In this document: piece after piece, positions 1 to 64,000 of the stretch
How positions within the stretch are numbered: the stretch's first letter is position 1
How the letters are laid out: each line of letters begins with the position of its first letter
Assembly: GCF_009939005.1 (NCBI RefSeq)
Contig: NZ_JAACJS010000011.1
Span: 586,096-650,095, forward strand
Direction of reading: 5' to 3'
Length of the DNA stretch: 64,000 bases
DNA from: Sediminibacterium roseum
GTDB lineage: Bacteria; Bacteroidota; Bacteroidia; Chitinophagales; Chitinophagaceae
Made by a program: the position numbers and the translations under genes
Notes under the pieces: model-generated
What the model was told of the DNA's origin: nothing
Seen by the model: only the letters and a program-made list of their open reading frames with translations
Databases searched by the model: none

Positions 1-186
1 CCTGTTCTCAATAAACTCCAGATAGTTTTGCGAAAAAGACGGGCCACACACTAAAAGCAGTGCGACAATCTTTCCCAATGTTTTTAAAACTCCCAATCTT
101 GTTTTTTTTAAAAGGTACGATTTATATACGTCTGTTTTATGGTAGTGGTTGTTAATGTTTTGCTTGAAAGCCGCTCCCGGAGTCAT
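1..186 (-). CDS. Secreted protein, N-terminal part (truncated by window edge)
   Basis: An open frame on the minus strand runs off the left edge. It contains a convincing signal peptide: a basic stretch (KTRLGVLKTLGK), a hydrophobic core (IVALLLVCG) and a likely cleavage site after FS-Q, followed by NYLEFIENR. The first ATG in frame is at 186, which would give an unusually long N-region of about 35 residues. A TTG at 96 would give a normal-length signal peptide. A perfect TAnnTTTG element at 187-194 lies directly upstream of the ATG, which favours a start downstream of 186, such as the TTG. The product is exported, but too little is present to name it. Confidence 0.5.
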   Translation of the reverse strand, partial: MTPGAAFKQNINNHYHKTDVYKSYLLKKTRLGVLKTLGKIVALLLVCGPSFSQNYLEFIENR

Positions 187-269
187 CAAAAGTAAATGCT
201 GAATCGCCGGTCTTTACAGGCGGGAAAAAAACAGTTCAGCCTCCCTTTATCGTATACCATCGAGAACCT

Positions 270-2360
270 TTATGAGATCTTCCCCCATCCGTTTCTGCGG
301 CGCTGCGATTGCAGGTATGTTTTCAGCTGCAAATTCTTTGCCATACTAAGCTCCACATCTTCTTCCACAATGCGCTCCGCTTCGGCCCTGGCCAGTTCGA
401 GCAGCGCCCTGTCGTTAACAATGTTTGCGATCTTAAAGTTCAGTGCCCCACTCTGCCGGGTGCCCTCAATGTCGCCCGGACCGCGGATCTCGAGGTCTTT
501 TTCGGCGATCCTGAAACCATCGTTCGTGGCGCACATTATCTTGATACGTTCGCGGGCCTCTTTGCTGGCTTTGACACCAGTTAATAAAATGCAAAAACTT
601 TTTTCGCTGCCTCTTCCCACCCTTCCGCGGAGCTGGTGCAGCTGCGAGAGGCCGAATTTCTCCGCGCTTTCGATCACCATAACCGAGGCATTGGGAACGT
701 TCACACCCACTTCTATCACCGTTGTACTTACCATGATCTGCGTATCGCCTTTTACAAAGCGCTGCATATTGGTTTCTTTCTGCTCGGCCGGTTGCCGCCC
801 GTGCACCATGCTGATGCGGAACTTAGGTTCAGGGAAAAAACTTTTGACCTGCTCGTAACCCTGCATCAGGTCTTCGTAACTGAGTTTTTCGCTTTCTTCG
901 ATCAACGGGTAAATAAAATAAGCCTGGCGGCCCTTGTCAATTTCTGTTCTCACAAAATCCATCACGTTCGCCCTTGCCGTTTCTGAACGGTGAACGGTGG
1001 TGATGGGTTGCCTGCCGGGCGGCAATTCATCCATGATGCTGTAATCGAGATCGCCGTAGGCAGTCATGGCAAGTGTTCTCGGGATCGGTGTCGCCGTCAT
1101 CACCAGCACGTGCGGCGGTACCGCTGCTTTTTCCCACAGGCGCGCCCGCTGGGCCACACCAAAACGGTGTTGCTCGTCAACGATAACCAATCCCAGGTTC
1201 CTGAACTGTACGGCATCCTCGATCACTGCATGGGTGCCTACCACAAAATGGATCGTATCATCCATCAGTCCCTGTAAGATCCTGCGCCGTTCTTTTGCTT
1301 TTGTACTGCCCGTGAGCAGCGCGATCTCCACCGGCATTTCTTTGAGCAGTTCGCTTAACCCGGCGTAATGCTGCTGGGCAAGGATCTCTGTGGGTGCCAT
1401 CATACAACTCTGGAAACCGTTGTCGGCGGCGAGCATCATGCTCAGTAGTGCAACGATGGTTTTGCCGCTGCCCACATCTCCCTGCAGCAAACGGTTCATC
1501 TGGTGGCCGCGGCCCGTATCGGCCCGGATCTCCTTGACCACGCGTTTTTGCGCGCCCGTAAGCTCGAAGGGTAAATATTTTGAATAAAGCGTATTGAAAA
1601 GCTCGCCTACTTTTTCAAACACCACGCCGCGGCTTGCTTTGTGGCGCTGGAGACGAACCAGGTTCAGTCTTACCTGGGCGATAAAAAATTCCTCGAACTT
1701 GATCCTGCGCATCGACTCCTCAGACAAAGCCGCGCTTGCGGGAAAATGGATGTTCCGGTAGGCTTCGTAACGCCCAAGGAGTTTTAATCGCCGCAACACT
1801 TCTTCGGGAATGTTCTCCGGGATGTCTTTTGGCTGCACAAGCGAAAGAAGCGCATACGTAAGTTTGCCCAGTTGCCTTCCATTGAAGCCGCGCGCCTTTA
1901 ATTTTTCTGTTGTTGGATAAACGGGCTCGAGAAAATTTTTTCCATCTGCATTTGCCCGCGCATAAGGTTCTATTTCGGGATGAACCATCTGCGGCTTGCC
2001 ATTGAAAAAACCTGTTTTGCCGAACACGAGGTAATCGCTCCCTATGTTCAGGTTCTTTACCACGTAATGGATGCCCTGGAACCAGGCCAGCTCCAGTATG
2101 CCGGTGCTGTCGCGCAGCTGGGCCAACAATCGTTTGGCACGCCCTGTTCCAACCGTGTCATAGCCCAGCAAAGTTCCGGCCACCTGTATGTAATCCGTTT
2201 GCGGCGTGATCTCGCGGATGCGGTTCACTTTTGTTTTATCAATGTGCCGGTTGGGGAAATGTTCCAGCAGGTCGCCGAAAGTGAAGATCTCCAGCTCTTT
2301 CTTCAGCATATCGGCACGCATCGGCCCTACACCTTTGAGGTATTCGATGGGGTTCAGCAA
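270..2360 (-). CDS. recG: ATP-dependent DNA helicase RecG
   Basis: This is RecG, a superfamily 2 helicase that remodels stalled replication forks and branch-migrates recombination junctions. The 696-residue length is normal for the family. An N-terminal wedge/OB region (about 1-230) is followed by the helicase core. Visible motifs are Walker A (GDVGSGKT), a DEQH Walker B box followed by RFGVAQR, motif III TATPIPRTLA, and the C-terminal motifs with QLRGRVGRG. The start MLNPIEYLKGVGP at 2360 fits the family N-terminus, where a helix leads into a KGVGP helix-hairpin element. It is transcribed away from trpS and appears to be a single-gene unit. A near-match to the -7 element lies about 40 bases upstream. 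Confidence 0.97.
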   Translation of the reverse strand: MLNPIEYLKGVGPMRADMLKKELEIFTFGDLLEHFPNRHIDKTKVNRIREITPQTDYIQVAGTLLGYDTVGTGRAKRLLAQLRDSTGILELAWFQGIHYVVKNLNIGSDYLVFGKTGFFNGKPQMVHPEIEPYARANADGKNFLEPVYPTTEKLKARGFNGRQLGKLTYALLSLVQPKDIPENIPEEVLRRLKLLGRYEAYRNIHFPASAALSEESMRRIKFEEFFIAQVRLNLVRLQRHKASRGVVFEKVGELFNTLYSKYLPFELTGAQKRVVKEIRADTGRGHQMNRLLQGDVGSGKTIVALLSMMLAADNGFQSCMMAPTEILAQQHYAGLSELLKEMPVEIALLTGSTKAKERRRILQGLMDDTIHFVVGTHAVIEDAVQFRNLGLVIVDEQHRFGVAQRARLWEKAAVPPHVLVMTATPIPRTLAMTAYGDLDYSIMDELPPGRQPITTVHRSETARANVMDFVRTEIDKGRQAYFIYPLIEESEKLSYEDLMQGYEQVKSFFPEPKFRISMVHGRQPAEQKETNMQRFVKGDTQIMVSTTVIEVGVNVPNASVMVIESAEKFGLSQLHQLRGRVGRGSEKSFCILLTGVKASKEARERIKIMCATNDGFRIAEKDLEIRGPGDIEGTRQSGALNFKIANIVNDRALLELARAEAERIVEEDVELSMAKNLQLKTYLQSQRRRNGWGKIS

Positions 2361-2690
2361 TATGGATGCGAGATCGGAGATGATGTTGATTTAAGCTGCA
2401 AAATAATAAAAAGCACCATCGAACTACGAAGGGCAGGCGATGAGCACCAGGTTAATGGCGAAAGGTGCAGAGAACGGCAACCAAAAAGCGCCGGGAACAT
2501 GTTATGGGGATCACCTGTTTGACATAAGGCGGTCACACACCGGTATAAATACTGGTTAGATCAGACATTTACGACCCGGCCAGCGCTCCAGGCGGGTGGC
2601 TCATCCCTTGTAAATACCGGTCCTGTTCCGCGCCCATTGTTCGTTGCGGGATGTGCAATGTTCCGTCTTCTCTCCCTATCTTCGCCCCCT
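2361..2690. other. Divergent recG-trpS intergenic region
   Basis: No gene is seen in these 330 bases. The region holds the divergent promoters of recG and trpS. An 18-base imperfect palindrome (ACCGGTATAAATACTGGT, 2539-2556, 14 of 18 symmetric positions) is the only structured element noticed. No T-box leader was recognised upstream of trpS. Confidence 0.5.
2677..2684 (+). promoter_or_regulatory. -7 promoter element of trpS
   Basis: TATCTTCG matches the Bacteroidota -7 consensus TAnnTTTG except for one T-to-C change. It ends six bases before the ATG at 2691, so the transcript should start at or next to the start codon (leaderless or nearly so). It also supports choosing the ATG at 2691 over an in-frame ATG at 2637. 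Confidence 0.55.
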
Positions 2691-3698
2691 ATGGAAAAAG
2701 AGGTTGTTCTTAGTGGTATCCGCCCTACAGGTTTCCTGCACCTGGGCAATTATTTTGGCGCGATGCGTAATTATGTGCGCATGCAGGATGATTACAACTG
2801 TTATTTCTTCGTGGCCAACTGGCACAGCCTCACCACGCACCCCGATACAAAAGAATTGAAGAACAGCGTTCACCGCGTGATCGCGGAGAACATCGCATGC
2901 GGCCTCGATCCTGAAAAAGTGGCCTTGTACATACAGAGCGATGTTCCGGAAATAGCGGAACTGTACCTGTACCTGAACATGCTTGCCTACAAGGGCGAGC
3001 TGGAAAAAACAGTTACCTTCAAAGACAAGGTTCGCCAGCAGCCAGACAATGTGAATGCGGGTTTGCTTACCTATCCTGTATTACAGGCTGCAGACATCCT
3101 GATCCACCGGGCGGTAAAGGTACCGGTTGGCAAAGACCAGGAGCAACACCTCGAAATGGCGAGGAACTTTGCCGAGCGTTTCAATTACCGTTACGGAGAA
3201 GTATTGCCGTTGCCTTATGCATTCAACTACGACAGTGAGCTGGTGCGGATCATGAGTCTGGACGGAACAGGTAAGATGAGCAAGAGCGAGAACCAGATGG
3301 CCACTTTGTACCTGGCAGACGACGAGGACACGATCCGCAAAAAGATCATGAAGGCAAAGACCGACCAGGGGCCCGAAACACCGGGATCGGCAAAGCCTGA
3401 TTATATCCAGAATCTTTTTACCCTGATGGGACTTGTGAGTACACCAGATACCGTTAAAAAGTTCGAAGACGATTTCAATGCCAGCAGTGCCGGCAATTGC
3501 ATCATCCGCTACGGCGATATGAAGAAACAGCTGGCCGAAGACATGGCGCGGTTCATCCGCCCGATCCGCGAAAAAGCTGCAGATATACAGCACAACAAAG
3601 AATTGTTGTCGCGCATCATTCTCCAGGGCGCCGACAAGGCCCGTGCCAGTGCATCGGCCACCTTGCAGCTCGTGCGGGAGGCAGTGGGAATGAACTGA
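2691..3698 (+). CDS. trpS: Tryptophanyl-tRNA synthetase
   Basis: This cytoplasmic class I aminoacyl-tRNA synthetase charges tRNA-Trp. Both class signatures are visible: the HIGH-type motif appears as HLGN near residue 15 (SGIRPTGFLHLGNY), and the KMSKS loop appears as GKMSKS. The 335-residue length is typical. The frame is open from an ATG at 2637, but that would add 18 residues absent from the family. The MEKEVVLSGIRPTG start at 2691 matches the usual N-terminus, and a -7 element sits just upstream. It reads toward a deoxynucleoside kinase 103 bases downstream. Confidence 0.97.
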   Translation: MEKEVVLSGIRPTGFLHLGNYFGAMRNYVRMQDDYNCYFFVANWHSLTTHPDTKELKNSVHRVIAENIACGLDPEKVALYIQSDVPEIAELYLYLNMLAYKGELEKTVTFKDKVRQQPDNVNAGLLTYPVLQAADILIHRAVKVPVGKDQEQHLEMARNFAERFNYRYGEVLPLPYAFNYDSELVRIMSLDGTGKMSKSENQMATLYLADDEDTIRKKIMKAKTDQGPETPGSAKPDYIQNLFTLMGLVSTPDTVKKFEDDFNASSAGNCIIRYGDMKKQLAEDMARFIRPIREKAADIQHNKELLSRIILQGADKARASASATLQLVREAVGMN

Positions 3699-3743
3699 GC
3701 TTTGCGCGGAGGGCCGGGCAAAACAACCTTATAAAACAAAAAA

Positions 3744-3778
3744 GCACGAAGCGAAAGGCCGGCAGCCGGCAGCTTAAA
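3744..3778. repeat. Heptad tandem repeat, locus 1
   Basis: Five consecutive 7-base units lie between trpS and the kinase gene. Each begins with AGC or GGC, at exactly 3744, 3751, 3758, 3765 and 3772; the other four bases vary. The same phase pattern recurs in the grpE-dnaJ gap, upstream of uxuA and downstream of susD. No function is known to me. Confidence 0.5.
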
Positions 3779-3801
3779 AAAAATCGTACATTCAACACAT
3801 C

Positions 3802-4437
3802 ATGGCAAAAGCAAGAAAACCAAAACATATAGCAGTGGCCGGCAATATCGGCGCGGGGAAAACCACGTTGACAGAGATGCTGAGCAAGCACTACCGATGG
3901 ATACCGCAGTTTGAAGATGTGGACCACAACCCTTACCTCATGGATTTTTATGAGGACATGCCACGCTGGAGCTTTAACCTGCAGATCTTCTTCCTGAACA
4001 GCAGGCTCAACCAGTTGCTCGAGATCCATCATGGAACGGAAACCATCATACAGGACAGGACCATCTATGAAGATGCCAACATCTTCGCGCCCAACCTGCA
4101 TGAAATGGGGTTGATGAGCAAACGCGATTTTGACAATTATTATCTTTTCTTCCAGACATTGAAATCAATGGTACAGCCGCCAGACCTGCTGATCTACCTG
4201 AAAGCATCCGTGCCTACGCTTGTGGCACAGATCCAGAAACGCGGAAGGGAATACGAAGAGAACATACGCCTCGACTATTTAAAAAGGCTCAACGAATACT
4301 ACAACAAATGGATCGACTCTTACAAAGAGGGCCCGTTGCTGATCATCGATTGCGACAAAAATAAATTCGCGGAAACGGATGAGCATTTTGGAGACATCAT
4401 CAGCAAAGTGGATAGTACTTTGTTCGGGTTGTTTTAA
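3802..4437 (+). CDS. Deoxynucleoside kinase
   Basis: A cytoplasmic kinase of the dNK/dGK family phosphorylates deoxynucleosides for nucleotide salvage. The 211-residue protein has a P-loop (GNIGAGKTT, about residue 15), the substrate-site DR box followed by TIYEDANIF, and a C-terminal lid region with the arginine-rich QKRGREYEENIR. This is the usual architecture in Bacteroidota. Specificity among deoxyadenosine, deoxyguanosine and deoxycytidine cannot be read from the sequence. The ATG at 3802 is the only sensible start. A long hairpin lies about 90 bases downstream. Confidence 0.9.
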   Translation: MAKARKPKHIAVAGNIGAGKTTLTEMLSKHYRWIPQFEDVDHNPYLMDFYEDMPRWSFNLQIFFLNSRLNQLLEIHHGTETIIQDRTIYEDANIFAPNLHEMGLMSKRDFDNYYLFFQTLKSMVQPPDLLIYLKASVPTLVAQIQKRGREYEENIRLDYLKRLNEYYNKWIDSYKEGPLLIIDCDKNKFAETDEHFGDIISKVDSTLFGLF

Positions 4438-4757
4438 AACGCTGGGGAGTTCTGTTTTTGTAATACCCGCCTTTTTTGACGGGATGTTTTGCATACGCAA
4501 ATTTGCGAAAACCTTACGTTCCGCTTTTCGTGAAAAATCATTTTTTCACGAAAAGTTTGGCATCACAGTTAATCGGCTGTGCTCGTTTTGATACCTGTAC
4601 CTGAGTTTTAAAACCCAAACAACCATCATTAAAAAAATCGGCCTTGGCTATGACGAGGGTGGCGATTCTCTCTACGCGATTTTGGGCAACGATGCAGATG
4701 ACTGCTGGGAATATTACTTGATTGAAATGATTTGGATCCTAATTCAAAATAGTAAAA
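4438..4757. other. AT-rich intergenic patch
   Basis: This 320-base stretch lacks an intact gene. It holds a perfect 14-bp inverted repeat (4524-4555) and an open frame without a clear start that reads like a decayed coding end (4592-4768). Base composition looks more AT-rich than the flanking housekeeping genes. Confidence 0.5.
4524..4555. repeat. Perfect 14-bp inverted repeat
   Basis: The arms 4524-4537 and 4542-4555 are perfectly complementary around a 4-base TCAT loop. It could end transcription of the kinase gene, although no T-run follows on either strand. It may instead be a protein-binding or mobile-element relic. Confidence 0.6.
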
Positions 4758-4768
4758 ATGCCGTTTCT
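4592..4768 (+). pseudogene. Possible decayed gene remnant
   Basis: Between an in-frame stop at 4589-4591 and a stop at 4766-4768, the frame encodes a protein-like stretch: IGLGYDEGGDSLYAILG followed by an acidic and aromatic run. It has no ATG, GTG or TTG in a useful place. It ends inside the next gene's start, overlapping the ATG at 4758 in another frame. The composition resembles the C-terminus of a small acidic protein. This is weak evidence; it may simply be a chance open frame. Confidence 0.25.
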
Positions 4769-5123
4769 TGACTACAAACCCATTGCTTTAGAAAAATTTA
4801 GTTTCCTGGTCACTGACTATGGTTTCGAGCTAACGGAGGTGCGCAGCGAAAATTACGGCACCTTCCTGATCTACGGCAATAAAGAAAAAAAAATTGTGCT
4901 AAACCTTGGTTACGAATACCGCGATCAAATGTTTTACTATTTTCTGAATGATGGAATCAAACGCCTTACGTTTCATGATTTTTTCGGCAAATATGACCCA
5001 TCACTCCTTTACTGGCCTGATTTAATGCCAAAAGGAGACGATTTCTTACCAGCGTTGGAAAAGAATATAGCCCTGTTAAAAAAATACGGCCATAATTTTC
5101 TTTCGGGCAAAGAGAAACTATAA
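4758..5123 (+). CDS. Hypothetical protein, 121 aa
   Basis: I do not recognise this small protein. It is rich in aromatic residues (FHDFFGKYDP, MFYYFLNDG) and alternates predicted strands and helices, with no signal peptide, membrane segment or cysteine motif. Size, acidic/aromatic character and the AT-rich context resemble orphan immunity proteins of polymorphic toxin systems, but no toxin is nearby, so this is only a guess. The ORF is well formed and followed by a good terminator hairpin, which suggests it is expressed. The coding remnant just upstream may be its former partner. Confidence 0.65.
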   Translation: MPFLDYKPIALEKFSFLVTDYGFELTEVRSENYGTFLIYGNKEKKIVLNLGYEYRDQMFYYFLNDGIKRLTFHDFFGKYDPSLLYWPDLMPKGDDFLPALEKNIALLKKYGHNFLSGKEKL

Positions 5124-5128
5124 AACAA

Positions 5129-5152
5129 AGCGGCTCGCAAAAGTGAGCCGCT
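5129..5152 (+). terminator. Terminator of the 121-aa hypothetical gene
   Basis: The stem AGCGGCTC (5129-5136) pairs with GAGCCGCT (5145-5152) around an 8-base loop and is followed by CTGTTTT. It starts five bases after the stop codon. Confidence 0.7.
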
Positions 5153-5295
5153 CTGTTTTCAACATTAATAAAAGTTGACCCTATCCTTTCCTGACTACCC
5201 GGCAATTGCCCGGAAGAATATTCTCCTTGCAACCGAGTACTTTTCTCTGGTGAAGAGAAAAACCAAATACACCAAAGTTCCTGGTCCGAAAATGA

Positions 5296-5319
5296 AAACT
5301 CCACCCGAAGGCGGAGTTT
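5296..5319 (-). terminator. Terminator of pckA
   Basis: A hairpin with arms 5296-5305 and 5310-5319, one mismatch and a CGAA tetraloop lies 64 bases past the pckA stop. On the minus strand it is followed by a T-rich run (TTCATTTTC). Confidence 0.65.
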
Positions 5320-5382
5320 CCGTAACAGACAAAGCAATCGAAGAGACCAGGTTTAATCCCCATGGCCAGGGGAAATAAGCAG

Positions 5383-6993
5383 TTAGATTTTGGGTGCGGC
5401 ATCGAGTATTTCCTGCGTTACGCCGGAGGCATACTTTTCAAAATTCTGTACGAACTGTGCCGCCAGGTCCTTTGATTTTGCATCATAGGCAGCAGTATCG
5501 GCCCAAGTGCTGCGTGGGTTTAAAATTTCTGACGGAACACCCGGGCAGCTGTCGGGCATCATCATCCCGAAAACGGGGTGCGCTGTATAGCCTGCAACGT
5601 CCAACCTTCCGTCGAGGGCCGCGGTGATCATGGCCCGTGTATAACCCAGTTTCATCCGGCTGCCGATGCCGTAAGGGCCGCCGCTCCAGCCGGTATTGAT
5701 CATCCATACATTTACCTTGTTCTTCTTCATCTTCTCACCCAGCATACCCGCATATTTACCGGGATGCAGCGGCAAAAACGGCGCACCGAAACAGGCGCTG
5801 AACGTTGATTTTGGTTCCGTAACACCAGCCTCCGTACCCGCCACCTTTGCAGTATAACCGCTGATGAACTGGTACATGGCCTGCCCAGGAGTAAGCTTGC
5901 TCACCGGCGGCAACACGCCATAGGCATCACAGGTAAGGAAGAAAATATTTTTGGGCAACCCACCAATGCTTGGCTCCAGCGCGTTGCTGATAAAACCGAG
6001 CGGGTAACTTACACGGGTATTTTCCGTGGTGTCTTTACAGCTGAAATCGATCTGTGTTGTGCCCGGAAAAAAATGAACGTTTTCTACCAGTGCCCCAGGA
6101 CGTATTGCCTGGAAGATCTCGGGTTCTTTCTCCTCACTCAGGTCAATGGTTTTGGCATAGCACCCGCCTTCGAAATTGAAAACGGAATCATCGGTCCAGC
6201 CATGTTCATCATCACCGATCAGTTTCCGGTTCGGGTCTGCGCTGAGCGTGGTTTTCCCTGTGCCGCTCAATCCAAAGAACACGGCCACATCGCCATCCTT
6301 ACCCATATTGGCGCTGCAATGCATGCTCAGAACATTTTTGTTGTGTGGCAGGATGTAGTTGAGCACACTGAAGATCCCTTTCTTCATCTCCCCCGTATAA
6401 CCTGTGCCACCGATCAATATCGTTTTGTGGGTGAAAGAGATGATGGCAAAATTGTGTTGCCTTGTTCCATCCACCGCAGGGTCTGCCCTGAAACCAGGCG
6501 CCTGTATGATGTGCCATTCGGGCTCAAAATTTTCAAGCTCTCTTTCCGAAGGGCGGAGGAACATATTATAGGCAAACAGGTTGCTCCAGGGGTTTTCGTT
6601 GATCACGCGTATGTTCAAACGATGCGCGGGGTCGGCACACGCATACGCATCGCGCACCCAGATCTCTTCTTTCGCACCGAGGTATTCAAGCAGTTTCTTT
6701 TTTAACTGGTGAAAATATTTTTCTTCAATAGGAATGTTGAACTTGTTCCAGTCTACCGTACCCTCCGTGCCCGCATCTTTCACAATAAATTTATCGTTCG
6801 GACTCCGGCCGGTAAACTCGCCCGTCTGGATACACAATGCACCCGTATCATTCAAAATACCCTGGCCACGTAAAACGGCCTGTTCTGTAAGTTCCGCAGG
6901 ACCCAGCTGGTAGTGGATACCATTGTTACCGGAAAGCCCAAGTGCCTTTAATTTTTCTGTTGGAATCATAATGGTAGTTGCGATCATAAACAA
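5383..6993 (-). CDS. pckA: Phosphoenolpyruvate carboxykinase (ATP)
   Basis: This enzyme converts oxaloacetate and ATP to phosphoenolpyruvate, CO2 and ADP, the committed step of gluconeogenesis. The 536-residue length is standard for the ATP-dependent form. The P-loop GLSGTGKTTLS (kinase 1a motif) is followed by DDEHGW (metal-binding kinase 2 motif). The substrate-binding region with GRSPNDKF lies near residue 60, and the adenine-binding region NTGWSGGPYG is also seen. Three ATGs lie near the start (6993, 6987, 6969). The first is kept because a -7 element lies just upstream at 7013-7020. The gene is divergent from an outer-membrane protein gene. Confidence 0.97.
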   Translation of the reverse strand: MFMIATTIMIPTEKLKALGLSGNNGIHYQLGPAELTEQAVLRGQGILNDTGALCIQTGEFTGRSPNDKFIVKDAGTEGTVDWNKFNIPIEEKYFHQLKKKLLEYLGAKEEIWVRDAYACADPAHRLNIRVINENPWSNLFAYNMFLRPSERELENFEPEWHIIQAPGFRADPAVDGTRQHNFAIISFTHKTILIGGTGYTGEMKKGIFSVLNYILPHNKNVLSMHCSANMGKDGDVAVFFGLSGTGKTTLSADPNRKLIGDDEHGWTDDSVFNFEGGCYAKTIDLSEEKEPEIFQAIRPGALVENVHFFPGTTQIDFSCKDTTENTRVSYPLGFISNALEPSIGGLPKNIFFLTCDAYGVLPPVSKLTPGQAMYQFISGYTAKVAGTEAGVTEPKSTFSACFGAPFLPLHPGKYAGMLGEKMKKNKVNVWMINTGWSGGPYGIGSRMKLGYTRAMITAALDGRLDVAGYTAHPVFGMMMPDSCPGVPSEILNPRSTWADTAAYDAKSKDLAAQFVQNFEKYASGVTQEILDAAPKI

Positions 6994-7345
6994 ACAAACG
7001 TTAGTTATGAGGCAAAAATAGCTGTTTACTTTATTCGGATATTTCTTTGTGTAGACCCTACACTTTAGACTTTGTTAATGGATAGCGTGTATTTTTGTAA
7101 AACATCAAACAGTTATCGGTTCCTTCTGCGCAAGTTTTTGATGATCACGTGATCTGTTGAATGAATTGTAAAACTGGAAAGCAGTCAAGAGATAGTAAAA
7201 TGGTTTTTGATGTATATCTAACAATACTTTACCAATTGCCTGGTGGCTTTGTGGTTAGGTTTGTAAGGAAATCGGGCCATGCAGCAACTATTTTTTCGTG
7301 GGTCTTTTATGCTTGTTCCCGTTTGGCCAGTGTTTAAACGCATCT
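6994..7345. other. Divergent control region, pckA and barrel protein
   Basis: No gene is seen in 352 bases. It carries two symmetric sites: GTGTAG-ACC-CTACAC (7049-7063), a perfect 6-bp inverted repeat about 30 bases upstream of the pckA -7 element, and GATCACGTGATC (7143-7154), a perfect 12-bp palindrome. A TATTTTTG element on the plus strand at 7090-7097 may start transcription toward the barrel gene. Confidence 0.5.
7013..7020 (-). promoter_or_regulatory. -7 promoter element of pckA
   Basis: TATTTTTG on the minus strand matches TAnnTTTG exactly and predicts a leader of about 15 bases before the ATG at 6993. No clear -33 TTTG was found at the usual spacing. Confidence 0.5.
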
Positions 7346-7945
7346 ATGAAGAATCTCAAAATAGTCATCACTTTTGCCCTCTTTTGTACCTGCACCGGTG
7401 TTTTTTCGCAGGAAGAAAACGACCGCGGCAATGGAAAATTCAAGCGTGAAAATATTTTCCTGGGAACGAGCCTGAACCTTGGGCTCGCCAACAATTCTTT
7501 CAACGTAGGACTTAACCCCGAGATCGGTTACAGCATCAACAAGTGGCTCGACGGCGGCATGTCGTTCAACATAAACTATTTTTCTCAGCGCGCAACGGAT
7601 TACAGTCCGTACCGCTACCGCAATTTCAATTATGGCGGCGGCCCTTTTCTTCGTGTCTGGCCCCTGAGTTTTTTACACCTGCAGATCCAGCCCGAATACA
7701 ACTGGACGAGCTCGAATGAAAAAAACATGCAGACCAATTACCAGGTAACAAACCGGTATGGCACGGGGAGTTTACTGGTGGGCATCGGGTATGGTACCAG
7801 GATACTTGGCCAGCATTATTCCTACTTCACATTGATGATAGATGTTTTGCAGAACGACGGTTCCCCTTACCGCGATCAATACAGGGATCCGCTTCCTGTA
7901 TTGCGTGCGGGGTTTGGATTGTATCTTAAACCAAGGCGCCAATAG
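7346..7945 (+). CDS. Outer-membrane beta-barrel protein
   Basis: This 199-residue protein has a signal peptide (MKNLKIVITFALFCTCTGVFSQ) followed by alternating strands rich in glycine and aromatic residues, for example NYGGGPFLRVWPLSFLHLQIQPEY, with a C-terminal strand GFGLYLKP. This is the pattern of small outer-membrane porin-like barrels of Bacteroidota. The frame extends upstream to 7298, but the ATG at 7346 begins the signal peptide. Its 3' end overlaps the convergent LOG gene by 20 bases. The function is unknown. Confidence 0.75.
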   Translation: MKNLKIVITFALFCTCTGVFSQEENDRGNGKFKRENIFLGTSLNLGLANNSFNVGLNPEIGYSINKWLDGGMSFNINYFSQRATDYSPYRYRNFNYGGGPFLRVWPLSFLHLQIQPEYNWTSSNEKNMQTNYQVTNRYGTGSLLVGIGYGTRILGQHYSYFTLMIDVLQNDGSPYRDQYRDPLPVLRAGFGLYLKPRRQ

Positions 7946-8465
7946 CATCTTCCGGCGTTTCGCAAACGATGATGCGTTCGCGCCAGTTGCCATATAAAAA
8001 ACCTTCGCGGTCCATTGTATCCATGTGCGCAATCAGGTTGTTGTAAAACCCTGCGGTGTTGAGAATGATGATCTTTTTGTTGTGGATCTTCAGGTTGTTC
8101 CAGGTAACCATTTCATAGAGTTCATCCAGCGTGCCGTTGCCGCCGGCGAGTACGATCGCGGCATCGCCCAATTCGTAGAGCATGCGTTTGCGTACGTGCA
8201 TATCGTCTACCACGCGCAGTTCGGTAATGCCCTCGTGCTGTGCTTCCCATTCGAGCAATATTTTCGGGATCACGCCGATCACTTTTCCGCCATTGTCCAT
8301 TGCAGCATTGGCCACGGCCCCCATCAGCCCTTTGTTTCCCCCGCCATACACCAGCGAGATCTTTTGCTCCGCCATCATTTTTCCCAGCGCAGCGGCATGT
8401 GCTTCGTACAAAGGATGGTTACCCGGTCTTGATCCGCAGAAAATAGTTATGGCGCTGATTTGCAT
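7926..8465 (-). CDS. LOG-family nucleotide phosphoribohydrolase
   Basis: The 179-residue product belongs to the LOG (Lonely Guy) / TIGR00730 family, Rossmann-fold enzymes that cleave nucleoside monophosphates or cytokinin ribotides into base and ribose 5-phosphate. It has FCGSRPG near the N-terminus, GGGNKGLMGAVA, the MHVRKRML region, and the GGxGTxxE motif as AGGNGTLDELYE. The usual proline before GG is alanine here. The longer frame from 8516 adds 17 unrelated residues, so the MQISAITIFCGS start at 8465 is preferred. In bacteria the true substrate is usually unknown. It converges on the barrel gene. Confidence 0.9.
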   Translation of the reverse strand: MQISAITIFCGSRPGNHPLYEAHAAALGKMMAEQKISLVYGGGNKGLMGAVANAAMDNGGKVIGVIPKILLEWEAQHEGITELRVVDDMHVRKRMLYELGDAAIVLAGGNGTLDELYEMVTWNNLKIHNKKIIILNTAGFYNNLIAHMDTMDREGFLYGNWRERIIVCETPEDAIGALV

Positions 8466-8605
8466 GGTTCGTGTGTTTGTGGTCCGTGGGTGTTGAACAT
8501 GATCGCGGGCGATCACCGCTCACCACTTGCCACGATTCCCGCAAATTACCTTAAATATTTTTATTACTTTTCCAACTCGTTTTCTTAATGATTTAATTAT
8601 TGTCT

Positions 8606-10156
8606 ATGTCGCCGATGCTCCTGTTCTCTTTCGTGATCGCTTATTTTGTTATTCTGCTTGCCGTTGCCTGGTATACGGGCCGGAACAGCAACAACGAATC
8701 CTTCTTCATCGGGAACAAGAACAGCAACTGGATGCTGGTGGCATTCGGTATGATCGGCACTTCGCTCAGCGGCGTTACGTTTGTAAGCGTACCGGGCGGC
8801 GTGGGCGATGTGGCGGGCGGATCGTTCAAAGGGTTTGCTTACATGCAGGTTGCCTTCGGATACCTGATCGGCTACGCCGTGATCGCATTCGTATTACTGC
8901 CGATCTATTACAGGATGAACCTCACTTCCATCTACAATTATTTATTACAGCGTTTTGGAAAAGTGGCGTACAAAACAGGTGCATTGTTCTTTATCATCAG
9001 CAGAACACTGGGCGCTACCGCGAGACTGTACCTGGTGATCAACGTGATCCAGTTCTTCATCCTCGATAAAATGGGCGTGCCGTTCGTGGTTACCGCTGCG
9101 ATCATTTTGCTGATGATACTCCTGTATACTTTTGAAGGTGGTGTGAAAACGATCGTTTATACAGATACGCTGCAAACCACGCTCATGATCGCTGGGCTGG
9201 TGATCTGCGTGGTATACATCCTCAACAACCTCCACCTTTCCGTTGGCGGTGCGATGGATAAAATGCGTGAAGTGGGCTACCTCAACGTATTCAACACCGA
9301 TGTGAACAGCAAAGGGTTTTTCCTGAAACAGATCATCGGCGGTGCGTTCATCACCATTGCCATGACGGGCCTCGACCAGGAAATGATGCAAAAGAACATC
9401 AGCGTCAAAAGGCTTGGCGATTCGCAGAAGAACGTGATCACACTGGCCATCGTACTGGTGAGCGTGCTTGCCCTGTTCCTGCTGCTTGGCGGGTTGCTCT
9501 ACCTCTTCGCCAACGCCAACGGCGCACAATACCAGGATGTAATGGTGAACGGAAAGATGGTGAAACAACTCGTGCTCAACAACACCAACATCATAGGCGA
9601 CAAGGCCTTCCCTTCCATCGTACTCAATTATTTCCCGCCGGCGGTGGGCATCATATTCATCATCGCACTGATCTCTGCATTGTTCCCGAGTGCAGATGGC
9701 GCATTAACGGCGCTTACCTCTTCTTTCTGCATAGACATTATTGGCCTGCGCGACCGTGTTGACCTTGATGAGAAGCAAAAAAAACGCACACGTTTAACCG
9801 TGCACCTTTGTTTCGCAGTCGTCTTTTTGATGTGCATCATGTTCTTTTACAAGCTCAACGACAACAGCATCATCGACATCATCCTTGACCTCGCCGGCTA
9901 TACCTATGGCCCGTTGCTGGGCCTGTTTGCCTTTGGTATTTTTTCGAAAAGGAAACTGCCCAACACATGGCTCATTACGCTGATCTGTTTGCTGGCGCCA
10001 ACGATCTCATATATCATCAGCAAGAATGCAAAGGTGTGGTTCCACAATTACCAGATCGGGATCGAACTGCTGATCATAAACGGGTTGATCACGTTCCTTG
10101 GTTTATGGGCGATCTCGAAACCTGGCGACAAGGTTGATTATACAACAACTGTTTAG
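8606..10156 (+). CDS. Sodium/solute symporter (SSS family)
   Basis: A 516-residue inner-membrane transporter of the sodium:solute symporter family with about 13 hydrophobic segments. An N-terminal segment is followed by the short loop TGRNSNNESFFIGNKNSNW and by GTSLSGVTFVSVPG, typical of helix 1-2 of this LeuT-fold family. A conserved GLDQEMMQKN stretch sits mid-protein. The substrate cannot be assigned from the sequence. The frame opens at a TTG at 8600, but the ATG at 8606 is the likely start. It is the only member of its unit; a second, sugar-type SSS transporter lies at 30.1-31.7 kb. Confidence 0.93.
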   Translation: MSPMLLFSFVIAYFVILLAVAWYTGRNSNNESFFIGNKNSNWMLVAFGMIGTSLSGVTFVSVPGGVGDVAGGSFKGFAYMQVAFGYLIGYAVIAFVLLPIYYRMNLTSIYNYLLQRFGKVAYKTGALFFIISRTLGATARLYLVINVIQFFILDKMGVPFVVTAAIILLMILLYTFEGGVKTIVYTDTLQTTLMIAGLVICVVYILNNLHLSVGGAMDKMREVGYLNVFNTDVNSKGFFLKQIIGGAFITIAMTGLDQEMMQKNISVKRLGDSQKNVITLAIVLVSVLALFLLLGGLLYLFANANGAQYQDVMVNGKMVKQLVLNNTNIIGDKAFPSIVLNYFPPAVGIIFIIALISALFPSADGALTALTSSFCIDIIGLRDRVDLDEKQKKRTRLTVHLCFAVVFLMCIMFFYKLNDNSIIDIILDLAGYTYGPLLGLFAFGIFSKRKLPNTWLITLICLLAPTISYIISKNAKVWFHNYQIGIELLIINGLITFLGLWAISKPGDKVDYTTTV

Positions 10157-10272
10157 CAGCCGTTTCAGAAAGAACGTTTCATAAGAATTCCGGTACGGTT
10201 GTGTTTATTGGAATCAGTATCGTGATTGGATAGCAGCGGGTAGCAGACCATACAAGTCCGGTTCCCAAACCG

Positions 10273-10280
10273 TATTTTTG
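10273..10280 (+). promoter_or_regulatory. -7 promoter element of the O-methyltransferase gene
   Basis: TATTTTTG matches TAnnTTTG exactly and ends four bases before the ATG at 10285. The predicted transcript is therefore leaderless or has a leader of one or two bases. Confidence 0.55.
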
Positions 10281-10284
10281 CCAA

Positions 10285-10926
10285 ATGGAACTCATCAATC
10301 CCCAGGTAGAGGCCTACGCGGCCCTTTTTACCTCACCGGAAGATGCCCTTACGGCCGAGGTGAACAGGCATACGATGGCCAACCATCCCCACTCCCACAT
10401 GCTCAGCGGGCATGTGCAGGGCAGATTTCTTTCGTTCATAAGTACTATCCTGCAGCCAAAATACGTTCTGGAGATAGGCACTTTTACGGGATACAGTGCG
10501 CTGTGCCTGGCGGAAGGGCTGATAAGCGGCGGCGAACTGCACACCATAGAACTGCGCGGGGAAGACGCGGCAACGGCCAGGGCCAATTTTAGCAAATCCG
10601 ATAGGAATAAGCAGATACATTTGCACCTCGGAAATGCGAGGGACATCATCCCGGGCTTGTCGCTGCCATGGGATCTTGTTTTTATCGACGCCGATAAAAC
10701 AGCATACATCGATTATTACGAACTCGTGGTGCCGCGTTTGCGGCCGGGTGGCGTGATCCTGGCAGACAATGTGCTGTTTCACGGGGAGGTTTTTGAAAAA
10801 CCGCTGAAAGGCAAAAATGCCAAAGCCATACAGGCGTTCAACGAACACGTACGGAACGATGAACGCACAGAACAGGTATTTGTAACGATCAGGGACGGCG
10901 TACTCATGATCAAAAAGAAAGGATAA
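10285..10926 (+). CDS. SAM-dependent O-methyltransferase
   Basis: The 213-residue cytoplasmic enzyme belongs to the class I methyltransferases of the caffeoyl-CoA/catechol O-methyltransferase type. Visible are the SAM-binding VLEIGTFTGYSALCLAEGL, the acidic end of strand 2 (HTIELRG), and the metal-site region DLVFIDADKTAYIDYYE followed by LADNVLFHG. The length and motif order are normal. The natural acceptor is unknown in most bacteria. The next gene starts immediately (stop at 10926, ATG at 10927), so the two are probably co-transcribed. Confidence 0.9.
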   Translation: MELINPQVEAYAALFTSPEDALTAEVNRHTMANHPHSHMLSGHVQGRFLSFISTILQPKYVLEIGTFTGYSALCLAEGLISGGELHTIELRGEDAATARANFSKSDRNKQIHLHLGNARDIIPGLSLPWDLVFIDADKTAYIDYYELVVPRLRPGGVILADNVLFHGEVFEKPLKGKNAKAIQAFNEHVRNDERTEQVFVTIRDGVLMIKKKG

Positions 10927-12030
10927 ATGAAAAAACTCATCTTGTTTTTCTCCCTGCTCACCGCTGTTGCGGTGCAGGCCCAGAAAGAAAAAGGAGAAGC
11001 CTACATCAATACTTACAAAGAGATCGCCATTGCTGAAATGATCCGCAGCGGCGTTCCTGCTTCCATTACCCTTGCGCAAGGCATCCTTGAATCGCAGTAT
11101 GGAGAGAGCGAACTGGTTAAGAGTTCCAATAATCATTTCGGGATCAAATGCAAAACAGAATGGACCGGGCCCAAAGTGTACCACGACGACGATGAAAAAG
11201 GCGAATGCTTCCGTGTGTATGCCACACCGGAAGAATCTTTCCGCGATCACTCTGATTTTTTAAAGACACGACCGCATTATGCATTTCTGTTCAAGCTCGA
11301 TCCTACCGATTACGATGGCTGGGCAAAGGGTTTGAAAAAAGCAGGTTATGCCACGCTGCCCACCTATCCGCAGCGATTGATGAAGATCATCAACGATTAC
11401 AACCTGCAGCAATACAGTCTTGAAGCATTGGCCCGCATCAAAAACCCACCCCTAACACCCGTGATCGAATCAACCGCTGCGCTGGTAAAAGAAACGGCGC
11501 TCGAACCAAACAAGATCGCGCTCGACGCAAAAGACACCACTGCCCAACCTTCGGAACCCATCGCCAAAGCCATTGAAACGGAAACGGCGAAGCAGGCTGT
11601 ACTGACAGATTCGCTTGTAAAAAATACGGCCATAGAGCCCGGAACAGTGGCAAAAAAAACATACCCGGCCGGTGTATTTACCATCAACCATACAAAAGTG
11701 ATCTATGCGAACGAAGGGATCTCCCTTTTATCGCTCGCCAACCAATACGATATTTCGTTGAGCAAGCTGATCGAATTCAATGACCTCCCGGAGATGGACA
11801 TCCTGGATACGGACCGACTTCTCTTCATCGAAAAGAAAATGAAAAAAGGCGCGGGCGATTTTCATATTGTAACGACGGGAGAAACCTTGCACGATGTGAG
11901 CCAGGTAGAAGGTGTGCGCCTCGAGAGCCTGGCGGAATACAACCGCCTTTCCAAAAATGCAACGGTGAAGCCGGGCGATAAGCTCTTTTTACATCCCATC
12001 GCCACAGCATCCGTAAAAGCACCAAAATAA
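10927..12030 (+). CDS. Glucosaminidase-LysM cell-wall hydrolase
   Basis: A signal peptide (MKKLILFFSLLTAVAVQAQ) is followed by a glucosaminidase domain (about residues 25-165). The hallmarks are SITLAQGILESQYGESELV with the catalytic glutamate in the ILESQYG motif, and NNHFGIKC. A low-complexity linker leads to two LysM-like repeats (about 255-300 and 310-360; the second begins FHIVTTGETLHDVSQ). It should cleave peptidoglycan glycan strands in the periplasm. This architecture is common in Bacteroidota next to housekeeping genes. It starts on the base after the methyltransferase stop codon and precedes hpt by 29 bases. Confidence 0.9.
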   Translation: MKKLILFFSLLTAVAVQAQKEKGEAYINTYKEIAIAEMIRSGVPASITLAQGILESQYGESELVKSSNNHFGIKCKTEWTGPKVYHDDDEKGECFRVYATPEESFRDHSDFLKTRPHYAFLFKLDPTDYDGWAKGLKKAGYATLPTYPQRLMKIINDYNLQQYSLEALARIKNPPLTPVIESTAALVKETALEPNKIALDAKDTTAQPSEPIAKAIETETAKQAVLTDSLVKNTAIEPGTVAKKTYPAGVFTINHTKVIYANEGISLLSLANQYDISLSKLIEFNDLPEMDILDTDRLLFIEKKMKKGAGDFHIVTTGETLHDVSQVEGVRLESLAEYNRLSKNATVKPGDKLFLHPIATASVKAPK

Positions 12031-12059
12031 TTTCCTTATTTTACAGCGGCCTAAACTAC

Positions 12060-12602
12060 ATGCCAGTGATCAAAGTACACGACAAAACATTTGTTCCTTA
12101 TTTACCGGAAGCGGTCATTCTTGAAAAGATCAAAGAACTGGCGGTTGAGATAGACAAGGATTATGCAGGTAAAAAACCATTGTTCATCGCTGTGCTGAAT
12201 GGGTCGTTCATGTTTGCCGCTGATCTTTTCAAATCGGTTTCCATTGAGGCCGAGATCAGTTTTATCAAGCTTGCATCTTATAAAGGAACAAAATCTACCG
12301 GGCAGGTGATCACGGCCATCGGTCTTGATATGGACATCAGCGGCAGGCACGTCGTTATTCTAGAAGACATCATCGATACCGGTAAAACGCTGCATGAGTT
12401 TTTACCACAGTTGCTGAACCAGCACCCTGCCTCCCTGAAAGTTGCCGTGCTGTTGCACAAACCGGAGGCAACTGTTTTTGAAGTACCCATCGACTACTGC
12501 TGTTTTTCGATCCCCAACAAATTTGTACTTGGTTACGGCCTCGATTACGATGGCCTGGGAAGGAACATCCGTGAGCTGTACCAGTTGAGTGAAGAAGCCT
12601 AA
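12060..12602 (+). CDS. hpt: Hypoxanthine phosphoribosyltransferase
   Basis: This purine-salvage enzyme joins hypoxanthine or guanine to PRPP. At 180 residues it has the family length. The PRPP-binding loop VVILEDIIDTGKTL is clear, the flexible loop region SYKGTKSTGQV precedes it, and the C-terminal base-pocket region FVLGYGLDYDGLGRNIREL is present. It follows the glucosaminidase gene closely and is probably the last gene of that unit. A pair of competing stem-loops lies 35-100 bases downstream of its stop. Confidence 0.95.
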   Translation: MPVIKVHDKTFVPYLPEAVILEKIKELAVEIDKDYAGKKPLFIAVLNGSFMFAADLFKSVSIEAEISFIKLASYKGTKSTGQVITAIGLDMDISGRHVVILEDIIDTGKTLHEFLPQLLNQHPASLKVAVLLHKPEATVFEVPIDYCCFSIPNKFVLGYGLDYDGLGRNIRELYQLSEEA

Positions 12603-12637
12603 AGTTGTGCAAATATTACCGTTCGCTATTTGATATG

Positions 12638-12702
12638 CCGGTATTCCAGGTTATATTGAATTGATTATTCCCGTTCGGAATGTTTCAAACGGGGAATACC
12701 GG
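12638..12702 (+). promoter_or_regulatory. Two mutually exclusive stem-loops between hpt and the VWA gene
   Basis: Segment A (12638-12647) is perfectly complementary to 12693-12702. Segment B (12667-12675) pairs with 12688-12697 with one bulge. The two pairings share 12693-12697, so only one can form at a time. It may be an hpt terminator or an attenuator for the VWA gene; no T-run follows. Confidence 0.4.
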
Positions 12703-12847
12703 ACGGACTTGCCATTTCCGCGCGCTTCCTGCACAGCAACGGTTTCACATGAGGCAGCGGGCTGACGGGCCCCGAAATTCAATACCTGTGAAGCCCTTGA
12801 TCCGGGCAACCCATCAACCATAAAACTACCTGAAATCCTGCTGACAA

Positions 12848-14602
12848 ATGAACAAGGTCATTTGGGTTATTTTATTGTGCACGCTTGCAAAAACTTCCTC
12901 TGGCCAGTTTTATTTACGTGGCGAGATCAGGGATGAGCGGGGGCGTTTGCTGGAGGGTGTAAAGATCACGCTTGCCTCCAAAGGCAGTTTTCCTTATTAC
13001 AGCGGCAACGGGGGCACTTTCGGTATCTCAACCGCTGTAACAAACGATACGATCACTTTGGTGCAGGATGGATACGAGATCCTCCGCGCACGCATCGACA
13101 CCAGGAGGTTCCAGGATTTTGTTTTAAAGATGCTCCCCACCACTGCACATCTATACAATAAAAAACTCTCTTCTTTCACTACCAATTTGAGATCAGAATC
13201 CGGCGGCGCTTTTTCTGTAATGGGTGAAAGTTACAGCAATCTTGTAGAAAACAAATTTATCACCGCAGACCTTTATCCCGAAACGGGGTTTGCATTGAAT
13301 GTAGACAAGGCATCGTACAGCAACATCCGCCGTTTTCTCAGCAACGAAATGCTGGTGCCCACAGACGCGGTACGCATTGAAGAAATGCTGAACTATTTTG
13401 ATTTTACAAAACCCGGCGATGCCACTGTAAGAAATGAGTTCCATTGCAGGTCGCAGTTAACCACCTGCCCCTGGAAAACAGGCAACCAACTGTTGTTCCT
13501 GAACATTTCTGCACCCAAACTCGATCTTGAAAAAATACCACCCTCCAATCTTGTTTTCCTGATCGATATTTCGGGGTCGATGGACAAACCCAACCGGCTG
13601 CCCTTGCTTCAATCTGCTTTCAAACTGCTAGCAGACAATCTCCGCAGCATAGATACGATCGCCATTGTAACCTATGGAGGCGGTGTGGGCATTGCATTAC
13701 AACCCACCAGCGGTGCAGATAAAAAGAAGATCAAGGATGTGATCGACTCGCTCGTTGCAAGCGGCGATACACCCGGTGCGGGCGCGATACGCATTGCATA
13801 CGAGATGGCGAAAAAGACATTCATCAAAGAAGGCAACAACCGCGTGGTATTGGCAACAGATGGCGATTTCAACATCGGCCAGACATCAGAAAAAGAGTTG
13901 GAAGAAATGATCGTGGGTTACAAACAAACCAACATCTACCTTACCTGTCTTGGCGTGGGCATGGGCAATTACAAAGACAGCAAGCTCGAACTGCTGGCCA
14001 AAAAAGGAAACGGCAATTTCGCATACATCGATAACCTGCAGGAAGCGCAGAAAATACTGGTGAAGGAATTTACACAAACCATTTATGCGGTTGCCAACAA
14101 TGCGTTCCTGAAAGTTTCTTTTAAACCGGGTATGATCGAAGAATACAGGCTGATCGGTTTCGATAACAAAAAAAATGCAGCGGCAGACAGCTCCAGCGAA
14201 CTCGAGGGCGGCGAAGTAGGAAGCGGTCATTCGATGATGGCGATCTTCGAGATCAGGCCCGTTGCCAAAGATTCATTGCTCCTTCACAAAACACTGGCCG
14301 ATGTTTCGCTTCAGTACCGTACGCCTGTAACAGACAGCGCACGCAGACAGAATTTCAAAGTGCTGTATGAACCGCGAAAGATAAACGAGGCAGATTCTTC
14401 GTACCGTTTTGCAGCAGCGGTTGCGATGTTCGGTTCCGTACTGCGTCAATCAAAATTCTTCAGTGATAAAAAACCGGAAGATGTTTTCCAATTTGCTTCC
14501 ACTGCGGTTGATGTTACCGATCCCCGCCAGGCGGAATTTTTATCATTGGTGGAGAAAGCATTCAAGATCTACCGGCCGGTGAAAAAGAAAAAAAAGCGGT
14601 AA
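12848..14602 (+). CDS. VWA-domain protein (YfbK-like)
   Basis: The 584-residue secreted protein begins with a signal peptide (cleavage near SSGQ). A short carboxypeptidase-regulatory-like domain (about 21-95, FYLRGEIRDERGRLLEGV) follows. Next come the N-terminal domain of YfbK-type proteins (VDKASYSNIRRFL, VRIEEMLNYF), a VWA domain with the MIDAS signature D240-x-S242-x-S244 and ATDGDFN, and a C-terminal YfbK-type region. VWA domains bind ligands through a metal ion. The role of the family is unsettled. The gene stands alone and ends at a shared terminator facing dnaJ. Confidence 0.88.
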   Translation: MNKVIWVILLCTLAKTSSGQFYLRGEIRDERGRLLEGVKITLASKGSFPYYSGNGGTFGISTAVTNDTITLVQDGYEILRARIDTRRFQDFVLKMLPTTAHLYNKKLSSFTTNLRSESGGAFSVMGESYSNLVENKFITADLYPETGFALNVDKASYSNIRRFLSNEMLVPTDAVRIEEMLNYFDFTKPGDATVRNEFHCRSQLTTCPWKTGNQLLFLNISAPKLDLEKIPPSNLVFLIDISGSMDKPNRLPLLQSAFKLLADNLRSIDTIAIVTYGGGVGIALQPTSGADKKKIKDVIDSLVASGDTPGAGAIRIAYEMAKKTFIKEGNNRVVLATDGDFNIGQTSEKELEEMIVGYKQTNIYLTCLGVGMGNYKDSKLELLAKKGNGNFAYIDNLQEAQKILVKEFTQTIYAVANNAFLKVSFKPGMIEEYRLIGFDNKKNAAADSSSELEGGEVGSGHSMMAIFEIRPVAKDSLLLHKTLADVSLQYRTPVTDSARRQNFKVLYEPRKINEADSSYRFAAAVAMFGSVLRQSKFFSDKKPEDVFQFASTAVDVTDPRQAEFLSLVEKAFKIYRPVKKKKKR

Positions 14603-14607
14603 AAAAA

Positions 14608-14629
14608 AGATGCGGCCAAGGCCGCATCT
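14608..14629 (-). terminator. Terminator of dnaJ, shared with the VWA gene
   Basis: A perfect 10-bp stem (14608-14617 with 14620-14629) closes on a 2-base loop (a tetraloop with the last pair open). On the minus strand it is followed by a run of T, the strong form for dnaJ. For the plus-strand VWA gene it lacks a T-run. Confidence 0.8.
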
Positions 14630-14652
14630 GTCTGCAATATCATTACCGGAAG

Positions 14653-15822
14653 TTAATTAAACGCCTCCCTTACCCTGTCGAAAAAGCTCTTGTCTCCTTT
14701 GTTCGGGTTCGGTTTGAAATGTTCGCTCCTGTTCATCTTTTCGAGCATCTCCTTTTCTTCTGCATTCAGGTGCTGGGGGGTCCACACATTCACCTGGATC
14801 AGCTGGTCGCCTTTACCATATCCCTGCACTTCAGGAAATCCTTTTCCTTTGAGGCGGAAGATCTTGCCGCTCTGTGTGCCCGGTGGGATCTTGATCTTGG
14901 CGCGCCCGTCTATCGTAGGCACTTCCACTGACGTGCCGAATGCGGCATCAGGGAAAGATATGTGAAGATCGTATGCCACATTGAGCCCGTCGCGGTGCAG
15001 CTCCGGATGTTGTTCCTCTTCGATCTGGATGATGAGGTCGCCCGGCGCACCCCCGCGTTCGCCCGCATTTCCTTTGCCGCTCATGCTGAGCTGCATGCCC
15101 TCCTGCACACCCGCAGGAATATCGATGCTGATGGTTTCTTCGCCGTATACACGGCCCTCGCCCTTGCAGGCGGTACATTTTGCGGTTACGGTTGTGCCTT
15201 CGCCATTACAGGTAGGACAGGTTGTTACCGTCTGCATCTGACCGAGGAAAGTACTTGTTACTTTACGCACCTGTCCGCTGCCATTACACGTAGAACAGGT
15301 TTGCACACTGCCTTTGTCTTTTGCGCCGCTGCCGGAGCATGTGGTACAAACCACGTGTTTTTTAACCTTTACATTTTTGGTAACGCCCTTGGCGATCTCT
15401 TCGTAGGTAAGCTTCATCTTGATGCGGAGGTTGCTGCCACGCTGGCCGCGCGCCGCCCTTCCACCGCCACCGCGACGGCTTCCGCCGCCGCCGAAGAAGC
15501 TGCCGAACATATCGTCGCCGAAAATATCTCCAAACTGGCTGAAGATATCGTCGGTATTCATGTTGCTGTATCCACCGCCGCCGCCCATACCGGGTGCAAA
15601 TGCCTGGTGGCCGAAACGGTCGTATTTCGCTTTTTTGTCGTCGTTGCTCAATACCTCGTAAGCTTCAGCGGCCTCTTTGAATTTCTCTTCCGCTTCTTTA
15701 TCGCCCGGGTTGCGGTCGGGATGGTATTGCATAGCAACTTTGCGATAAGCTTTTTTGATCTCATCTGCAGAGGCTGATTTGCCCACGCCCAGAACTTCGT
15801 AATAATCTCTTTTATTGGCCAT
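14653..15822 (-). CDS. dnaJ: Chaperone DnaJ (Hsp40)
   Basis: This co-chaperone stimulates DnaK ATPase and delivers unfolded clients. All parts of a type I DnaJ are present in 389 residues: a J domain with the HPD motif (YHPDRNPGD, about residue 33), a Gly-rich linker ([11 protein letters not shown]), and four CxxCxGxG zinc-binding repeats. The repeats read [24 protein letters not shown] and CTACKGEG. C-terminal client-binding domains follow. It is downstream of grpE on the same strand, in the common order grpE-dnaJ, with an 80-base gap filled by heptad repeats. No CIRCE element was seen. Confidence 0.97.
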
Positions 15823-15823
15823 T

Positions 15824-15844
15824 AGCTATTAGCTTTTAGCTGCA
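15824..15844. repeat. Heptad tandem repeat, locus 2a
   Basis: Three 7-base units with AGCT at 15824, 15831 and 15838 lie just upstream of the dnaJ start codon, possibly within the ribosome-binding region of its mRNA. Confidence 0.5.
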
Positions 15845-15870
15845 AGAAAAACAATAAACACCACCGGCCC

Positions 15871-15905
15871 CGCTCGCAGCTCGGGGCTCGTAGCTCGCGG
15901 CTTAT
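15871..15905. repeat. Heptad tandem repeat, locus 2b
   Basis: Five 7-base units carry GCT at 15872, 15879, 15886, 15893 and 15900; four read GCTCG. The array runs into the grpE stop codon region. It is not in phase with locus 2a, 30 bases away. Confidence 0.55.
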
Positions 15906-16471
15906 TTTCCCACCACAACTTTTGCAAAACGAACGATCTTATCATTCAGGTAATACCCTTTTACAACTTCATCGATCACCTTGCCCTGCAGGTCCGGTGT
16001 GGGTGCCGGAACCTCTGTGATCGCCTCGTGTTTCTCCACGTCAAAATCGGTGTTGATGCTTTCCATTGCTTTTACGCCTTTCGATTGGAGCGTGGACCTG
16101 AGTTTGTTAAACACCAGCTGGATGCCTTCCTTCTGTTTGGCAATATCATCGGTACCGGTGAGTTGTTTTTCGGCACGGTCGCAATCATCGAGCACATCGA
16201 GCAGCGCCACGATCACTTCTTTGCCTGCGGTCTGCATGAACTCCTGTCTTTCCTTGGCCGTTCTGCGACGGAAATTATCGAACTCGGCCATCAGACGGAG
16301 GTACTTGTCTTTTTGCTCCCTGACCTCTGCTTCCAGTTTGTCCAATAGATTTTCTTCTATTACAGGCTCATTGAGGTGCGAGGTGCCGGCTGCATTTTCG
16401 TCAGTATTGATATCCATTCCACCCATTGTGTCGGTGGTTTCCGGGTTTTGCATCGATTCTTTCTCTTCCAT
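15902..16471 (-). CDS. grpE: Nucleotide exchange factor GrpE
   Basis: GrpE releases ADP from DnaK. The 189-residue protein has an acidic, poorly ordered N-terminus, a long coiled-coil helix (LLDKLEAEVREQKDKYLRLMAEFDNFRRRTAKER) and a C-terminal beta domain with the expected GKVIDEVVKGYYLNDKIVRFAKVVV. The frame continues upstream to 16504, but MEEKESMQNPE at 16471 is the more probable start. It is the first gene of the grpE-dnaJ unit. Confidence 0.95.
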   Translation of the reverse strand: MEEKESMQNPETTDTMGGMDINTDENAAGTSHLNEPVIEENLLDKLEAEVREQKDKYLRLMAEFDNFRRRTAKERQEFMQTAGKEVIVALLDVLDDCDRAEKQLTGTDDIAKQKEGIQLVFNKLRSTLQSKGVKAMESINTDFDVEKHEAITEVPAPTPDLQGKVIDEVVKGYYLNDKIVRFAKVVVGK

Positions 16472-16562
16472 AGTATTAATTCGTTGTACGGCTATACAGG
16501 GCAAATATTTTGCCGGGGCAAAGAAAGGGAAAAAATGACAGGGCGTGAGCGTTTGGGGTGGG

Positions 16563-16674
16563 GAATTGGCGGTAAAACGGCCACCCGGTTAAAACAGGGC
16601 AGAAATGCGACCCCGGGGCCAACTTCCAGGCCTCTCTGGGCCGCCGGGCATTTATGCGGTTTACCGCCTAATTC
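16563..16674. repeat. Element bounded by a 14-bp inverted repeat
   Basis: Terminal arms 16563-16576 and 16660-16674 pair over 14 bp with one bulged base. The GC-rich interior holds smaller palindromes (CCCCGGGG near 16610). It lies between the divergent grpE and methyltransferase genes and stops ten bases before a promoter element. It could be a folded RNA, a small non-autonomous element, or chance. Confidence 0.4.
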
Positions 16675-16683
16675 CATCTGCCC

Positions 16684-16691
16684 TATCTTCG
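16684..16691 (+). promoter_or_regulatory. -7 promoter element of the RlmI-type gene
   Basis: TATCTTCG lies four bases before the ATG at 16696. It has the same sequence and nearly the same position as the trpS element, again predicting a leaderless mRNA. Confidence 0.55.
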
Positions 16692-16695
16692 CGCC

Positions 16696-17871
16696 ATGAC
16701 GAAAGTAACCCTTAGAAAAAAGATCGCCCCCCGTATTGCCAACGGGCACCCGTGGGTTTATGGGAACGAGGTTGAAAAGATAGAAGGAGATGTGACCGGC
16801 GGCGATATTGTGGATGTTTTTTATGGCGACGGAAAATTTGCAGGGAAAGGATACATCAACCCGAAATCACAGATCCTCGTAAGGCTGCTCACGCGCAAAC
16901 AGGAGGAGATAAATGCGCAGTTCTTTCACAACCGCATTGCCAGGGCATGGGAATACAGGAAAAAGATCGGCTATACAGAAAACTGTCGCCTCGTATTTGG
17001 CGAAGCAGACCAACTGCCGGCGCTGGTTATCGATAAGTTCAACGATTATTTCGTGATACAAACCTTGTCGCTGGGTATCGATACCTGGAAAGACGCCATT
17101 GTACGGGCCATCGGGTCCATTTTTTCTCCCAAGGGAATTTACGAGCGCAACGATGTGCCGGTAAGGGAACTCGAAGGTTTGCCGCAACAAAAAGGTTTTT
17201 TATCCGCACCGTTTGATACCAATGTGCTGATCAATGAGAATGGGTTAAAGTTTGTGGTAGACATAGAGAACGGGCAAAAGACCGGGTATTTTCTCGATCA
17301 GCAAGACAACCGCCGCGCCATCCGGCACATTGTAAAAAACGCAGAAGTACTGGGTGTATTTACCTATACCGGCACTTTTGAAATCCATGCCGCCCACTAT
17401 GGTGCGAAATCTGTGCTTGGGCTCGATATTTCAGAAAATGCAGTGGCACAGGCCAACCGCAATGCGGCCCTGAACGGCCTGCAGGATATCGTTCATTTCG
17501 AGGCAGTGAACGCATTTGATGTACTGAAACAATGGGGCAAAGACGGGAGGCAATACGATGTTGTGATGCTGGATCCGCCGGCATTCACCAAGAGCCGGGA
17601 AAACATCCAGAAAGCATTAACGGGCTACAAAGAGATCAACCTGCGCGGCATGAAGCTGATACGCAATGGAGGCTTCCTGGTAACATCGAGTTGTACCAAC
17701 CTGGTTTCGCCCGAACAATTCCTGCAAACCATAGAGCTCGCCGCAAAAGACGCCCGCAAAAGAATAAGACAGGTGACCTTCCAGGCACAGGCCAGCGATC
17801 ACCCGATCATCTGGGGCATGGAAAATACCAATTATCTGAAGTTCCTGATCGTAGAGGTGGAGGACCGCTGA
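16696..17871 (+). CDS. rlmI: 23S rRNA (cytosine-5) methyltransferase, RlmI type
   Basis: The 391-residue protein has the RlmI/YccW layout. An N-terminal PUA RNA-binding domain (about 1-75, ANGHPWVYGNEVEKIEGD) is followed by a central domain and a Rossmann methyltransferase domain. The latter shows LGVFTYTGTFEIHAA for SAM binding and MLDPPAFTKS as the catalytic motif IV. A catalytic-cysteine region SSCTN follows. RlmI makes m5C1962 in E. coli 23S rRNA, and the same role is inferred here. The gene is monocistronic, bounded by a leaderless-type promoter and a strong bidirectional terminator. Confidence 0.88.
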   Translation: MTKVTLRKKIAPRIANGHPWVYGNEVEKIEGDVTGGDIVDVFYGDGKFAGKGYINPKSQILVRLLTRKQEEINAQFFHNRIARAWEYRKKIGYTENCRLVFGEADQLPALVIDKFNDYFVIQTLSLGIDTWKDAIVRAIGSIFSPKGIYERNDVPVRELEGLPQQKGFLSAPFDTNVLINENGLKFVVDIENGQKTGYFLDQQDNRRAIRHIVKNAEVLGVFTYTGTFEIHAAHYGAKSVLGLDISENAVAQANRNAALNGLQDIVHFEAVNAFDVLKQWGKDGRQYDVVMLDPPAFTKSRENIQKALTGYKEINLRGMKLIRNGGFLVTSSCTNLVSPEQFLQTIELAAKDARKRIRQVTFQAQASDHPIIWGMENTNYLKFLIVEVEDR

Positions 17872-17893
17872 TTGAGTTGCTGATACTGTCAAT

Positions 17894-17927
17894 AAAAAAT
17901 CCCGGTAATAATGTACCGGGATTTTTT
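17894..17927. terminator. Bidirectional terminator
   Basis: A perfect 14-bp stem (17894-17907 with 17914-17927) with a 6-base loop ends in A and T runs on opposite sides. It terminates the rlmI gene and can serve the convergent type IX gene. Confidence 0.85.
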
Positions 17928-17971
17928 TTACCAATTATTTAAAAGCGCAAGCTAAAAATGAATAATGCAAA

Positions 17972-18319
17972 CTACCTGTTCACCTGGAACTTTCCTGATT
18001 CGATGATCCTTCCCGTATTGTCACGCAGCTGAAACACATATAACCCGCGGAAATAATTATCATCGAAATTGATGGTGAGTTTGGAATCGGTGATGCGTAT
18101 GTCGTTCATCTTTCTACCAATGAAATTGTACACCTGGAGCGTATAATTTTTATCAACGGTCTTATCAAAAGAGAAATTGATGTAACTGGTTGCGGGGTTG
18201 GGATAAAAGCTGGTGATCTTTGCCGTTTCTGCGGGATTATCAAACGAAGTGTTGTCAACAACATAACTGTTGATGAGGAACGTTAACAACACCAATCCGA
18301 TTGAATAAAGTTTTCGCAT
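17972..18319 (-). CDS. Type IX secretion sorting-domain protein with almost no cargo
   Basis: A signal peptide (MRKLYSIGLVLLTFLINSYV) is followed by only about 15 residues and then a full type A C-terminal sorting domain. The domain shows SFYPNPATSYINFSF, the YNFIGRKM strand, GLYVFQLRD and the C-terminal ESGKFQV. Such domains direct proteins through the type IX secretion system of Bacteroidota and are normally attached to large cargo. Here the whole protein is 115 residues, so there is no obvious passenger. It is either a small surface protein in its own right or the leftover 3' end of a larger gene that reacquired a signal peptide. Confidence 0.85.
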   Translation of the reverse strand: MRKLYSIGLVLLTFLINSYVVDNTSFDNPAETAKITSFYPNPATSYINFSFDKTVDKNYTLQVYNFIGRKMNDIRITDSKLTINFDDNYFRGLYVFQLRDNTGRIIESGKFQVNR

Positions 18320-18385
18320 AGGTTAAAATCAACCTAAAATTACTGAATCTATCCATTGATAACACTACCGCAACGGTTTTTTAAC

Positions 18386-18424
18386 AAAAAACGCCCCTGC
18401 TCTATTGGAACAGGGGCGTTTTTT
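18386..18424. terminator. Bidirectional terminator after the peroxiredoxin gene
   Basis: A perfect 14-bp stem (18386-18399 with 18411-18424), GC-rich in its core and flanked by A/T runs, lies ten bases after the peroxiredoxin stop codon. Confidence 0.85.
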
Positions 18425-18433
18425 CAGCGTATT

Positions 18434-18907
18434 TTAATTTAATCCGTTCAGGGTTTGCTGGATGGCGTCAAAATTGGGCAGATCGCCGGGTGTAGGGCAA
18501 ATCTCTGCGTACTGAACCACGCCGTCCTTGTCGATGACAAAAGCCGCGCGTTTGCTTACGCCCTGCATTTCGAATGCCGGGAAGGTTTCATAAAGCACAT
18601 TGTATGCTTTGGCTGCCTCTTTATTGAAATCACTCAGCAAAGGAAAGTTGAGGTTCTGCTCTGCCTTGAATTTGCCGAGTGTAAACAACGAGTCTACAGA
18701 AATGCCAAACACCTTCGCATTGGTGTTGTTGTAAATGCCGATGTTATCGCGCACATTGCATAGTTCTGCCGTGCAAACACCGGTGAAGGCGAGCGGGAAG
18801 AACAACAAAACAACATTGCTTCCTTTCTGATCGGCAAGCGACACTTTGTTTTTGTCTGTATCGAATAAAGTAAAATCAGGAGCCTGCTGGCCGGTTTGAA
18901 TTGACAT
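18434..18907 (-). CDS. Peroxiredoxin (AhpE/PrxQ-like)
   Basis: This 157-residue thioredoxin-fold peroxidase reduces hydroperoxides. The active-site motif P38-xxx-T42-xx-C45 is intact, so Cys45 is the peroxidatic cysteine. A second cysteine at 50 sits five residues later, as the resolving cysteine does in PrxQ/BCP proteins. A third lies in AEICPTPGD. The overall sequence (APDFTLFDTDKNKVSLAD, LLSDFNKEAAKAYNV) fits the AhpE/PrxQ group. It is monocistronic, with a -7 element 25 bases upstream and a strong terminator. Confidence 0.93.
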   Translation of the reverse strand: MSIQTGQQAPDFTLFDTDKNKVSLADQKGSNVVLLFFPLAFTGVCTAELCNVRDNIGIYNNTNAKVFGISVDSLFTLGKFKAEQNLNFPLLSDFNKEAAKAYNVLYETFPAFEMQGVSKRAAFVIDKDGVVQYAEICPTPGDLPNFDAIQQTLNGLN

Positions 18908-18931
18908 GGTGTATCTTTTTTGATTGAATTG

Positions 18932-18939
18932 CGAAAATA
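18932..18939 (-). promoter_or_regulatory. -7 promoter element of the peroxiredoxin gene
   Basis: TATTTTCG on the minus strand (one mismatch to TAnnTTTG) predicts a leader of about 20 bases. Confidence 0.45.
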
Positions 18940-18976
18940 GATGATTTTGGATGGTTTGCGGAGCAGTATTCGCCAG

Positions 18977-19633
18977 TTACAGCTTCATCTCCGGCACCTC
19001 TCCTTCCACAACAAGCCGTCCCGCGGTTTTTGACCTGATCTCTTCCACGCTTACGCCGGGTGCGCGTTCTTTCAGAACAAATCCCTGGGGCGTTACGTCG
19101 AGCACCGCCAGTTCGGTCACTATCTTTTTTACGCAGTGAACCCCTGTTAGCGGGAGTGAACATTGTGGCAATAATTTGCTTTCGCCTTTCGGATTGGTAT
19201 GCATCATGGCCACGATGATGTTTTTTGCGCTTGCCACAAGATCCATCGCGCCGCCCATTCCTTTTACCATTTTGCCGGGGATCTTCCAGTTCGCAATGTC
19301 GCCGGTATCGCTTACTTCCATGGCGCCCAGAACGGTGAGATCGATCTTACCGGCGCGGATCATCCCGAAGCTTTCGGCACTGTCGAAAAATGCACCGCCC
19401 GGAACCAGTGTTACGGTTTCTTTGCCGGCATTGATCAGGTCTGCATCCACCTCAGATTCTTCCGGGTAAGGCCCCATGCCCAGTATCCCGTTCTCGCTCT
19501 GGAAGATCACGGTCATACCGGGAGGAATGTAATTCGATACCAATGTAGGAATGCCAATGCCAAGGTTCACATACATCCCATCCTTCAATTCCTGTGCAAT
19601 GCGTTTTGCGATTCCGAATTTATCTAAGGCCAT
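18977..19633 (-). CDS. scoB: Succinyl-CoA:3-ketoacid CoA-transferase, subunit B
   Basis: With subunit A this forms the transferase that moves CoA between succinyl-CoA and acetoacetate, used in ketone-body and branched-chain catabolism. The catalytic glutamate should lie in the [12 protein letters not shown] segment near residue 50, the conserved ExGxxG region of the beta subunit. The 218-residue length is normal. [16 protein letters not shown] at 19633 is chosen over an 11-residue longer frame. It follows scoA by 72 bases on the same strand. Confidence 0.95.
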
Positions 19634-19705
19634 AATGTTTTCTTTATTGATTATACCGTACCGCAAAGTGTCACAACACCGCCACTAATGGTATGCGATC
19701 TACAT

Positions 19706-20398
19706 TTATAATTTCACGGTCTTCCGCTCGATTCTTTTTTCGTACTGCTTTCCTTCAAAAATGCGGTGTACATAAACGCCGGCCACATGAACATCATCGG
19801 GGTCGATCTCTCCGGGCTGTACCAGCTGTTCCACTTCAGCGATCGTGGTGTTGCCGGCCTTTGCCATGGAGGTGGAAAAATTGCGCGTGGTTTTCCTGAA
19901 CACGAGGTTGCCGAGCGTATCTCCTTTCCATGCTTTTACGATGGCGAAATCGGCGTGGAGCGCGTGCTCCATCAGGTACATTTTACCATCAAACTCGCGT
20001 GTTTCCTTGCCTGCGGCGATCTCTGTGCCATAGCCGGCCGGGGTAAAGAAAGCAGGTATACCCATGCCTGCCATCTGTATGCGCGTGGCAAGCGTGCCCT
20101 GCGGGATGAGATCCACTTCAAGCTCACCGCTGAGGAGCTGGCGTTCAAACTCGGCGTTCTCTCCAACATAACTGCTCATCATCTTTTTGATCTGGCGCGT
20201 TTGCAACAACAGGCCCAAACCAAAACCGTCTACCCCGGCGTTGTTTGAAATACAGGTGAGCTCCTTCACGCCTTTTTTAACAAGCGCCGCGATGGTATTT
20301 TCGGGAATGCCGTTCAATCCAAAACCACCCAGCATCAGTGTGGCGCCATCGGCGATGTCGTGGATGGCTGCCTCCGCATCGGTGAATACTTTGTTCAT
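19706..20398 (-). CDS. scoA: Succinyl-CoA:3-ketoacid CoA-transferase, subunit A
   Basis: The alpha subunit has 230 residues. The characteristic [23 protein letters not shown] near the N-terminus and the [24 protein letters not shown] stretch identify the CoA-transferase family I alpha chain. It is transcribed first, followed by scoB. The start [15 protein letters not shown] at 20398 matches the family. Confidence 0.95.
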
Positions 20399-20479
20399 GG
20401 AATAAAGTTAAGCTAATAAGCGTTAGTAAAAACACCGGGCGCGAACGATGCATGCCGGGTGCGGATGGATGTTCAGCAA

Positions 20480-20836
20480 CTATTTTTCGGGCGGCGGCGT
20501 TGAGTTGAGCAACATTCTTTCCCTGTTCGCATAAGCATCAACGGAATCGAGCAATGCTTTCATTTCTACCGGGCGGGATTCGTAATAGTGGTAAGTGTCG
20601 TCGAACTGCTTTTTGGTGATGTGGTGAAGTGCGTACACCTCTTCGTATAAGCGCAGGAATTCTTTGGTATTTCTTAGTGTGGTGTCCTGTGCGGCCATGC
20701 GGGTGTAGAGCTCGTCTATTTTCATAAGGTCCCACATCACTACTTTCATGGTTTCGGGCTCCAGTCTTTTTTTGTCGGAGCGGCACGCGGTTGCGGCCAG
20801 GCAAAACAATACAAGAACGGCTACGGATCTTTTCAT
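20480..20836 (-). CDS. DUF4296 lipoprotein
   Basis: The 118-residue protein has a lipoprotein signal (LFCLAATAC, Cys18) and the DUF4296 pattern (MWDLMKIDELYTRMAAQDT, VYALHHITKKQFDDTYHYYESRP). DUF4296 proteins are small Bacteroidota lipoproteins of unknown role, likely anchored in the outer membrane. The start codon overlaps the end of the DUF4835 gene by four bases, so it is translationally coupled to the coaBC group. Confidence 0.88.
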   Translation of the reverse strand: MKRSVAVLVLFCLAATACRSDKKRLEPETMKVVMWDLMKIDELYTRMAAQDTTLRNTKEFLRLYEEVYALHHITKKQFDDTYHYYESRPVEMKALLDSVDAYANRERMLLNSTPPPEK

Positions 20837-21756
20837 CTCAGTTCCTGTTTGTAACGCGTTGCGTTGATCACATCTATTTCGCTTAAGATCTCTACGATCC
20901 TCGATTTCTGTTCGGCGGGCGCTTTCTTAAACATCCCTATCAGCTCCTGCGCTTTTCCCTGCAGGAAAAACTGGACGAACATCGTGTTTGAATTTTCTTT
21001 GTTAAAGGCCTGCAATTGCGTGAGGCCCTGTGTTACCCCGAGGCGGGCCTCTTCTTCGGCATCAAACATCCTGTCTAAACCATTGCGGTAATAGGTATAC
21101 AAGATATCGTGCAGGATATTATAACGCGTATTGATCAGGTTCTCGTTGAGCCAATAGCGGTTGCGCGACCCATCAAATACGCGCCAGCCCGAAATATTTT
21201 TTCCTTCAGGCGCATTGGTGATGATGTTCTGCGCTTTGCGGTAATACGTTTCCCCACCCTTTGGCGCAAACGAATCGTAGTCCATCGCAATGATCATGTA
21301 GGCATAATAAGCAAAGATGGCCGTAAGGTTCGCCGCCAGCGCATCCGTTCCCTGCACGCGGTTCTCATTGAATTCGACGGGTTGAAACTCCACGTATTTG
21401 AACGCAACATCCGGATCGATGTAGTTGATCAGCGCCGCATTGTACGATGAATTGAATACCGGGCGGGCGGCCTGCACCGTTAGTGTTGCCTTGTAAACAC
21501 CCGTTTCCAGCACGCTCTCGATGTTGAGCAGGAAACTGCATTCTATTTTTTCGTTGGGCTGAAACTGGTCGTTCGTCCACTTGCGGTTGTTGAGCAGGTT
21601 GTTGAGTTGGGTTTGCAGCGTTGTGAATATTTTTTTATCAACGGTCGAATTCACCCGCGATGCCACCACGTTCACCCTCGCCTGCAACTCCTGCGCGCCT
21701 GCGGTTTGCCACAGCAGGCATGCTGTTAAAATGACCAGGAATATTTTATTTCGCAT
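20833..21756 (-). CDS. DUF4835 family secreted protein
   Basis: The 307-residue protein starts with a signal peptide (cleavage after TAGA-Q) and matches the DUF4835 family. It has QLNNLLNNRKWTNDQF near the N-terminus, the FAYYAYMIIAMDYDSFAPKGG segment, and GWRVFDGSRNRYWLNENL. The family is restricted to Bacteroidota and is found downstream of coaBC. Its function is unknown; a periplasmic or envelope role is inferred from the signal peptide and from bamD nearby. It overlaps coaBC by 11 bases and DUF4296 by four. Confidence 0.93.
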   Translation of the reverse strand: MRNKIFLVILTACLLWQTAGAQELQARVNVVASRVNSTVDKKIFTTLQTQLNNLLNNRKWTNDQFQPNEKIECSFLLNIESVLETGVYKATLTVQAARPVFNSSYNAALINYIDPDVAFKYVEFQPVEFNENRVQGTDALAANLTAIFAYYAYMIIAMDYDSFAPKGGETYYRKAQNIITNAPEGKNISGWRVFDGSRNRYWLNENLINTRYNILHDILYTYYRNGLDRMFDAEEEARLGVTQGLTQLQAFNKENSNTMFVQFFLQGKAQELIGMFKKAPAEQKSRIVEILSEIDVINATRYKQELR

Positions 21757-22948
21757 CTAACTGTGTTACGATAAATGAAACAATATTTTTTGCAATCTCT
21801 TTTTTTGAAGAAGGGCCATACCGGAATTCTTTGCCCGACCGGTCCAGTATGGTTACCTGGTTGGTATCAATGCCAAAACCCGCTTTCTCATCACGCAGTG
21901 AATTCAAAACAATACAATCGGCATTCTTCGATTGCAGTTTTTTCAGTGCGTTCTCTTTTTCATTGTTGGTTTCGAGGGCGAAGCCGACAAGGTATTGATT
22001 GCTTTTCTTGCGCCCCCCCAGTTCCTTCAATATGTCTTTGGTTTGCACCAATTGCAATTCTAAGTTACCGGATTGTTTTTTAATTTTCTGGTCGGCTACA
22101 TTTGCCGGTGTAAAATCCGCAACTGCGGCCGACATCACCGCAATATCTGCCGATGCGAAAGCGGGAACACACGCATCAAACATATCACCCGCAGAGACCA
22201 CTTTTGTTATTTTGATGCCCCTGAATGCCGGAACCAGCGCCGTAGGGCCGGTTACCAGTTCCACATCGGCGCCACGCATGTACAGTTCTTCCGCCAGGGC
22301 AAATCCCATTTTACCAGAAGAGTGGTTGCCGATAAAACGAACGGGATCTATCGCTTCATAGGTTGGCCCCGCGGTTACCAGCGCTTTCCTGTTTTTCAGC
22401 TCACCGGAACGAAAAAATGTTTCTGCCAGGTACGATACAATGTCTTCCGGCTCCGCCATCCTTCCTTCGCCAAACAAACCACTGGCCAGCTCGCCATTGT
22501 TTACCATGATAAGGCGGTTGCCATATTCCCGGAGGGTAGCGATGTTTTTTTGTGTAGAAGGATGTTTCCACATGTCTTCATCCATGGCAGGCGCAAACAC
22601 CACGGGACAGGTTGCAGACAGGTAGACGGCGAGCAAAACATTGTCGCAGAGCCCATGGGCCATTTTTGCCAGTGTGTTGCAGCTCAGCGGTGCGATCACG
22701 AACACATCGGCCCAGCGGCCGAGCATTACATGGTTCGACCATTCTGTTCCTTCTGCCAGTTCAACAACAACGTTGTTCTTAGATAAGGTAGAGAGTACCA
22801 GAGGCGACACAAAATCTTTTGCGGCGGGGGTCATCACCACTTTTACTTCGGCCCCGGCCTTTACCAGCAGGCGCACCAGCAAAATGGATTTGTAGGCGGC
22901 GACGGAGGCGGTGATGCCTACCAGTATCTTTTTGTTTTGTAACATCAT
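21746..22948 (-). CDS. coaBC: Bifunctional phosphopantothenoylcysteine synthetase/decarboxylase
   Basis: CoaBC makes 4-phosphopantetheine from 4-phosphopantothenate and cysteine for coenzyme A. The N-terminal flavoprotein decarboxylase half (about 1-185) has GITASVAAYKS, the catalytic-histidine region WSNHVMLGRWAD and the PAMDEDMW substrate clamp. The C-terminal synthetase half shows TAGPTYEAIDPVRFIGNHSSGKMG and the AAVADFTP motif. Length (400) is normal. Two adjacent ATGs could start it. It is the first gene of a coupled trio with DUF4835 and DUF4296, separated from rpoZ by a terminator. Confidence 0.96.
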   Translation of the reverse strand: MMLQNKKILVGITASVAAYKSILLVRLLVKAGAEVKVVMTPAAKDFVSPLVLSTLSKNNVVVELAEGTEWSNHVMLGRWADVFVIAPLSCNTLAKMAHGLCDNVLLAVYLSATCPVVFAPAMDEDMWKHPSTQKNIATLREYGNRLIMVNNGELASGLFGEGRMAEPEDIVSYLAETFFRSGELKNRKALVTAGPTYEAIDPVRFIGNHSSGKMGFALAEELYMRGADVELVTGPTALVPAFRGIKITKVVSAGDMFDACVPAFASADIAVMSAAVADFTPANVADQKIKKQSGNLELQLVQTKDILKELGGRKKSNQYLVGFALETNNEKENALKKLQSKNADCIVLNSLRDEKAGFGIDTNQVTILDRSGKEFRYGPSSKKEIAKNIVSFIVTQLDAK

Positions 22949-23017
22949 ATTCAGCTACAGGCTAAGAAAGTGAAAACAGCGCAATGCCACGTTCCGCGGA
23001 TGCCCTAAAAATACAAA

Positions 23018-23040
23018 AACGACAGCTCATCACTGTCGTT
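23018..23040 (-). terminator. Terminator between rpoZ and coaBC
   Basis: An 8-bp perfect stem (23018-23025 with 23033-23040) is followed on the minus strand by a T-rich run (TTTGTATTTTT). It probably reduces read-through from bamD-rpoZ into coaBC. Confidence 0.7.
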
Positions 23041-23066
23041 CTGCAATCATTTCTGAAACATTTAGC

Positions 23067-23411
23067 TTATCTGAAGAGATCGCTTTCATCGTTGCGGCGG
23101 TGGTATACTTTGCCCTCCATGAATTCCTGTGTTGCAAGGATGGCCGGGTTTGGCATTTTCTCGTAGGCGCGCGAGATCTCGATCTGCTCTTTGTTTTCGT
23201 GGATTTCTTCGAGGCTGTCTGTATGGCTCGCAAATTCTTCCAGTTTGTTGTGCAGCTCTTCCCTCAATGAAATATTGATCTGGTTCGCTCTCCTGGCAAT
23301 GATCGCAATCGACTCGTACAGGTTGCCGGTCTTGCCTTTGATATCGATCAGGCTTTTTGTTTCAACAACACTTGCGGTATTAGCGCTCATTTGTCTTCGT
23401 AACTTGCTCAT
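23067..23411 (-). CDS. rpoZ: RNA polymerase omega-like subunit
   Basis: The 114-residue protein is the Bacteroidota omega/Rpb6-type subunit that helps assemble RNA polymerase. The central KTGNLYESIAIIARRANQIN matches the conserved helix of the family, and it is followed by ISRAYEKMPNPAILATQEFMEGKV. Starts at 23411 and 23390 (MSANTASVVETKSL) are both possible. Either overlaps the end of bamD, which implies coupling. The bamD-rpoZ-coaBC neighbourhood is typical of the phylum. Confidence 0.88.
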   Translation of the reverse strand: MSKLRRQMSANTASVVETKSLIDIKGKTGNLYESIAIIARRANQINISLREELHNKLEEFASHTDSLEEIHENKEQIEISRAYEKMPNPAILATQEFMEGKVYHRRNDESDLFR

Positions 23412-24207
23412 TTCTCAGGTTTTTTAAGGCGTTATTTGTTTGTGTTTTTACTTTGTTCACATCGGCGAGGTATTTGCTGTCTGCAAACCGTTCATTGAAC
23501 TCATTGCATTCTGCCAATACTTTTCCGAAGCGTTCCGGTTGTTTTTCTTCGTAGCTCATCTCTGCATATTTATAGTATGCTTTGATGGTTTGATACTTAT
23601 ACTCGTCCCCTTTTTTAGAATCGGGGAAGTTCTCGGCTACATTTGAATACGCGATGGCTGCTGCTTTGTAATAACCGAGGTTATAGTACAGTTCCGCCGC
23701 GTTGGATTCTTTCTGTTCCAGTTTTTCCCTGCACACATCGATCAGTTCACTTGCATCTTTCACGCGTGGGGATGTGGGGTGCGTGTTGATGAAGGCCTGC
23801 ATCAGCTGCATGGTCTTGTTGGTATTGGTCTGGTCCAGTTCTACCTTGGGTGATTGCTTGTAAAAGCAGTAAGCGCGCATGTAATCGCACTCTTCACCCT
23901 TGGGGCTGGTAGGAAAATTTTCAACAAAACTTTTGAAAAGCTGTTCTGCATTGAGATAATCTTTCTGGTAATAATAAGAGTACGCGAACTTATAGTACAT
24001 GTCTTCGTAACGCGTGGTTCCTTTTACATATGGAAAGATATCTTCAAAGAGCTGCTGGGCATACACGTAGTTCTTGTTCGCGTAGTATTGCTCGGCCATC
24101 TTGTATTTATACTCATAATCCTTGCTCTTCATGATCTTCCCGAATTTGTTGGAACACGAAGAGGCGAACAACCCTACCGATAATAATAACAGAACGATCC
24201 TATTCAT
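23380..24207 (-). CDS. bamD: Outer-membrane assembly lipoprotein BamD
   Basis: BamD is the TPR-rich lipoprotein of the BAM complex that inserts beta-barrel proteins in the outer membrane. The lipobox LFASSC places the lipidated cysteine at residue 18. Tetratricopeptide-like repeats follow (QYYANKNYVYAQQLFEDIFPYV, YYYQKDYLNAEQLFKSFVENFPTSP, NLGYYKAAAIAYSNVAENFPDSK). The length of 275 is standard. The start at 24207 gives a compact signal peptide; the frame begins four codons earlier. It heads the bamD-rpoZ unit. Confidence 0.95.
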   Translation of the reverse strand: MNRIVLLLLSVGLFASSCSNKFGKIMKSKDYEYKYKMAEQYYANKNYVYAQQLFEDIFPYVKGTTRYEDMYYKFAYSYYYQKDYLNAEQLFKSFVENFPTSPKGEECDYMRAYCFYKQSPKVELDQTNTNKTMQLMQAFINTHPTSPRVKDASELIDVCREKLEQKESNAAELYYNLGYYKAAAIAYSNVAENFPDSKKGDEYKYQTIKAYYKYAEMSYEEKQPERFGKVLAECNEFNERFADSKYLADVNKVKTQTNNALKNLRNEQVTKTNER

Positions 24208-24340
24208 ACAAGTTGGCAAAATTAGTTATTTGCGGGCAATTTAGTGCGGGTTAAGTTAAGAAAAGTACAAAAAGGCCCTGCTGAACCCTCAAAACCGGTG
24301 GCGCAGGGCTCAAATCGGTTAACCAGGCGCCCAAAAGCAG

Positions 24341-24364
24341 AAAGGCCGCCAAATGGCGGCCTTT
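24341..24364 (-). terminator. Terminator of rpsA
   Basis: A perfect 10-bp GC-rich stem (24341-24350 with 24355-24364) with a 4-base loop lies 24 bases past the rpsA stop, followed on the minus strand by CTGCTTTT. Confidence 0.8.
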
Positions 24365-24387
24365 CCAATATCCACAAGACCGGAAAA

Positions 24388-26292
24388 TTACTTCCCGTCT
24401 TCTCCTTCCTGTAATTTGGCCTTGATCTCGGCGAGGGCGCCCAGATCTCCCAAAGTTGCTTTTTCAACCTTAGCCTGGATGTTCTTGACAGCTTTTTTAG
24501 TGTTGTCAGACTCAGCTTTGGCTTCTTTTTTAGCAGCTTCCTTGGTTTCAACTTCCTGCTGTTGCCAGATGCGTGAATGGCTCAACACGATGCGTTTTTC
24601 GTTGCGGTCGAACTCGATCACCATGAACTGTGCAGTTTCATCAGCCTGAACCTGTTTGCCGTCTTCCTTATCGAGGTGGCGGTTAGGCGCGAACCCTTCG
24701 AGACCATATTGCAATTGCACCAGGGCGCCTTTGTCGTCCTTGCGGGTAACAGTGCCTTCGTGGATGGAACCAACTGCGAATGTATCTTCCAGGGCGTTCC
24801 ATGGATCTTCTTCGAGTTGTTTGTGTCCCAGCTGCAGTTTGCGGTTTTCTTTGTCGATGCTCAGAATGATCACATCGATCTGCTCACCAACTTTTGTATA
24901 GTCTGTAGGGTGATTGAAACGTTTCAACCAGCTCAGGTCGCTGATGTGGATCATACCACCGATACCTGGTTCCAGCTCAACAAATACACCGTACGGAGTG
25001 ATGTTTTTCACCAATCCTTTGTGCTTGCTTCCTTCCGGGAACTTGTTCTCAATGGTGTTCCATGGATCCTGGCTCATTTGTTTGATGCTCAGGCTCATTT
25101 TACGTGCGTCTTTGTCAAGGGTAACCACTTTGGCTTCGTACTCATCGCCCAATTTGAAGAATTCCTTCGCATTGATCGGTGTGTTCGCCCATGTGATCTC
25201 AGAAACGTGTACCAGTCCTTCAACACCAGGCTGAATTTCCAGGAACGCGCCGTAATCTTCGATATTTACCACCTTGCCTTTCACAACAGAACCTTCTGCC
25301 AAACCTTCAGGCAGCACATCCCATGGATGCGGTGTAAGTTGCTTCAAGCCGAGGCTGATGCGTTTTTTGTCGTCGTCGAAATCCAATACCACCACCTGTA
25401 ATTTCTGGTCCATCTTCACCACTTCGCTCGGGTGAGAGATACGTCCCCATGAAATATCCGTGATGTACAGCAAACCATCCAAACCGCCGAGGTCCATAAA
25501 AGCACCAAAATCCGTGATGTTTTTCACCACGCCTTCCAATACCTGGCCTTTCTCGAGTTTGCTCATGATCTCTGCACGTTGTGCTTCGATATCGCTTTCG
25601 ATCAGTGCCTTGTGCGATACAACGGCGTTCTTGATGGTTTCGTTGATCTTAACCACTTTGAATTCCATTGTTTTACCAACGAACTGATCGTAATCAGTTA
25701 CCGGTTTCACATCGATCTGTGAACCTGGCAGGAAGGTTTCCATGCCAAATACATCCACGATCAGGCCACCTTTTGTTTTGCTGGTAACGGTACCGGTAAT
25801 AACCTCGCCTGTTTTGTGAACCTCCACAATCCTTTCCCATGCACGGTAAATGCGGGCAGATTTGCGGCTCAGGTGCAGGTTACCGCTGCGGTCTTCTTTC
25901 TCTACCACCATTACTTCCACATCGTCTCCTACTTTCAGACCCTGAACATCGCGGAACTCGTTCAAAGAAACCAGTCCGTCGCTTTTGAAACCGATGTTTA
26001 CAACCACATCTGTTTTGGTCAAGGCAACAACTGATCCTTTTACGATCTCGCCATCTTCGATCTGTACGAAAGTGTCGTCATACACTTTATCGTATTTCAT
26101 TCTTTCTGATTCCTTGTAGTGACTCACATTGCGTTTGTCGATACTCCAATCGAAATCATCGTGCGCTGTTTCCACCACCGGGGCGGCTTCAGCTACAGGT
26201 GCATTTGTTGTCGCAGTAGTAACCTCAGGGCTGTCTTGAGCGCCGGAGTTATCCTGTGCATCTGCGTTTAGTTGTTTTTTAAATAAATTCAT
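24388..26292 (-). CDS. rpsA: 30S ribosomal protein S1
   Basis: S1 binds mRNA on the small subunit. The 634-residue protein has a Bacteroidota-type acidic, alanine-rich N-terminal extension (about 1-70). Six S1 domains follow; recurring signatures are GLVSLNEF, FMDLGGLDGLLYITDISWGRISHPSEV, GAFLEIQPGVEGLVHVSEITW, GVFVELEPGIGGMIHISDLSW and GALVQLQYGLEGFAPNRHL. The C-terminal tail is lysine and glutamate rich. The strong promoter upstream and the terminator downstream fit a single-gene unit. In this phylum, where Shine-Dalgarno sequences are weak, S1-dependent initiation is expected. Confidence 0.97.
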   Translation of the reverse strand: MNLFKKQLNADAQDNSGAQDSPEVTTATTNAPVAEAAPVVETAHDDFDWSIDKRNVSHYKESERMKYDKVYDDTFVQIEDGEIVKGSVVALTKTDVVVNIGFKSDGLVSLNEFRDVQGLKVGDDVEVMVVEKEDRSGNLHLSRKSARIYRAWERIVEVHKTGEVITGTVTSKTKGGLIVDVFGMETFLPGSQIDVKPVTDYDQFVGKTMEFKVVKINETIKNAVVSHKALIESDIEAQRAEIMSKLEKGQVLEGVVKNITDFGAFMDLGGLDGLLYITDISWGRISHPSEVVKMDQKLQVVVLDFDDDKKRISLGLKQLTPHPWDVLPEGLAEGSVVKGKVVNIEDYGAFLEIQPGVEGLVHVSEITWANTPINAKEFFKLGDEYEAKVVTLDKDARKMSLSIKQMSQDPWNTIENKFPEGSKHKGLVKNITPYGVFVELEPGIGGMIHISDLSWLKRFNHPTDYTKVGEQIDVIILSIDKENRKLQLGHKQLEEDPWNALEDTFAVGSIHEGTVTRKDDKGALVQLQYGLEGFAPNRHLDKEDGKQVQADETAQFMVIEFDRNEKRIVLSHSRIWQQQEVETKEAAKKEAKAESDNTKKAVKNIQAKVEKATLGDLGALAEIKAKLQEGEDGK

Positions 26293-26324
26293 ATAAGCTC
26301 CCGATGGTTTTTATTTCGGGGGAG

Positions 26325-26332
26325 CAAAGGTA
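26325..26332 (-). promoter_or_regulatory. Promoter of rpsA
   Basis: TACCTTTG on the minus strand matches TAnnTTTG exactly. A TTTG at 26356-26359 lies 23 bases upstream, close to the usual -33 spacing. The predicted leader is about 28 bases. Confidence 0.6.
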
Positions 26333-26486
26333 GGAAATATATAGGATTTACCCGCCAAAGCAGGCCCGCAAAAGTTTTTACCGGCCGGCGCTGTACACCG
26401 ATTTCAATGAAATCATTATCATATTCATAAATAATTAATTACTAACGTTTTGCTTCAGCCGAAAATCGTGTTTCTGCCCTTTCCCT

Positions 26487-26494
26487 TATCTTCG
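26487..26494 (+). promoter_or_regulatory. -7 promoter element of the methyltransferase gene at 26521
   Basis: TATCTTCG, 26 bases before the ATG, is the same variant seen at trpS and rlmI. Confidence 0.45.
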
Positions 26495-26520
26495 GCGTTC
26501 AACCCGATAAGCCGGCCCGT

Positions 26521-27174
26521 ATGAGCCTCGTTAAAAAATTATCCGACAACAAAGACAAAACTTCGCTGTCGCACAAAATGCGCAGCCGCCGGTTTGGCTT
26601 TTTTCTTTCGCTGATCCGGGACCTTCCCAGGCCCTTGTCGATCCTCGATATCGGCGGAACCATCGGTTATTGGGAGGCGATGGGTTTTAACGAAAAAGAC
26701 GTTCACATTACCCTGCTCAATCTTTACAGCGAACCCACCGGCAAACCCGGTTTCAGCAGTGTTTCGGGTGATGCGACAAAACTTGGGTTCGAGGACCAAT
26801 CTTTCGATATTGTTTTTTCCAACTCGGTGATCGAACATCTTTTCGATAAGAACAGCCAGCAGAAAATGGCCGCTGAAGTGGCACGCGTGGGCAAGCGGTA
26901 TTTCGTGCAAACGCCCAATTACTGGTTCCCGCTCGAACCGCACTGGATGTTCCCCTTCTTCCAGTACCTGCCGGTTCCCGCCCGGATCTTCCTGACGAGG
27001 AATTTTTCACTCGGCCATATCCCCAAAACACCTGACAAGCAAAAAGCAACGGAACAGGTGAACGAGATCCGCCTGCTTACCAAAAAAGAAATGAAGTCGC
27101 TTTTTCCCGGTGCTGATCTCTATGAAGAGAAATTCTTCGGGTTGAACAAATCGTTTGTGGCGTATCGTTTTTAA
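26521..27174 (+). CDS. Class I SAM-dependent methyltransferase
   Basis: The 217-residue cytoplasmic protein has a methyltransferase type-11 fold. The SAM-binding segment LSILDIGGTIGYWEAMGF, the motif VSGDATKLGFEDQSFDIVFSNSVIEHL and a proline-rich segment (YFVQTPNYWFPLEPHWMFPF) resemble sugar- or lipid-modifying methyltransferases near polysaccharide genes. None of those are adjacent here, so the substrate is unknown. It ends four bases inside the convergent VanZ-like gene. Confidence 0.85.
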   Translation: MSLVKKLSDNKDKTSLSHKMRSRRFGFFLSLIRDLPRPLSILDIGGTIGYWEAMGFNEKDVHITLLNLYSEPTGKPGFSSVSGDATKLGFEDQSFDIVFSNSVIEHLFDKNSQQKMAAEVARVGKRYFVQTPNYWFPLEPHWMFPFFQYLPVPARIFLTRNFSLGHIPKTPDKQKATEQVNEIRLLTKKEMKSLFPGADLYEEKFFGLNKSFVAYRF

Positions 27175-27563
27175 CCGCCCACATCGTTCTTTTTCCCACG
27201 CACCAGGTAACGGACGGATAAAAATACAACCGCGATTGCGGTATAAAAGGCGAGCCCCTTCAGGTTTGCATAAATGTCTTCCTTGTCGAACCTCCCGTGC
27301 ACCCGTGTGTGAAAAATTTTATTGCACAGCGGTTGCAGGTATTCGATCATCACACCAAACAGGGCCAGGCCAGCGAGGATGAACACCAGTCCCCTCCCAA
27401 AAAGAACATGCAGGAAAGCCGCGGCGCCGAAATAGAAAAGCGTGTGCAATAGTTTGTCGTTGCCGCGCAGGGGAACCGGGATCTTGACCAGGAAGCCGAT
27501 CACAGCAAAGACAAAACAGGTAACAAGAATAATGACCTTATGACTGGTTCGTAAATTGAACAT
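27171..27563 (-). CDS. VanZ-like membrane protein
   Basis: This 130-residue inner-membrane protein has about four hydrophobic segments. The VanZ-family signature appears as NDKLLHTLFYFGAAAFL and GVMIEYLQPL, with acidic DKEDIYANLKG before the last segment. The family is named for a teicoplanin resistance accessory protein, but most bacterial members have no known function. The gene converges on the methyltransferase gene, with a four-base overlap. Confidence 0.85.
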   Translation of the reverse strand: MFNLRTSHKVIILVTCFVFAVIGFLVKIPVPLRGNDKLLHTLFYFGAAAFLHVLFGRGLVFILAGLALFGVMIEYLQPLCNKIFHTRVHGRFDKEDIYANLKGLAFYTAIAVVFLSVRYLVRGKKNDVGG

Positions 27564-27710
27564 GCGTTGCTAAAAATAACACCTGGATGGATACCGGAGC
27601 TTTTTTTCTGCCGCCCGAAAGATCTGTTGTTTTACAGGATAAACCGTTCCAGGTTCCTTAATTCTTCATTATATTTAAAACGGCTGAAAATCTTTACTTC
27701 GCCCCCGCTT

Positions 27711-28586
27711 ATGAAAACATCTTTTTCACGTTTTACACGGCATTGTGCCGCTCTCTCGCTACTGCTTGTGTTATGCAGTGGCGCCAGTAATCGCGGAACC
27801 GTTACGGAGGATTGGATCGATCTCTTCAACGGCAAAGACATCAACAACTGGATCGTTAAGATCCAGCACCACGAAACGGGTGATAATTACGCGAATACTT
27901 TCCGTGCGGAAGACAGGATCATCAAGGTGAGGTACGATGGATATGACAAGTTCAACGAGCAGTTTGGCCATTTGTATTTCAAACAGCCTTACTCTTATTA
28001 CCATTTGAAATTTGAATACCGTTTTACCGGAGAATGGAGAAAAGATGCACCGGGCTATACCGAGCTCAACAGCGGCGTGATGTATCATTCACAGGATCCG
28101 CGTACAATGCCGAAGGAGCAGGACTGGCCCATCTCCATCGAAATGCAGCTGCTGGCAGGTCTGCCCGATGGCAAACCAAGACCCACCGGCAATATGTGTT
28201 CTCCCGGAACCAATATTGTTTACAAAGGGAAACTCGATACCAGGCATTGCATCAACTCCAGCTCCAAAACCTACCCCGCCAATAACGACTGGATCAGGGC
28301 CGAGCTTATTGTGCTTGGCGATTCGCTGATCACGCACATCATCAATGGAGATACGGTGCTTCAATATTCAAAGCCGCAGATCGGTGGAGATGTGGTAAAC
28401 CGCTACGATCCCAAACAAAAGATAGACGGCACCATACTCGATCACGGCTTTATCGCTTTGCAGAGCGAAGGGCAACCCGTGGATTTCAGGAATGTGAAGT
28501 TGCTGAACCTGGAAGGTTGCATGGACAAAGCGTCGAAAAGCTACAGGAGTTATTTTGTGAAGGGGAATGCGGGGCTTTGTAAATAA
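27711..28586 (+). CDS. DUF1080 / 3-keto-disaccharide hydrolase-like protein
   Basis: After a signal peptide (MKTSFSRFTRHCAALSLLLVLCSGA), the 291-residue protein has the concanavalin-like DUF1080 domain. It shows WIDLFNGKDINNWIVKI near the start, the central NSGVMYHSQDP, and the C-terminal GFIALQSEGQPVDFRNVKLLNL. Members are abundant in Bacteroidota and Planctomycetes; some hydrolyse 3-keto-glycosides. The long frame begins at 27567, but the signal peptide starts at 27711. It stands alone between VanZ and uxuA, about 1 kb from the sugar genes. Confidence 0.9.
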   Translation: MKTSFSRFTRHCAALSLLLVLCSGASNRGTVTEDWIDLFNGKDINNWIVKIQHHETGDNYANTFRAEDRIIKVRYDGYDKFNEQFGHLYFKQPYSYYHLKFEYRFTGEWRKDAPGYTELNSGVMYHSQDPRTMPKEQDWPISIEMQLLAGLPDGKPRPTGNMCSPGTNIVYKGKLDTRHCINSSSKTYPANNDWIRAELIVLGDSLITHIINGDTVLQYSKPQIGGDVVNRYDPKQKIDGTILDHGFIALQSEGQPVDFRNVKLLNLEGCMDKASKSYRSYFVKGNAGLCK

Positions 28587-28587
28587 A

Positions 28588-28615
28588 CAGGAGTCATCCG
28601 GTTGGACAACTCCTG
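28588..28615 (+). terminator. Terminator between DUF1080 gene and uxuA
   Basis: A 7-bp stem (28588-28594 with 28609-28615) starts right after the DUF1080 stop codon. No T-run follows, so it is moderate evidence only. Confidence 0.4.
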
Positions 28616-28698
28616 CATATACACCAGTTTCTTAAGAAAAATATCTGACACAAACTTTGGCCCCTGTTTTTTGAGAACAACAACGGGTTTAGACAGGT

Positions 28699-29859
28699 TT
28701 ACATTGATCGTTCGATTCCCAGTTCCAGTCCACGCAACTCCGCCAAACCACGCAAACGGCCAATCGCCGTATAACCCGGGTAGGCATCTGTTTTTTTCAG
28801 ATCGTCCAACATCTGGTGGCCGTGGTCGGGACGCATGGGTATTGAGATCTTCCTTCTTCTTTGCACCGCTACAATCTCTTTTACTACCGCGTACATATCC
28901 ACATCGCCATCAAGGTGATCGGCCTCGAAGAAATTCCCTTCGGCATCACGCCTGGTAGAGCGCAGGTGCAGGAAGTGTATGTAATCGCCGAGGCGTTTAA
29001 CCATACCGGGCAGGTCGTTGTCTGCGCGAACGCCAAATGACCCTGTGCAAAAACAAAACCCGTTTGCGGGCGATGCAACTGCATTGCGCAGGTCGTTGGC
29101 ATCTTCTTCCGTGCTCATGATGCGCGGCAATCCCAAAACCGAATACGGCGGATCATCTGGGTGTATGGCCATTTTCAGGCCAAGCGCTTCTGCAACCGGT
29201 ACCACTTCCCGCAGGAAATAAAACAGGTGCTCTTTTAATTTTGCGCGATCGATGCCTTCGTATTTTTTGAGCGCCTCGAATATCTGTTCGGGTGTAAACT
29301 GCTCACGGCTGCCGGGCAACCCGAGCAATGTGTTTTTGCAAAGCAGGTCCTTTTCTTCCTGCGACATGGATGCAAGTTTCTTTTTCCCGCGTTCAATTTC
29401 TTCGGGCGTATAATCCTTCTCTGCGCCAGGGCGTTTGAGCAAAAACAGGTCGAACGCAATGAATGCCGCTTTTTCAAAATATAAAGCGCGACTGCGGTCG
29501 GGCATCTCGTAAGCAATATCTGTACGCACCCAGTCGAGAATCGGCATGAAGTTGTAAGTGATCACTTTTAACCCGCATTGGGCAACATTGTGCAGGCTGA
29601 CCTTGTATTTCTCTATCCATTCCTGGAAGTTCCCATACTGTCTTTTGATGTCTTCATGAACGGGTAAACTTTCGATCACCGTCCAGGTCATGCCCGCGGC
29701 TTCAATCAACGCTTTTCTTTCATTGATGGCTTCAACGGTCCATATTTCTCCTACCGGGATCTGGTGCAGTGCGCTTACAACGCCTGTGCAACCTGATTGC
29801 CTGATGTCCCAAAGACTAACCGGATCATCCGGCCCGTACCAACGCATGGTATGCTCCAT
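28699..29859 (-). CDS. uxuA: Mannonate dehydratase
   Basis: UxuA dehydrates D-mannonate to 2-keto-3-deoxygluconate in glucuronate catabolism. The N-terminus [23 protein letters not shown] closely matches the family, and [22 protein letters not shown] and FCTGSFG are conserved segments around the active site. Length 386 is normal. It is the likely sink for glucuronate released by the GH115 enzyme at 51-53.5 kb; uxaC and uxuB are not in the window. It follows the ara operon but has its own -7 element and a large hairpin upstream. Confidence 0.95.
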
Positions 29860-29867
29860 TTTTTCTT

Positions 29868-29902
29868 AGCTTTTGGCTATCCGCTCCTGGCTGATAGCTT
29901 GT
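29868..29902. repeat. Heptad tandem repeat, locus 3
   Basis: Five 7-base units carry the triplet GC(T) in constant phase (GCT at 29869, 29876, 29883, 29890 and 29897). They lie in the uxuA leader, just upstream of the ATG at 29859. Confidence 0.5.
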
Positions 29903-29939
29903 TTGATGAATAAGGAGGAAGCTCTGTTCCTTCCCCGGA

Positions 29940-29947
29940 CAAACCTA
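29940..29947 (-). promoter_or_regulatory. -7 promoter element of uxuA
   Basis: TAGGTTTG on the minus strand matches TAnnTTTG exactly, 80 bases upstream of the ATG. No -33 element at regular spacing was found; the region upstream is the 20-bp dyad. Confidence 0.45.
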
Positions 29948-29953
29948 AAATAA

Positions 29954-30005
29954 TTCGCCAAAGATTTCGCAGTCGTTTGAAAAAAACTGCGAAATCGATG
30001 GCGAA
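29954..30005 (-). terminator. Large hairpin after the ara operon, upstream of uxuA
   Basis: Arms 29954-29973 and 29986-30005 match at 18 of 20 positions, with a 12-base loop, 58 bases past the symporter stop. It probably ends the ara transcript, though the T-run is weak (ATTATTTTAGG). Lying directly upstream of the uxuA -7 element, it might also bind a regulator. Confidence 0.6.
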
Positions 30006-30062
30006 GATTTATTTCGTGGATTTTGAATGATGAATCGCCGTTGCGGCTTTACATCCATCAAA

Positions 30063-31736
30063 TTACCAAAACAAAGTATACAAAGCAGCCAGCAGTCCGC
30101 ACACGATCAAAGCGCCCACGGCAAAGCCGGGTTTCATTTTGAACATTGAGCTGTCTACTTCGAGGCCGTTGGTTTTTACGCCGCGCTTGTTCTCGATGGT
30201 GCTGATGATCCACATGCCCACGATACAGAGTATGAACACAAAGCCCATCCTGTCGAGAAAAGGAATGGTGTAAATACCATCTTCCTGCGCTGCAAAACCC
30301 ATCGGTGAAAGAAAGGAAAGGTCCGCAAATTTTGGAAGGAACTTAAGAATGATCGAAAAGATAAAACCGCCGATGGTTGCAAAAAGGGCCGCATTGGAAG
30401 TTGTTTTCTTCCAGAAAAACCCTAAAATGAACATCGCAAAAATACCCGGGCTCACAAAGCCTGTATACTCCTGTATGTATTTGAACCCACCTTTCTCGAT
30501 ACCAAGGTATGGGGCGATCAATATGGCGATGAGCATGGAAACAACGACCACTATCTTACCGATCCAAACCATTTTCTTCTCGCTTGCATCCGGCGCGATC
30601 TTCTTTTTATAAATATCAAGTGTGAAGATGGTTGAGATACTGTTCGCCTTACCCGCCAACGATGCAACGATCGCCGCTGTGAGGGCCGCAAAGGATAATC
30701 CTTTGAGGCCGCCCGGTAAAAGGTTCAGCAGGGATGGATATGCTTTGTCGCCAACAACCTGGCCGCTTGCATCCACCAGTTCATTGTTGTTGAAATATCC
30801 TTTCTGGTTGAGCACAAACGCCGCGATACCCGGCAATACCACGATCACAGGCATCAGCAATTTCAGGAACGCAGCAAAAAGAATTCCTTTGCGCGCAGTC
30901 GGAAGGTCTGCACCCAGTGCGCGTTGTGTGATGTATTGGTTACAACCCCAGTAATTCAGGTTAACGATCCACATACCACCCACCAACACCGTGAGCCCCG
31001 GGAGATCGAGGTAATTGGGATTGTCTTTTTTGAAGATCATGTGGAAATGATCGTCGGCATGCTGCATCATCAGGTTAAACCCGTTGATGGTGCCGGTTGT
31101 GCCATACTCCTTACTTACAAGGTTCAGTGCGAGATAGGTGGTTACAAGTCCGCCGAGGATCAGGAAGAACACCTGTATCACATCTGTAAACCCGATCACC
31201 TTCATACCACCGAGTGTGATGATGATGGCAAAGATCCCCAGCACATACATACAGAGATAGATATTGATGCCGCTGATGCTGTTGATGGCGAGTGCACCGA
31301 GGTACAATATGGAAGTGAGGTTCACGATCACATACAGCAGCAACCAGAACACGGCCATGATCATCGCCACGGTTCCATTGTAGCGCTGGCTGAGAAACTG
31401 GGGCATTGTGTAGATCTTGTTTTTAAGATACACAGGTATAAAAAATATCGCAACGATCATCAATGTTGCCGCTGCCATCCACTCGTAAGTAGAGATGGCG
31501 AGCCCCATTTTAAAACCGCTTCCGCTCATCCCGATAAACTGTTCCGCGGAGATATTGGATGCGATCAACGATGCACCGATGGCCCACCACGTGAGCGATC
31601 CCTCTGCCAAAAAATAATCGTGCGAAGCCGTTGTGCTCGCCTTCTTCTTTTTCCTGTAAACCCAATACCCGTACGTGGCAACGATAACAAAGTAGATCAG
31701 GAACACAATGTAATCGGCGGTTTGCAATGATTTCAT
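30063..31736 (-). CDS. Sodium/sugar symporter (SglT-type)
   Basis: A 557-residue inner-membrane SSS transporter with about 14 hydrophobic segments. GSLTWWAIGASLIASNISAEQFIGMSGSGF and the following EWMAA segment are typical of the SglT branch that cotransports sodium with monosaccharides. As the last gene of the ara operon, directly after araA, it most likely imports L-arabinose released in the periplasm, possibly also xylose. It is separated from araA by 99 bases and followed by a large hairpin. Confidence 0.93.
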   Translation of the reverse strand: MKSLQTADYIVFLIYFVIVATYGYWVYRKKKKASTTASHDYFLAEGSLTWWAIGASLIASNISAEQFIGMSGSGFKMGLAISTYEWMAAATLMIVAIFFIPVYLKNKIYTMPQFLSQRYNGTVAMIMAVFWLLLYVIVNLTSILYLGALAINSISGINIYLCMYVLGIFAIIITLGGMKVIGFTDVIQVFFLILGGLVTTYLALNLVSKEYGTTGTINGFNLMMQHADDHFHMIFKKDNPNYLDLPGLTVLVGGMWIVNLNYWGCNQYITQRALGADLPTARKGILFAAFLKLLMPVIVVLPGIAAFVLNQKGYFNNNELVDASGQVVGDKAYPSLLNLLPGGLKGLSFAALTAAIVASLAGKANSISTIFTLDIYKKKIAPDASEKKMVWIGKIVVVVSMLIAILIAPYLGIEKGGFKYIQEYTGFVSPGIFAMFILGFFWKKTTSNAALFATIGGFIFSIILKFLPKFADLSFLSPMGFAAQEDGIYTIPFLDRMGFVFILCIVGMWIISTIENKRGVKTNGLEVDSSMFKMKPGFAVGALIVCGLLAALYTLFW

Positions 31737-31835
31737 AAGAGCAATTGTTTGATTGTGATTGTGAGTAGTTGTTTTTTATGTGCTGTTGATCGGTTGATGC
31801 ATTTACGATTGCCGCTTGCCCTTAACGAGGTAAGC

Positions 31836-33326
31836 TCACTGGTAATACCGTTCATTCCACCTCAACTCGTTTTTAAACTGGTGGATCTTCGTTTCCTTAT
31901 CGATCAATACCAGTTCGATGCCTGCCATCTCTGCAAAGTCTGTAAGGTGCTCCGTTGTTAAATTCTGGCTGTAGCAGGTATGGTGCGCTCCCCCGGCAAG
32001 TATCCACGCGGCGCAGCCGGTGTGCATGTTAGGGTATGGCTTCCACAGCACCCGTGCAACAGGAAGTTTGGGCATGCTCTGCATCGGCGCTACGGCGATC
32101 ACTTCGTTTACGAGCAACCTGAAGCGGTTACCCATGTCTACAATAGATGCATTCAGTGCAGGGCCCGGCGCCGAATTGAATACCAGCCGCACCGGATCGG
32201 CCTTACCGCCAATACCCAGCGGATGTATCTCGCACGATGGTTTTGCATCCGCGATGCTTTCACAGATCTCGAGCATATGGCTTCCCAGTACCAGCCTGTT
32301 GTCGGGATTGAAATGATAGGTATAATCTTCCATAAAACTATTGCCGCCTTTCATACCCGCTCCCATCACCTTCATCGCGCGAACGAGCGCAGCCGTTTTC
32401 CAGTCGCCTTCGCCGGCAAAGCCAAAACCCTTGCCCATCAGGCGTTGCGCCGCAATACCCGGAAGCTGTACCATGCCGTGCAGATCCTCGAATGTGTCTG
32501 TGAATCCTTTGAAGTTTCCGTCGCGTAAAAATGTTTCGATCCCTATTTCGATCTTTGCTGCTTCCCGCAGCGATGCGTGCTGCGCACCTCCTCTCAGCAA
32601 CGTATCCATCAGCAGGTATTTGTCTGCATACTCTTCAACAAGCGCATCGATCTGCGCATCGGTTGTTGCATCGATCACTTTTACCAGGTCGCCAACACCA
32701 TATGTGTTTACACTGTAACCGAATTTAATTTCGGCTTCCACTTTATCGCCTTCTGTTACGGCAACATTGCGCATGTTGTCTCCGAAGCGTGCGAATCTGG
32801 CAGACTGCCAATCGTTCCATGCAGCAGCGGCCCTTGCCCATGCATCTATCTTGCCGAGCGATTCCGGGTCTTCCCAATAACCCACCACCACTTTCCTGTT
32901 CAACCGCATGCGGCTCATGATAAACCCAAACTCGCGATCGCCGTGCGCCGACTGGTTGAGGTTCATAAAATCCATATCGATGGTTGCCCAGGGAATGTCG
33001 CGGTTGAATTGGGTATGAAAATGAAGCATTGGTTTCTGCAGTATTTTCAAACCGCCGATCCACATTTTTGCAGGGGAAAAAGTATGCATCCATGCAATTA
33101 CGCCTATACAGTTTTCGGCCGTGTTCGCTTCCATACATACCGCATAGATTTCTTCTGCAGACTTCACGGTCGGTTTGTACACAATACTCACGGGTATCAG
33201 CGCCGATGCATGCAATGATGCGGCGATGGTTTGCGAATGCTCCGCTACTTTTTGCAAAGTTTCGTCGCCATACAAATGCTGGCTGCCGGTGATGAACCAT
33301 ACTTCTTTTTTCTTGAGATCGATCAT
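31836..33326 (-). CDS. araA: L-arabinose isomerase
   Basis: AraA converts L-arabinose to L-ribulose in the cytoplasm. The 496-residue length and the signatures [58 protein letters not shown] and [16 protein letters not shown] are characteristic, including the metal-site histidines and glutamates near the C-terminus. It is preceded by the GH127 gene at 18 bases and followed by the symporter. Confidence 0.97.
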
Positions 33327-33344
33327 ATCACTCTGTTTAAGCTG

Positions 33345-35345
33345 TTAATGCCTGGTTGTTGATGCAGCGCCTTTTATCGCCGTAGGAAACCATACTGCCA
33401 TTTCTCCCTGGCCGCGGTTTGCCCAGCTGTAATAAGGTATCGCCGTAAATTTTTGTTTGATCACATTGCCGGTGTTTGTATCGATCGCCGCAACATCTGC
33501 ACGAAGCACGGTTACGCCTTTCAGTAAACCCGGTTTGAACTTCGTTGTAAACACCGTGTTGTCGGGGATAAAAAGATTGCTTGTAGAACCGTTGTTGTCA
33601 ACCCATTCTGCGCAATACACAATCGGGCCGCGTTGCAGTGCGATCTTTCCTGCATTTTCAGCGAGTTGTTCACCCGCTGCAACACGCTTTATTTCCATGG
33701 GAAGCATTACTTCTATTTTGTCGTTCTTCTTCCAGTCCCTTTTGATCACCGCATAACCGTGCTGCATTGTATACTGTGTTGCAACGCCGTTCACTTTAAT
33801 GGAAACAGGCTGCACCTGGCTGGTGGTAAAGCGATACAACGAAGAAGGCACCGCTTCATCCTGCGCCCATCCGGGAATGCGTATAAGCATCGCAAATGAA
33901 AGTTCCCTTGCAGGAACAACCGTAAAAGAAAGCCCACCATCCCATGGATAATTGTTTTGCTGCACGAGTTCAACCGCCGTGTTCTTTACTGTTAAGCGGG
34001 TGTTGCTGTTGATGAAAAGGTTTACAAAAACCTGGTCGTCTTTCTGCGCATACACATATCCTGGCACAGAAGGGATGAGGCGCGCAAGGTTGGTGGGGCA
34101 ACAGGAACATTCAAACCACCCGGACCGTGTATATTCAATATCCTTGTGTTTGAAATTATTGGTGATCTGCATTGCATTGGTATAGAAAAATGATTTTCCA
34201 TCCAGGCTAACACCCGAGATCAAACCGTTGTACAAAGTTTTCTCCAGCACGTCAAAGTATTTTGATTCGCCATGGAGCAAAAACATCCTGTAGTTCCAAT
34301 ATACATTCGAGATGGCCGCGCAGGTTTCGTTGTATGCGGTTGCGTTGGGCAGTTCGTAATTTTCGCCATAGCGTTCTCCGTTGCCGATGGCGCCTACGCT
34401 GCCTTGTACGTACATTTTCTTGCCAACCACATTTGTCCAGATTTTGTCAATGGCGTTGAGCAAACTATCGTCGCCCGTTAACGCAGCGATATCCGCAACA
34501 GCGGAATACAAATAACCGGCACGCACCGCGTGGCCTACTGCTTCTTCCTGTTGTTTCACCGGCAGGTGATCCTGCCAGTAGGCTCCATTTTTCCATGGGT
34601 CCTTGTTGTTGGGATCATACCCCTGGTACCTGCCGCGTTCTTCGATAAAAAATTTCGCGGTAGCGAGGTATTCTTTCTTTCCTGTAACACGATACATTTT
34701 CACCAGTCCCATTTCCACGATCTCATGACCCGGCGCAACGTGCTTTTTTCCCGGCCCGAAAACAGAACAAACCAGGTCCGCATTTTTTACAGCGATGTTT
34801 AACAGGTTGGTTTTTTTTGTGGCCATGTAGTGCGCAACAGCGGCCTCGTATAAATGTCCGGCGTTGTACAATTCGTGAGAGAGCTCGCGCTCTTTCTCCC
34901 ATCTTTCTTTTCCGGACCATGGATGTACGCTGTCTGGATTGATCGTCCGCGCCGTATACAGGTATCCATCCGGCTCCTGTGCATTTGCAATGTATTCGAT
35001 GAGATGGTCGATGTATCTTTCTTCTGTTTCATCAGGATACAAGGCCAAGGTATACGAAGCGCCCTCAATGGTCTTGTAAATATCGGTGTCATCAAAAGGG
35101 AATTTTGTTCCAAACTTTCCCTTCCTGGCCGCGGCCTTTTTGAAATTGTCGATGCGCCCGGTTGCTTCGCATCTTTTGAAGGATGCCGGAATCGTTGCAC
35201 GTTTATTGACGAGTATTCTCGGCAACCAGAAATTATCTTTCAGCTTAACTGTTGTAAACGGCACTCCCTGGATGGCATAATCGTTCTGCTGCGCAGGCAA
35301 TGCAGCAGACAAAGACAGGGCAACCAGGAGCATTAGTGTTTTCAT
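33345..35345 (-). CDS. GH127 beta-L-arabinofuranosidase
   Basis: This exported hydrolase (666 residues, signal peptide MKTLMLLVALSLSAALPAQ) belongs to glycoside hydrolase family 127. By comparison with HypBA1 as I recall it, Glu340, Cys342, Cys415 and Cys416 (motifs ETCA and ECSCCP) form the zinc-cysteine site; Cys415 is the nucleophile and Glu324 the acid/base. An (alpha/alpha)6 barrel occupies about 20-430, followed by beta domains. It would release L-arabinose in the periplasm. The frame extends 17 codons further upstream, but the signal peptide sets the start at 35345. It sits in the ara operon between galM and araA. Confidence 0.93.
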   Translation of the reverse strand: MKTLMLLVALSLSAALPAQQNDYAIQGVPFTTVKLKDNFWLPRILVNKRATIPASFKRCEATGRIDNFKKAAARKGKFGTKFPFDDTDIYKTIEGASYTLALYPDETEERYIDHLIEYIANAQEPDGYLYTARTINPDSVHPWSGKERWEKERELSHELYNAGHLYEAAVAHYMATKKTNLLNIAVKNADLVCSVFGPGKKHVAPGHEIVEMGLVKMYRVTGKKEYLATAKFFIEERGRYQGYDPNNKDPWKNGAYWQDHLPVKQQEEAVGHAVRAGYLYSAVADIAALTGDDSLLNAIDKIWTNVVGKKMYVQGSVGAIGNGERYGENYELPNATAYNETCAAISNVYWNYRMFLLHGESKYFDVLEKTLYNGLISGVSLDGKSFFYTNAMQITNNFKHKDIEYTRSGWFECSCCPTNLARLIPSVPGYVYAQKDDQVFVNLFINSNTRLTVKNTAVELVQQNNYPWDGGLSFTVVPARELSFAMLIRIPGWAQDEAVPSSLYRFTTSQVQPVSIKVNGVATQYTMQHGYAVIKRDWKKNDKIEVMLPMEIKRVAAGEQLAENAGKIALQRGPIVYCAEWVDNNGSTSNLFIPDNTVFTTKFKPGLLKGVTVLRADVAAIDTNTGNVIKQKFTAIPYYSWANRGQGEMAVWFPTAIKGAASTTRH

Positions 35346-35397
35346 ATAACGGCAGCGTTCGTTAACTGTGAGTGGGGACCCTCCCCACTCGTTCAAA

Positions 35398-36525
35398 TCA
35401 TTTCACCGAAAATTTATACTGCGTTACAGAGGTGTATTTCTCTCCCGGCTTTAAGATCGTATTCGGGAAAGCCGGTTGGTTGGGACCATCCGGGAAATGT
35501 TGTGTTTCCATGCAGAACGCCGCGTGTTTGGCATATACGCGGTTGTCTTTCCCATGCAACGTTCCATCAAGGAAATTGCCTGTGTAGAACTGGAGCCCGG
35601 GTTCGGTAGTGAGCACTTCCATCAGCCTTCCGCTGGTTGGATCGTAAGCGGTTGCTACTTTTTCAAGCGTTGTTCCATTTTTATTGAGCACCCAGTTGTG
35701 GTCGTATCCGCCCGGCACCGCCGCGATTTCCTTACCGATCGCTTTGGCCGATGTGAAATCCATCGGCGTATTTTTAACATCCGGCAACAAACCTGTAGGG
35801 ATCAGCAAAGTGTCTACTGCAGTGTATTTTGCGGCATTGATCGTTACCTCATGGTTCAGTATTGTTCCTTCCTTTCCTGCAGACAAATTAAAATAACAAT
35901 GGTTGGTGAGGTTAATCGGTGTGGCTTTATCCGTTGTGGCGCTGTAAGCGATCTGTAAGGCATTGTCTGCCGTTAACGTGTACACCACCTCCACTTTCAG
36001 GTTCCCGGGAAAACCCTGGTCTCCATCCGGGCTCGTGTAGGTGAGTTGGAGGCTGCTGTCTCCCGCGGGTTTGCTTGCCTGCCAGATCACTTTGTCGAGG
36101 CCTTTCAAACCACCGTGCAAGGTATTGCCGTTGTTGTTGAGCGGCAATTGGTAGGTCTTTCCATCGAGCGTAAATTTTCCTTTGGCAATGCGGTTTCCAT
36201 ATCTGCCAACGAGGCAACCGAAATAAGGGTTTTCTTTTTGCAGGTATCCCGCAAGCGAATCGAAGCCCAATACAACATCTCCCATTTTTTTATCCTTGTC
36301 GGGTGTAATGATGCTGGTAACGGTTCCCCCATAGTTGATGATGCTTACCTGCATGCCATTCGCATTGGTAAGCGTATACTGTGTAACGGGTTCGTTCCCC
36401 AGAACGCCGAAAGGTTTTTCTGTTATGGTTGGTTTCATGTTGGTCGTGTCTTTTGTTTTATCATCGTTGCAGGCCGTGAACAAAGCGGCGCAGGCGGTCA
36501 ACAATAAAAAGAGTTGTTTTTTCAT
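35398..36525 (-). CDS. galM: Aldose 1-epimerase (lipoprotein)
   Basis: Mutarotases interconvert alpha and beta anomers of aldoses. This 375-residue protein has a lipobox (ALFTAC, Cys at about residue 19) followed by NDDK, so it is lipid-anchored, possibly surface exposed. The family motifs FGCLVGRYGNRIAKGKF, NNGNTLHGGLKG (with a catalytic histidine), the central NLTNHCYFNLSA (second histidine) and the C-terminal TTEPGLQFYTGNFL with its catalytic glutamate are present. In an ara operon it probably supplies the anomer used by the transporter or isomerase. The start at 36525 gives a compact lipoprotein signal. Confidence 0.95.
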   Translation of the reverse strand: MKKQLFLLLTACAALFTACNDDKTKDTTNMKPTITEKPFGVLGNEPVTQYTLTNANGMQVSIINYGGTVTSIITPDKDKKMGDVVLGFDSLAGYLQKENPYFGCLVGRYGNRIAKGKFTLDGKTYQLPLNNNGNTLHGGLKGLDKVIWQASKPAGDSSLQLTYTSPDGDQGFPGNLKVEVVYTLTADNALQIAYSATTDKATPINLTNHCYFNLSAGKEGTILNHEVTINAAKYTAVDTLLIPTGLLPDVKNTPMDFTSAKAIGKEIAAVPGGYDHNWVLNKNGTTLEKVATAYDPTSGRLMEVLTTEPGLQFYTGNFLDGTLHGKDNRVYAKHAAFCMETQHFPDGPNQPAFPNTILKPGEKYTSVTQYKFSVK

Positions 36526-36552
36526 GTGGTTGATTTTATATGGCATTAGCTT

Positions 36553-37251
36553 TTAAGATTGTCCGTAATAACTGTCCGGCCCGTGTTTTCTTTCAAAATG
36601 TTTTTTTACCAGTGCATCTTTCAACCGCTGCGCCTGCGGGTTGATCTGTTCCGTTAGAAAAGCCATCTGCGCAATATTTTCCAGCACCGCGCTGTTGTAA
36701 ACGGCTTTGGCGGGTGTTTTTCCCCAGGTAAACGGCGCGTGGTTGCCAACGAGCATCATCTCAACGTCTTCATAATTCAATCCCTTCTGCTGCAGGCAAT
36801 CGATGATCTGGATGCCGGTTTCGTATTCGTAGTTCCCTTTGATCATCTCATCATTCATTGGCGCTGCACAGGGTATATCTGCTGTTGTATGATCCGCATG
36901 CGTTGTGCCATACACCGGTATGTCGCGCTGCGTCTGCGCCCATGCCGTTGCATAGGTTGAATGTGTATGAACGATGCTGCCGATGTTTGTCCAGTGTTTG
37001 TACAGAACGGCATGTGTCAACGTATCGGAAGAAGGGCGGAGCGCACCGTGCACTGTTTTTCCGTCGAGATCTACGATCACCATTTTTTCCGGTGTCAATT
37101 CCCCGTAAGGCACACCGCTCGGTTTGATGGCAAAAACATTCAGCGACCTGTCAACCACGCTTACGTTACCAAACGTAAACAACACCAGGCCAAGTTTCGG
37201 CAACTGCATGTTTGCTTCGTAGGCGGCCTGCTGGATGTGTTGGTAGCTCAT
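36553..37251 (-). CDS. araD: L-ribulose-5-phosphate 4-epimerase
   Basis: AraD converts L-ribulose 5-phosphate to D-xylulose 5-phosphate, joining arabinose use to the pentose phosphate pathway. The 232-residue length matches E. coli AraD. Family motifs include FTFGNVSVVDRSLNVFAIKPSGVPY, SDTLTHAVLYKHWTNIGSIVHTHSTYATAWAQ with the zinc-binding HTH pair, and GTTHADH with the third histidine. The open frame begins 33 codons earlier, but MSYQHIQQAAYEAN at 37251 is the family start. It lies between araB and galM. Confidence 0.96.
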   Translation of the reverse strand: MSYQHIQQAAYEANMQLPKLGLVLFTFGNVSVVDRSLNVFAIKPSGVPYGELTPEKMVIVDLDGKTVHGALRPSSDTLTHAVLYKHWTNIGSIVHTHSTYATAWAQTQRDIPVYGTTHADHTTADIPCAAPMNDEMIKGNYEYETGIQIIDCLQQKGLNYEDVEMMLVGNHAPFTWGKTPAKAVYNSAVLENIAQMAFLTEQINPQAQRLKDALVKKHFERKHGPDSYYGQS

Positions 37252-37350
37252 GTGGTTGTTGGTTCTGCTGTTAAACCGGGTTAAACGATAAATAAACAAA
37301 ATGGCCAAAGAGGTTGATCCCCTCCTGCCCGTCTGCCATAAAACACTCAC

Positions 37351-39075
37351 TCAAATATCCTGCTCACAATATAATACAGTTTGCCCTTCGATAAATGCGC
37401 CCAGTTCTGTGTAACGCCTGTATCGTTTTTCGTAGAGCGGAACCTTTAACGGGTCGGGCTCGTAGTTTGCATCAAAGCCCTGGCCCATGGCGTTCATCGC
37501 ATCTTCCACTTTTGGATAAAGACCGGCGGCGGTGGCTGCAAACATGGCTGCTCCCAAAGCGCAGGTCTGTTCGCTTTTGTGGATGCGGATGGGCATGTTC
37601 ATCACATCCGCCATCATTTGCATGATGAAAGGTGATTTCTTTGCCACACCCCCCAACCCAATCAGCCCGATCACAGGTATGCCTTCTTCCCGGAAACGAT
37701 CCACGATCTTCCTTGCGCCAAAACAGGTGGCCTCTACCAATGCTTTGAAAACACGTGGTGCATCACTCGCGAGATCCAGTCCCGTAAAAGACGCCTTGAG
37801 CATCTGGTTCGCATCCGGTGTGCGGCGGCCGTTGAGCCAATCCACGGCGAGCTCATCATCTTCTTTCAATGGCAATGCTGCCGCCTGTTTGTTCAACGCC
37901 TCCATTATTTTATCGCTGAGCCCGGCGCGTACCTTTTCCGCTGTGCTGCGGTCTACGACGGTTGTATCCGTCAGCAGGTTGTCAAGCGGCCACTCGATGA
38001 GTTTTTTAAACCAGGCATATGCGTCGCCGAAAGCCGACTGGCCCGCTTCCATTCCCATCATACCTGGAATGATCGAGCCGGGCACCTGACCGCAGATTCC
38101 TTTTACAAGTTTGCCTTTTACTTCATCAACGGGCGCTACGAGCATGTCGCAGGTAGAAGTTCCCATCACTTTACTAAGATGGTAAGGTTCGATCTGTCCT
38201 CCTACTGCGCCCATGTGGCAATCGAACGCACCAATGCCAACCACTACATCCGTCGATAGCCCCAAACGCTGCGCCCATGCCGGTGAGAGGTTTCCCGCGG
38301 CTTGCGCGGAGGTATAAGTTTCTTTGAATAATCGCCCGGTAAATCCGTTCAGCAAGCCATCCCAGGAAGAAAAAAATTCGTCGGGTGGCAATCCATCAAA
38401 CGCTTCTGCCCATAAACTTTTATGCCCGGCACTGCATACGCCGCGTTTGATCTGCGCCGCATCGTTTCCGCCCGTTAACAAATACGGGATCCAGTCACAA
38501 TGCTCCACCCACGAATAAATATTCGTCCGCACTTTCTCATCCTCCCTCAATACATGCAGGAGCTTTGCCCAAAACCATTCGGAAGAATAAATACCGCCAA
38601 CAAATTGCAGGTAATTCACGGGGAATTTTGTCGCATGCTGGTTCAGTTCAGCGGCCTCTTTAACAGAGGTATGGTCTTTCCACAAAACGAACATGGCATT
38701 CGGGTTCTCTTCAAACCCGGGCAACAGCGCAAGCGGCGTTCCTGTTTTGTCAACGGCCACCGGTGTCGATCCCGTTGTATCTACAGAAATCCCTTTTATG
38801 TTTTTTGCGACACCCGGCCCGGCTTTCTCTAAACATTCCCTGATGGTAAACTCGAGCCCCTCTACATAATCTGCCGGATGCTGGCGGAAACGGTTTGTTC
38901 CAGGATCGCAGTACAACCCTTTCTTCCATCGCGGGTAATAAAAAACCGAGGCGGTTACTTCTTCCCCGTTTGCGGCATTGGCAATGATCGAGCGGACCGA
39001 ATCCGTGCCGAAGTCAACGCCGATCACGTAGGCATCGTGGAGCTGGTTGTTTGAAGTTGGGGCAGGTGATTGCAT
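37351..39075 (-). CDS. araB: Ribulokinase
   Basis: AraB phosphorylates L-ribulose. The 574-residue FGGY-family kinase has an N-terminal domain with the ATP-fold phosphate loop GVDFGTDSVRS, the substrate region WKDHTS, and the C-terminal domain with GLGGVAKKSPFIMQMMADV. The C-terminal pattern EQTCALGAAMFAATAAG is also typical. It begins three bases after the stop of the upstream HAD gene, so the two are coupled, and it is followed by araD. Confidence 0.95.
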   Translation of the reverse strand: MQSPAPTSNNQLHDAYVIGVDFGTDSVRSIIANAANGEEVTASVFYYPRWKKGLYCDPGTNRFRQHPADYVEGLEFTIRECLEKAGPGVAKNIKGISVDTTGSTPVAVDKTGTPLALLPGFEENPNAMFVLWKDHTSVKEAAELNQHATKFPVNYLQFVGGIYSSEWFWAKLLHVLREDEKVRTNIYSWVEHCDWIPYLLTGGNDAAQIKRGVCSAGHKSLWAEAFDGLPPDEFFSSWDGLLNGFTGRLFKETYTSAQAAGNLSPAWAQRLGLSTDVVVGIGAFDCHMGAVGGQIEPYHLSKVMGTSTCDMLVAPVDEVKGKLVKGICGQVPGSIIPGMMGMEAGQSAFGDAYAWFKKLIEWPLDNLLTDTTVVDRSTAEKVRAGLSDKIMEALNKQAAALPLKEDDELAVDWLNGRRTPDANQMLKASFTGLDLASDAPRVFKALVEATCFGARKIVDRFREEGIPVIGLIGLGGVAKKSPFIMQMMADVMNMPIRIHKSEQTCALGAAMFAATAAGLYPKVEDAMNAMGQGFDANYEPDPLKVPLYEKRYRRYTELGAFIEGQTVLYCEQDI

Positions 39076-39078
39076 GTT

Positions 39079-39747
39079 TTATTTTTCGAACAAGCTGTTT
39101 AATTGCGGATCGGTAAAATCTTTCACAAAACAGATGATGTTATCGTATTTGCTGAATTCTTCTTTGGTATGCGTTGTTGTAAGCACCACGCATCGCATGC
39201 CTGCATTGCGCGCCGCTTCCACTCCTTTTGGTACGTCTTCGAAAACGATACATTCATTGTAAGCAACACCTAACCTGTCTGCACACTTGATGTATGTTTC
39301 CGGGTCGGGTTTGCTCATCACCACATCTTCTGCCGCAACAACAACAGGGAAATATTTTCTTATGTTCAACCCGTCGAGTACAAAATCAATATTGTACAAT
39401 ATCGCGGCAGAGCCGATCGCCATCCTGATGTTGTGTTCAGATGCACGCGCCAAAAAATCATCGAGGCCGTCCAGCAGTTTCAACAAGGGTTTAAATGCTG
39501 CCTGGTACGCGGTTTCTTTATCGTAACTCATCTTCGTTTTTTCTTCCGTCGTAAAACGCGAAGGGAAAATGCGTTCGAGCAGTTCATCGTTTTTTCCGTA
39601 ACACTCTTCCCTCATGCGTTCAAGCGAAAGCGTTGCACCAAGCCCGTTCAGTATGCCGTGCCATGTGTTGATGTGAAACTCCATGTCATCGATCATCGTT
39701 CCATTGAGATCAAACAAAAAAGCCGATCCCGGTTTAATAACATCCAT
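39079..39747 (-). CDS. HAD-superfamily phosphatase leading the ara operon
   Basis: The 222-residue protein belongs to HAD subfamily IA, close to beta-phosphoglucomutases and sugar phosphatases. Motif I is D13-L-N15-G-T: the nucleophile Asp13 is present but the usual second aspartate, the general acid/base, is Asn15. Motif II is near GSAAILYN, motif III lysine in SKPDP, and motif IV in VFEDVPKGVEAA. Position and coupling to araB suggest it acts on a pentose phosphate, perhaps as a repair phosphatase or to relieve sugar-phosphate stress. The substrate is unknown. Confidence 0.88.
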   Translation of the reverse strand: MDVIKPGSAFLFDLNGTMIDDMEFHINTWHGILNGLGATLSLERMREECYGKNDELLERIFPSRFTTEEKTKMSYDKETAYQAAFKPLLKLLDGLDDFLARASEHNIRMAIGSAAILYNIDFVLDGLNIRKYFPVVVAAEDVVMSKPDPETYIKCADRLGVAYNECIVFEDVPKGVEAARNAGMRCVVLTTTHTKEEFSKYDNIICFVKDFTDPQLNSLFEK

Positions 39748-39810
39748 TTTTGATCTTTATGATTTTGATTACCGTTTACCATTCCCCTGCACCTGCCTGC
39801 CTAAAATGAA

Positions 39811-39857
39811 TATATGATTTTCCATGATTTAGATACAAAATCATAAAAAACCATATA
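39811..39857 (-). promoter_or_regulatory. 47-bp dyad overlapping the ara operon promoter
   Basis: Two 20-base arms (39811-39830 and 39838-39857) match at 17 of 20 positions around a 7-base spacer. On the minus strand a TTTG at 39836-39839 lies 21 bases upstream of TATATTCA (39807-39814), which is the expected -33/-7 arrangement. The dyad would therefore cover the promoter and is a good operator candidate. It could also be an AT-rich terminator for xylA. Confidence 0.6.
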
Positions 39858-39880
39858 CTCCATCATAAAAACCAGTATTG

Positions 39881-41209
39881 CTAAATATAACGGTTGACCA
39901 GGTTCTCGAGGTATTCCTGTTTGCCGCTCGCTGTTTTTGGTTCTCCGTTGGATGCGGCAAAATCCCTCAATGCCTCGAGCGTGAGTTTGCCTTCCTCGAA
40001 TTCTTTTCCTTTGCCGCTGTCGAACGATGCGTACCGGTCTGTGCGGATCTTTTTGTAATCTGATTTTTGTAAAACATTGTCGGCAACGATCAATGCACGT
40101 GCAAAAACATCCATACCGCCGATGTGGGCATAGAACAGGTCCGCGGGATCGGTTGAGTTTCGCCTGCGTTTTGCATCGAAGTTGATACCGCCGCCGCCGA
40201 AACCACCGGCTTCCAGAATAATGAGCATGGTTTCTGCGAGCTCGTTGATGTTGTTCGGGAACTGGTCGGTATCCCATCCGTTCTGGTAATCGCCGCGGTT
40301 TGCATCAATGCTTCCCAGCATGCCCGCGTCTGCCGCAACCTGCAACTCGTGCTGGAAAGTGTGGCCGGCAAGCGTTGCGTGGTTTACTTCGATGTTCAGT
40401 TTGAAATCGTTCAAAAGGTCGTATTGGCGAAGGAAACCGATCACGGTTTCGCTGTCGTAATCATATTGGTGTTTGCTGGGCTCGCAGGGTTTCGGTTCAA
40501 TAAAGAATGATCCTTTGAAACCGTTCTTACGCGCATAGTCTTTTGCGGTGTGCAGGAAACGGGCCATGTGTTCTTTCTCCCGCTGCATGTTTGTGTTGAG
40601 CAGGCTCATGTATCCCTCACGTCCACCCCAGAACACATAATTCTCACCACCCAGTGCGATGGTTGCATCAAGCGCCGCTTTTACCTGTGCACCGCCATGC
40701 GCGAGCACATGAAAATCAGGATTGGTGGCGGCGCCATTCATGTAGCGTTTGTTGCTGAACAGGTTGGCAGTGCCCCAGAGCAGCTTAACACCACTTTCGG
40801 ACTGTTTCTGTTTTGCATATTCTGTGAGCGCCTGCAATCTTCTTTCGTTCTCTGCAATATCATTGGTATAATCAACCACATCCACATCGTGAAAGCAGTA
40901 ATAAGGCATGTTCATCTTGGTGATGAATTCGAAGGCCGCGTCCATTTTGTCTTTGGCCCTTTCAACAGCATCCTGCTTCGCATCCCAGGGATAAACATGT
41001 GTGGGCTCTCCAAAAGGGTCACCGCCATTGCCAACAAACGAGTGCCAGTATGCGCAGGCAAAACGGAGCCATTCTTTCATCGGCTTTCCCGCTACCACTT
41101 TGTTTTCTTCATACCAGCGGAACGCAAGCGGGTTATCGCTTTCCACGCCCTCATATTTTACCTGTCCTATCTCTTTGAAAAATTCTTTGTCGCCTGTTAC
41201 AACTTTCAT
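39881..41209 (-). CDS. xylA: Xylose isomerase
   Basis: XylA converts D-xylose to D-xylulose using two divalent metals. The 442-residue length is that of class II enzymes. Conserved segments are [20 protein letters not shown] (catalytic histidine), [31 protein letters not shown] (metal site), [18 protein letters not shown] and [19 protein letters not shown]. The start at 41209 ([11 protein letters not shown]) is chosen over a frame 36 codons longer that reads through the xylB gap. It follows xylB by 40 bases. Confidence 0.97.
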
Positions 41210-41249
41210 TTTATTAAAATTTAGAAATTTATGTTCGTTTGATTGCCTG

Positions 41250-42731
41250 TTATGTATGCAGTTGCTGATCCAATATATTTTTCCATTCAAGATACAGTTC
41301 ATCATAGCGTTTTGCATTTGACGGCTCTATCAGCTGCAAACGCTTCATATTGGCGAACGCTTCTCTCTCACCTGCATACACACCCGCGCCGATGCCCGCG
41401 CCGATGGCTGCGCCTACGCTCCCATCGCACTGGTACAATTCAACGGGCACGTGCGTGGTGTTCACGAATGCATCCGCAAACACATCACTTAAAAAAAGAT
41501 TGGCCCTTCCTGCGCGAATCACGCTTGGCGTTAACCCATTGGCGCGCATGATATCCAGCCCGTAGCGGAATGAAAATGCGATCCCCTCCTGCGAAGCGCG
41601 GAAAAGATGTGATGCTGTATGTTTGTTGAGATCGATGTTGTGTAAATGCGCATGCACCGTTTTGTTGCCCAGCATCCGCTCCGCGCCGTTTCCGAAAGGA
41701 AGAACAAAAAGGCCGTCGCTGCCTGGGTTGACCTGTTTGGCGGCTTCGTTCATTTGCGGGTAGCTCAGGTGGCCGCCGGTTGTATTTTTGATCCAGCTGT
41801 TCATGATGCCCGTGCCATTGATGCAAAGCAGTATGCCCAGCCTTTTGTTTTCTTCTGTATGGTTCACATGCGCGAATGTGTTTACGCGAGATTGCCGGTC
41901 GTAGGCAAGCGTATCGCTCACACTGTAAATAACGCCCGAAGTGCCGGCCGTTGCAGCGATCTCACCCGGTTGCAGCACATTCAATGAAAGTGCATTGTTG
42001 GGTTGGTCGCCTGATTTATAAGTTACGGGGATTCCTGTTTTCAAAGACAAGGTCGTAGCCACATCTTCTTTTACAGCGCCGTGTGTTGTAAAAACTTTTT
42101 TTATTTCGGGAACGATGGATGTATCAAAACCATAATAACCGAAAACATCTTTCGACAGTTCATTGTTTGCAAAATCCCAGAAGATGCCTTCAGACAGGGC
42201 CGAGATGGTAGTGGTTGTATGCCCGCTGAACTTCATCGCGATAAAATCGCCGGGCAGCAACACCTGGTGGATCTTTTCGTACACCGCGGGTTCATTCGTT
42301 TTCACCCATGCCAGTTTCGATGCAGTGAAATTGCCGGGCGAATTCAGCAAACGCGACAAACATTTTTCTTCACCGATCGCGTGAAAAGCTTCGTTGCCGA
42401 TTTCCACGGCGCGTGAGTCTGACCAGATGATCGAGTCGCGTAATATTTTTTGTTCCTTGTCGATCAGCACAAGCCCATGCATCTGGTACGCGATACCGAT
42501 CGCACCGATTTCTTTTGGATCGTATTTTTTTAGCGCGTGTGCTTTCAGGATCGCTTCCTGTACGTGCAGCCACCACATTTCGGGCGACTGTTCTGCCCAA
42601 CCCGGTTGAAGAGAGGTAATGCCTGTTTCGGTTTCGGGGTATTGAGCGGATGCAATGCATTGCTGCGTGTTTGCATCAACCACGGAAACTTTTACAGACG
42701 AGGTGCCAACATCTATACCTAATAATAACAT
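41250..42731 (-). CDS. xylB: Xylulokinase
   Basis: XylB phosphorylates D-xylulose. It is an FGGY kinase of 493 residues with [15 protein letters not shown] at the N-terminus, the substrate-binding AYQMHGLV and IIWSDSRA segments, SGDQPNNAL, and the C-terminal ATP site. It is transcribed first, ahead of xylA, from a promoter region that contains a 16-bp palindrome with a central CG. The susD terminator separates it from the upstream operon. Confidence 0.95.
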
Positions 42732-42794
42732 GTTCTATTTTTGTTTGTGCGGATGCACACCTTCCTTTCTCACTTGCGCACCGTTTCAATTTTT

Positions 42795-42810
42795 CAATAT
42801 ACGCATATTG
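42795..42810 (-). promoter_or_regulatory. Palindromic operator candidate upstream of xylB
   Basis: CAATATACGCATATTG is symmetric at 14 of 16 positions, with a central CG step as LacI-family operators often have. It lies 64-79 bases upstream of the xylB ATG, next to the susD terminator. It differs from the TGCAACCGATTGCA sites near the two lacI genes. Confidence 0.45.
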
Positions 42811-42817
42811 TTTAAAA

Positions 42818-42843
42818 ACCACCAGGAATCGCTTCCCGGTGGT
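42818..42843 (-). terminator. Terminator of the susCD operon
   Basis: An 11-bp stem with one mismatch (42818-42828 with 42833-42843) and a TCGC/GCGA loop is followed on the minus strand by TTTTTAAAC. It lies about 180 bases past the susD stop. Confidence 0.8.
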
Positions 42844-42911
42844 AATATACCAACGCTTGCCTAAAAACCTATCCGGAAAAACTACCGACAGTTAGTTTTA
42901 CTGAAAGGTTT

Positions 42912-42974
42912 GGAGCCAGGAGCTGGAAACAGAATTTGGAATAACAGTATTGCAAATTTCAAGTTCCCGGCTCC
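42912..42974. repeat. Imperfect inverted repeat with heptad structure, locus 4
   Basis: Arms 42912-42929 and 42957-42974 match at 15 of 18 positions. On each strand AGC/AGT/AAC-type triplets recur at 7-base steps (for example 42914 and 42921), like the other heptad arrays. It lies between the susD stop and its terminator. Confidence 0.45.
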
Positions 42975-43020
42975 CGACTCTTCCCCCCTTGCTGTATCAA
43001 ATTATCCTATCCAAAAAACG

Positions 43021-45000
43021 TTAATAGTTCGGGTTTTGGTACGCTGCTTTTTCTGCCGCTGTTCCTTCCATTCCATCCAGCTGTGCCTGTGGTATCGGGC
43101 GCAGGTAATGGAACGGTTGTATGGTACGTGTTACGGTGGCCGGTGTATGGTCTCCATAAGTTGCACTCGCTATCTGGAAACTGCCCGCGAGCTCGTTCCA
43201 TTTTTGCGTGCGCACCAGGTCGAGCCAACGTACACCTTCTCCAAAATATTCCCTTGAGCGTTCCGCAAGAATATAATTGATGTCGATTGTTGCAGGCGTC
43301 AGCGCTGTAAGCGCCGCGCTGTTGTCTGCTACCAGTGCCGCATTGTTCCTGTTGGAGAATTTCCATTTACCTGCGCGAGCCCGCAATACGTTTACAAGTT
43401 CCCTTGCGCTTTTTCCTGCTACGGTTGTTGCACCTTTTACAGCTGCTTCTGCTGCTATGAGGTACAACTCTGAGAATTTAGCGATCTTATAAGGACGCGT
43501 GCTTGTTGCATTCGGTTGGCCAAGCCCTGTTCCGTTGTCTGTACGGTACACACCCATTTTCCAAAGGCCCGGGAAAATGATCCTGCTCACTGCACGTGGC
43601 GTGATCACAAAATCCGACCTGCCCGGAATCTGTCCTGCACCAACGCTGTTTGAAACTTTTCCCGGGAACCTGTTTCCCGAAGGATAAGCGATGGTTGGCG
43701 CAAGCGTTTCATCATCCAGGAAACTGAGGATCGTTGAACCCGGTGTAACCGGGAGATCGTTTGCGTTGTACAAAGTGGTATTGGTTGCACCACCTTTTGG
43801 CCAGTTGCCGCGGTAGGCAGTGGTAAAGGTTCCGTCGAAACGTGAATCAAGCGATTTGTCTGTAAACGTGTTTGAAAGTGCACCAACTGTAGGGGCCATA
43901 CGTACATACGGGCGACCGAGGAACTGCATTGCTTCTCTCTGAACAGAGTTTACGGCACTACCGGTTCCATCAGGGTTTGAGGCGCTGGTGAGTACGGTGT
44001 AGTTTGGCGTTACCATCCATACGGCTGAGTTACGGCCGTTGCCCAATTCACTGTCGAAACAGTTCAGGCAGTTGCCATTGTAGAACTCGCTTTCCTGTGT
44101 GTGGTCTGCATACAATACCATTTCCTTGTTACGGTCGTTGCCGCCCACATGAAGGTCATAGAAAGATGCTTCGAGTCCGAACGGACCCGGGTTATCTATT
44201 GCAGCCACAGCGGTATTGTATGCCTGCTGGAAATAGTAAGCCGCATCTTTTCCATCGGGATCCGTTCTTGTTGTAACCGCAGGATAAGTAGGAATGTTGT
44301 TCGGGTTCTGCAGCCACCATGCATAGGTCAGGTAAGCTTTTGCGAGATAGAGGCGCGCCGCTGTTTTACTTACGCCGCCGGTAACACGTGGTGTTGCGGG
44401 CAGGTCGTTGATAGCGGTGAGCAGGTCAGGAAATATCGCTTTTGAATATACTTCGGCAACGGTGTTGCGCTTTGATGTTCTCACCGCAGAGGTGTTGAAC
44501 TTCAGGTCGCCCGCACCGAGATCCAGCGGAACACCGCCAAAGTTCTGCACCAATAAAAAATAATCGAACGCACGGAAGAACCTTGCCTCTGCAATCAATG
44601 CATTGGAGATCGTTCCTACAGCGGCCGCATTTTCGATGATACCGCTCGCCGTGTTGATGTTTGAAAAGCAAACACCCCATATGGCGCCGGCAGGAAACGT
44701 CAATGCCTGTACATTACCTACACCGCTCATATCAGGATCCTTGAAATTGTTATCGGCACTTTGTCCCCAGGTATACTCATCCGTACCTGTTTCCATCGTG
44801 CTGTAATAATAAGGTTGCCCGTATATGAAACGCAGGTGGGCGTATTGTGAAGTGATACCGCCCAGTACACCTTTCTCCGTTTTAAAGAAACCGGGTTCGT
44901 AAAAACTGCGCGGCTCTTCCACCAGTAATTTTTTACATCCTGAAAACAGCAGCGTAGACAGCGCCATTGTAGCCAGTAATTTTATTCTTATCTGTTTCAT
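43021..45000 (-). CDS. SusD/RagB-family glycan-binding lipoprotein
   Basis: This outer-membrane lipoprotein captures oligosaccharides and acts as a lid on its SusC partner. The lipobox LLFSGC sets the lipidated cysteine at residue 22. N-terminal TPR-like segments follow (LIAEARFFRAFDYFLLVQNFGGVPL, YSKAIFPDLLTAINDLP, AARLYLAKAYLTYAW), and the C-terminal signature LIAAEAAVKGATTVAGKSARELVNVLRARAG is typical. At 659 residues it is longer than the common 500-600, suggesting an enlarged ligand domain. It starts 12 bases after the susC stop. Confidence 0.95.
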   Translation of the reverse strand: MKQIRIKLLATMALSTLLFSGCKKLLVEEPRSFYEPGFFKTEKGVLGGITSQYAHLRFIYGQPYYYSTMETGTDEYTWGQSADNNFKDPDMSGVGNVQALTFPAGAIWGVCFSNINTASGIIENAAAVGTISNALIAEARFFRAFDYFLLVQNFGGVPLDLGAGDLKFNTSAVRTSKRNTVAEVYSKAIFPDLLTAINDLPATPRVTGGVSKTAARLYLAKAYLTYAWWLQNPNNIPTYPAVTTRTDPDGKDAAYYFQQAYNTAVAAIDNPGPFGLEASFYDLHVGGNDRNKEMVLYADHTQESEFYNGNCLNCFDSELGNGRNSAVWMVTPNYTVLTSASNPDGTGSAVNSVQREAMQFLGRPYVRMAPTVGALSNTFTDKSLDSRFDGTFTTAYRGNWPKGGATNTTLYNANDLPVTPGSTILSFLDDETLAPTIAYPSGNRFPGKVSNSVGAGQIPGRSDFVITPRAVSRIIFPGLWKMGVYRTDNGTGLGQPNATSTRPYKIAKFSELYLIAAEAAVKGATTVAGKSARELVNVLRARAGKWKFSNRNNAALVADNSAALTALTPATIDINYILAERSREYFGEGVRWLDLVRTQKWNELAGSFQIASATYGDHTPATVTRTIQPFHYLRPIPQAQLDGMEGTAAEKAAYQNPNY

Positions 45001-45012
45001 GTCTGTGCGTTT

Positions 45013-48000
45013 TTAAAATGTCAAATTAAAACCAACAATAAAGTTTCGTGTTGATGGCGTGTTGTAACCAACGGTAAGGATACGCCTGAGGTTCTGGCTG
45101 AGGTTAACCGATGCATTCTCGTTTCCGTATGAATTGGTTTCAGGATCCAGGCCCGATTCCCTGGTAAACTCAGAGAACAACACGAAAGGATTCTGTACAG
45201 TGAAGTACATACGCAGCTTAACAGAAGAATTTTTCAGCACATACCTGTTGAAATCGTAGCCTAAGGTGATGGTGCGGACTTTCAGGAACGACCCGTCGAA
45301 ATAACTCAGCGTACTTCCGTATTTCGGGTTATCGCCCGAGAGTATGCCGCCCGGCTTAGGATATTTTGCACCTGTGTTGGTTGGCGTCCAGTAATCAACA
45401 TCGATGTTGTTCCTTCTTCCTGTGAGCAGGTTGAGGTAACCGTTCGAGCCGTGTACGGTACTGAACAGGATACCACCGCTTCTGAAAATTCCAACGATGC
45501 CAAGGTCAAATCCCTTGTATGCAAGACGTGTATTGAAACCACCCTGGAACTTAGGGTCCACATCAAAGATCTGCCTGTCGGCCGCGCCGATCGCACGTGT
45601 TGGCGTTCCGTCCGGTGCATAGGTTCCGGTATATTCTACCTTGATCATACCCGGGTTTCCGCCTGGTTCGAGCACACTCAGGTAAGGTTCCTTATCCTGC
45701 CACAGTCCCACTTTCTTGAAATCAAAGATCGCGTTGATGTTGTGGCCCACGAACCACCAGTTGCCCTCGTCCCTGGTCTGACCCGAAGCCAGTGAAACCA
45801 GTTGGTTCTTGTTGGTGTAAAAGTTAACGCCCGCTTCCCATGTTACATCTTTGGTCTGGATGATCGTACCATTCAGGCTGAACTCGAAACCTTTGTTCTG
45901 CGTAGCACCGATGTTTGAAGTGATGCTGCTCACACCTGATGTTGGAGGCAGTGTAAGACCGAGCAAAACATTTTCCGTATTGGTGATGTAATACTCAACC
46001 GTACCTGATATACGGTTCTTCAGTATCGAGAAATCGAGACCTACGTTCCATGTTTTTGAGAACTCCCATCCCAGGTTCGGGTTGGGCAGTGCAGATACGT
46101 AAACACCCGTTCCATAAGAGGTAGGGCCGAAATTGTAGGGCCTTGTATCAAGTCTTCCCAGCGTTGAATAAACACCCACTGCCTGGTTCGACGTTTGCCC
46201 GTATCCCGCGCGGAGCTTCAGGTTGCTCAGCCATGTCCATTGTTTTGCAAAATTTTCATTGGCAATGTTCCATCCCACGGAAACCGCAGGGTAAGTAAAC
46301 CATTTGTTACCGGGAGCGAGCCTGGATGAACCGTCGGAACGCACGGTTGCAGACAGCATGTACTTGTTCTCGTAAGAATACATCACACGGCCCATCAGCG
46401 ACATCAGTCCCCATTTCTGGTAATCCTGGTTGGCGGGGTTCACCGTGATCTGGCCGGCTGCCTGGCCCAGGTTGTAGAATTGAAACGCATCTGCAGGAAT
46501 ATCCTGTGCAGACATGTTCGATCTGTTGTAAGTACTTTGTTCGGAAGAATACAATGCCACTGCATTGATCGTGTGTTTTCCACCGAATGTATGATCGTAA
46601 GAAAGGATGTTCTCGAGTGTCCAGTGATAGGTAGACCTGTTGTCTACCGATGCATTCGACACCGTGTTGGGGTTCAAACCATCTCCCACACCCTGCCCTG
46701 TATAGGCGCCGTTGTTTGATTGAATGTAATCAGCGCCGAGGTTCACACGGTATTTCAGTCCATCGAGGAATGGCGCTTTTACTTCACCATAGATCGCGTT
46801 ATAAGTAGCGAAGCCGCGTGTCTCATTGAGCCACTGGCCATCGTTCGTCAGTCTTTTGATCACGTCTTTTGTAAACACGTACTGGTTGTCCAGGATCATG
46901 CGGATGGAGCGTCTTGCACTACCATCTGCATTAAACGGCGACGAGATAGGCGTGCTCGACAAAGCGCTGTAGATACCCACCTGGTTTCCCTTGCTTTCGT
47001 TATAGTTCATGTTGGTGGTAAAACCGAACTTGAACAATTTACCGATCTGCTGGTCCAGTGAACCGCGCAGGGAATAACGCCTGTATAATTGCGTTGGGAT
47101 CACACCCTGGTTGGTGTAATAACCACCGCCGAAATTGTAATTGCTGGTTTCCGAACCACCAGACAGGCTCACGTTGTGGTCTGATACAACACCGGTTTGG
47201 TAAAACAGGTCCTGCCAGTCAACATTAACATCATCTGCCTCGTCCGTACCGTTTGTGTACATACCTGCCGCTTTGCGCAGTGCCACAAATTTCGGCCCGT
47301 TCATCATCGGGTATTTGGCAAACACCTGTTGTGTGCCGGTATACGTGCTGTAGTTGATCTGCGGCTTCCTGCCACGACCGCTTTTATCGGTAGTAACCAG
47401 GATCACACCGTTTGCACCGCGTGAACCGTAGATGGCAGTGGCAGAGGCATCTTTCAAAACCTCCACGCTCTTTACATCATTTGGGTTGATGTCCTGTATC
47501 GATCCGATAAAAGGAATTCCATCGAGAACGATCAACGGGTTGTTGTCGGCACTCAATGAACGCGTACCGCGGATGCGGATCTGCATGGCGGCGCCGGGCC
47601 GCGTAGAAACCTGCGACATCTCAACACCAGCAAGCCTTCCCTGCAGCGCCTGCGAAATGTTCGCAGAAGGAATTTCGCGCATCGCGTTTCCGTTGATGGA
47701 AGCAACGGAGCCGGTGATGGCCTCTTTGCGTTGTGTTCCGTAGCCCACTACGATTACCTGGTCGAGCTCTTTGTTCGAAGGAGAGAGCTGGACATCGATC
47801 GTGGTGCTGTTGCCAACGCGAACCTCTTTGTCTTCGTAACCAACATAAGAGATCACAAGCGTTGCATTGCCCGTTACTGAAACGGAATAATCGCCCGAAG
47901 CGTTTGTTGTGGTACCGGTGGTGGTACCCTTGACCTGAACGGAAGCATTTGGTACCGCCTCGCCCTTGTCGTTGGTAACATGTCCTTTCACCGTTTTACG

Positions 48001-48123
48001 TTGCCCGGTTTGCGACAATAAATTGTTCTGTGGTAAAATAACCAGGAGTGCAGTTGCCACCAGGAAGAGCAGGCACATCCGGCCGGCCAGTTTCCCTGGG
48101 TGCTGCGCAAGCAATAATTTCAT
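45013..48123 (-). CDS. SusC/RagA TonB-dependent outer-membrane transporter
   Basis: The 1036-residue transporter imports oligosaccharides through the outer membrane using TonB energy. A signal peptide is followed by a carboxypeptidase-regulatory-like domain (GHVTNDKGEAVPNASVQVKGTTTGT), a TonB-box-like VIVVGYGTQRKE, and the plug. The plug contains LQGRLAGVEM and the SusC marker SVEVLKDASATAIYGSRGANGVILVTT. The rest is the C-terminal 22-strand barrel ending in FNLTF. Start at 48123 (MKLLLAQHPGKL) is preferred over a frame 15 codons longer. It is transcribed with susD and faces two lacI genes across 660 bases holding operator-like sites. Confidence 0.96.
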   Translation of the reverse strand: MKLLLAQHPGKLAGRMCLLFLVATALLVILPQNNLLSQTGQRKTVKGHVTNDKGEAVPNASVQVKGTTTGTTTNASGDYSVSVTGNATLVISYVGYEDKEVRVGNSTTIDVQLSPSNKELDQVIVVGYGTQRKEAITGSVASINGNAMREIPSANISQALQGRLAGVEMSQVSTRPGAAMQIRIRGTRSLSADNNPLIVLDGIPFIGSIQDINPNDVKSVEVLKDASATAIYGSRGANGVILVTTDKSGRGRKPQINYSTYTGTQQVFAKYPMMNGPKFVALRKAAGMYTNGTDEADDVNVDWQDLFYQTGVVSDHNVSLSGGSETSNYNFGGGYYTNQGVIPTQLYRRYSLRGSLDQQIGKLFKFGFTTNMNYNESKGNQVGIYSALSSTPISSPFNADGSARRSIRMILDNQYVFTKDVIKRLTNDGQWLNETRGFATYNAIYGEVKAPFLDGLKYRVNLGADYIQSNNGAYTGQGVGDGLNPNTVSNASVDNRSTYHWTLENILSYDHTFGGKHTINAVALYSSEQSTYNRSNMSAQDIPADAFQFYNLGQAAGQITVNPANQDYQKWGLMSLMGRVMYSYENKYMLSATVRSDGSSRLAPGNKWFTYPAVSVGWNIANENFAKQWTWLSNLKLRAGYGQTSNQAVGVYSTLGRLDTRPYNFGPTSYGTGVYVSALPNPNLGWEFSKTWNVGLDFSILKNRISGTVEYYITNTENVLLGLTLPPTSGVSSITSNIGATQNKGFEFSLNGTIIQTKDVTWEAGVNFYTNKNQLVSLASGQTRDEGNWWFVGHNINAIFDFKKVGLWQDKEPYLSVLEPGGNPGMIKVEYTGTYAPDGTPTRAIGAADRQIFDVDPKFQGGFNTRLAYKGFDLGIVGIFRSGGILFSTVHGSNGYLNLLTGRRNNIDVDYWTPTNTGAKYPKPGGILSGDNPKYGSTLSYFDGSFLKVRTITLGYDFNRYVLKNSSVKLRMYFTVQNPFVLFSEFTRESGLDPETNSYGNENASVNLSQNLRRILTVGYNTPSTRNFIVGFNLTF

Positions 48124-48205
48124 AGCAATAGTTTTTAAAATGAAGGATTGAACGCCGATGGACGGCAAATGGTGAGTTGGTTGAAAATTCAGCTAGTGTT
48201 CATAA

Positions 48206-48219
48206 TGCAATCGTTATTG
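48206..48219. promoter_or_regulatory. LacI-type operator candidate 1 (susC side)
   Basis: TGCAATCGTTATTG shares the left half and CG centre of the consensus TGCAAYCGRTTGCA, but the right half is degraded. It lies 83 bases upstream of the susC ATG. Confidence 0.35.
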
Positions 48220-48316
48220 GGTAATTGGGTTTATATGGCAATGTTTGTTTACTGAATCAGCCGACCGGTTTGTTCACTACCGGTCTTTGTGCGCTGCAAC
48301 TTATCCTTTTGGTTTT

Positions 48317-48330
48317 TGGAATCGGTTGCA
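48317..48330. promoter_or_regulatory. LacI-type operator candidate 2
   Basis: TGGAATCGGTTGCA differs at one position from the reverse complement of site 3. It lies about 194 bases upstream of the susC start codon. Confidence 0.55.
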
Positions 48331-48718
48331 TAACTTAATATATTCATTATCAATATCATACACGAAAATCAAATTTAACTGGATTGCGTGTTTATCCTCA
48401 TTTGTTGTTTGATGGTGATCAGATCGGGATTTGTAACGGCAAAAGGCCGGGCATTGATCCCTGTAAATAAGGAACCAAAAAGTTTCAGGGCTTCAGAATA
48501 ATTACAGGGAAAACCGTCTTGCGGGCGGTGGGCTGATAACCAGTGCAGGTAAGCATTTCCAGCGGCAGTATACAAACGCCGCGCGCTGAAAAGCTTACGG
48601 CAACTGCGTTTGCTGAGAAATATGAATGACATTTTCTGCATGGAAACAATCGGTTTATGGCTGCCAGGCAGAACAGGATCCTGCTTCGCCAAACTAATAT
48701 CGGGAGATTTTTTGTAAT

Positions 48719-48732
48719 TGCAACCGATTGCA
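48719..48732. promoter_or_regulatory. LacI-type operator candidate 3 (lacI 1 promoter)
   Basis: TGCAACCGATTGCA is symmetric at 12 of 14 positions with a central CG and ends 52 bases before the first lacI ATG. This is the best copy of the motif. Confidence 0.6.
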
Positions 48733-48783
48733 TAATATTTTTTTTAAAATAGTTATCTTGATGGCTGCAAAACGACCACCAGA

Positions 48784-49812
48784 ATGTCGCAACAGAAAGA
48801 AGTAACCATTTACGATATTGCCCGCCAGCTTGATATTTCAGCCGCAACCGTGAGCCGCGGCTTGAAAAACCACGATTCGGTTAACAAGGCCACCCGCAAG
48901 AAAATACAGGACCTCGCCAAAGAACTTGGCTACCGCTCCAACACCTTTGCGAGCAGCCTCCGCAGGAAAAGCACCAATACCATCGGCGTGATCGTGCCCA
49001 GGCTCAGCAGTTATTTTATGTCGAACGTGATCGCCGGTATGGAAAACATCGCCAGCGCCGAAGGTTACAACCTGATCATCACCCAATCGCTCGAAACCGT
49101 TAAGAAAGAGATCGCCAATGCAGATACCCTGTTCAACAGCCGCGTGGATGGCCTGCTTGTGTCGCTCTCCTTTGAAACGGAGAACATCGACCATTTTGAA
49201 CCGTTCATCAAGAAGGGCATCCCGCTGATCTTTTTCGACCGCATCAAACAACACAGCCAGTGCATGGGCATTGTGATCGACAATTACAAAGCTGCCTACG
49301 ACGCCACCAAACACTTGCTGGACAACGGCTACAGGAGGATCATGCACATAGGCGGCAGCACCGTGAGCCATGTATATGCAGAAAGGCTGCGTGGTTACAA
49401 ACAGGCGCTGCAGGACTACAAGATCGCACCCGATCCTAAACTGGTACTCACCAAGAACATGAGCGAAGAAGCCGGCGTGGAATCGGCCCGTTACATTTTA
49501 AAAATGAAACACCTGCCCGATGCCGTCTTCTCGGCCAACGACGCATGCGCTGTATATTGTATGCGCACCCTGAAAAAAGAAGGCATCAGGATACCGGGCG
49601 ATATTGCATTTGTGGGGTTCAACAACGACCCGATGAGCAAAGTGGTGGAACCCAATCTCACCACGATCAATTACCCTGGGTATGCAATGGGAGAAGCCGC
49701 CGCAACACAACTCATCAATCACCTCAACGGCGTAACGAACCTTACCGCCACCAATATTATCATACTGCGATCCGAACTTATTGTACGGGCCTCATCGCCG
49801 AAAAAAAGATAA
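48784..49812 (+). CDS. LacI-family transcriptional regulator 1
   Basis: The 342-residue regulator has an N-terminal LacI helix-turn-helix (VTIYDIARQLDISAATVSRGLKNHDSVN) and hinge region. A periplasmic-binding-protein-like sugar sensor domain follows (NTIGVIVPRLSSYFMSNVIAGMENIASAEGYNLII, RVDGLLVSLSFETENIDHFEP, VFSANDACAVYCMRTLKKEGIRIPGDIAFVGFNNDP). It probably controls the surrounding sus and hydrolase genes in response to a pentose or xylo-oligosaccharide. Use of LacI rather than a hybrid two-component sensor is less common for SusCD loci. A paralogue follows in tandem. Confidence 0.95.
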   Translation: MSQQKEVTIYDIARQLDISAATVSRGLKNHDSVNKATRKKIQDLAKELGYRSNTFASSLRRKSTNTIGVIVPRLSSYFMSNVIAGMENIASAEGYNLIITQSLETVKKEIANADTLFNSRVDGLLVSLSFETENIDHFEPFIKKGIPLIFFDRIKQHSQCMGIVIDNYKAAYDATKHLLDNGYRRIMHIGGSTVSHVYAERLRGYKQALQDYKIAPDPKLVLTKNMSEEAGVESARYILKMKHLPDAVFSANDACAVYCMRTLKKEGIRIPGDIAFVGFNNDPMSKVVEPNLTTINYPGYAMGEAAATQLINHLNGVTNLTATNIIILRSELIVRASSPKKR

Positions 49813-49830
49813 AAAGAGTGATCTTTTTTT
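49801..49830 (+). terminator. Hairpin at the end of lacI 1
   Basis: A perfect 10-bp stem (49801-49810 with 49821-49830) ending in seven T overlaps the last codons of lacI 1. The stem is AT-rich, so termination is probably partial. Confidence 0.55.
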
Positions 49831-49846
49831 CATTTAACCCCTATAT

Positions 49847-49860
49847 TGCAACCGATTGAA
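49847..49860. promoter_or_regulatory. LacI-type operator candidate 4 (lacI 2 leader)
   Basis: TGCAACCGATTGAA is identical to site 3 in 13 of 14 positions and ends six bases before the ATG at 49867, so a bound regulator would block transcription or translation start. Confidence 0.55.
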
Positions 49861-49866
49861 ATTTTT

Positions 49867-50898
49867 ATGAGCCGGGAAAAAGAGATCACCATCTACGATA
49901 TTGCCAAACAGCTGGACCTCTCGGCTGCAACGGTGAGCCGTGCGTTGAAAGATCATCCCGCCATCAACAAACACACGAAAAAAAAGATCGCCGACCTGGC
50001 CGCCAAGCTCGGTTACCGCACCAATAACTTCGCCAGTAACTTACGCAAGCAAAGAACCAATACCATTGGCGTGATCGTTCACGAATTGAAGAGCCAGTTC
50101 ATTACCTCTGTATTGGCGGGGATCGAAAAAATAACAACGGAGGCAAACTACGATCTCATCATTGCACACTCCTCCGAAACCTTTACCAAGGAATCAGCGA
50201 ACGCACTCAACCTTTTTCACAAACGCGTAGACGGGGTGATCGCTTCACTTGCATTTGATACGGAGAACCTGGACCACTTTGAACCCTTTGAAAGAAAGGG
50301 CATCCCCGTGATATTCTTCGACCGCGTGTTTGAAGACAAGGAAGGAACCAAAGTGGTGATCAACAACCAGAAAGCAGGTTACGACGCCACCAGGCACCTG
50401 ATAGAACAAGGCTGCAAGCGTATTGCGCATATTACCGCGAACCTGAAACGTAATGTTTACGCAGAACGTTTGAAAGGCTATCAATTGGCATTGGTAGAAA
50501 GCGGGCTGAAATATTCAGATAAGAACGTGATCGTAGACGACCTGAGTGAGGAAGCCAGCATTCTCTCTGCCAAAAAGATCCTCGCCATGCGGCCGATGCC
50601 CGATGGCATTTTTATTACAAACGATTTTTGTGCGGCCGTAGTGATCCAGACACTCAAAGAAGCGGGCGTCCGCATTCCGGAAGACATAGCCATTGTTGGT
50701 TTTAACAACGATGTGATCAGCAAGATCATCGAACCGAAATTATCAACGATCAATTACCCGGGCATCGAGATCGGCGAGATCGTTGCGCGGAACCTGATCA
50801 ATCACCTTCAGGGCAATTCAAATATTCATTTGACGAACACGATCATCATCAAGTCGGACCTGATCGTACGGGCATCATCGTTGCGGAAGAAAAAATAA
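49867..50898 (+). CDS. LacI-family transcriptional regulator 2
   Basis: The 343-residue protein has the same layout as its upstream neighbour: HTH (ITIYDIAKQLDLSAATVSRALKDHPAIN), hinge, and sugar-binding domain ending in LSTINYPGIEIGEIVARNLINHL. By eye it matches regulator 1 at about half of all positions and almost fully in the HTH, so the two probably share operator preference but may sense different sugars. A TTG at 49846 could extend the frame by seven codons. The ATG at 49867 (MSREKEITIYDIA) aligns with the start of regulator 1. GH115 follows 83 bases later. Confidence 0.95.
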   Translation: MSREKEITIYDIAKQLDLSAATVSRALKDHPAINKHTKKKIADLAAKLGYRTNNFASNLRKQRTNTIGVIVHELKSQFITSVLAGIEKITTEANYDLIIAHSSETFTKESANALNLFHKRVDGVIASLAFDTENLDHFEPFERKGIPVIFFDRVFEDKEGTKVVINNQKAGYDATRHLIEQGCKRIAHITANLKRNVYAERLKGYQLALVESGLKYSDKNVIVDDLSEEASILSAKKILAMRPMPDGIFITNDFCAAVVIQTLKEAGVRIPEDIAIVGFNNDVISKIIEPKLSTINYPGIEIGEIVARNLINHLQGNSNIHLTNTIIIKSDLIVRASSLRKKK

Positions 50899-50981
50899 CG
50901 CGGAGAGAATAAAGGGAACAAATTCAGGTAACAGGTTTAGGGATAACAAGCTTTCAGTATCATTCCATAAAGCAATTTTTC

Positions 50982-53549
50982 ATGCGGAAGAAATGGGTAC
51001 TTTTTTTATGCGCGGTCCTCTCCCTCGGACATCCGTTCGCGCAGCATTTCATTTCCGGGAAAAGCGGGAATGGAAATTTTCCCATTGCAACCACTGCTAC
51101 CGCTGCTACCATTGTTGTTGACGACAACGACGCATGGCTCGTGCAGAAAGCCGCGGATCTTTTAAGAACAGATATACAGGCCGTAACCGGCAAAATACCA
51201 ACAAGGGTAAACAGCATGGCGTTGGCCGGCAGACACCTGATCATCATCGGAACCATCGGCCGTTCAAAGGCGATCGATGCATTGGCGAAGGATAAGAAAA
51301 TAAACACCGGCCAACTCAAAGGAAAATGGGAAGCTTACCAAATACAGGTTGTGGCCAATCCTTTCCGTGGTGTTGATGATGCGCTGGTGATCGCAGGCAG
51401 CGACAAACGCGGCGCTGCCTTTGGTGTTTTTGAATTGGCAAGGCAACTCGGTGTATCGCCCTGGTATTGGTGGGCAGATGTGCCGGCAAAACAAAAGAAA
51501 GAAGTATACGCGATAAGGGGAACAAACATTGTTGACAGCCCGATGGTAAAATACCGAGGCATATTCATCAACGACGAAGCGCCTGCATTCACCAATTGGG
51601 CGAAGGAAAAATTCGGCGGCGTGAACCATCTTGTATATGAAAAGGTGTTTGAACTGATCCTTCGCAACAAAGCAAACTATTTGTGGCCCGCCATGTGGGG
51701 CAAATCGTTCGCAGACGACGACACATTGAGCCCCGTACTTGCCGATCAATATGGTATCGTGATCAGTAACTCGCACCACGAGCCCATGCTGCGCGCGCAG
51801 CAGGAATGGAAAAAATATGGCAAGGGGCCATGGAACTACCAGACAAACGATACTGTGCTGAGGGCCTTCTGGAAAAAGGGCATCGAGAACATGGGAACCC
51901 ATGAAAGCGTGATCAGCATTGGGATGCGCGGTGATGGCGATATGCCCATGACACAGGGCAGCAACATTGCATTGCTCGAAAGAATTGTGGCCGATCAAAG
52001 AAAGATCATCGAAGAGGTAACAAAGAAACCGGCGTACGCCACACCACAATCGTGGGCACTGTACAAAGAAGTGCAGGATTACTACGATAAAGGAATGCGT
52101 GTTCCCGACGATGTTACGTTGTTGTTGTGCGACGACAACTGGGGCAACATCCGCAAGCTTCCCAGATTAACGGATGCTCCGCGCAAGGGTGGTTATGGCA
52201 TCTATTATCATTTCGATTATGTAGGCGGGCCGAGAAATTACAAATGGCTCAACACAAATCCATTGCCGCGCGTGTGGGAGCAGATGCACCTGGCTTATGA
52301 ATATGGCGTGAAAAACATATGGATCGTAAATGTGGGCGATATCAAACCAATGGAACTGCCCATTTCATTTTTTCTTGATTATGCATGGAACCCCGGCCGC
52401 ATAAACGTAACCGAGATACAGGAATATACAGAGCAATGGGCGGCCGAACAGTTTGGAAACGAACATGCCGTTGAGATCGCCGGTATACTTTCGAAATATG
52501 CAAAGTACAATGGCAGAAGAAAACCAGAGCTGCTCGACGCAAACACGTATTCATTGTTCAATTACAACGAGCTCGAACGTGTAACCAGCGAATACAACCA
52601 ATTGTTTGCAAAGGCAGATGCCATCGCCAAGCTACTCCCCACGCAATACAAAGACGCCTATTTCCAGCTCGTTTTGCATCCTGTTAAGGCCTGCGCAAAC
52701 CTGCAGAACCTGTATTACCATGTTGCGCAGAACAAACACCTGGCCGCCAATTACGATATCGCAGCGAACAAACATGCAGATGAGGTGAAACGCCTATTTA
52801 TCGAAGACTCGCTGATCTCCAAAACATACAATACACTCGCCAACGGGAAATGGAACCATATGATGGATCAATCGCATATCGGCTACACAGCATGGTTCGA
52901 TCCTCCTTTCAACCGGATGCCGGCGGTAAGATACATACCGGCAGATTCAGCCATCGCTAAAACAAGCGTAAGCAGGGATGAGCACGGCGATGCCACATCT
53001 GCTCCAACAGGCACTGACTTTATAGAAACCGGAAAAATGCTTTCGATAGACGCGGAACATTTCAGCAAAGCTGTATCCACAAATACAATTCAATGGCAGG
53101 TATTACCGGATCTCGGCCGAACGGGCTCGTCCGTTACAACCACGCCCGTTACGGCTCCTGAACAGGTTCCTGGCAACCATGGCGCACACCTTGAATACAC
53201 GGTTCATTTCTCAGATACCGGCATTGTAAAACTGCATCTGTACTTCTCTCCTTCCCTGAATTTTCACAACAACGAAGGACTGAAATACGCGGTGTCTGTG
53301 GATGAAGAAATGCCGCAGATCGTTTCCATCAACAAAGACGATAACAATACCCGTACCTGGGAAGAATGGATGCGCAACAACATCATCACCAAAACAACAT
53401 CGCACCACATCAAAACACCGGGCACACATACGATCAAATACTGGATGGTAAGCCCGGCAGTTGTGCTCCAAAAAATTGTGGGCGATATGGGGGGCCTTAA
53501 ACCGAGTTACCTGGGCCCGCCCGAAACAAGACTAACCAACACCAAATAA
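50982..53549 (+). CDS. GH115 xylan alpha-1,2-glucuronidase
   Basis: The 855-residue secreted enzyme (signal peptide ending near PFAQ) belongs to GH115, which removes (4-O-methyl)-glucuronic acid from xylan. The N-terminal domain has DNDAWLVQKAADLL and a Rossmann-like stretch. The catalytic TIM-barrel region contains YRGIFINDEAP, NYLWPAMWGKSFADDD, NSHHEPMLRAQQEW, IGMRGDGD and WIVNVGDIKPMELPISFFLDYAWNP. A beta-sandwich domain closes the protein. It opens the run of hydrolase genes. The released glucuronate probably feeds uxuA, which lies in this window. Confidence 0.93.
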   Translation: MRKKWVLFLCAVLSLGHPFAQHFISGKSGNGNFPIATTATAATIVVDDNDAWLVQKAADLLRTDIQAVTGKIPTRVNSMALAGRHLIIIGTIGRSKAIDALAKDKKINTGQLKGKWEAYQIQVVANPFRGVDDALVIAGSDKRGAAFGVFELARQLGVSPWYWWADVPAKQKKEVYAIRGTNIVDSPMVKYRGIFINDEAPAFTNWAKEKFGGVNHLVYEKVFELILRNKANYLWPAMWGKSFADDDTLSPVLADQYGIVISNSHHEPMLRAQQEWKKYGKGPWNYQTNDTVLRAFWKKGIENMGTHESVISIGMRGDGDMPMTQGSNIALLERIVADQRKIIEEVTKKPAYATPQSWALYKEVQDYYDKGMRVPDDVTLLLCDDNWGNIRKLPRLTDAPRKGGYGIYYHFDYVGGPRNYKWLNTNPLPRVWEQMHLAYEYGVKNIWIVNVGDIKPMELPISFFLDYAWNPGRINVTEIQEYTEQWAAEQFGNEHAVEIAGILSKYAKYNGRRKPELLDANTYSLFNYNELERVTSEYNQLFAKADAIAKLLPTQYKDAYFQLVLHPVKACANLQNLYYHVAQNKHLAANYDIAANKHADEVKRLFIEDSLISKTYNTLANGKWNHMMDQSHIGYTAWFDPPFNRMPAVRYIPADSAIAKTSVSRDEHGDATSAPTGTDFIETGKMLSIDAEHFSKAVSTNTIQWQVLPDLGRTGSSVTTTPVTAPEQVPGNHGAHLEYTVHFSDTGIVKLHLYFSPSLNFHNNEGLKYAVSVDEEMPQIVSINKDDNNTRTWEEWMRNNIITKTTSHHIKTPGTHTIKYWMVSPAVVLQKIVGDMGGLKPSYLGPPETRLTNTK

Positions 53550-53573
53550 TCACCTATCATAAAAACGATTGCT

Positions 53574-54626
53574 ATGACCTATAAGATCTTGATTGCAACT
53601 GCACTGTCAGCTACAGCATTGTTCTCTTCGGCCCAGGAGAAAGGCACTTTGAAAAAGAGGCCCATCTCGCAGCCGCTTGTGAAACACATTTTTACCGCGG
53701 ATCCATCTGCACATGTATTCAACGGAAAGATCTACATCTATCCTTCACACGATTTTGAAGCCGGCATCAAGGAAGATGACCTTGGCAGCCATTTTGGAAT
53801 GCGCGACTACCACATCCTTTCCATGGACTCGATCGGCGGAAAAGTGACCGACCACGGTGTTGCCCTCGATATCAAGGATGTTCCGTGGGCCGGCAGGCAA
53901 ATGTGGGCGCCCGATGCGGCGTATAAAAACGGCACCTATTATTTGTATTTTCCTGTAAAAGACAAATCGGATGTGTTCCGTATCGGTGTTGCCACCAGTA
54001 AAAACCCGGCAGGCCCTTTCAAGGCAGAGAAAGAACCCATCAAGGGCAGCTATAGCATTGACCCCGCGGTTTTCAAAGACAAAGACGGAAGTTATTACAT
54101 GTATTTCGGCGGAATATGGGGCGGGCAACTGCAGCGCTGGGACAATAACAACAAGTACGACGCGAACGCAAAATTGCGGACCGCAAAAGAAGAAGCGATC
54201 CTTCCAAGGGTGGCCAAACTCAGCGCAGACATGAAAAGCTTCGCGGAAGCGCCCCGGACAATAAAAATCGTTGATGCAAATGGAAAAACATTCCTGGAAG
54301 CAAACAACGACAAACGTTTTTTTGAAGCGTCGTGGATGCACATGTACAAGGGGAAATATTATTTCTCTTACTCTACGGGCGATTCGCATTTCATCAATTA
54401 CGCGATAGGTACAAGTCCGTACGGGCCTTTTGTATACAAAGGCGTAGTGTTGAACCCGGTAGAAGGATGGACCAACCATCATTCAATTGTAGAGATCAAA
54501 GGCAAATGGTATCTTTTTTACCACGATGTACAGCTCTCCGGTAAAACGCATCTGCGCAACGTAAAAGTGGCCGAATTGAAATACAACGCCGACGGAACAA
54601 TACAAACCATAAACGCATATTATTAA
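53574..54626 (+). CDS. GH43 family glycosidase (xylosidase/arabinofuranosidase)
   Basis: A signal peptide (MTYKILIATALSATALFSSAQ) is followed by a five-bladed propeller of family 43. The three expected acidic residues can be placed at Asp43 (TADPSAHVFNGKIYIYPSHD), Asp163 (SIDPAVFKDKDGSYYMYFGG) and Glu251 (FFEASWMHMYKG). The 350-residue length means no extra binding module. Family 43 includes beta-xylosidases and alpha-L-arabinofuranosidases, which cannot be told apart here; both fit the locus. It lies 24 bases after GH115 and 34 before GH51, so one transcript is likely. Confidence 0.93.
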   Translation: MTYKILIATALSATALFSSAQEKGTLKKRPISQPLVKHIFTADPSAHVFNGKIYIYPSHDFEAGIKEDDLGSHFGMRDYHILSMDSIGGKVTDHGVALDIKDVPWAGRQMWAPDAAYKNGTYYLYFPVKDKSDVFRIGVATSKNPAGPFKAEKEPIKGSYSIDPAVFKDKDGSYYMYFGGIWGGQLQRWDNNNKYDANAKLRTAKEEAILPRVAKLSADMKSFAEAPRTIKIVDANGKTFLEANNDKRFFEASWMHMYKGKYYFSYSTGDSHFINYAIGTSPYGPFVYKGVVLNPVEGWTNHHSIVEIKGKWYLFYHDVQLSGKTHLRNVKVAELKYNADGTIQTINAYY

Positions 54627-54660
54627 TCTCCAGGAAGATCACCCACCAAAATCAAATGCA

Positions 54661-56199
54661 ATGAAGAAATGGATCCTCATCGCGGGAGTTTGTTTAGGCA
54701 ATACCGCATTCGCACAAAACGAGATCACGCTACAGGCGGACAAAGGAAAAGACATCATCAACAAGAATATCTACGGGCATTTTGCTGAACACCTCGGGCA
54801 TTGTATATACGGCGGAATGTATGTGGGCGAAGGCAACACGAAGATCCCCAACAAAGACGGTGTGCGCCTTGATGTGATCAATGCATTGAAGAAACTGAAA
54901 GTGCCCGTTCTGCGTTGGCCGGGCGGCTGTTTTGCGGATACTTACCACTGGAAGGACGGCATAGGCCCCAAAGACAAACGGCCATCGATGCTCAACGTGT
55001 GGTGGGGCAATGTGAAAGAAGACAACAGCTTTGGCACCAATGAATTTCTCAACATGTGCGAGGTACTTGGTGCAGAACCCTATCTCAGCGGCAATGTAGG
55101 AAGCGGCACACCGCAGGAGCTGTCTGATTGGGTTAAATACACCATCCATCCGAATGGCAGCAGCCCGATGCCCGAATTGCGCGCACAGAATGGAAGACAA
55201 AACCCATGGCACGTGAAATACTGGGGCATCGGCAATGAGGCATGGGGTTGCGGAGGCAACATGAGGCCCGAGTATTATGCAAATATTTACCGTCAATACG
55301 TAACGTTCATGACGAATGGCGATCCGAAAGAAAAAATATTCCGCATCGCATCGGGCGCAAGCGACAACGATTACAACTGGACGGAAGTATTGATGCGCGA
55401 CATACCCCACAACATGCTTGACGCGGTTGGCGTGCACCACTACTCCGTAATCAACTGGAACAAGAAAAGCTCCGCAACCGCTTTCAATGAAGAGGAATAT
55501 TATACAACCATGCAACGCGCACTCGAAATGGAAACATTGGTAACCAGGCATGCGGCGGTGATGGACAAATATGATCCCAACAAAAAGGTTTCCATTGCCG
55601 TAGACGAATGGGGCGGATGGTACGATGTTGAACCAGGTACAAACGGCGCGTTCCTCTTCCAGCAAAATACAATGCGGGATGCGATGATCGCGGGAACATC
55701 GCTTAACATCTTCAACAATCATTGCGACCGCGTAAAGATGGCCAACCTTGCACAGATCGTAAACGTGCTGCAGGCCGTGATCCTCACCAACGAAGAAAAA
55801 ATGCTGCTCACCCCAACCTATCATGTAATGGAAATGTACAACGTGCACCAGGATGCAACAATGCTGCCGTTGACAGTAAAGAGCAACGATTACAAAATGG
55901 GAAAAGAAAAACTGAGCGCGATCTCTGCATCTGCATCGAAAGACAAGAACGGTTTAACACACATTTCCCTGGTGAACATTGATGCCAGCAAGGAGCAGGA
56001 CATAACCATCAACGTAAGCGGCGCAAATTATTCGGCGGTTTCGGGGAGGATACTGGCATCCGACAAATTACAGAACTACAACAGTTTTGAGAACCCTGAA
56101 AAAATAAAGCCAATGCCATTCAACGGTGCAACGCTCAGCGGAACTACATTGAAATTAAAACTGCCGCCGTTCTCTGTTGTGGTACTGGAAGTAAAATAA
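54661..56199 (+). CDS. GH51 alpha-L-arabinofuranosidase
   Basis: This 512-residue exported enzyme (signal peptide ending FAQ) releases arabinose from arabinoxylan or arabinan. The N-terminal strand NIYGHFAEHLGHCIYGG and VLRWPGGCFADTYHWKDG are characteristic of family 51. The acid/base Glu193 is in the GIGNEAWGCGG motif and the nucleophile Glu316 in VDEWGG. A C-terminal beta domain completes the fold. Released arabinose should enter through the ara symporter. Confidence 0.95.
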   Translation: MKKWILIAGVCLGNTAFAQNEITLQADKGKDIINKNIYGHFAEHLGHCIYGGMYVGEGNTKIPNKDGVRLDVINALKKLKVPVLRWPGGCFADTYHWKDGIGPKDKRPSMLNVWWGNVKEDNSFGTNEFLNMCEVLGAEPYLSGNVGSGTPQELSDWVKYTIHPNGSSPMPELRAQNGRQNPWHVKYWGIGNEAWGCGGNMRPEYYANIYRQYVTFMTNGDPKEKIFRIASGASDNDYNWTEVLMRDIPHNMLDAVGVHHYSVINWNKKSSATAFNEEEYYTTMQRALEMETLVTRHAAVMDKYDPNKKVSIAVDEWGGWYDVEPGTNGAFLFQQNTMRDAMIAGTSLNIFNNHCDRVKMANLAQIVNVLQAVILTNEEKMLLTPTYHVMEMYNVHQDATMLPLTVKSNDYKMGKEKLSAISASASKDKNGLTHISLVNIDASKEQDITINVSGANYSAVSGRILASDKLQNYNSFENPEKIKPMPFNGATLSGTTLKLKLPPFSVVVLEVK

Positions 56200-56254
56200 A
56201 AATGTTGTGTACATCCGGTCAACCAAAAACGATTCATTCATAAATACCAACAAA

Positions 56255-57775
56255 ATGCAAAATCGCTCACTACCCTACACATTCAGGAAATGGTTTTGCA
56301 TTTTGTTGTTGTTCGTTCCGTTTGCATCAAACGCGCAGTTGCAGCCCACAGGTATTTTTGATCATCACGAAGACATCGGCGATCCGAAGATCAAAGGCAG
56401 CATTGTTTACAACAAAGAGGACCAATCCTATACAATGAGCGGCGCAGGAAAAAACATGTGGGCAACCGCGGACCAGTTTCATTTTGCATGGAAAAAAATA
56501 AAGGGCGACTTCATTATCAAGGCCACGGTACGTTTTATCGGCAAAGGAACGGTTGACCACAGGAAGATCGGCATCATCGCTCGCGACCAGCTTACTACCG
56601 GTTCGCGTTATGCAGACGCATGCGTTCATGGAGATGTGCTCACTTCGCTTCAGTACCGCGAAAAAGAAAGTGATACAACCGGGCAGGTTATTGTTTCATC
56701 CTATCATCCAACAGAAATAGAACTGGAACGCTCGGGCGATACCTTTACATTTTCTGCGGCAACGTTTGGAGAAACATACAAATCGGTATCCAGGAAGATC
56801 AAATTGAACGATGAAGTATATGCCGGCCTGTTCATCTGTTCACACGATGAGAACGTGGTTGAAAAAGCAGTGTTCACCAATGTCCGCATCATCATTCCCG
56901 CGGCAAAAGACTTCAGGCCCTATCGTGATTACATTGGCAGTCATATAGAAGTGATGGATGTATCAACGGGTCTCAGCAAAATCCTCCACAGTGCACCCAA
57001 TTCTTTACAGGCGCCCAACTGGACACCAGACAACAAATACCTGGTGTACAATGCCGACGGCTCTATGTTCCGGTACGAATTGGCGAGCGGCAACACCAGC
57101 AAACTGAACACGGGTTTTGCAACGCAGAACAACAACGACCATGTTTTGTCGTTTGACGGAAAAACACTTGGCATCAGTCATTATGTTGGCGCCGGCCGTA
57201 TTTCAACCATTTATACATTGCCTGTTACCGGCTCAGACAACCCGGTCAAGATCACGTCAGAGGATTCGGGACACTCCTATTTCCATGGATTTTCGCCAGA
57301 CGGAAAGAAGATGCTCTTTACAGGCTACCGAAACAAGGAATGGAACATCTGGAGCATCGATGTCAATACAAAAAAAGAAACACAACTCACCGAGGCGCCG
57401 CCGCTGAACGATGGCGCTGAATACACACCCGACGGCAAATACATCTACTTCAATTCTGCAAGAACGGGAACGATGAAGATCTGGAGAATGAAAGCAGATG
57501 GCAGTGAAGAACAACAGGTAACGTTTGATGAATACAACGACTGGTTCCCGCATATCTCACCCGATGGAAAATGGATCGTGTACGAATCTTTTCCCAAGGA
57601 AATTGATCCGTTGACGCACCCGTTCTACAAACGCATTTACCTGCGTTTGATGCCGGTAGCCGGCGGCGTTCCTAAAACCATTGGTTATGTGTATGGCGGG
57701 CAGGGCAGCATCAACGTACCGAGCTGGTCGCCCGATAGCCGGAAGATCGCGTTTGTGAGTAATTCAAAATTATAG
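56255..57775 (+). CDS. PD40 beta-propeller protein with N-terminal lectin-like domain
   Basis: The 506-residue exported protein has two parts. After a signal peptide, a jelly-roll domain (about 25-220, WATADQFHFAWKKIKGDFIIKATVRFIG) looks like the DUF1349/concanavalin group. It is followed by a TolB-type propeller of PD40/WD40-like blades (SPDGKKMLFTGYRNKEWNIWSID, TPDGKYIYFNSARTGTMKIWRMKADG, SPDGKWIVYESFP, SPDSRKIAFVSN). TolB itself is not likely, since no pal or tolA is nearby. In this place it may bind or cleave glycan. The frame begins at a GTG at 56207, but the signal peptide begins at 56255. Confidence 0.8.
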   Translation: MQNRSLPYTFRKWFCILLLFVPFASNAQLQPTGIFDHHEDIGDPKIKGSIVYNKEDQSYTMSGAGKNMWATADQFHFAWKKIKGDFIIKATVRFIGKGTVDHRKIGIIARDQLTTGSRYADACVHGDVLTSLQYREKESDTTGQVIVSSYHPTEIELERSGDTFTFSAATFGETYKSVSRKIKLNDEVYAGLFICSHDENVVEKAVFTNVRIIIPAAKDFRPYRDYIGSHIEVMDVSTGLSKILHSAPNSLQAPNWTPDNKYLVYNADGSMFRYELASGNTSKLNTGFATQNNNDHVLSFDGKTLGISHYVGAGRISTIYTLPVTGSDNPVKITSEDSGHSYFHGFSPDGKKMLFTGYRNKEWNIWSIDVNTKKETQLTEAPPLNDGAEYTPDGKYIYFNSARTGTMKIWRMKADGSEEQQVTFDEYNDWFPHISPDGKWIVYESFPKEIDPLTHPFYKRIYLRLMPVAGGVPKTIGYVYGGQGSINVPSWSPDSRKIAFVSNSKL

Positions 57776-57808
57776 TTACAGATCATTACCTATTCAATTC
57801 AAAGTAAA

Positions 57809-60424
57809 ATGAAAAACATTCTTGTTTCTTTTTCGTTGCTGTTCTGCACGGCACTTAACGCACAGCAGAACAAACCGGAGTTTCCCTTTCAGAATACGGC
57901 GCTCAGCTTTGAGCAGCGTGTAAACGATCTTGTGAGCCGTCTGACACTCGAAGAAAAAGTGGCGCAAATGCTGAATGCAACGCCGGCGATCAAACGATTC
58001 AACATTCCCGCATACGATTGGTGGAACGAAGTACTGCACGGTGTTGCGCGTACACAATACAAGGTAACCGTGTATCCGCAGGCGATCGGTATGGCCGCAA
58101 CATTCGATACGAATTCACTGAAAACGATGGCCGATTACTCGGCGATCGAAGGTCGTGCGATCTTTAACGAGAACACAAAACAAAACAAAGCAGGATCAAG
58201 GTATACAGGGCTCACCTACTGGACGCCCAACATTAATATATTTCGCGACCCGCGTTGGGGCCGTGGACAGGAAACCTACGGTGAGGACCCCTTCCTGACA
58301 GCGATGCTGGGAAAATCTTTTGTAAATGGTTTACAGGGCAACGACCCGAAATACCTGAAAGCCGCAGCATGCGCAAAACACTATGCGGTGCACAGCGGCC
58401 CCGAGCCATCAAGGCATTCGTTCAATGCTGTTACAAGCGATTACGACCTTTGGAACACGTACCTGCCAGCATTCAAAGAGCTCGTTGTAAATGCAAAAGT
58501 GGCGGGCGTAATGTGTGCATACAATGCCTTTAAAACACAACCCTGCTGCGGAAGCGATGAGCTGATGACGCACATCCTCCGCGATCAATGGCAATTCACA
58601 GGCTATGTTACTTCTGATTGCGGGGCGATCGATGACTTCTACCGCTTTCACAAAACGCACGCCGATGCCGTGAGCGCGGCCACCGATGCGGTTTTACACG
58701 GAACCGATATAGACTGCGGCAACCAATCGTACAAAGCATTGGTGGATGCGGTGAAGCAGGGAAAGATCAGTGAAAAACAACTTGATGTTTCGCTGAGAAG
58801 ACTGTTCATGATCCGCTTCCGTCTTGGTATGTTCGATCCCCCATCCATGGTTAAATATGCGAACACACCAACATCGGAACTGGAGAGCCCGGCGCATGCG
58901 GCGCACGCACTTAAAATGGCGAGGCAATCGATCGTTCTTTTGAAAAACGAGAACCATACTTTACCACTCCGTAAAAATCTAAAAAAGATCGTGGTGCTTG
59001 GGCCGAATGCAGACAATGGCATAGCGATACTGGGCAACTACAACGGAACGCCTTCCAGGCTGGTAACGGTTTTACAAGGCATCAAAGACAAAGCAGGGAG
59101 CAATACAGAAGTGGTATACGAAAAAGCGATCCAGTTCACCAACGATACCTTGCTGGTATATTCGGATGTGAGCAGCCAGTATTCGATCGACGGAAAAAAA
59201 GGCGTTAAGGCCGAATACTTCAACAACAAAGAACTGGCCGGTGACCCCTTGTTCACGCGTACCGAAAGCGATATCGACCATTTCTGGCAGGAAGGGGAAG
59301 CGGTTACCGACCAGATGAAAGCATTGAATTTTACCGCGCGTTATACCACGGACTATACAGCGCCAACTACCGGCGATCTTACATTTGAAATGGATGCAGA
59401 CGATGGCTACCGCCTGCTGATCGATGGCAACGAAGTGATCAATGCATGGCAACGCAACCGCTTCGGCGCGCGCTCGCACAAGCTGCAGATCGAAAAAGGA
59501 AAAAAATACCGCATCGTTGTAGAATACCTGCAAACGGAAGGAAAAGCGAACGTGAGACTGCGCGCGGGCAACTTTATCAAATCAGATTTTGCCGCGTTGA
59601 CCAACCGGATCAAAGATGCGGATGTGATCGTTTATGCAGGAGGTATCTCTCCTCAACTCGAAGGAGAAGAGATGCGTGTGAACTACCCGGGCTTCAATGG
59701 CGGCGACCGGACAACGATCGCATTACCCGCTGTGCAGACCGAGTTGATGAAAGCATTAAAAACAACCGGTAAACCCATCGTGTTTGTAATGCTCACCGGT
59801 AGCGCGATAGCCATCCCTTGGGAGAACGAGAACATCCCGGCGATCGTGAATGCTTGGTATGGCGGACAATCTGCCGGCACTGCGATTGCGGATGTTTTGT
59901 TTGGCGATTACAATCCGGCGGGCCGTTTGCCGGTAACTTTTTACAAAAGCGATAACGACCTTCCTTCGTTCGAGGAATACTCGATGAACAACAGGACCTA
60001 CCGTTATTTCAAAGGCGAACCCCTCTATCCTTTTGGTTATGGACTTAGCTATACAAATTTCACCTACAGCGATCTCAGAACAGCTGCAACACTTTCACCA
60101 GGCAAAAACGTAACGGTGAGTGCAAGGGTAACCAATTCAGGCGCCAAAGATGGTGAAGAAGTGGTACAACTGTATGTGGCCCCGAAAAACGAGCCGCAAC
60201 TGGTAAGAGCGTTAAAAGGTTTCAAACGCATTGCACTTAAGGCAGGCGAAAGCAAAGTGGTATCATTCACCCTGACACCGCAGGACCTTTCAACGATGAG
60301 TACAAGCGGGAAAACGATACCGATGTCTGGCAAAATAACGATCAGCATCGGCGGCGGACAGCCTGATCTAAAGATCAAAACAAGTTCAGGTGTTGTGCGG
60401 AAAGACCTGCTGGTATCAAAATAA
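57809..60424 (+). CDS. GH3 beta-xylosidase/glucosidase with PA14 insertion
   Basis: The 871-residue secreted protein is a family 3 glycosidase. The N-terminal barrel carries the nucleophile Asp270 in VTSDCGAIDDFY, a form typical of beta-xylosidases. In the second domain, a PA14 module (about 462-590, KAEYFNNKELAGDPLF and EMDADDGYRLLIDG) is inserted; PA14 often shapes specificity for substituted oligosaccharides. A fibronectin-III-like domain ends the protein (VTVSARVTNSGAKDGEEVVQLYV). It likely releases xylose from oligomers. Confidence 0.94.
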   Translation: MKNILVSFSLLFCTALNAQQNKPEFPFQNTALSFEQRVNDLVSRLTLEEKVAQMLNATPAIKRFNIPAYDWWNEVLHGVARTQYKVTVYPQAIGMAATFDTNSLKTMADYSAIEGRAIFNENTKQNKAGSRYTGLTYWTPNINIFRDPRWGRGQETYGEDPFLTAMLGKSFVNGLQGNDPKYLKAAACAKHYAVHSGPEPSRHSFNAVTSDYDLWNTYLPAFKELVVNAKVAGVMCAYNAFKTQPCCGSDELMTHILRDQWQFTGYVTSDCGAIDDFYRFHKTHADAVSAATDAVLHGTDIDCGNQSYKALVDAVKQGKISEKQLDVSLRRLFMIRFRLGMFDPPSMVKYANTPTSELESPAHAAHALKMARQSIVLLKNENHTLPLRKNLKKIVVLGPNADNGIAILGNYNGTPSRLVTVLQGIKDKAGSNTEVVYEKAIQFTNDTLLVYSDVSSQYSIDGKKGVKAEYFNNKELAGDPLFTRTESDIDHFWQEGEAVTDQMKALNFTARYTTDYTAPTTGDLTFEMDADDGYRLLIDGNEVINAWQRNRFGARSHKLQIEKGKKYRIVVEYLQTEGKANVRLRAGNFIKSDFAALTNRIKDADVIVYAGGISPQLEGEEMRVNYPGFNGGDRTTIALPAVQTELMKALKTTGKPIVFVMLTGSAIAIPWENENIPAIVNAWYGGQSAGTAIADVLFGDYNPAGRLPVTFYKSDNDLPSFEEYSMNNRTYRYFKGEPLYPFGYGLSYTNFTYSDLRTAATLSPGKNVTVSARVTNSGAKDGEEVVQLYVAPKNEPQLVRALKGFKRIALKAGESKVVSFTLTPQDLSTMSTSGKTIPMSGKITISIGGGQPDLKIKTSSGVVRKDLLVSK

Positions 60425-60442
60425 CCTCAAAACAATTTCGCC

Positions 60443-61516
60443 ATGAAAAAAATAATGTTGTTGCTGATAGCCGTTACTGCGCTGCATGTTGTGTTGCCCG
60501 CGCAGAATTTCCCCGCAGTTAACATCCCAGGATCGGAGGTGCGTAAGATCACTTCCAAAAACGTGCAAGGGCAGGAATACGAATTACATGTGCTGTTACC
60601 GGGCGATCACAAAACAGGCAATAAAAAATATCCTGTTCTCTACCTGATGGATTCGCAATGGGATTTCCCGCTGGCAAAATCATTGTATGGGCAGCATTAT
60701 TTTGATGGCTTTATTCCCGAACTGATCATTGTAGGCGTTACCTGGGGCGGCAATCACCCCAACCCGGATAGTCTTCGTGCAAGGGATTACACACCTACAA
60801 ACGAAAAGCGTTTGCCACAGAGCGGCGGCGCCGATCAATTTCTTTCGTTCCTGAAAAATGAATTGTTCCCGTTCATCGAAGCAAACTATAAGGCCGACCC
60901 CAGGGAACGCATATTAATGGGTTGCTCGCTGGGCGGATTGTTTACCATGTATACACTGTTTACACACCCGGATATGTTTACAGGTTATATAGCAGCAAGT
61001 CCGGCTTATGGATGGGACAACGAGGTTTTGTACAAGTACGAAAAACAATATTCCGAAAGCAACCCCACGCTTCCCGCAAGGTTGTACATGACGATGGGTG
61101 AGGTGGAAAGAGGTTTACCGGGTTTTGAAAAATTTGCCAAACATCTTTCAGACAGGAAATACAAAAACCTTGCTATCCGCTCCAAAGTACTTGAGAACAC
61201 TGGGCACTCCGGAACAAAGACCGAAGGTTTCGGCCGCGGGATGCAGTATGTTTTTGAACGGCCGGAATTGAAACTGGACCAGTCCGTTTTAAACAGGTAC
61301 GCAGGCACTTACAAAATAGGAACGGCAGATGTGGCATTTAAAGTAGAGAATGGAACACTGGTGTTCTATCCCAATCCAGGTAACCGGTATGTTTTGTTTG
61401 CGGCCAGTGAATCTGATTACTATGCAAAGAGCGAGTTCCTGAAAATACATTTCAACAGCAACACAGAATCAGTAATAAGAAGATATGGCAGAACAGACAC
61501 CGGTATAAAACAATAA
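60443..61516 (+). CDS. Alpha/beta-hydrolase esterase (CE1-like)
   Basis: The 357-residue exported protein (MKKIMLLLIAVTALHVVLPAQ) has the esterase-D/PF00756 fold. The nucleophile Ser162 sits in MGCSLGGLF (GxSxGG) and the catalytic histidine is probably His255 (ENTGHSGTK). A C-terminal extension (about 285-357, YAGTYKIGTADVAFKVENG) is probably a small beta module. In a xylan locus the likely role is removing acetyl or feruloyl groups; the acyl specificity cannot be read. It follows GH3 by 18 bases. Confidence 0.85.
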   Translation: MKKIMLLLIAVTALHVVLPAQNFPAVNIPGSEVRKITSKNVQGQEYELHVLLPGDHKTGNKKYPVLYLMDSQWDFPLAKSLYGQHYFDGFIPELIIVGVTWGGNHPNPDSLRARDYTPTNEKRLPQSGGADQFLSFLKNELFPFIEANYKADPRERILMGCSLGGLFTMYTLFTHPDMFTGYIAASPAYGWDNEVLYKYEKQYSESNPTLPARLYMTMGEVERGLPGFEKFAKHLSDRKYKNLAIRSKVLENTGHSGTKTEGFGRGMQYVFERPELKLDQSVLNRYAGTYKIGTADVAFKVENGTLVFYPNPGNRYVLFAASESDYYAKSEFLKIHFNSNTESVIRRYGRTDTGIKQ

Positions 61517-61564
61517 CAGGTAACAGCTCCGAAACGGGGCTGCATTTTCTGATCAATTTATTTT

Positions 61565-62569
61565 ATGAAAAAATACTTTATTTTTTTGCTGATCCCCGTG
61601 ATGGCGGGTTGCCAGGAAAAATCCGCCAAAAAAAAATATCCTGTTACCGGGTCTGTTGAAAGGATCGATCCGGCATTGGACCAGATCATCATGCCCGGTG
61701 CCAAGCCAGAGATCATCGCGGAGGGTTTCGACTGGACAGAAGGGCCGTTGTGGATCGAGAAATACAAAATGTTGCTCTTTTCCGATGTTCCAAAAAATAC
61801 GATCTATAAATGGACAGAGGCCAAAGGCAAAGAAGTTTACCTCACTCCTTCCGGTTACACCGATACGGCCAAACGTGGTGGCGAAACAGGATCGAATGGA
61901 TTGACGCTCGATAACAATGGGCACCTCATCCTCACGCAGTGCGGCAACAGGCAGATCGCAAGAATGGATGCAGCGATCGACCGGCCGGCTCCAAAATTTA
62001 TTTCGATCGCCAACAACTACAAAGGAAAAAAATTCAACAGTCCCAATGATGTGATCGTTAACAGCAAAGGCGAATATTTTTTTACCGATCCTCCTTATGG
62101 ACTGGAAAAATACATGAGCGACCCAAAAAAAGAACTACCCTACCAGGGTGTTTTTAAAGTAAAAACAAATGGTGAGGTTGTATTGCTTACGGATACCATC
62201 ACCCGCCCCAATGGCATCCTGCTGTTGCCCGGTGAAAAAACATTACTCATCGCGAATTCCGATGGGCAAAAAGCAAACTGGTATGCCTATGATCTTGTTG
62301 GCGACCGCCTTACCAATCCAAGAATCTACTACACTGCAATGGGCAGCGATAGAAAATTAAAAGGCGGCCCGGATGGAATGAAAGTAGATTCAAAAGGAAA
62401 CTTGTTTGCAAGCGGGCCGGGAGGCATCTGGGTTTTCGACCCTTCGGGAAAACTGGTTGGCAAGATCAGCGTTCCCGAGGCCGCATCCAATTGCGCTTTG
62501 TCTGGCGATGAGAAAACATTGTACATCACCAACGACATGTATGTTCTTCGTTTAACCATGAGAAAATAA
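61565..62569 (+). CDS. SMP-30/gluconolactonase-family lipoprotein
   Basis: The 334-residue lipoprotein (lipobox VMAGC, Cys16) is a six-bladed propeller of the SMP-30/gluconolactonase family. Metal-site motifs TEGPLW, GSNGLTLD, NSPNDVIV and RPNGILL are visible. These enzymes open sugar lactones such as glucono- or xylono-lactone. The lipid anchor puts it in the periplasm or on the surface, which is where a lactone from an oxidised sugar would appear. It precedes the FAH gene by 15 bases and is likely co-transcribed with it. Confidence 0.9.
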   Translation: MKKYFIFLLIPVMAGCQEKSAKKKYPVTGSVERIDPALDQIIMPGAKPEIIAEGFDWTEGPLWIEKYKMLLFSDVPKNTIYKWTEAKGKEVYLTPSGYTDTAKRGGETGSNGLTLDNNGHLILTQCGNRQIARMDAAIDRPAPKFISIANNYKGKKFNSPNDVIVNSKGEYFFTDPPYGLEKYMSDPKKELPYQGVFKVKTNGEVVLLTDTITRPNGILLLPGEKTLLIANSDGQKANWYAYDLVGDRLTNPRIYYTAMGSDRKLKGGPDGMKVDSKGNLFASGPGGIWVFDPSGKLVGKISVPEAASNCALSGDEKTLYITNDMYVLRLTMRK

Positions 62570-62584
62570 AACTGTAACCATACC

Positions 62585-63415
62585 ATGAAACTGTATAAAA
62601 CCACGCAGGGCATCGTTATCGACAAAGACGGGACCTGTTACCTGCTTAAAGAAAACAATTGGGATGCATTCATCAACGACGATTCGTTGCACCAGAAAAT
62701 GCAAAGGCTCACCACTACATTAACGCCAACGGGCAAACCCGTGCCCGTTGATGAGATCCTCGCACCGATCGGCAACCAGGAATTATGGGCATGTGGCGTG
62801 ACTTACCTGCGAAGCAAAGTAGGGAGACAGGAAGAATCAAAAGCATCGGGCGGCAGCGATTTTTATGCAAAGGTGTATGAAGCGGATCGCCCGGAAGTAT
62901 TTTTCAAATCAACACCGCACCGCGTAGTGGGCAATGGCGGCAAGGTGAACATCCGCAAGGATTCTACATGGGACGTGCCGGAACCGGAACTGACATTGGT
63001 GGCAAGTTCATCCGGAAAAATTGTGGGTTATACCATCGGTAACGACATGAGCAGCCGGAGCATCGAAGGAGAAAATCCATTGTACCTGCCGCAGGCAAAA
63101 ACATACGATGCATGTGCAGCGGTTGGCCCTTGTATTTATGTAACGGAAACGCCCATCGCAGGCGATACGAAGATCCATCTCAGCATTGCAAGAAACAATG
63201 CGGTTGTTTTTGAAGGAACAGTTGCGCTCGACCAGATGAAACGAAAACCCGAAGAACTGGTATCTTTTGTGTTCCGTGAATGTTCTTTCCCCAACGGTTG
63301 TTTGATCATGACAGGAACAGGCATTGTTCCGGGCAGCGATTTTACACTGGTATCGGGTGATGAGATCAGTATCACGATCGATCATATCGGGACATTGGTG
63401 AATACCGTCCGCTAG
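62585..63415 (+). CDS. Fumarylacetoacetate hydrolase-family protein
   Basis: The 276-residue cytoplasmic protein has the FAH fold. The metal-binding set is likely Glu133, Glu135 (VPEPELTLV) and Asp154 (GNDMSSRSIEGENPLY). The C-terminal TGTGIVPGSDFTLVSGDEISI is a family signature. FAH-family members include 2-keto-3-deoxy-pentonate and 2-keto-3-deoxy-gluconate dehydratases. Next to a lactonase and a gluconate-type transporter, a dehydratase of 2-keto-3-deoxy sugar acids is a better guess than aromatic catabolism. Confidence 0.88.
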   Translation: MKLYKTTQGIVIDKDGTCYLLKENNWDAFINDDSLHQKMQRLTTTLTPTGKPVPVDEILAPIGNQELWACGVTYLRSKVGRQEESKASGGSDFYAKVYEADRPEVFFKSTPHRVVGNGGKVNIRKDSTWDVPEPELTLVASSSGKIVGYTIGNDMSSRSIEGENPLYLPQAKTYDACAAVGPCIYVTETPIAGDTKIHLSIARNNAVVFEGTVALDQMKRKPEELVSFVFRECSFPNGCLIMTGTGIVPGSDFTLVSGDEISITIDHIGTLVNTVR

Positions 63416-63450
63416 GATTCAACTTCTGAAAAATTTAAACCGGCTTACAA

Positions 63451-64000
63451 ATGACATTTCTCATCATACTCTTCGCAATTGCGTTACAGGTTTTTTTGAC
63501 AGTGAAAAAGTTGAGCCCTTTCCTGTCGCTGTTGATCGTTGCGATCGTATGCGGCCTGTTATTGGGGATGCAACCTGAGGCCCTGCTCGCATCCATCGAA
63601 AAGGGCGTGGGCAGCACACTCGGCGGCCTGGCACTGATACTTTGTCTCGGCGCCATCCTCGGAAAAATATTGGAAGTAAGCGGGGCGGCAGAGCAGATCT
63701 CATCAACACTGATCAATTCGTTCGGTGAAAAAAACATCCAGTGGGCGGTATTGCTAACGGGTTTTTTGATCGGCATCCCTTTGTACTACAATGCAGGTTT
63801 TGTGATACTGGTGCCGCTCGTTTTCTCTATTGCAAAACGAACCGGTTTACCGCTGTTATACATTGCTATCCCAATGGCAGCCTCGCTTTCAACAACGCAT
63901 TGTTTCCTGCCGCCGCATCCCGGCCCTGTTGTACTTGTAAATGCATTTCATGCAGACATGGGAAAAACACTGGTGTATGGCATCATCATTGCCATTCCAT
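63451..64000 (+). CDS. GntP-family gluconate/sugar-acid permease (partial)
   Basis: The frame runs off the right edge after 183 codons. It begins MTFLIILFAIALQVFLTVKK and shows several long hydrophobic segments, GLLLGMQPEALLASIEKGVGSTLGG, and the signature HCFLPPHPGPVVLVNAF of the GntP gluconate:proton symporters. It most likely takes up an aldonate. The start ATG is 35 bases after the FAH stop. Confidence 0.88.
   Translation, partial: MTFLIILFAIALQVFLTVKKLSPFLSLLIVAIVCGLLLGMQPEALLASIEKGVGSTLGGLALILCLGAILGKILEVSGAAEQISSTLINSFGEKNIQWAVLLTGFLIGIPLYYNAGFVILVPLVFSIAKRTGLPLLYIAIPMAASLSTTHCFLPPHPGPVVLVNAFHADMGKTLVYGIIIAIP

Follow-up and report, generated by a model that had tools for sequence, protein, structure and literature searches.

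The 3-keto-glycoside route begins with oxidation at C3 by dehydrogenases of the Gfo type or by LacABC and continues with elimination or hydrolysis, hydration and reduction, as laid out in the relevant portions of PMC10628242 and PMC9007349. As for propellers, the portions of PMC12204202 that concern them state that automatic annotation assigns the name TolB to many outer-membrane proteins that are only TolB-like and mention propeller-only proteins; neither 2OJH nor Gfo is named in those portions. Atu1656 of Agrobacterium tumefaciens (structure 2ojh) was solved and released in 2007 under the entry title “putative TolB,” and we found no function for it, nor did a literature search of limited scope return any paper on the propeller family that it typifies. 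Members of this family carry the automatic names TolB or “biopolymer transporter Tol,” which hide them from researchers working on sugar breakdown. To our knowledge, no propeller is known in the 3-keto-glycoside pathway. We base this on the main texts of PMC10628242, PMC10066097, and PMC12724307, which name none: the words “TolB” and “propeller” are absent from them.

The protein analyzed here, encoded in a 64,000-nucleotide stretch of the Sediminibacterium roseum genome (the window), is a two-domain member of this widespread, uncharacterized propeller family, which is often found beside sugar-oxidizing enzymes. Its open reading frame (56255–57775, + strand), singled out in an earlier note on this DNA, is a real gene for a protein of 506 amino acids, composed of a signal peptide, a DUF1349-like jelly-roll, and an Atu1656-type PD40 propeller with six blades; translation from an alternative in-frame GTG at 56207 would lengthen it by 16 residues. 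The hydrophobic export signal at the N-terminus bears out the note's description of the protein as exported. The surrounding operon consists of co-directional genes spaced by 15 to 55 bp, and domain searches identified, in order, a GH115 alpha-glucuronidase (50982–53549, +), a GH43 enzyme (53574–54626, +), a GH51 alpha-L-arabinofuranosidase directly upstream of the propeller gene (54661–56199, +), a Xyl3A-like GH3 beta-xylosidase directly downstream of it (57809–60424, +; 1069.8 bits, with the NCBIfam cut-off of 1250 not reached), and a putative esterase (PF00756; 60443–61516, +). These are followed by an SMP-30/gluconolactonase gene and an FAA-hydrolase gene (61565–63415, +; domain search and our own HMM) and by the start, at 63451, of a GntP-type permease gene matched by our own HMM. 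The GH51 and GH3 flanks and the tightness of the operon are thus as the earlier note described them. The genome contains one full copy of the propeller gene and four further matches, which are partial and 29–34% identical. An in-frame TAG stop is present in one homologue (L111). Our own HMM detected no Gfo gene in the window. About 28 kb upstream of the propeller gene and outside the xylan operon, the window encodes a DUF1080 3-keto-disaccharide hydrolase (27567–28586, +; PF06439, E 1.8e-35).

The AlphaFold model of the protein (pLDDT 93.4, pTM 0.90; 76 aligned sequences) consists of a beta-sandwich at residues ~34–222 followed by a six-bladed propeller at ~225–506. The 76 sequences (alignment A1) are the window protein and its homologues from 75 of 80 loci, five loci (L013, L014, L024, L033, and the partial L069) being omitted; alignment A4 holds 63 of the 76. 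The N-terminal domain (residues 31–224; 56345–56926, +), in which the earlier note had seen a jelly-roll, is predicted as a concanavalin-like fold of this kind when modeled by itself (pLDDT 96.0), and its best solved matches are jelly-rolls: 3mep (Z 19.9, rmsd 2.2, 163 aligned), 3o12 (Z 18.9, rmsd 2.6, 170 aligned), the C-terminal domain of a GH43 enzyme, 5jow (Z 16.5, rmsd 3.2, 174 aligned), and the CBM66 module 4b1m (Z 16.2, rmsd 2.6, 150 aligned). DUF1349 (PF07081) is the sole recurrent Pfam match of the domain, scoring 20.7 bits in the window protein, below the cut-off of 32.4, and matching weakly (E ≤ 0.1) in 51 of 63 members. Since a profile search against the sequences of solved structures gave no matches, the kinship of the jelly-roll rests on its fold; the likeness to CBM66 is one of predicted fold, and we regard the domain as a candidate carbohydrate-binding module.

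The propeller (residues 227–506; 56933–57772, +) was delimited from fold match and alignments, and its PD40 repeats score 90.6 bits in Pfam. The closest solved chain is 2ojh (Z 42.8, rmsd 1.8, 276 aligned, 42% identity), with a sequence match over residues 228–501 at E 6.5e-69; sequence and fold match over the full propeller, together with common inner-strand motifs, place the protein among the Atu1656-type propellers. The earlier note had described a likeness to TolB in blade sequence only and overlooked this much closer relative. The structure prediction that it proposed, together with a comparison of folds, returned six blades, an Atu1656-type propeller, and TolB in second place. A TolB-like periplasmic structural role, as implied by automatic names such as “biopolymer transporter Tol,” could draw on the PD40 blades and on TolB of the Tol–Pal system being the next-best solved fold, also a six-bladed PD40 propeller (Z 27.8, rmsd 2.6, 253 aligned). 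We consider this role very improbable, and the data already contradict it: the window protein scores 98.1 bits against the TolB model TIGR02800, whose cut-off is 343.15, its N-domain is a jelly-roll rather than TolB_N, and TolB_N (PF04052) has no match in its own genome. Nor is there any Tol–Pal gene among the ten window proteins scanned between 48784 and 63415, in agreement with the missing Tol–Pal context noticed earlier.

Propellers of PL22 have seven blades and a Mn-binding His/Gln site. Membership of PL22, which the earlier note had entertained, is rejected: PF14583 reaches 27.2 bits against a cut-off of 30, the six-bladed model covers 2ojh almost end to end, and the conserved motifs of the window protein's propeller family differ from those of PL22. 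Shared with PL22 are the PD40 blades and, in PL22-like proteins, a His two residues before an SPDG turn (position 433 in the window protein); profile comparison of the propeller family with PL22 gave a probability of 95.9 for an alignment that tracks the repeats only. Structures of PL22 and SMP-30 were absent among the best 50 matches of the fold searches, although they could still rank lower. Another region of the contig carries a gene for a PL22-like propeller (L137, 1492–2736, − strand), the motifs of which differ from those of the window protein.

Residues N293, N294, D295, H296, H344, D386, E389, N428, W430, H433, Q483, and N487 are invariant in the 76 full-length sequences, and all of them except E389 and N428 also remain unchanged across a set of 19 propellers representing Bacteroidota, Alphaproteobacteria, and Actinomycetota. 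In the latter alignment, 13 of the 17 invariant polar residues (DEHKRNQW) fall into inner-strand windows comprising 58 of 282 residues (p = 4e-7, a value that depends on the choice of these windows, drawn from predicted strands after the motifs were known). The invariant residues of the propeller gather at the starts of the six innermost strands, which in propeller topology form one face around the axis. This looks like an active or binding face, and the strand order suggests a pocket in which His, Asp, and Asn may adopt metal-site geometry.

The operon invites the reading, already put forward in the earlier note, that the protein is dedicated to arabinoxylan, with the jelly-roll binding the chain and the propeller cleaving or presenting xylo- or arabino-oligosaccharides. 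Indeed, a GH51 gene adjoins the propeller gene (within 400 bp) in the window and in six further loci (L006, L007, L008, L042, L047, and L038), changing state 4 times on the propeller tree and thus representing about four lineages, and the jelly-roll fold is common to CBM66 and the C-terminal domains of GH43 beta-xylosidases. Four of these loci, namely, the window, L006, L007, and L008, group together as a clade with a support of 0.93. However, no GH51 gene is adjacent in 74 of 81 loci, a window-like GH43 gene is near in 7 of 80 and a GH115 gene in just one of 80 (L006), and the propeller gene was found in none of 20 GH115-centered stretches from other genomes, hand-picked from the list of GH115 matches; furthermore, propeller relatives without the jelly-roll occur in sugar-ABC operons. 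Co-occurrence with GH115, which the earlier note had suggested counting, is weak: among 147 genomes of the family Chitinophagaceae, 38 match the propeller protein at E ≤ 1e-60, 30 of them at full length by listing count, and GH115 is present in 16 of these 30 versus 34 of the 117 others (p = 0.017). The association holds at the level of genomes and not of loci, as both genes lie within 20 kb of each other only in the window's genome, although fragmented assemblies could hide some cases. The gene neighborhoods do not support an exclusive xylan role of the family, which we reject; the xylan link is local and not family-wide, and a dedicated arabinoxylan protein appears unlikely. The broader suggestion of the earlier note, a glycan-active or oligosaccharide-binding protein, fares better and is a plausible candidate function in view of the invariant residues, the fold shared with CBM66 and GH43 C-terminal domains, and the nearby sugar enzymes. 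Probably, the window protein serves sugar catabolism in general and is not dedicated to xylan. In some homologous loci, the neighbors of the propeller gene include an SMP-30 lactonase gene or a GntP permease gene, which may point to a route via sugar acids. A window-like SMP-30 gene is carried by L008 and L027, and GntP genes are found in L016, L027, L030, and L069; the next gene downstream in L027 encodes an IlvD/EDD dehydratase.

We counted jointly, in Bacteroidota, four families of the 3-keto-glycoside pathway, namely, Gfo/Idh/MocA oxidoreductases, DUF1080, sugar-isomerase-like TIM barrels, and ThuA. Such genes make up 53 of 949 flanking ORFs around full-length homologues (25 of 80 loci), 7 of 157 around further full-length homologues (4 of 11 loci), and 16 of 124 around stand-alone propellers (4 of 9 loci), versus 1 of 297 ORFs (1 of 20 sites) at control sites placed by hand at round offsets on contigs of 12 out of 19 sampled genomes, none of them a genome of the 80 loci. 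Measured against GH115-centered stretches, where pathway genes account for 5 of 240 ORFs, the excess is weaker, with p = 0.013 for the 80 full-length loci and p = 6e-5 for the nine stand-alone ones. Given the 113 copies of PF01408 in five genomes (~32 Mb), the 386 kb of control sequence should contain about 1.35 Gfo genes; our own HMM saw one.

Around the 80 full-length homologues, Gfo genes are concentrated next to the propeller gene, where they make up 14 of 224 ORFs at distances of up to 1.5 kb, 13 of 212 at 1.5–3.5 kb, 6 of 204 at 3.5–6 kb, and 1 of 309 beyond 6 kb (27 of 436 within 3.5 kb versus 1 of 309 beyond 6 kb, p = 6e-6); at least 9 kb upstream was available in 51 of 80 loci, so that the flanks are unequal. 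The sugar-isomerase-like genes do not thin out with distance in this way (1, 1, 1, and 4 in the four distance bins). The seeds of our own HMMs came partly from the same neighborhoods; independent of them is a Pfam scan of 110 nearest and 110 distant neighbors (from 73 and 51 loci, respectively, excluding proteins longer than 1500 amino acids and ORFs cut by locus ends), in which Gfo was found in 8 of the nearest and 2 of the distant proteins. The 110 nearest also included five GH51 and three DUF1080 proteins, and PF01261 (sugar-isomerase-like) was found in 4 of the 110 distant neighbors and was not among the best 25 families listed for the nearest. With a Pfam-verified Bacteroidota seed added, the DUF1080 model detected six genes in five of the 80 loci. 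Relatives of the window protein are thus shown by these statistics to lie near Gfo genes, and near Gfo, DUF1080, isomerase-like, and ThuA genes taken jointly, more often than controls; by context, the pathway genes are co-located with the family more often than expected by chance, the window's own operon excepted. When 114 propellers are placed on a FastTree phylogeny, the trait of having a pathway gene within 5 kb requires 22 changes, fewer than in any of 300 shuffles, and it is therefore partly inherited, such that the loci are not independent.

The sugar neighbors could alternatively reflect the clustering of many exported proteins in Bacteroidota, with the propeller protein having a housekeeping role of its own. 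Consistent with this, 55 of 80 full-length loci have no pathway gene, a Gfo gene recognized by Pfam's model lies within 10 kb of a propeller gene in one of five genomes (G065), and other neighbors include cysS, histone-deacetylase-like, ABC, and thiolase genes. The enrichment over control sites and, less so, over GH115 loci, as well as the pairing with Gfo genes in two phyla, speak against it, and we regard a housekeeping role as quite unlikely. In L056, L064, L065, and L067, the propeller gene, a gene for a histone-deacetylase-domain protein, a gene of unknown family, and a GH95 or GH97 gene follow one another as a repeated block, the families of which were checked on one representative each. 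In the Cyclobacteriaceae loci L070, L071, L073, and L077, the propeller gene converges on the cysteinyl-tRNA synthetase gene, and L071 and L077 have Gfo genes 3–5 kb away on the opposite side.

Immediate pairing with Gfo is seen among stand-alone and plasmid-borne relatives. Of the nine stand-alone Bacteroidota loci, four (L147, L149, L150, and L151) have a Gfo gene 18–24 bp downstream of the propeller gene, and each of the four also has a sugar-isomerase-like gene (Pfam check on L147 and L150). The encoded Gfo proteins carry the leader motif RRRFLQ in three cases and RKKFLQ in one, which we take to resemble a Tat signal. The stretch around the stand-alone propeller of L147 (1–18501) is dense in such genes, with three Gfo (one edge-cut), two sugar-isomerase-like, three DUF1080, and one ThuA, four of them checked with Pfam. 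Relatives were also found on 25 plasmid records, including one of the full-length form (Spirosoma, L120). Our plasmid sample comprised 18 stretches from 17 records; 16 of the stretches are annotated, and 10 of these 16 (L115, L117, L118, L121, L122, L124, L125, L126, L129, and L131) have an annotated pathway gene, that is, Gfo/Idh/MocA, DUF1080, sugar phosphate isomerase/epimerase, or ThuA; L116, L119, L120, L123, L127, and L128 have none by annotation. The ten stretches are not independent, because L115 and L122 represent one arrangement in two strains and L124–L126 one operon type. A scripted count of 9/17 is too low, as the ORF caller drops genes in GC-rich plasmids; for instance, L126 was scored “none” by the script, although DUF1080 and Gfo are annotated in its record. 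The rhizobial L124, L125, and L126 share one gene order, in which a sugar ABC transporter is followed by DUF1080, Gfo, the propeller, and an HbpS-like or heme-binding protein, with the propeller gene overlapping the Gfo gene by 4 bp (L124 checked with Pfam).

Propellers are common interaction platforms, and these immediate, at times overlapping, gene pairs in rhizobia and stand-alone Bacteroidota loci could mean that the propeller is itself non-catalytic and assists Gfo/Idh/MocA dehydrogenases as a subunit, a chaperone, or a platform that holds the substrate, its invariant face being the surface on which a protein or ligand docks. We consider this improbable, since our own HMM detects a Gfo gene in 18 of the 80 full-length loci, leaving 62 without one, as is the window, and the richness of the invariant set in His, Asp, and Asn would fit a metal site.

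Location of the proteins bears on the same question. An N-terminal hydrophobic stretch is missing in 12 of 14 plasmid-borne relatives (the test covered 14 of the 18 plasmid stretches, with a threshold set by eye), a further point against a TolB-like periplasmic role; the exceptions are Parabacteroides L116, which has one, and the doubtful L128. Conversely, seven of nine stand-alone Bacteroidota proteins have a hydrophobic N-terminus by eye, the other two having an unclear start, and the Gfo, isomerase-like, and DUF1080 proteins encoded near them carry a leader in most cases, with some exceptions. The propellers are therefore exported mostly where their neighbors are, which fits a role in the pathway and not in Tol–Pal.

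The best reading of these data is a putative enzyme or binder for oxidized sugars, recruited here to arabinoglucuronoxylan use. More fully, we propose that the Atu1656-type family serves sugar catabolism, without a role in Tol–Pal, through a putative metal-assisted site for oxidized sugars, and that the present member was recruited to an arabinoglucuronoxylan operon, a proposal that we hold tentatively and somewhat short of even confidence. It is limited by the presence of a pathway gene in just 25 of the 80 full-length loci. H296, H344, and H433, together with D295, D386, Q483, and N487, would line one face of the propeller, and this face may form a metal-assisted site for a small oxidized sugar, such as a 3-keto-glycoside, a keto-sugar, or a sugar lactone, which the propeller would cleave, hydrate, or isomerize while the jelly-roll may hold the end of a glycan. 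In the window, the protein would act outside the cytoplasm on sugars freed by the GH115, GH43, GH51, and GH3 enzymes; no Gfo gene being present there, it may instead take a sugar acid or a lactone as substrate, given that SMP-30, FAA-hydrolase, and GntP genes follow. The propeller might be a further cleaving, hydrating, or isomerizing enzyme, a lactonase, or a substrate-holding partner, among which we favor an enzyme with a metal. A more specific version, in which the propeller is an unrecognized metal-dependent eliminase, hydratase, or hydrolase of the 3-keto route, cytoplasmic in rhizobia and exported in Bacteroidota, with the present member joined to a glycan-holding jelly-roll and linked to xylan use, strikes us as a rather doubtful prospect. 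If the family does act on oxidized sugars, it would contribute a testable step to a glycan-breakdown route of recent discovery, and its misleading Tol annotation could be dropped.

Compared with known systems, the protein shares its whole propeller with Atu1656, including the NNDH, HG, NDG, DWFPH, and GGQG..N motifs, whereas the solved chain (2ojh) has no jelly-roll domain. The 3-keto-glycoside pathway, described in portions of PMC10628242 and PMC9007349, comprises a Gfo/Idh/MocA dehydrogenase, a DUF1080 hydrolase, and a sugar-isomerase-like eliminase and hydratase; the window's own operon is devoid of these genes, which accompany part of the propeller's relatives.
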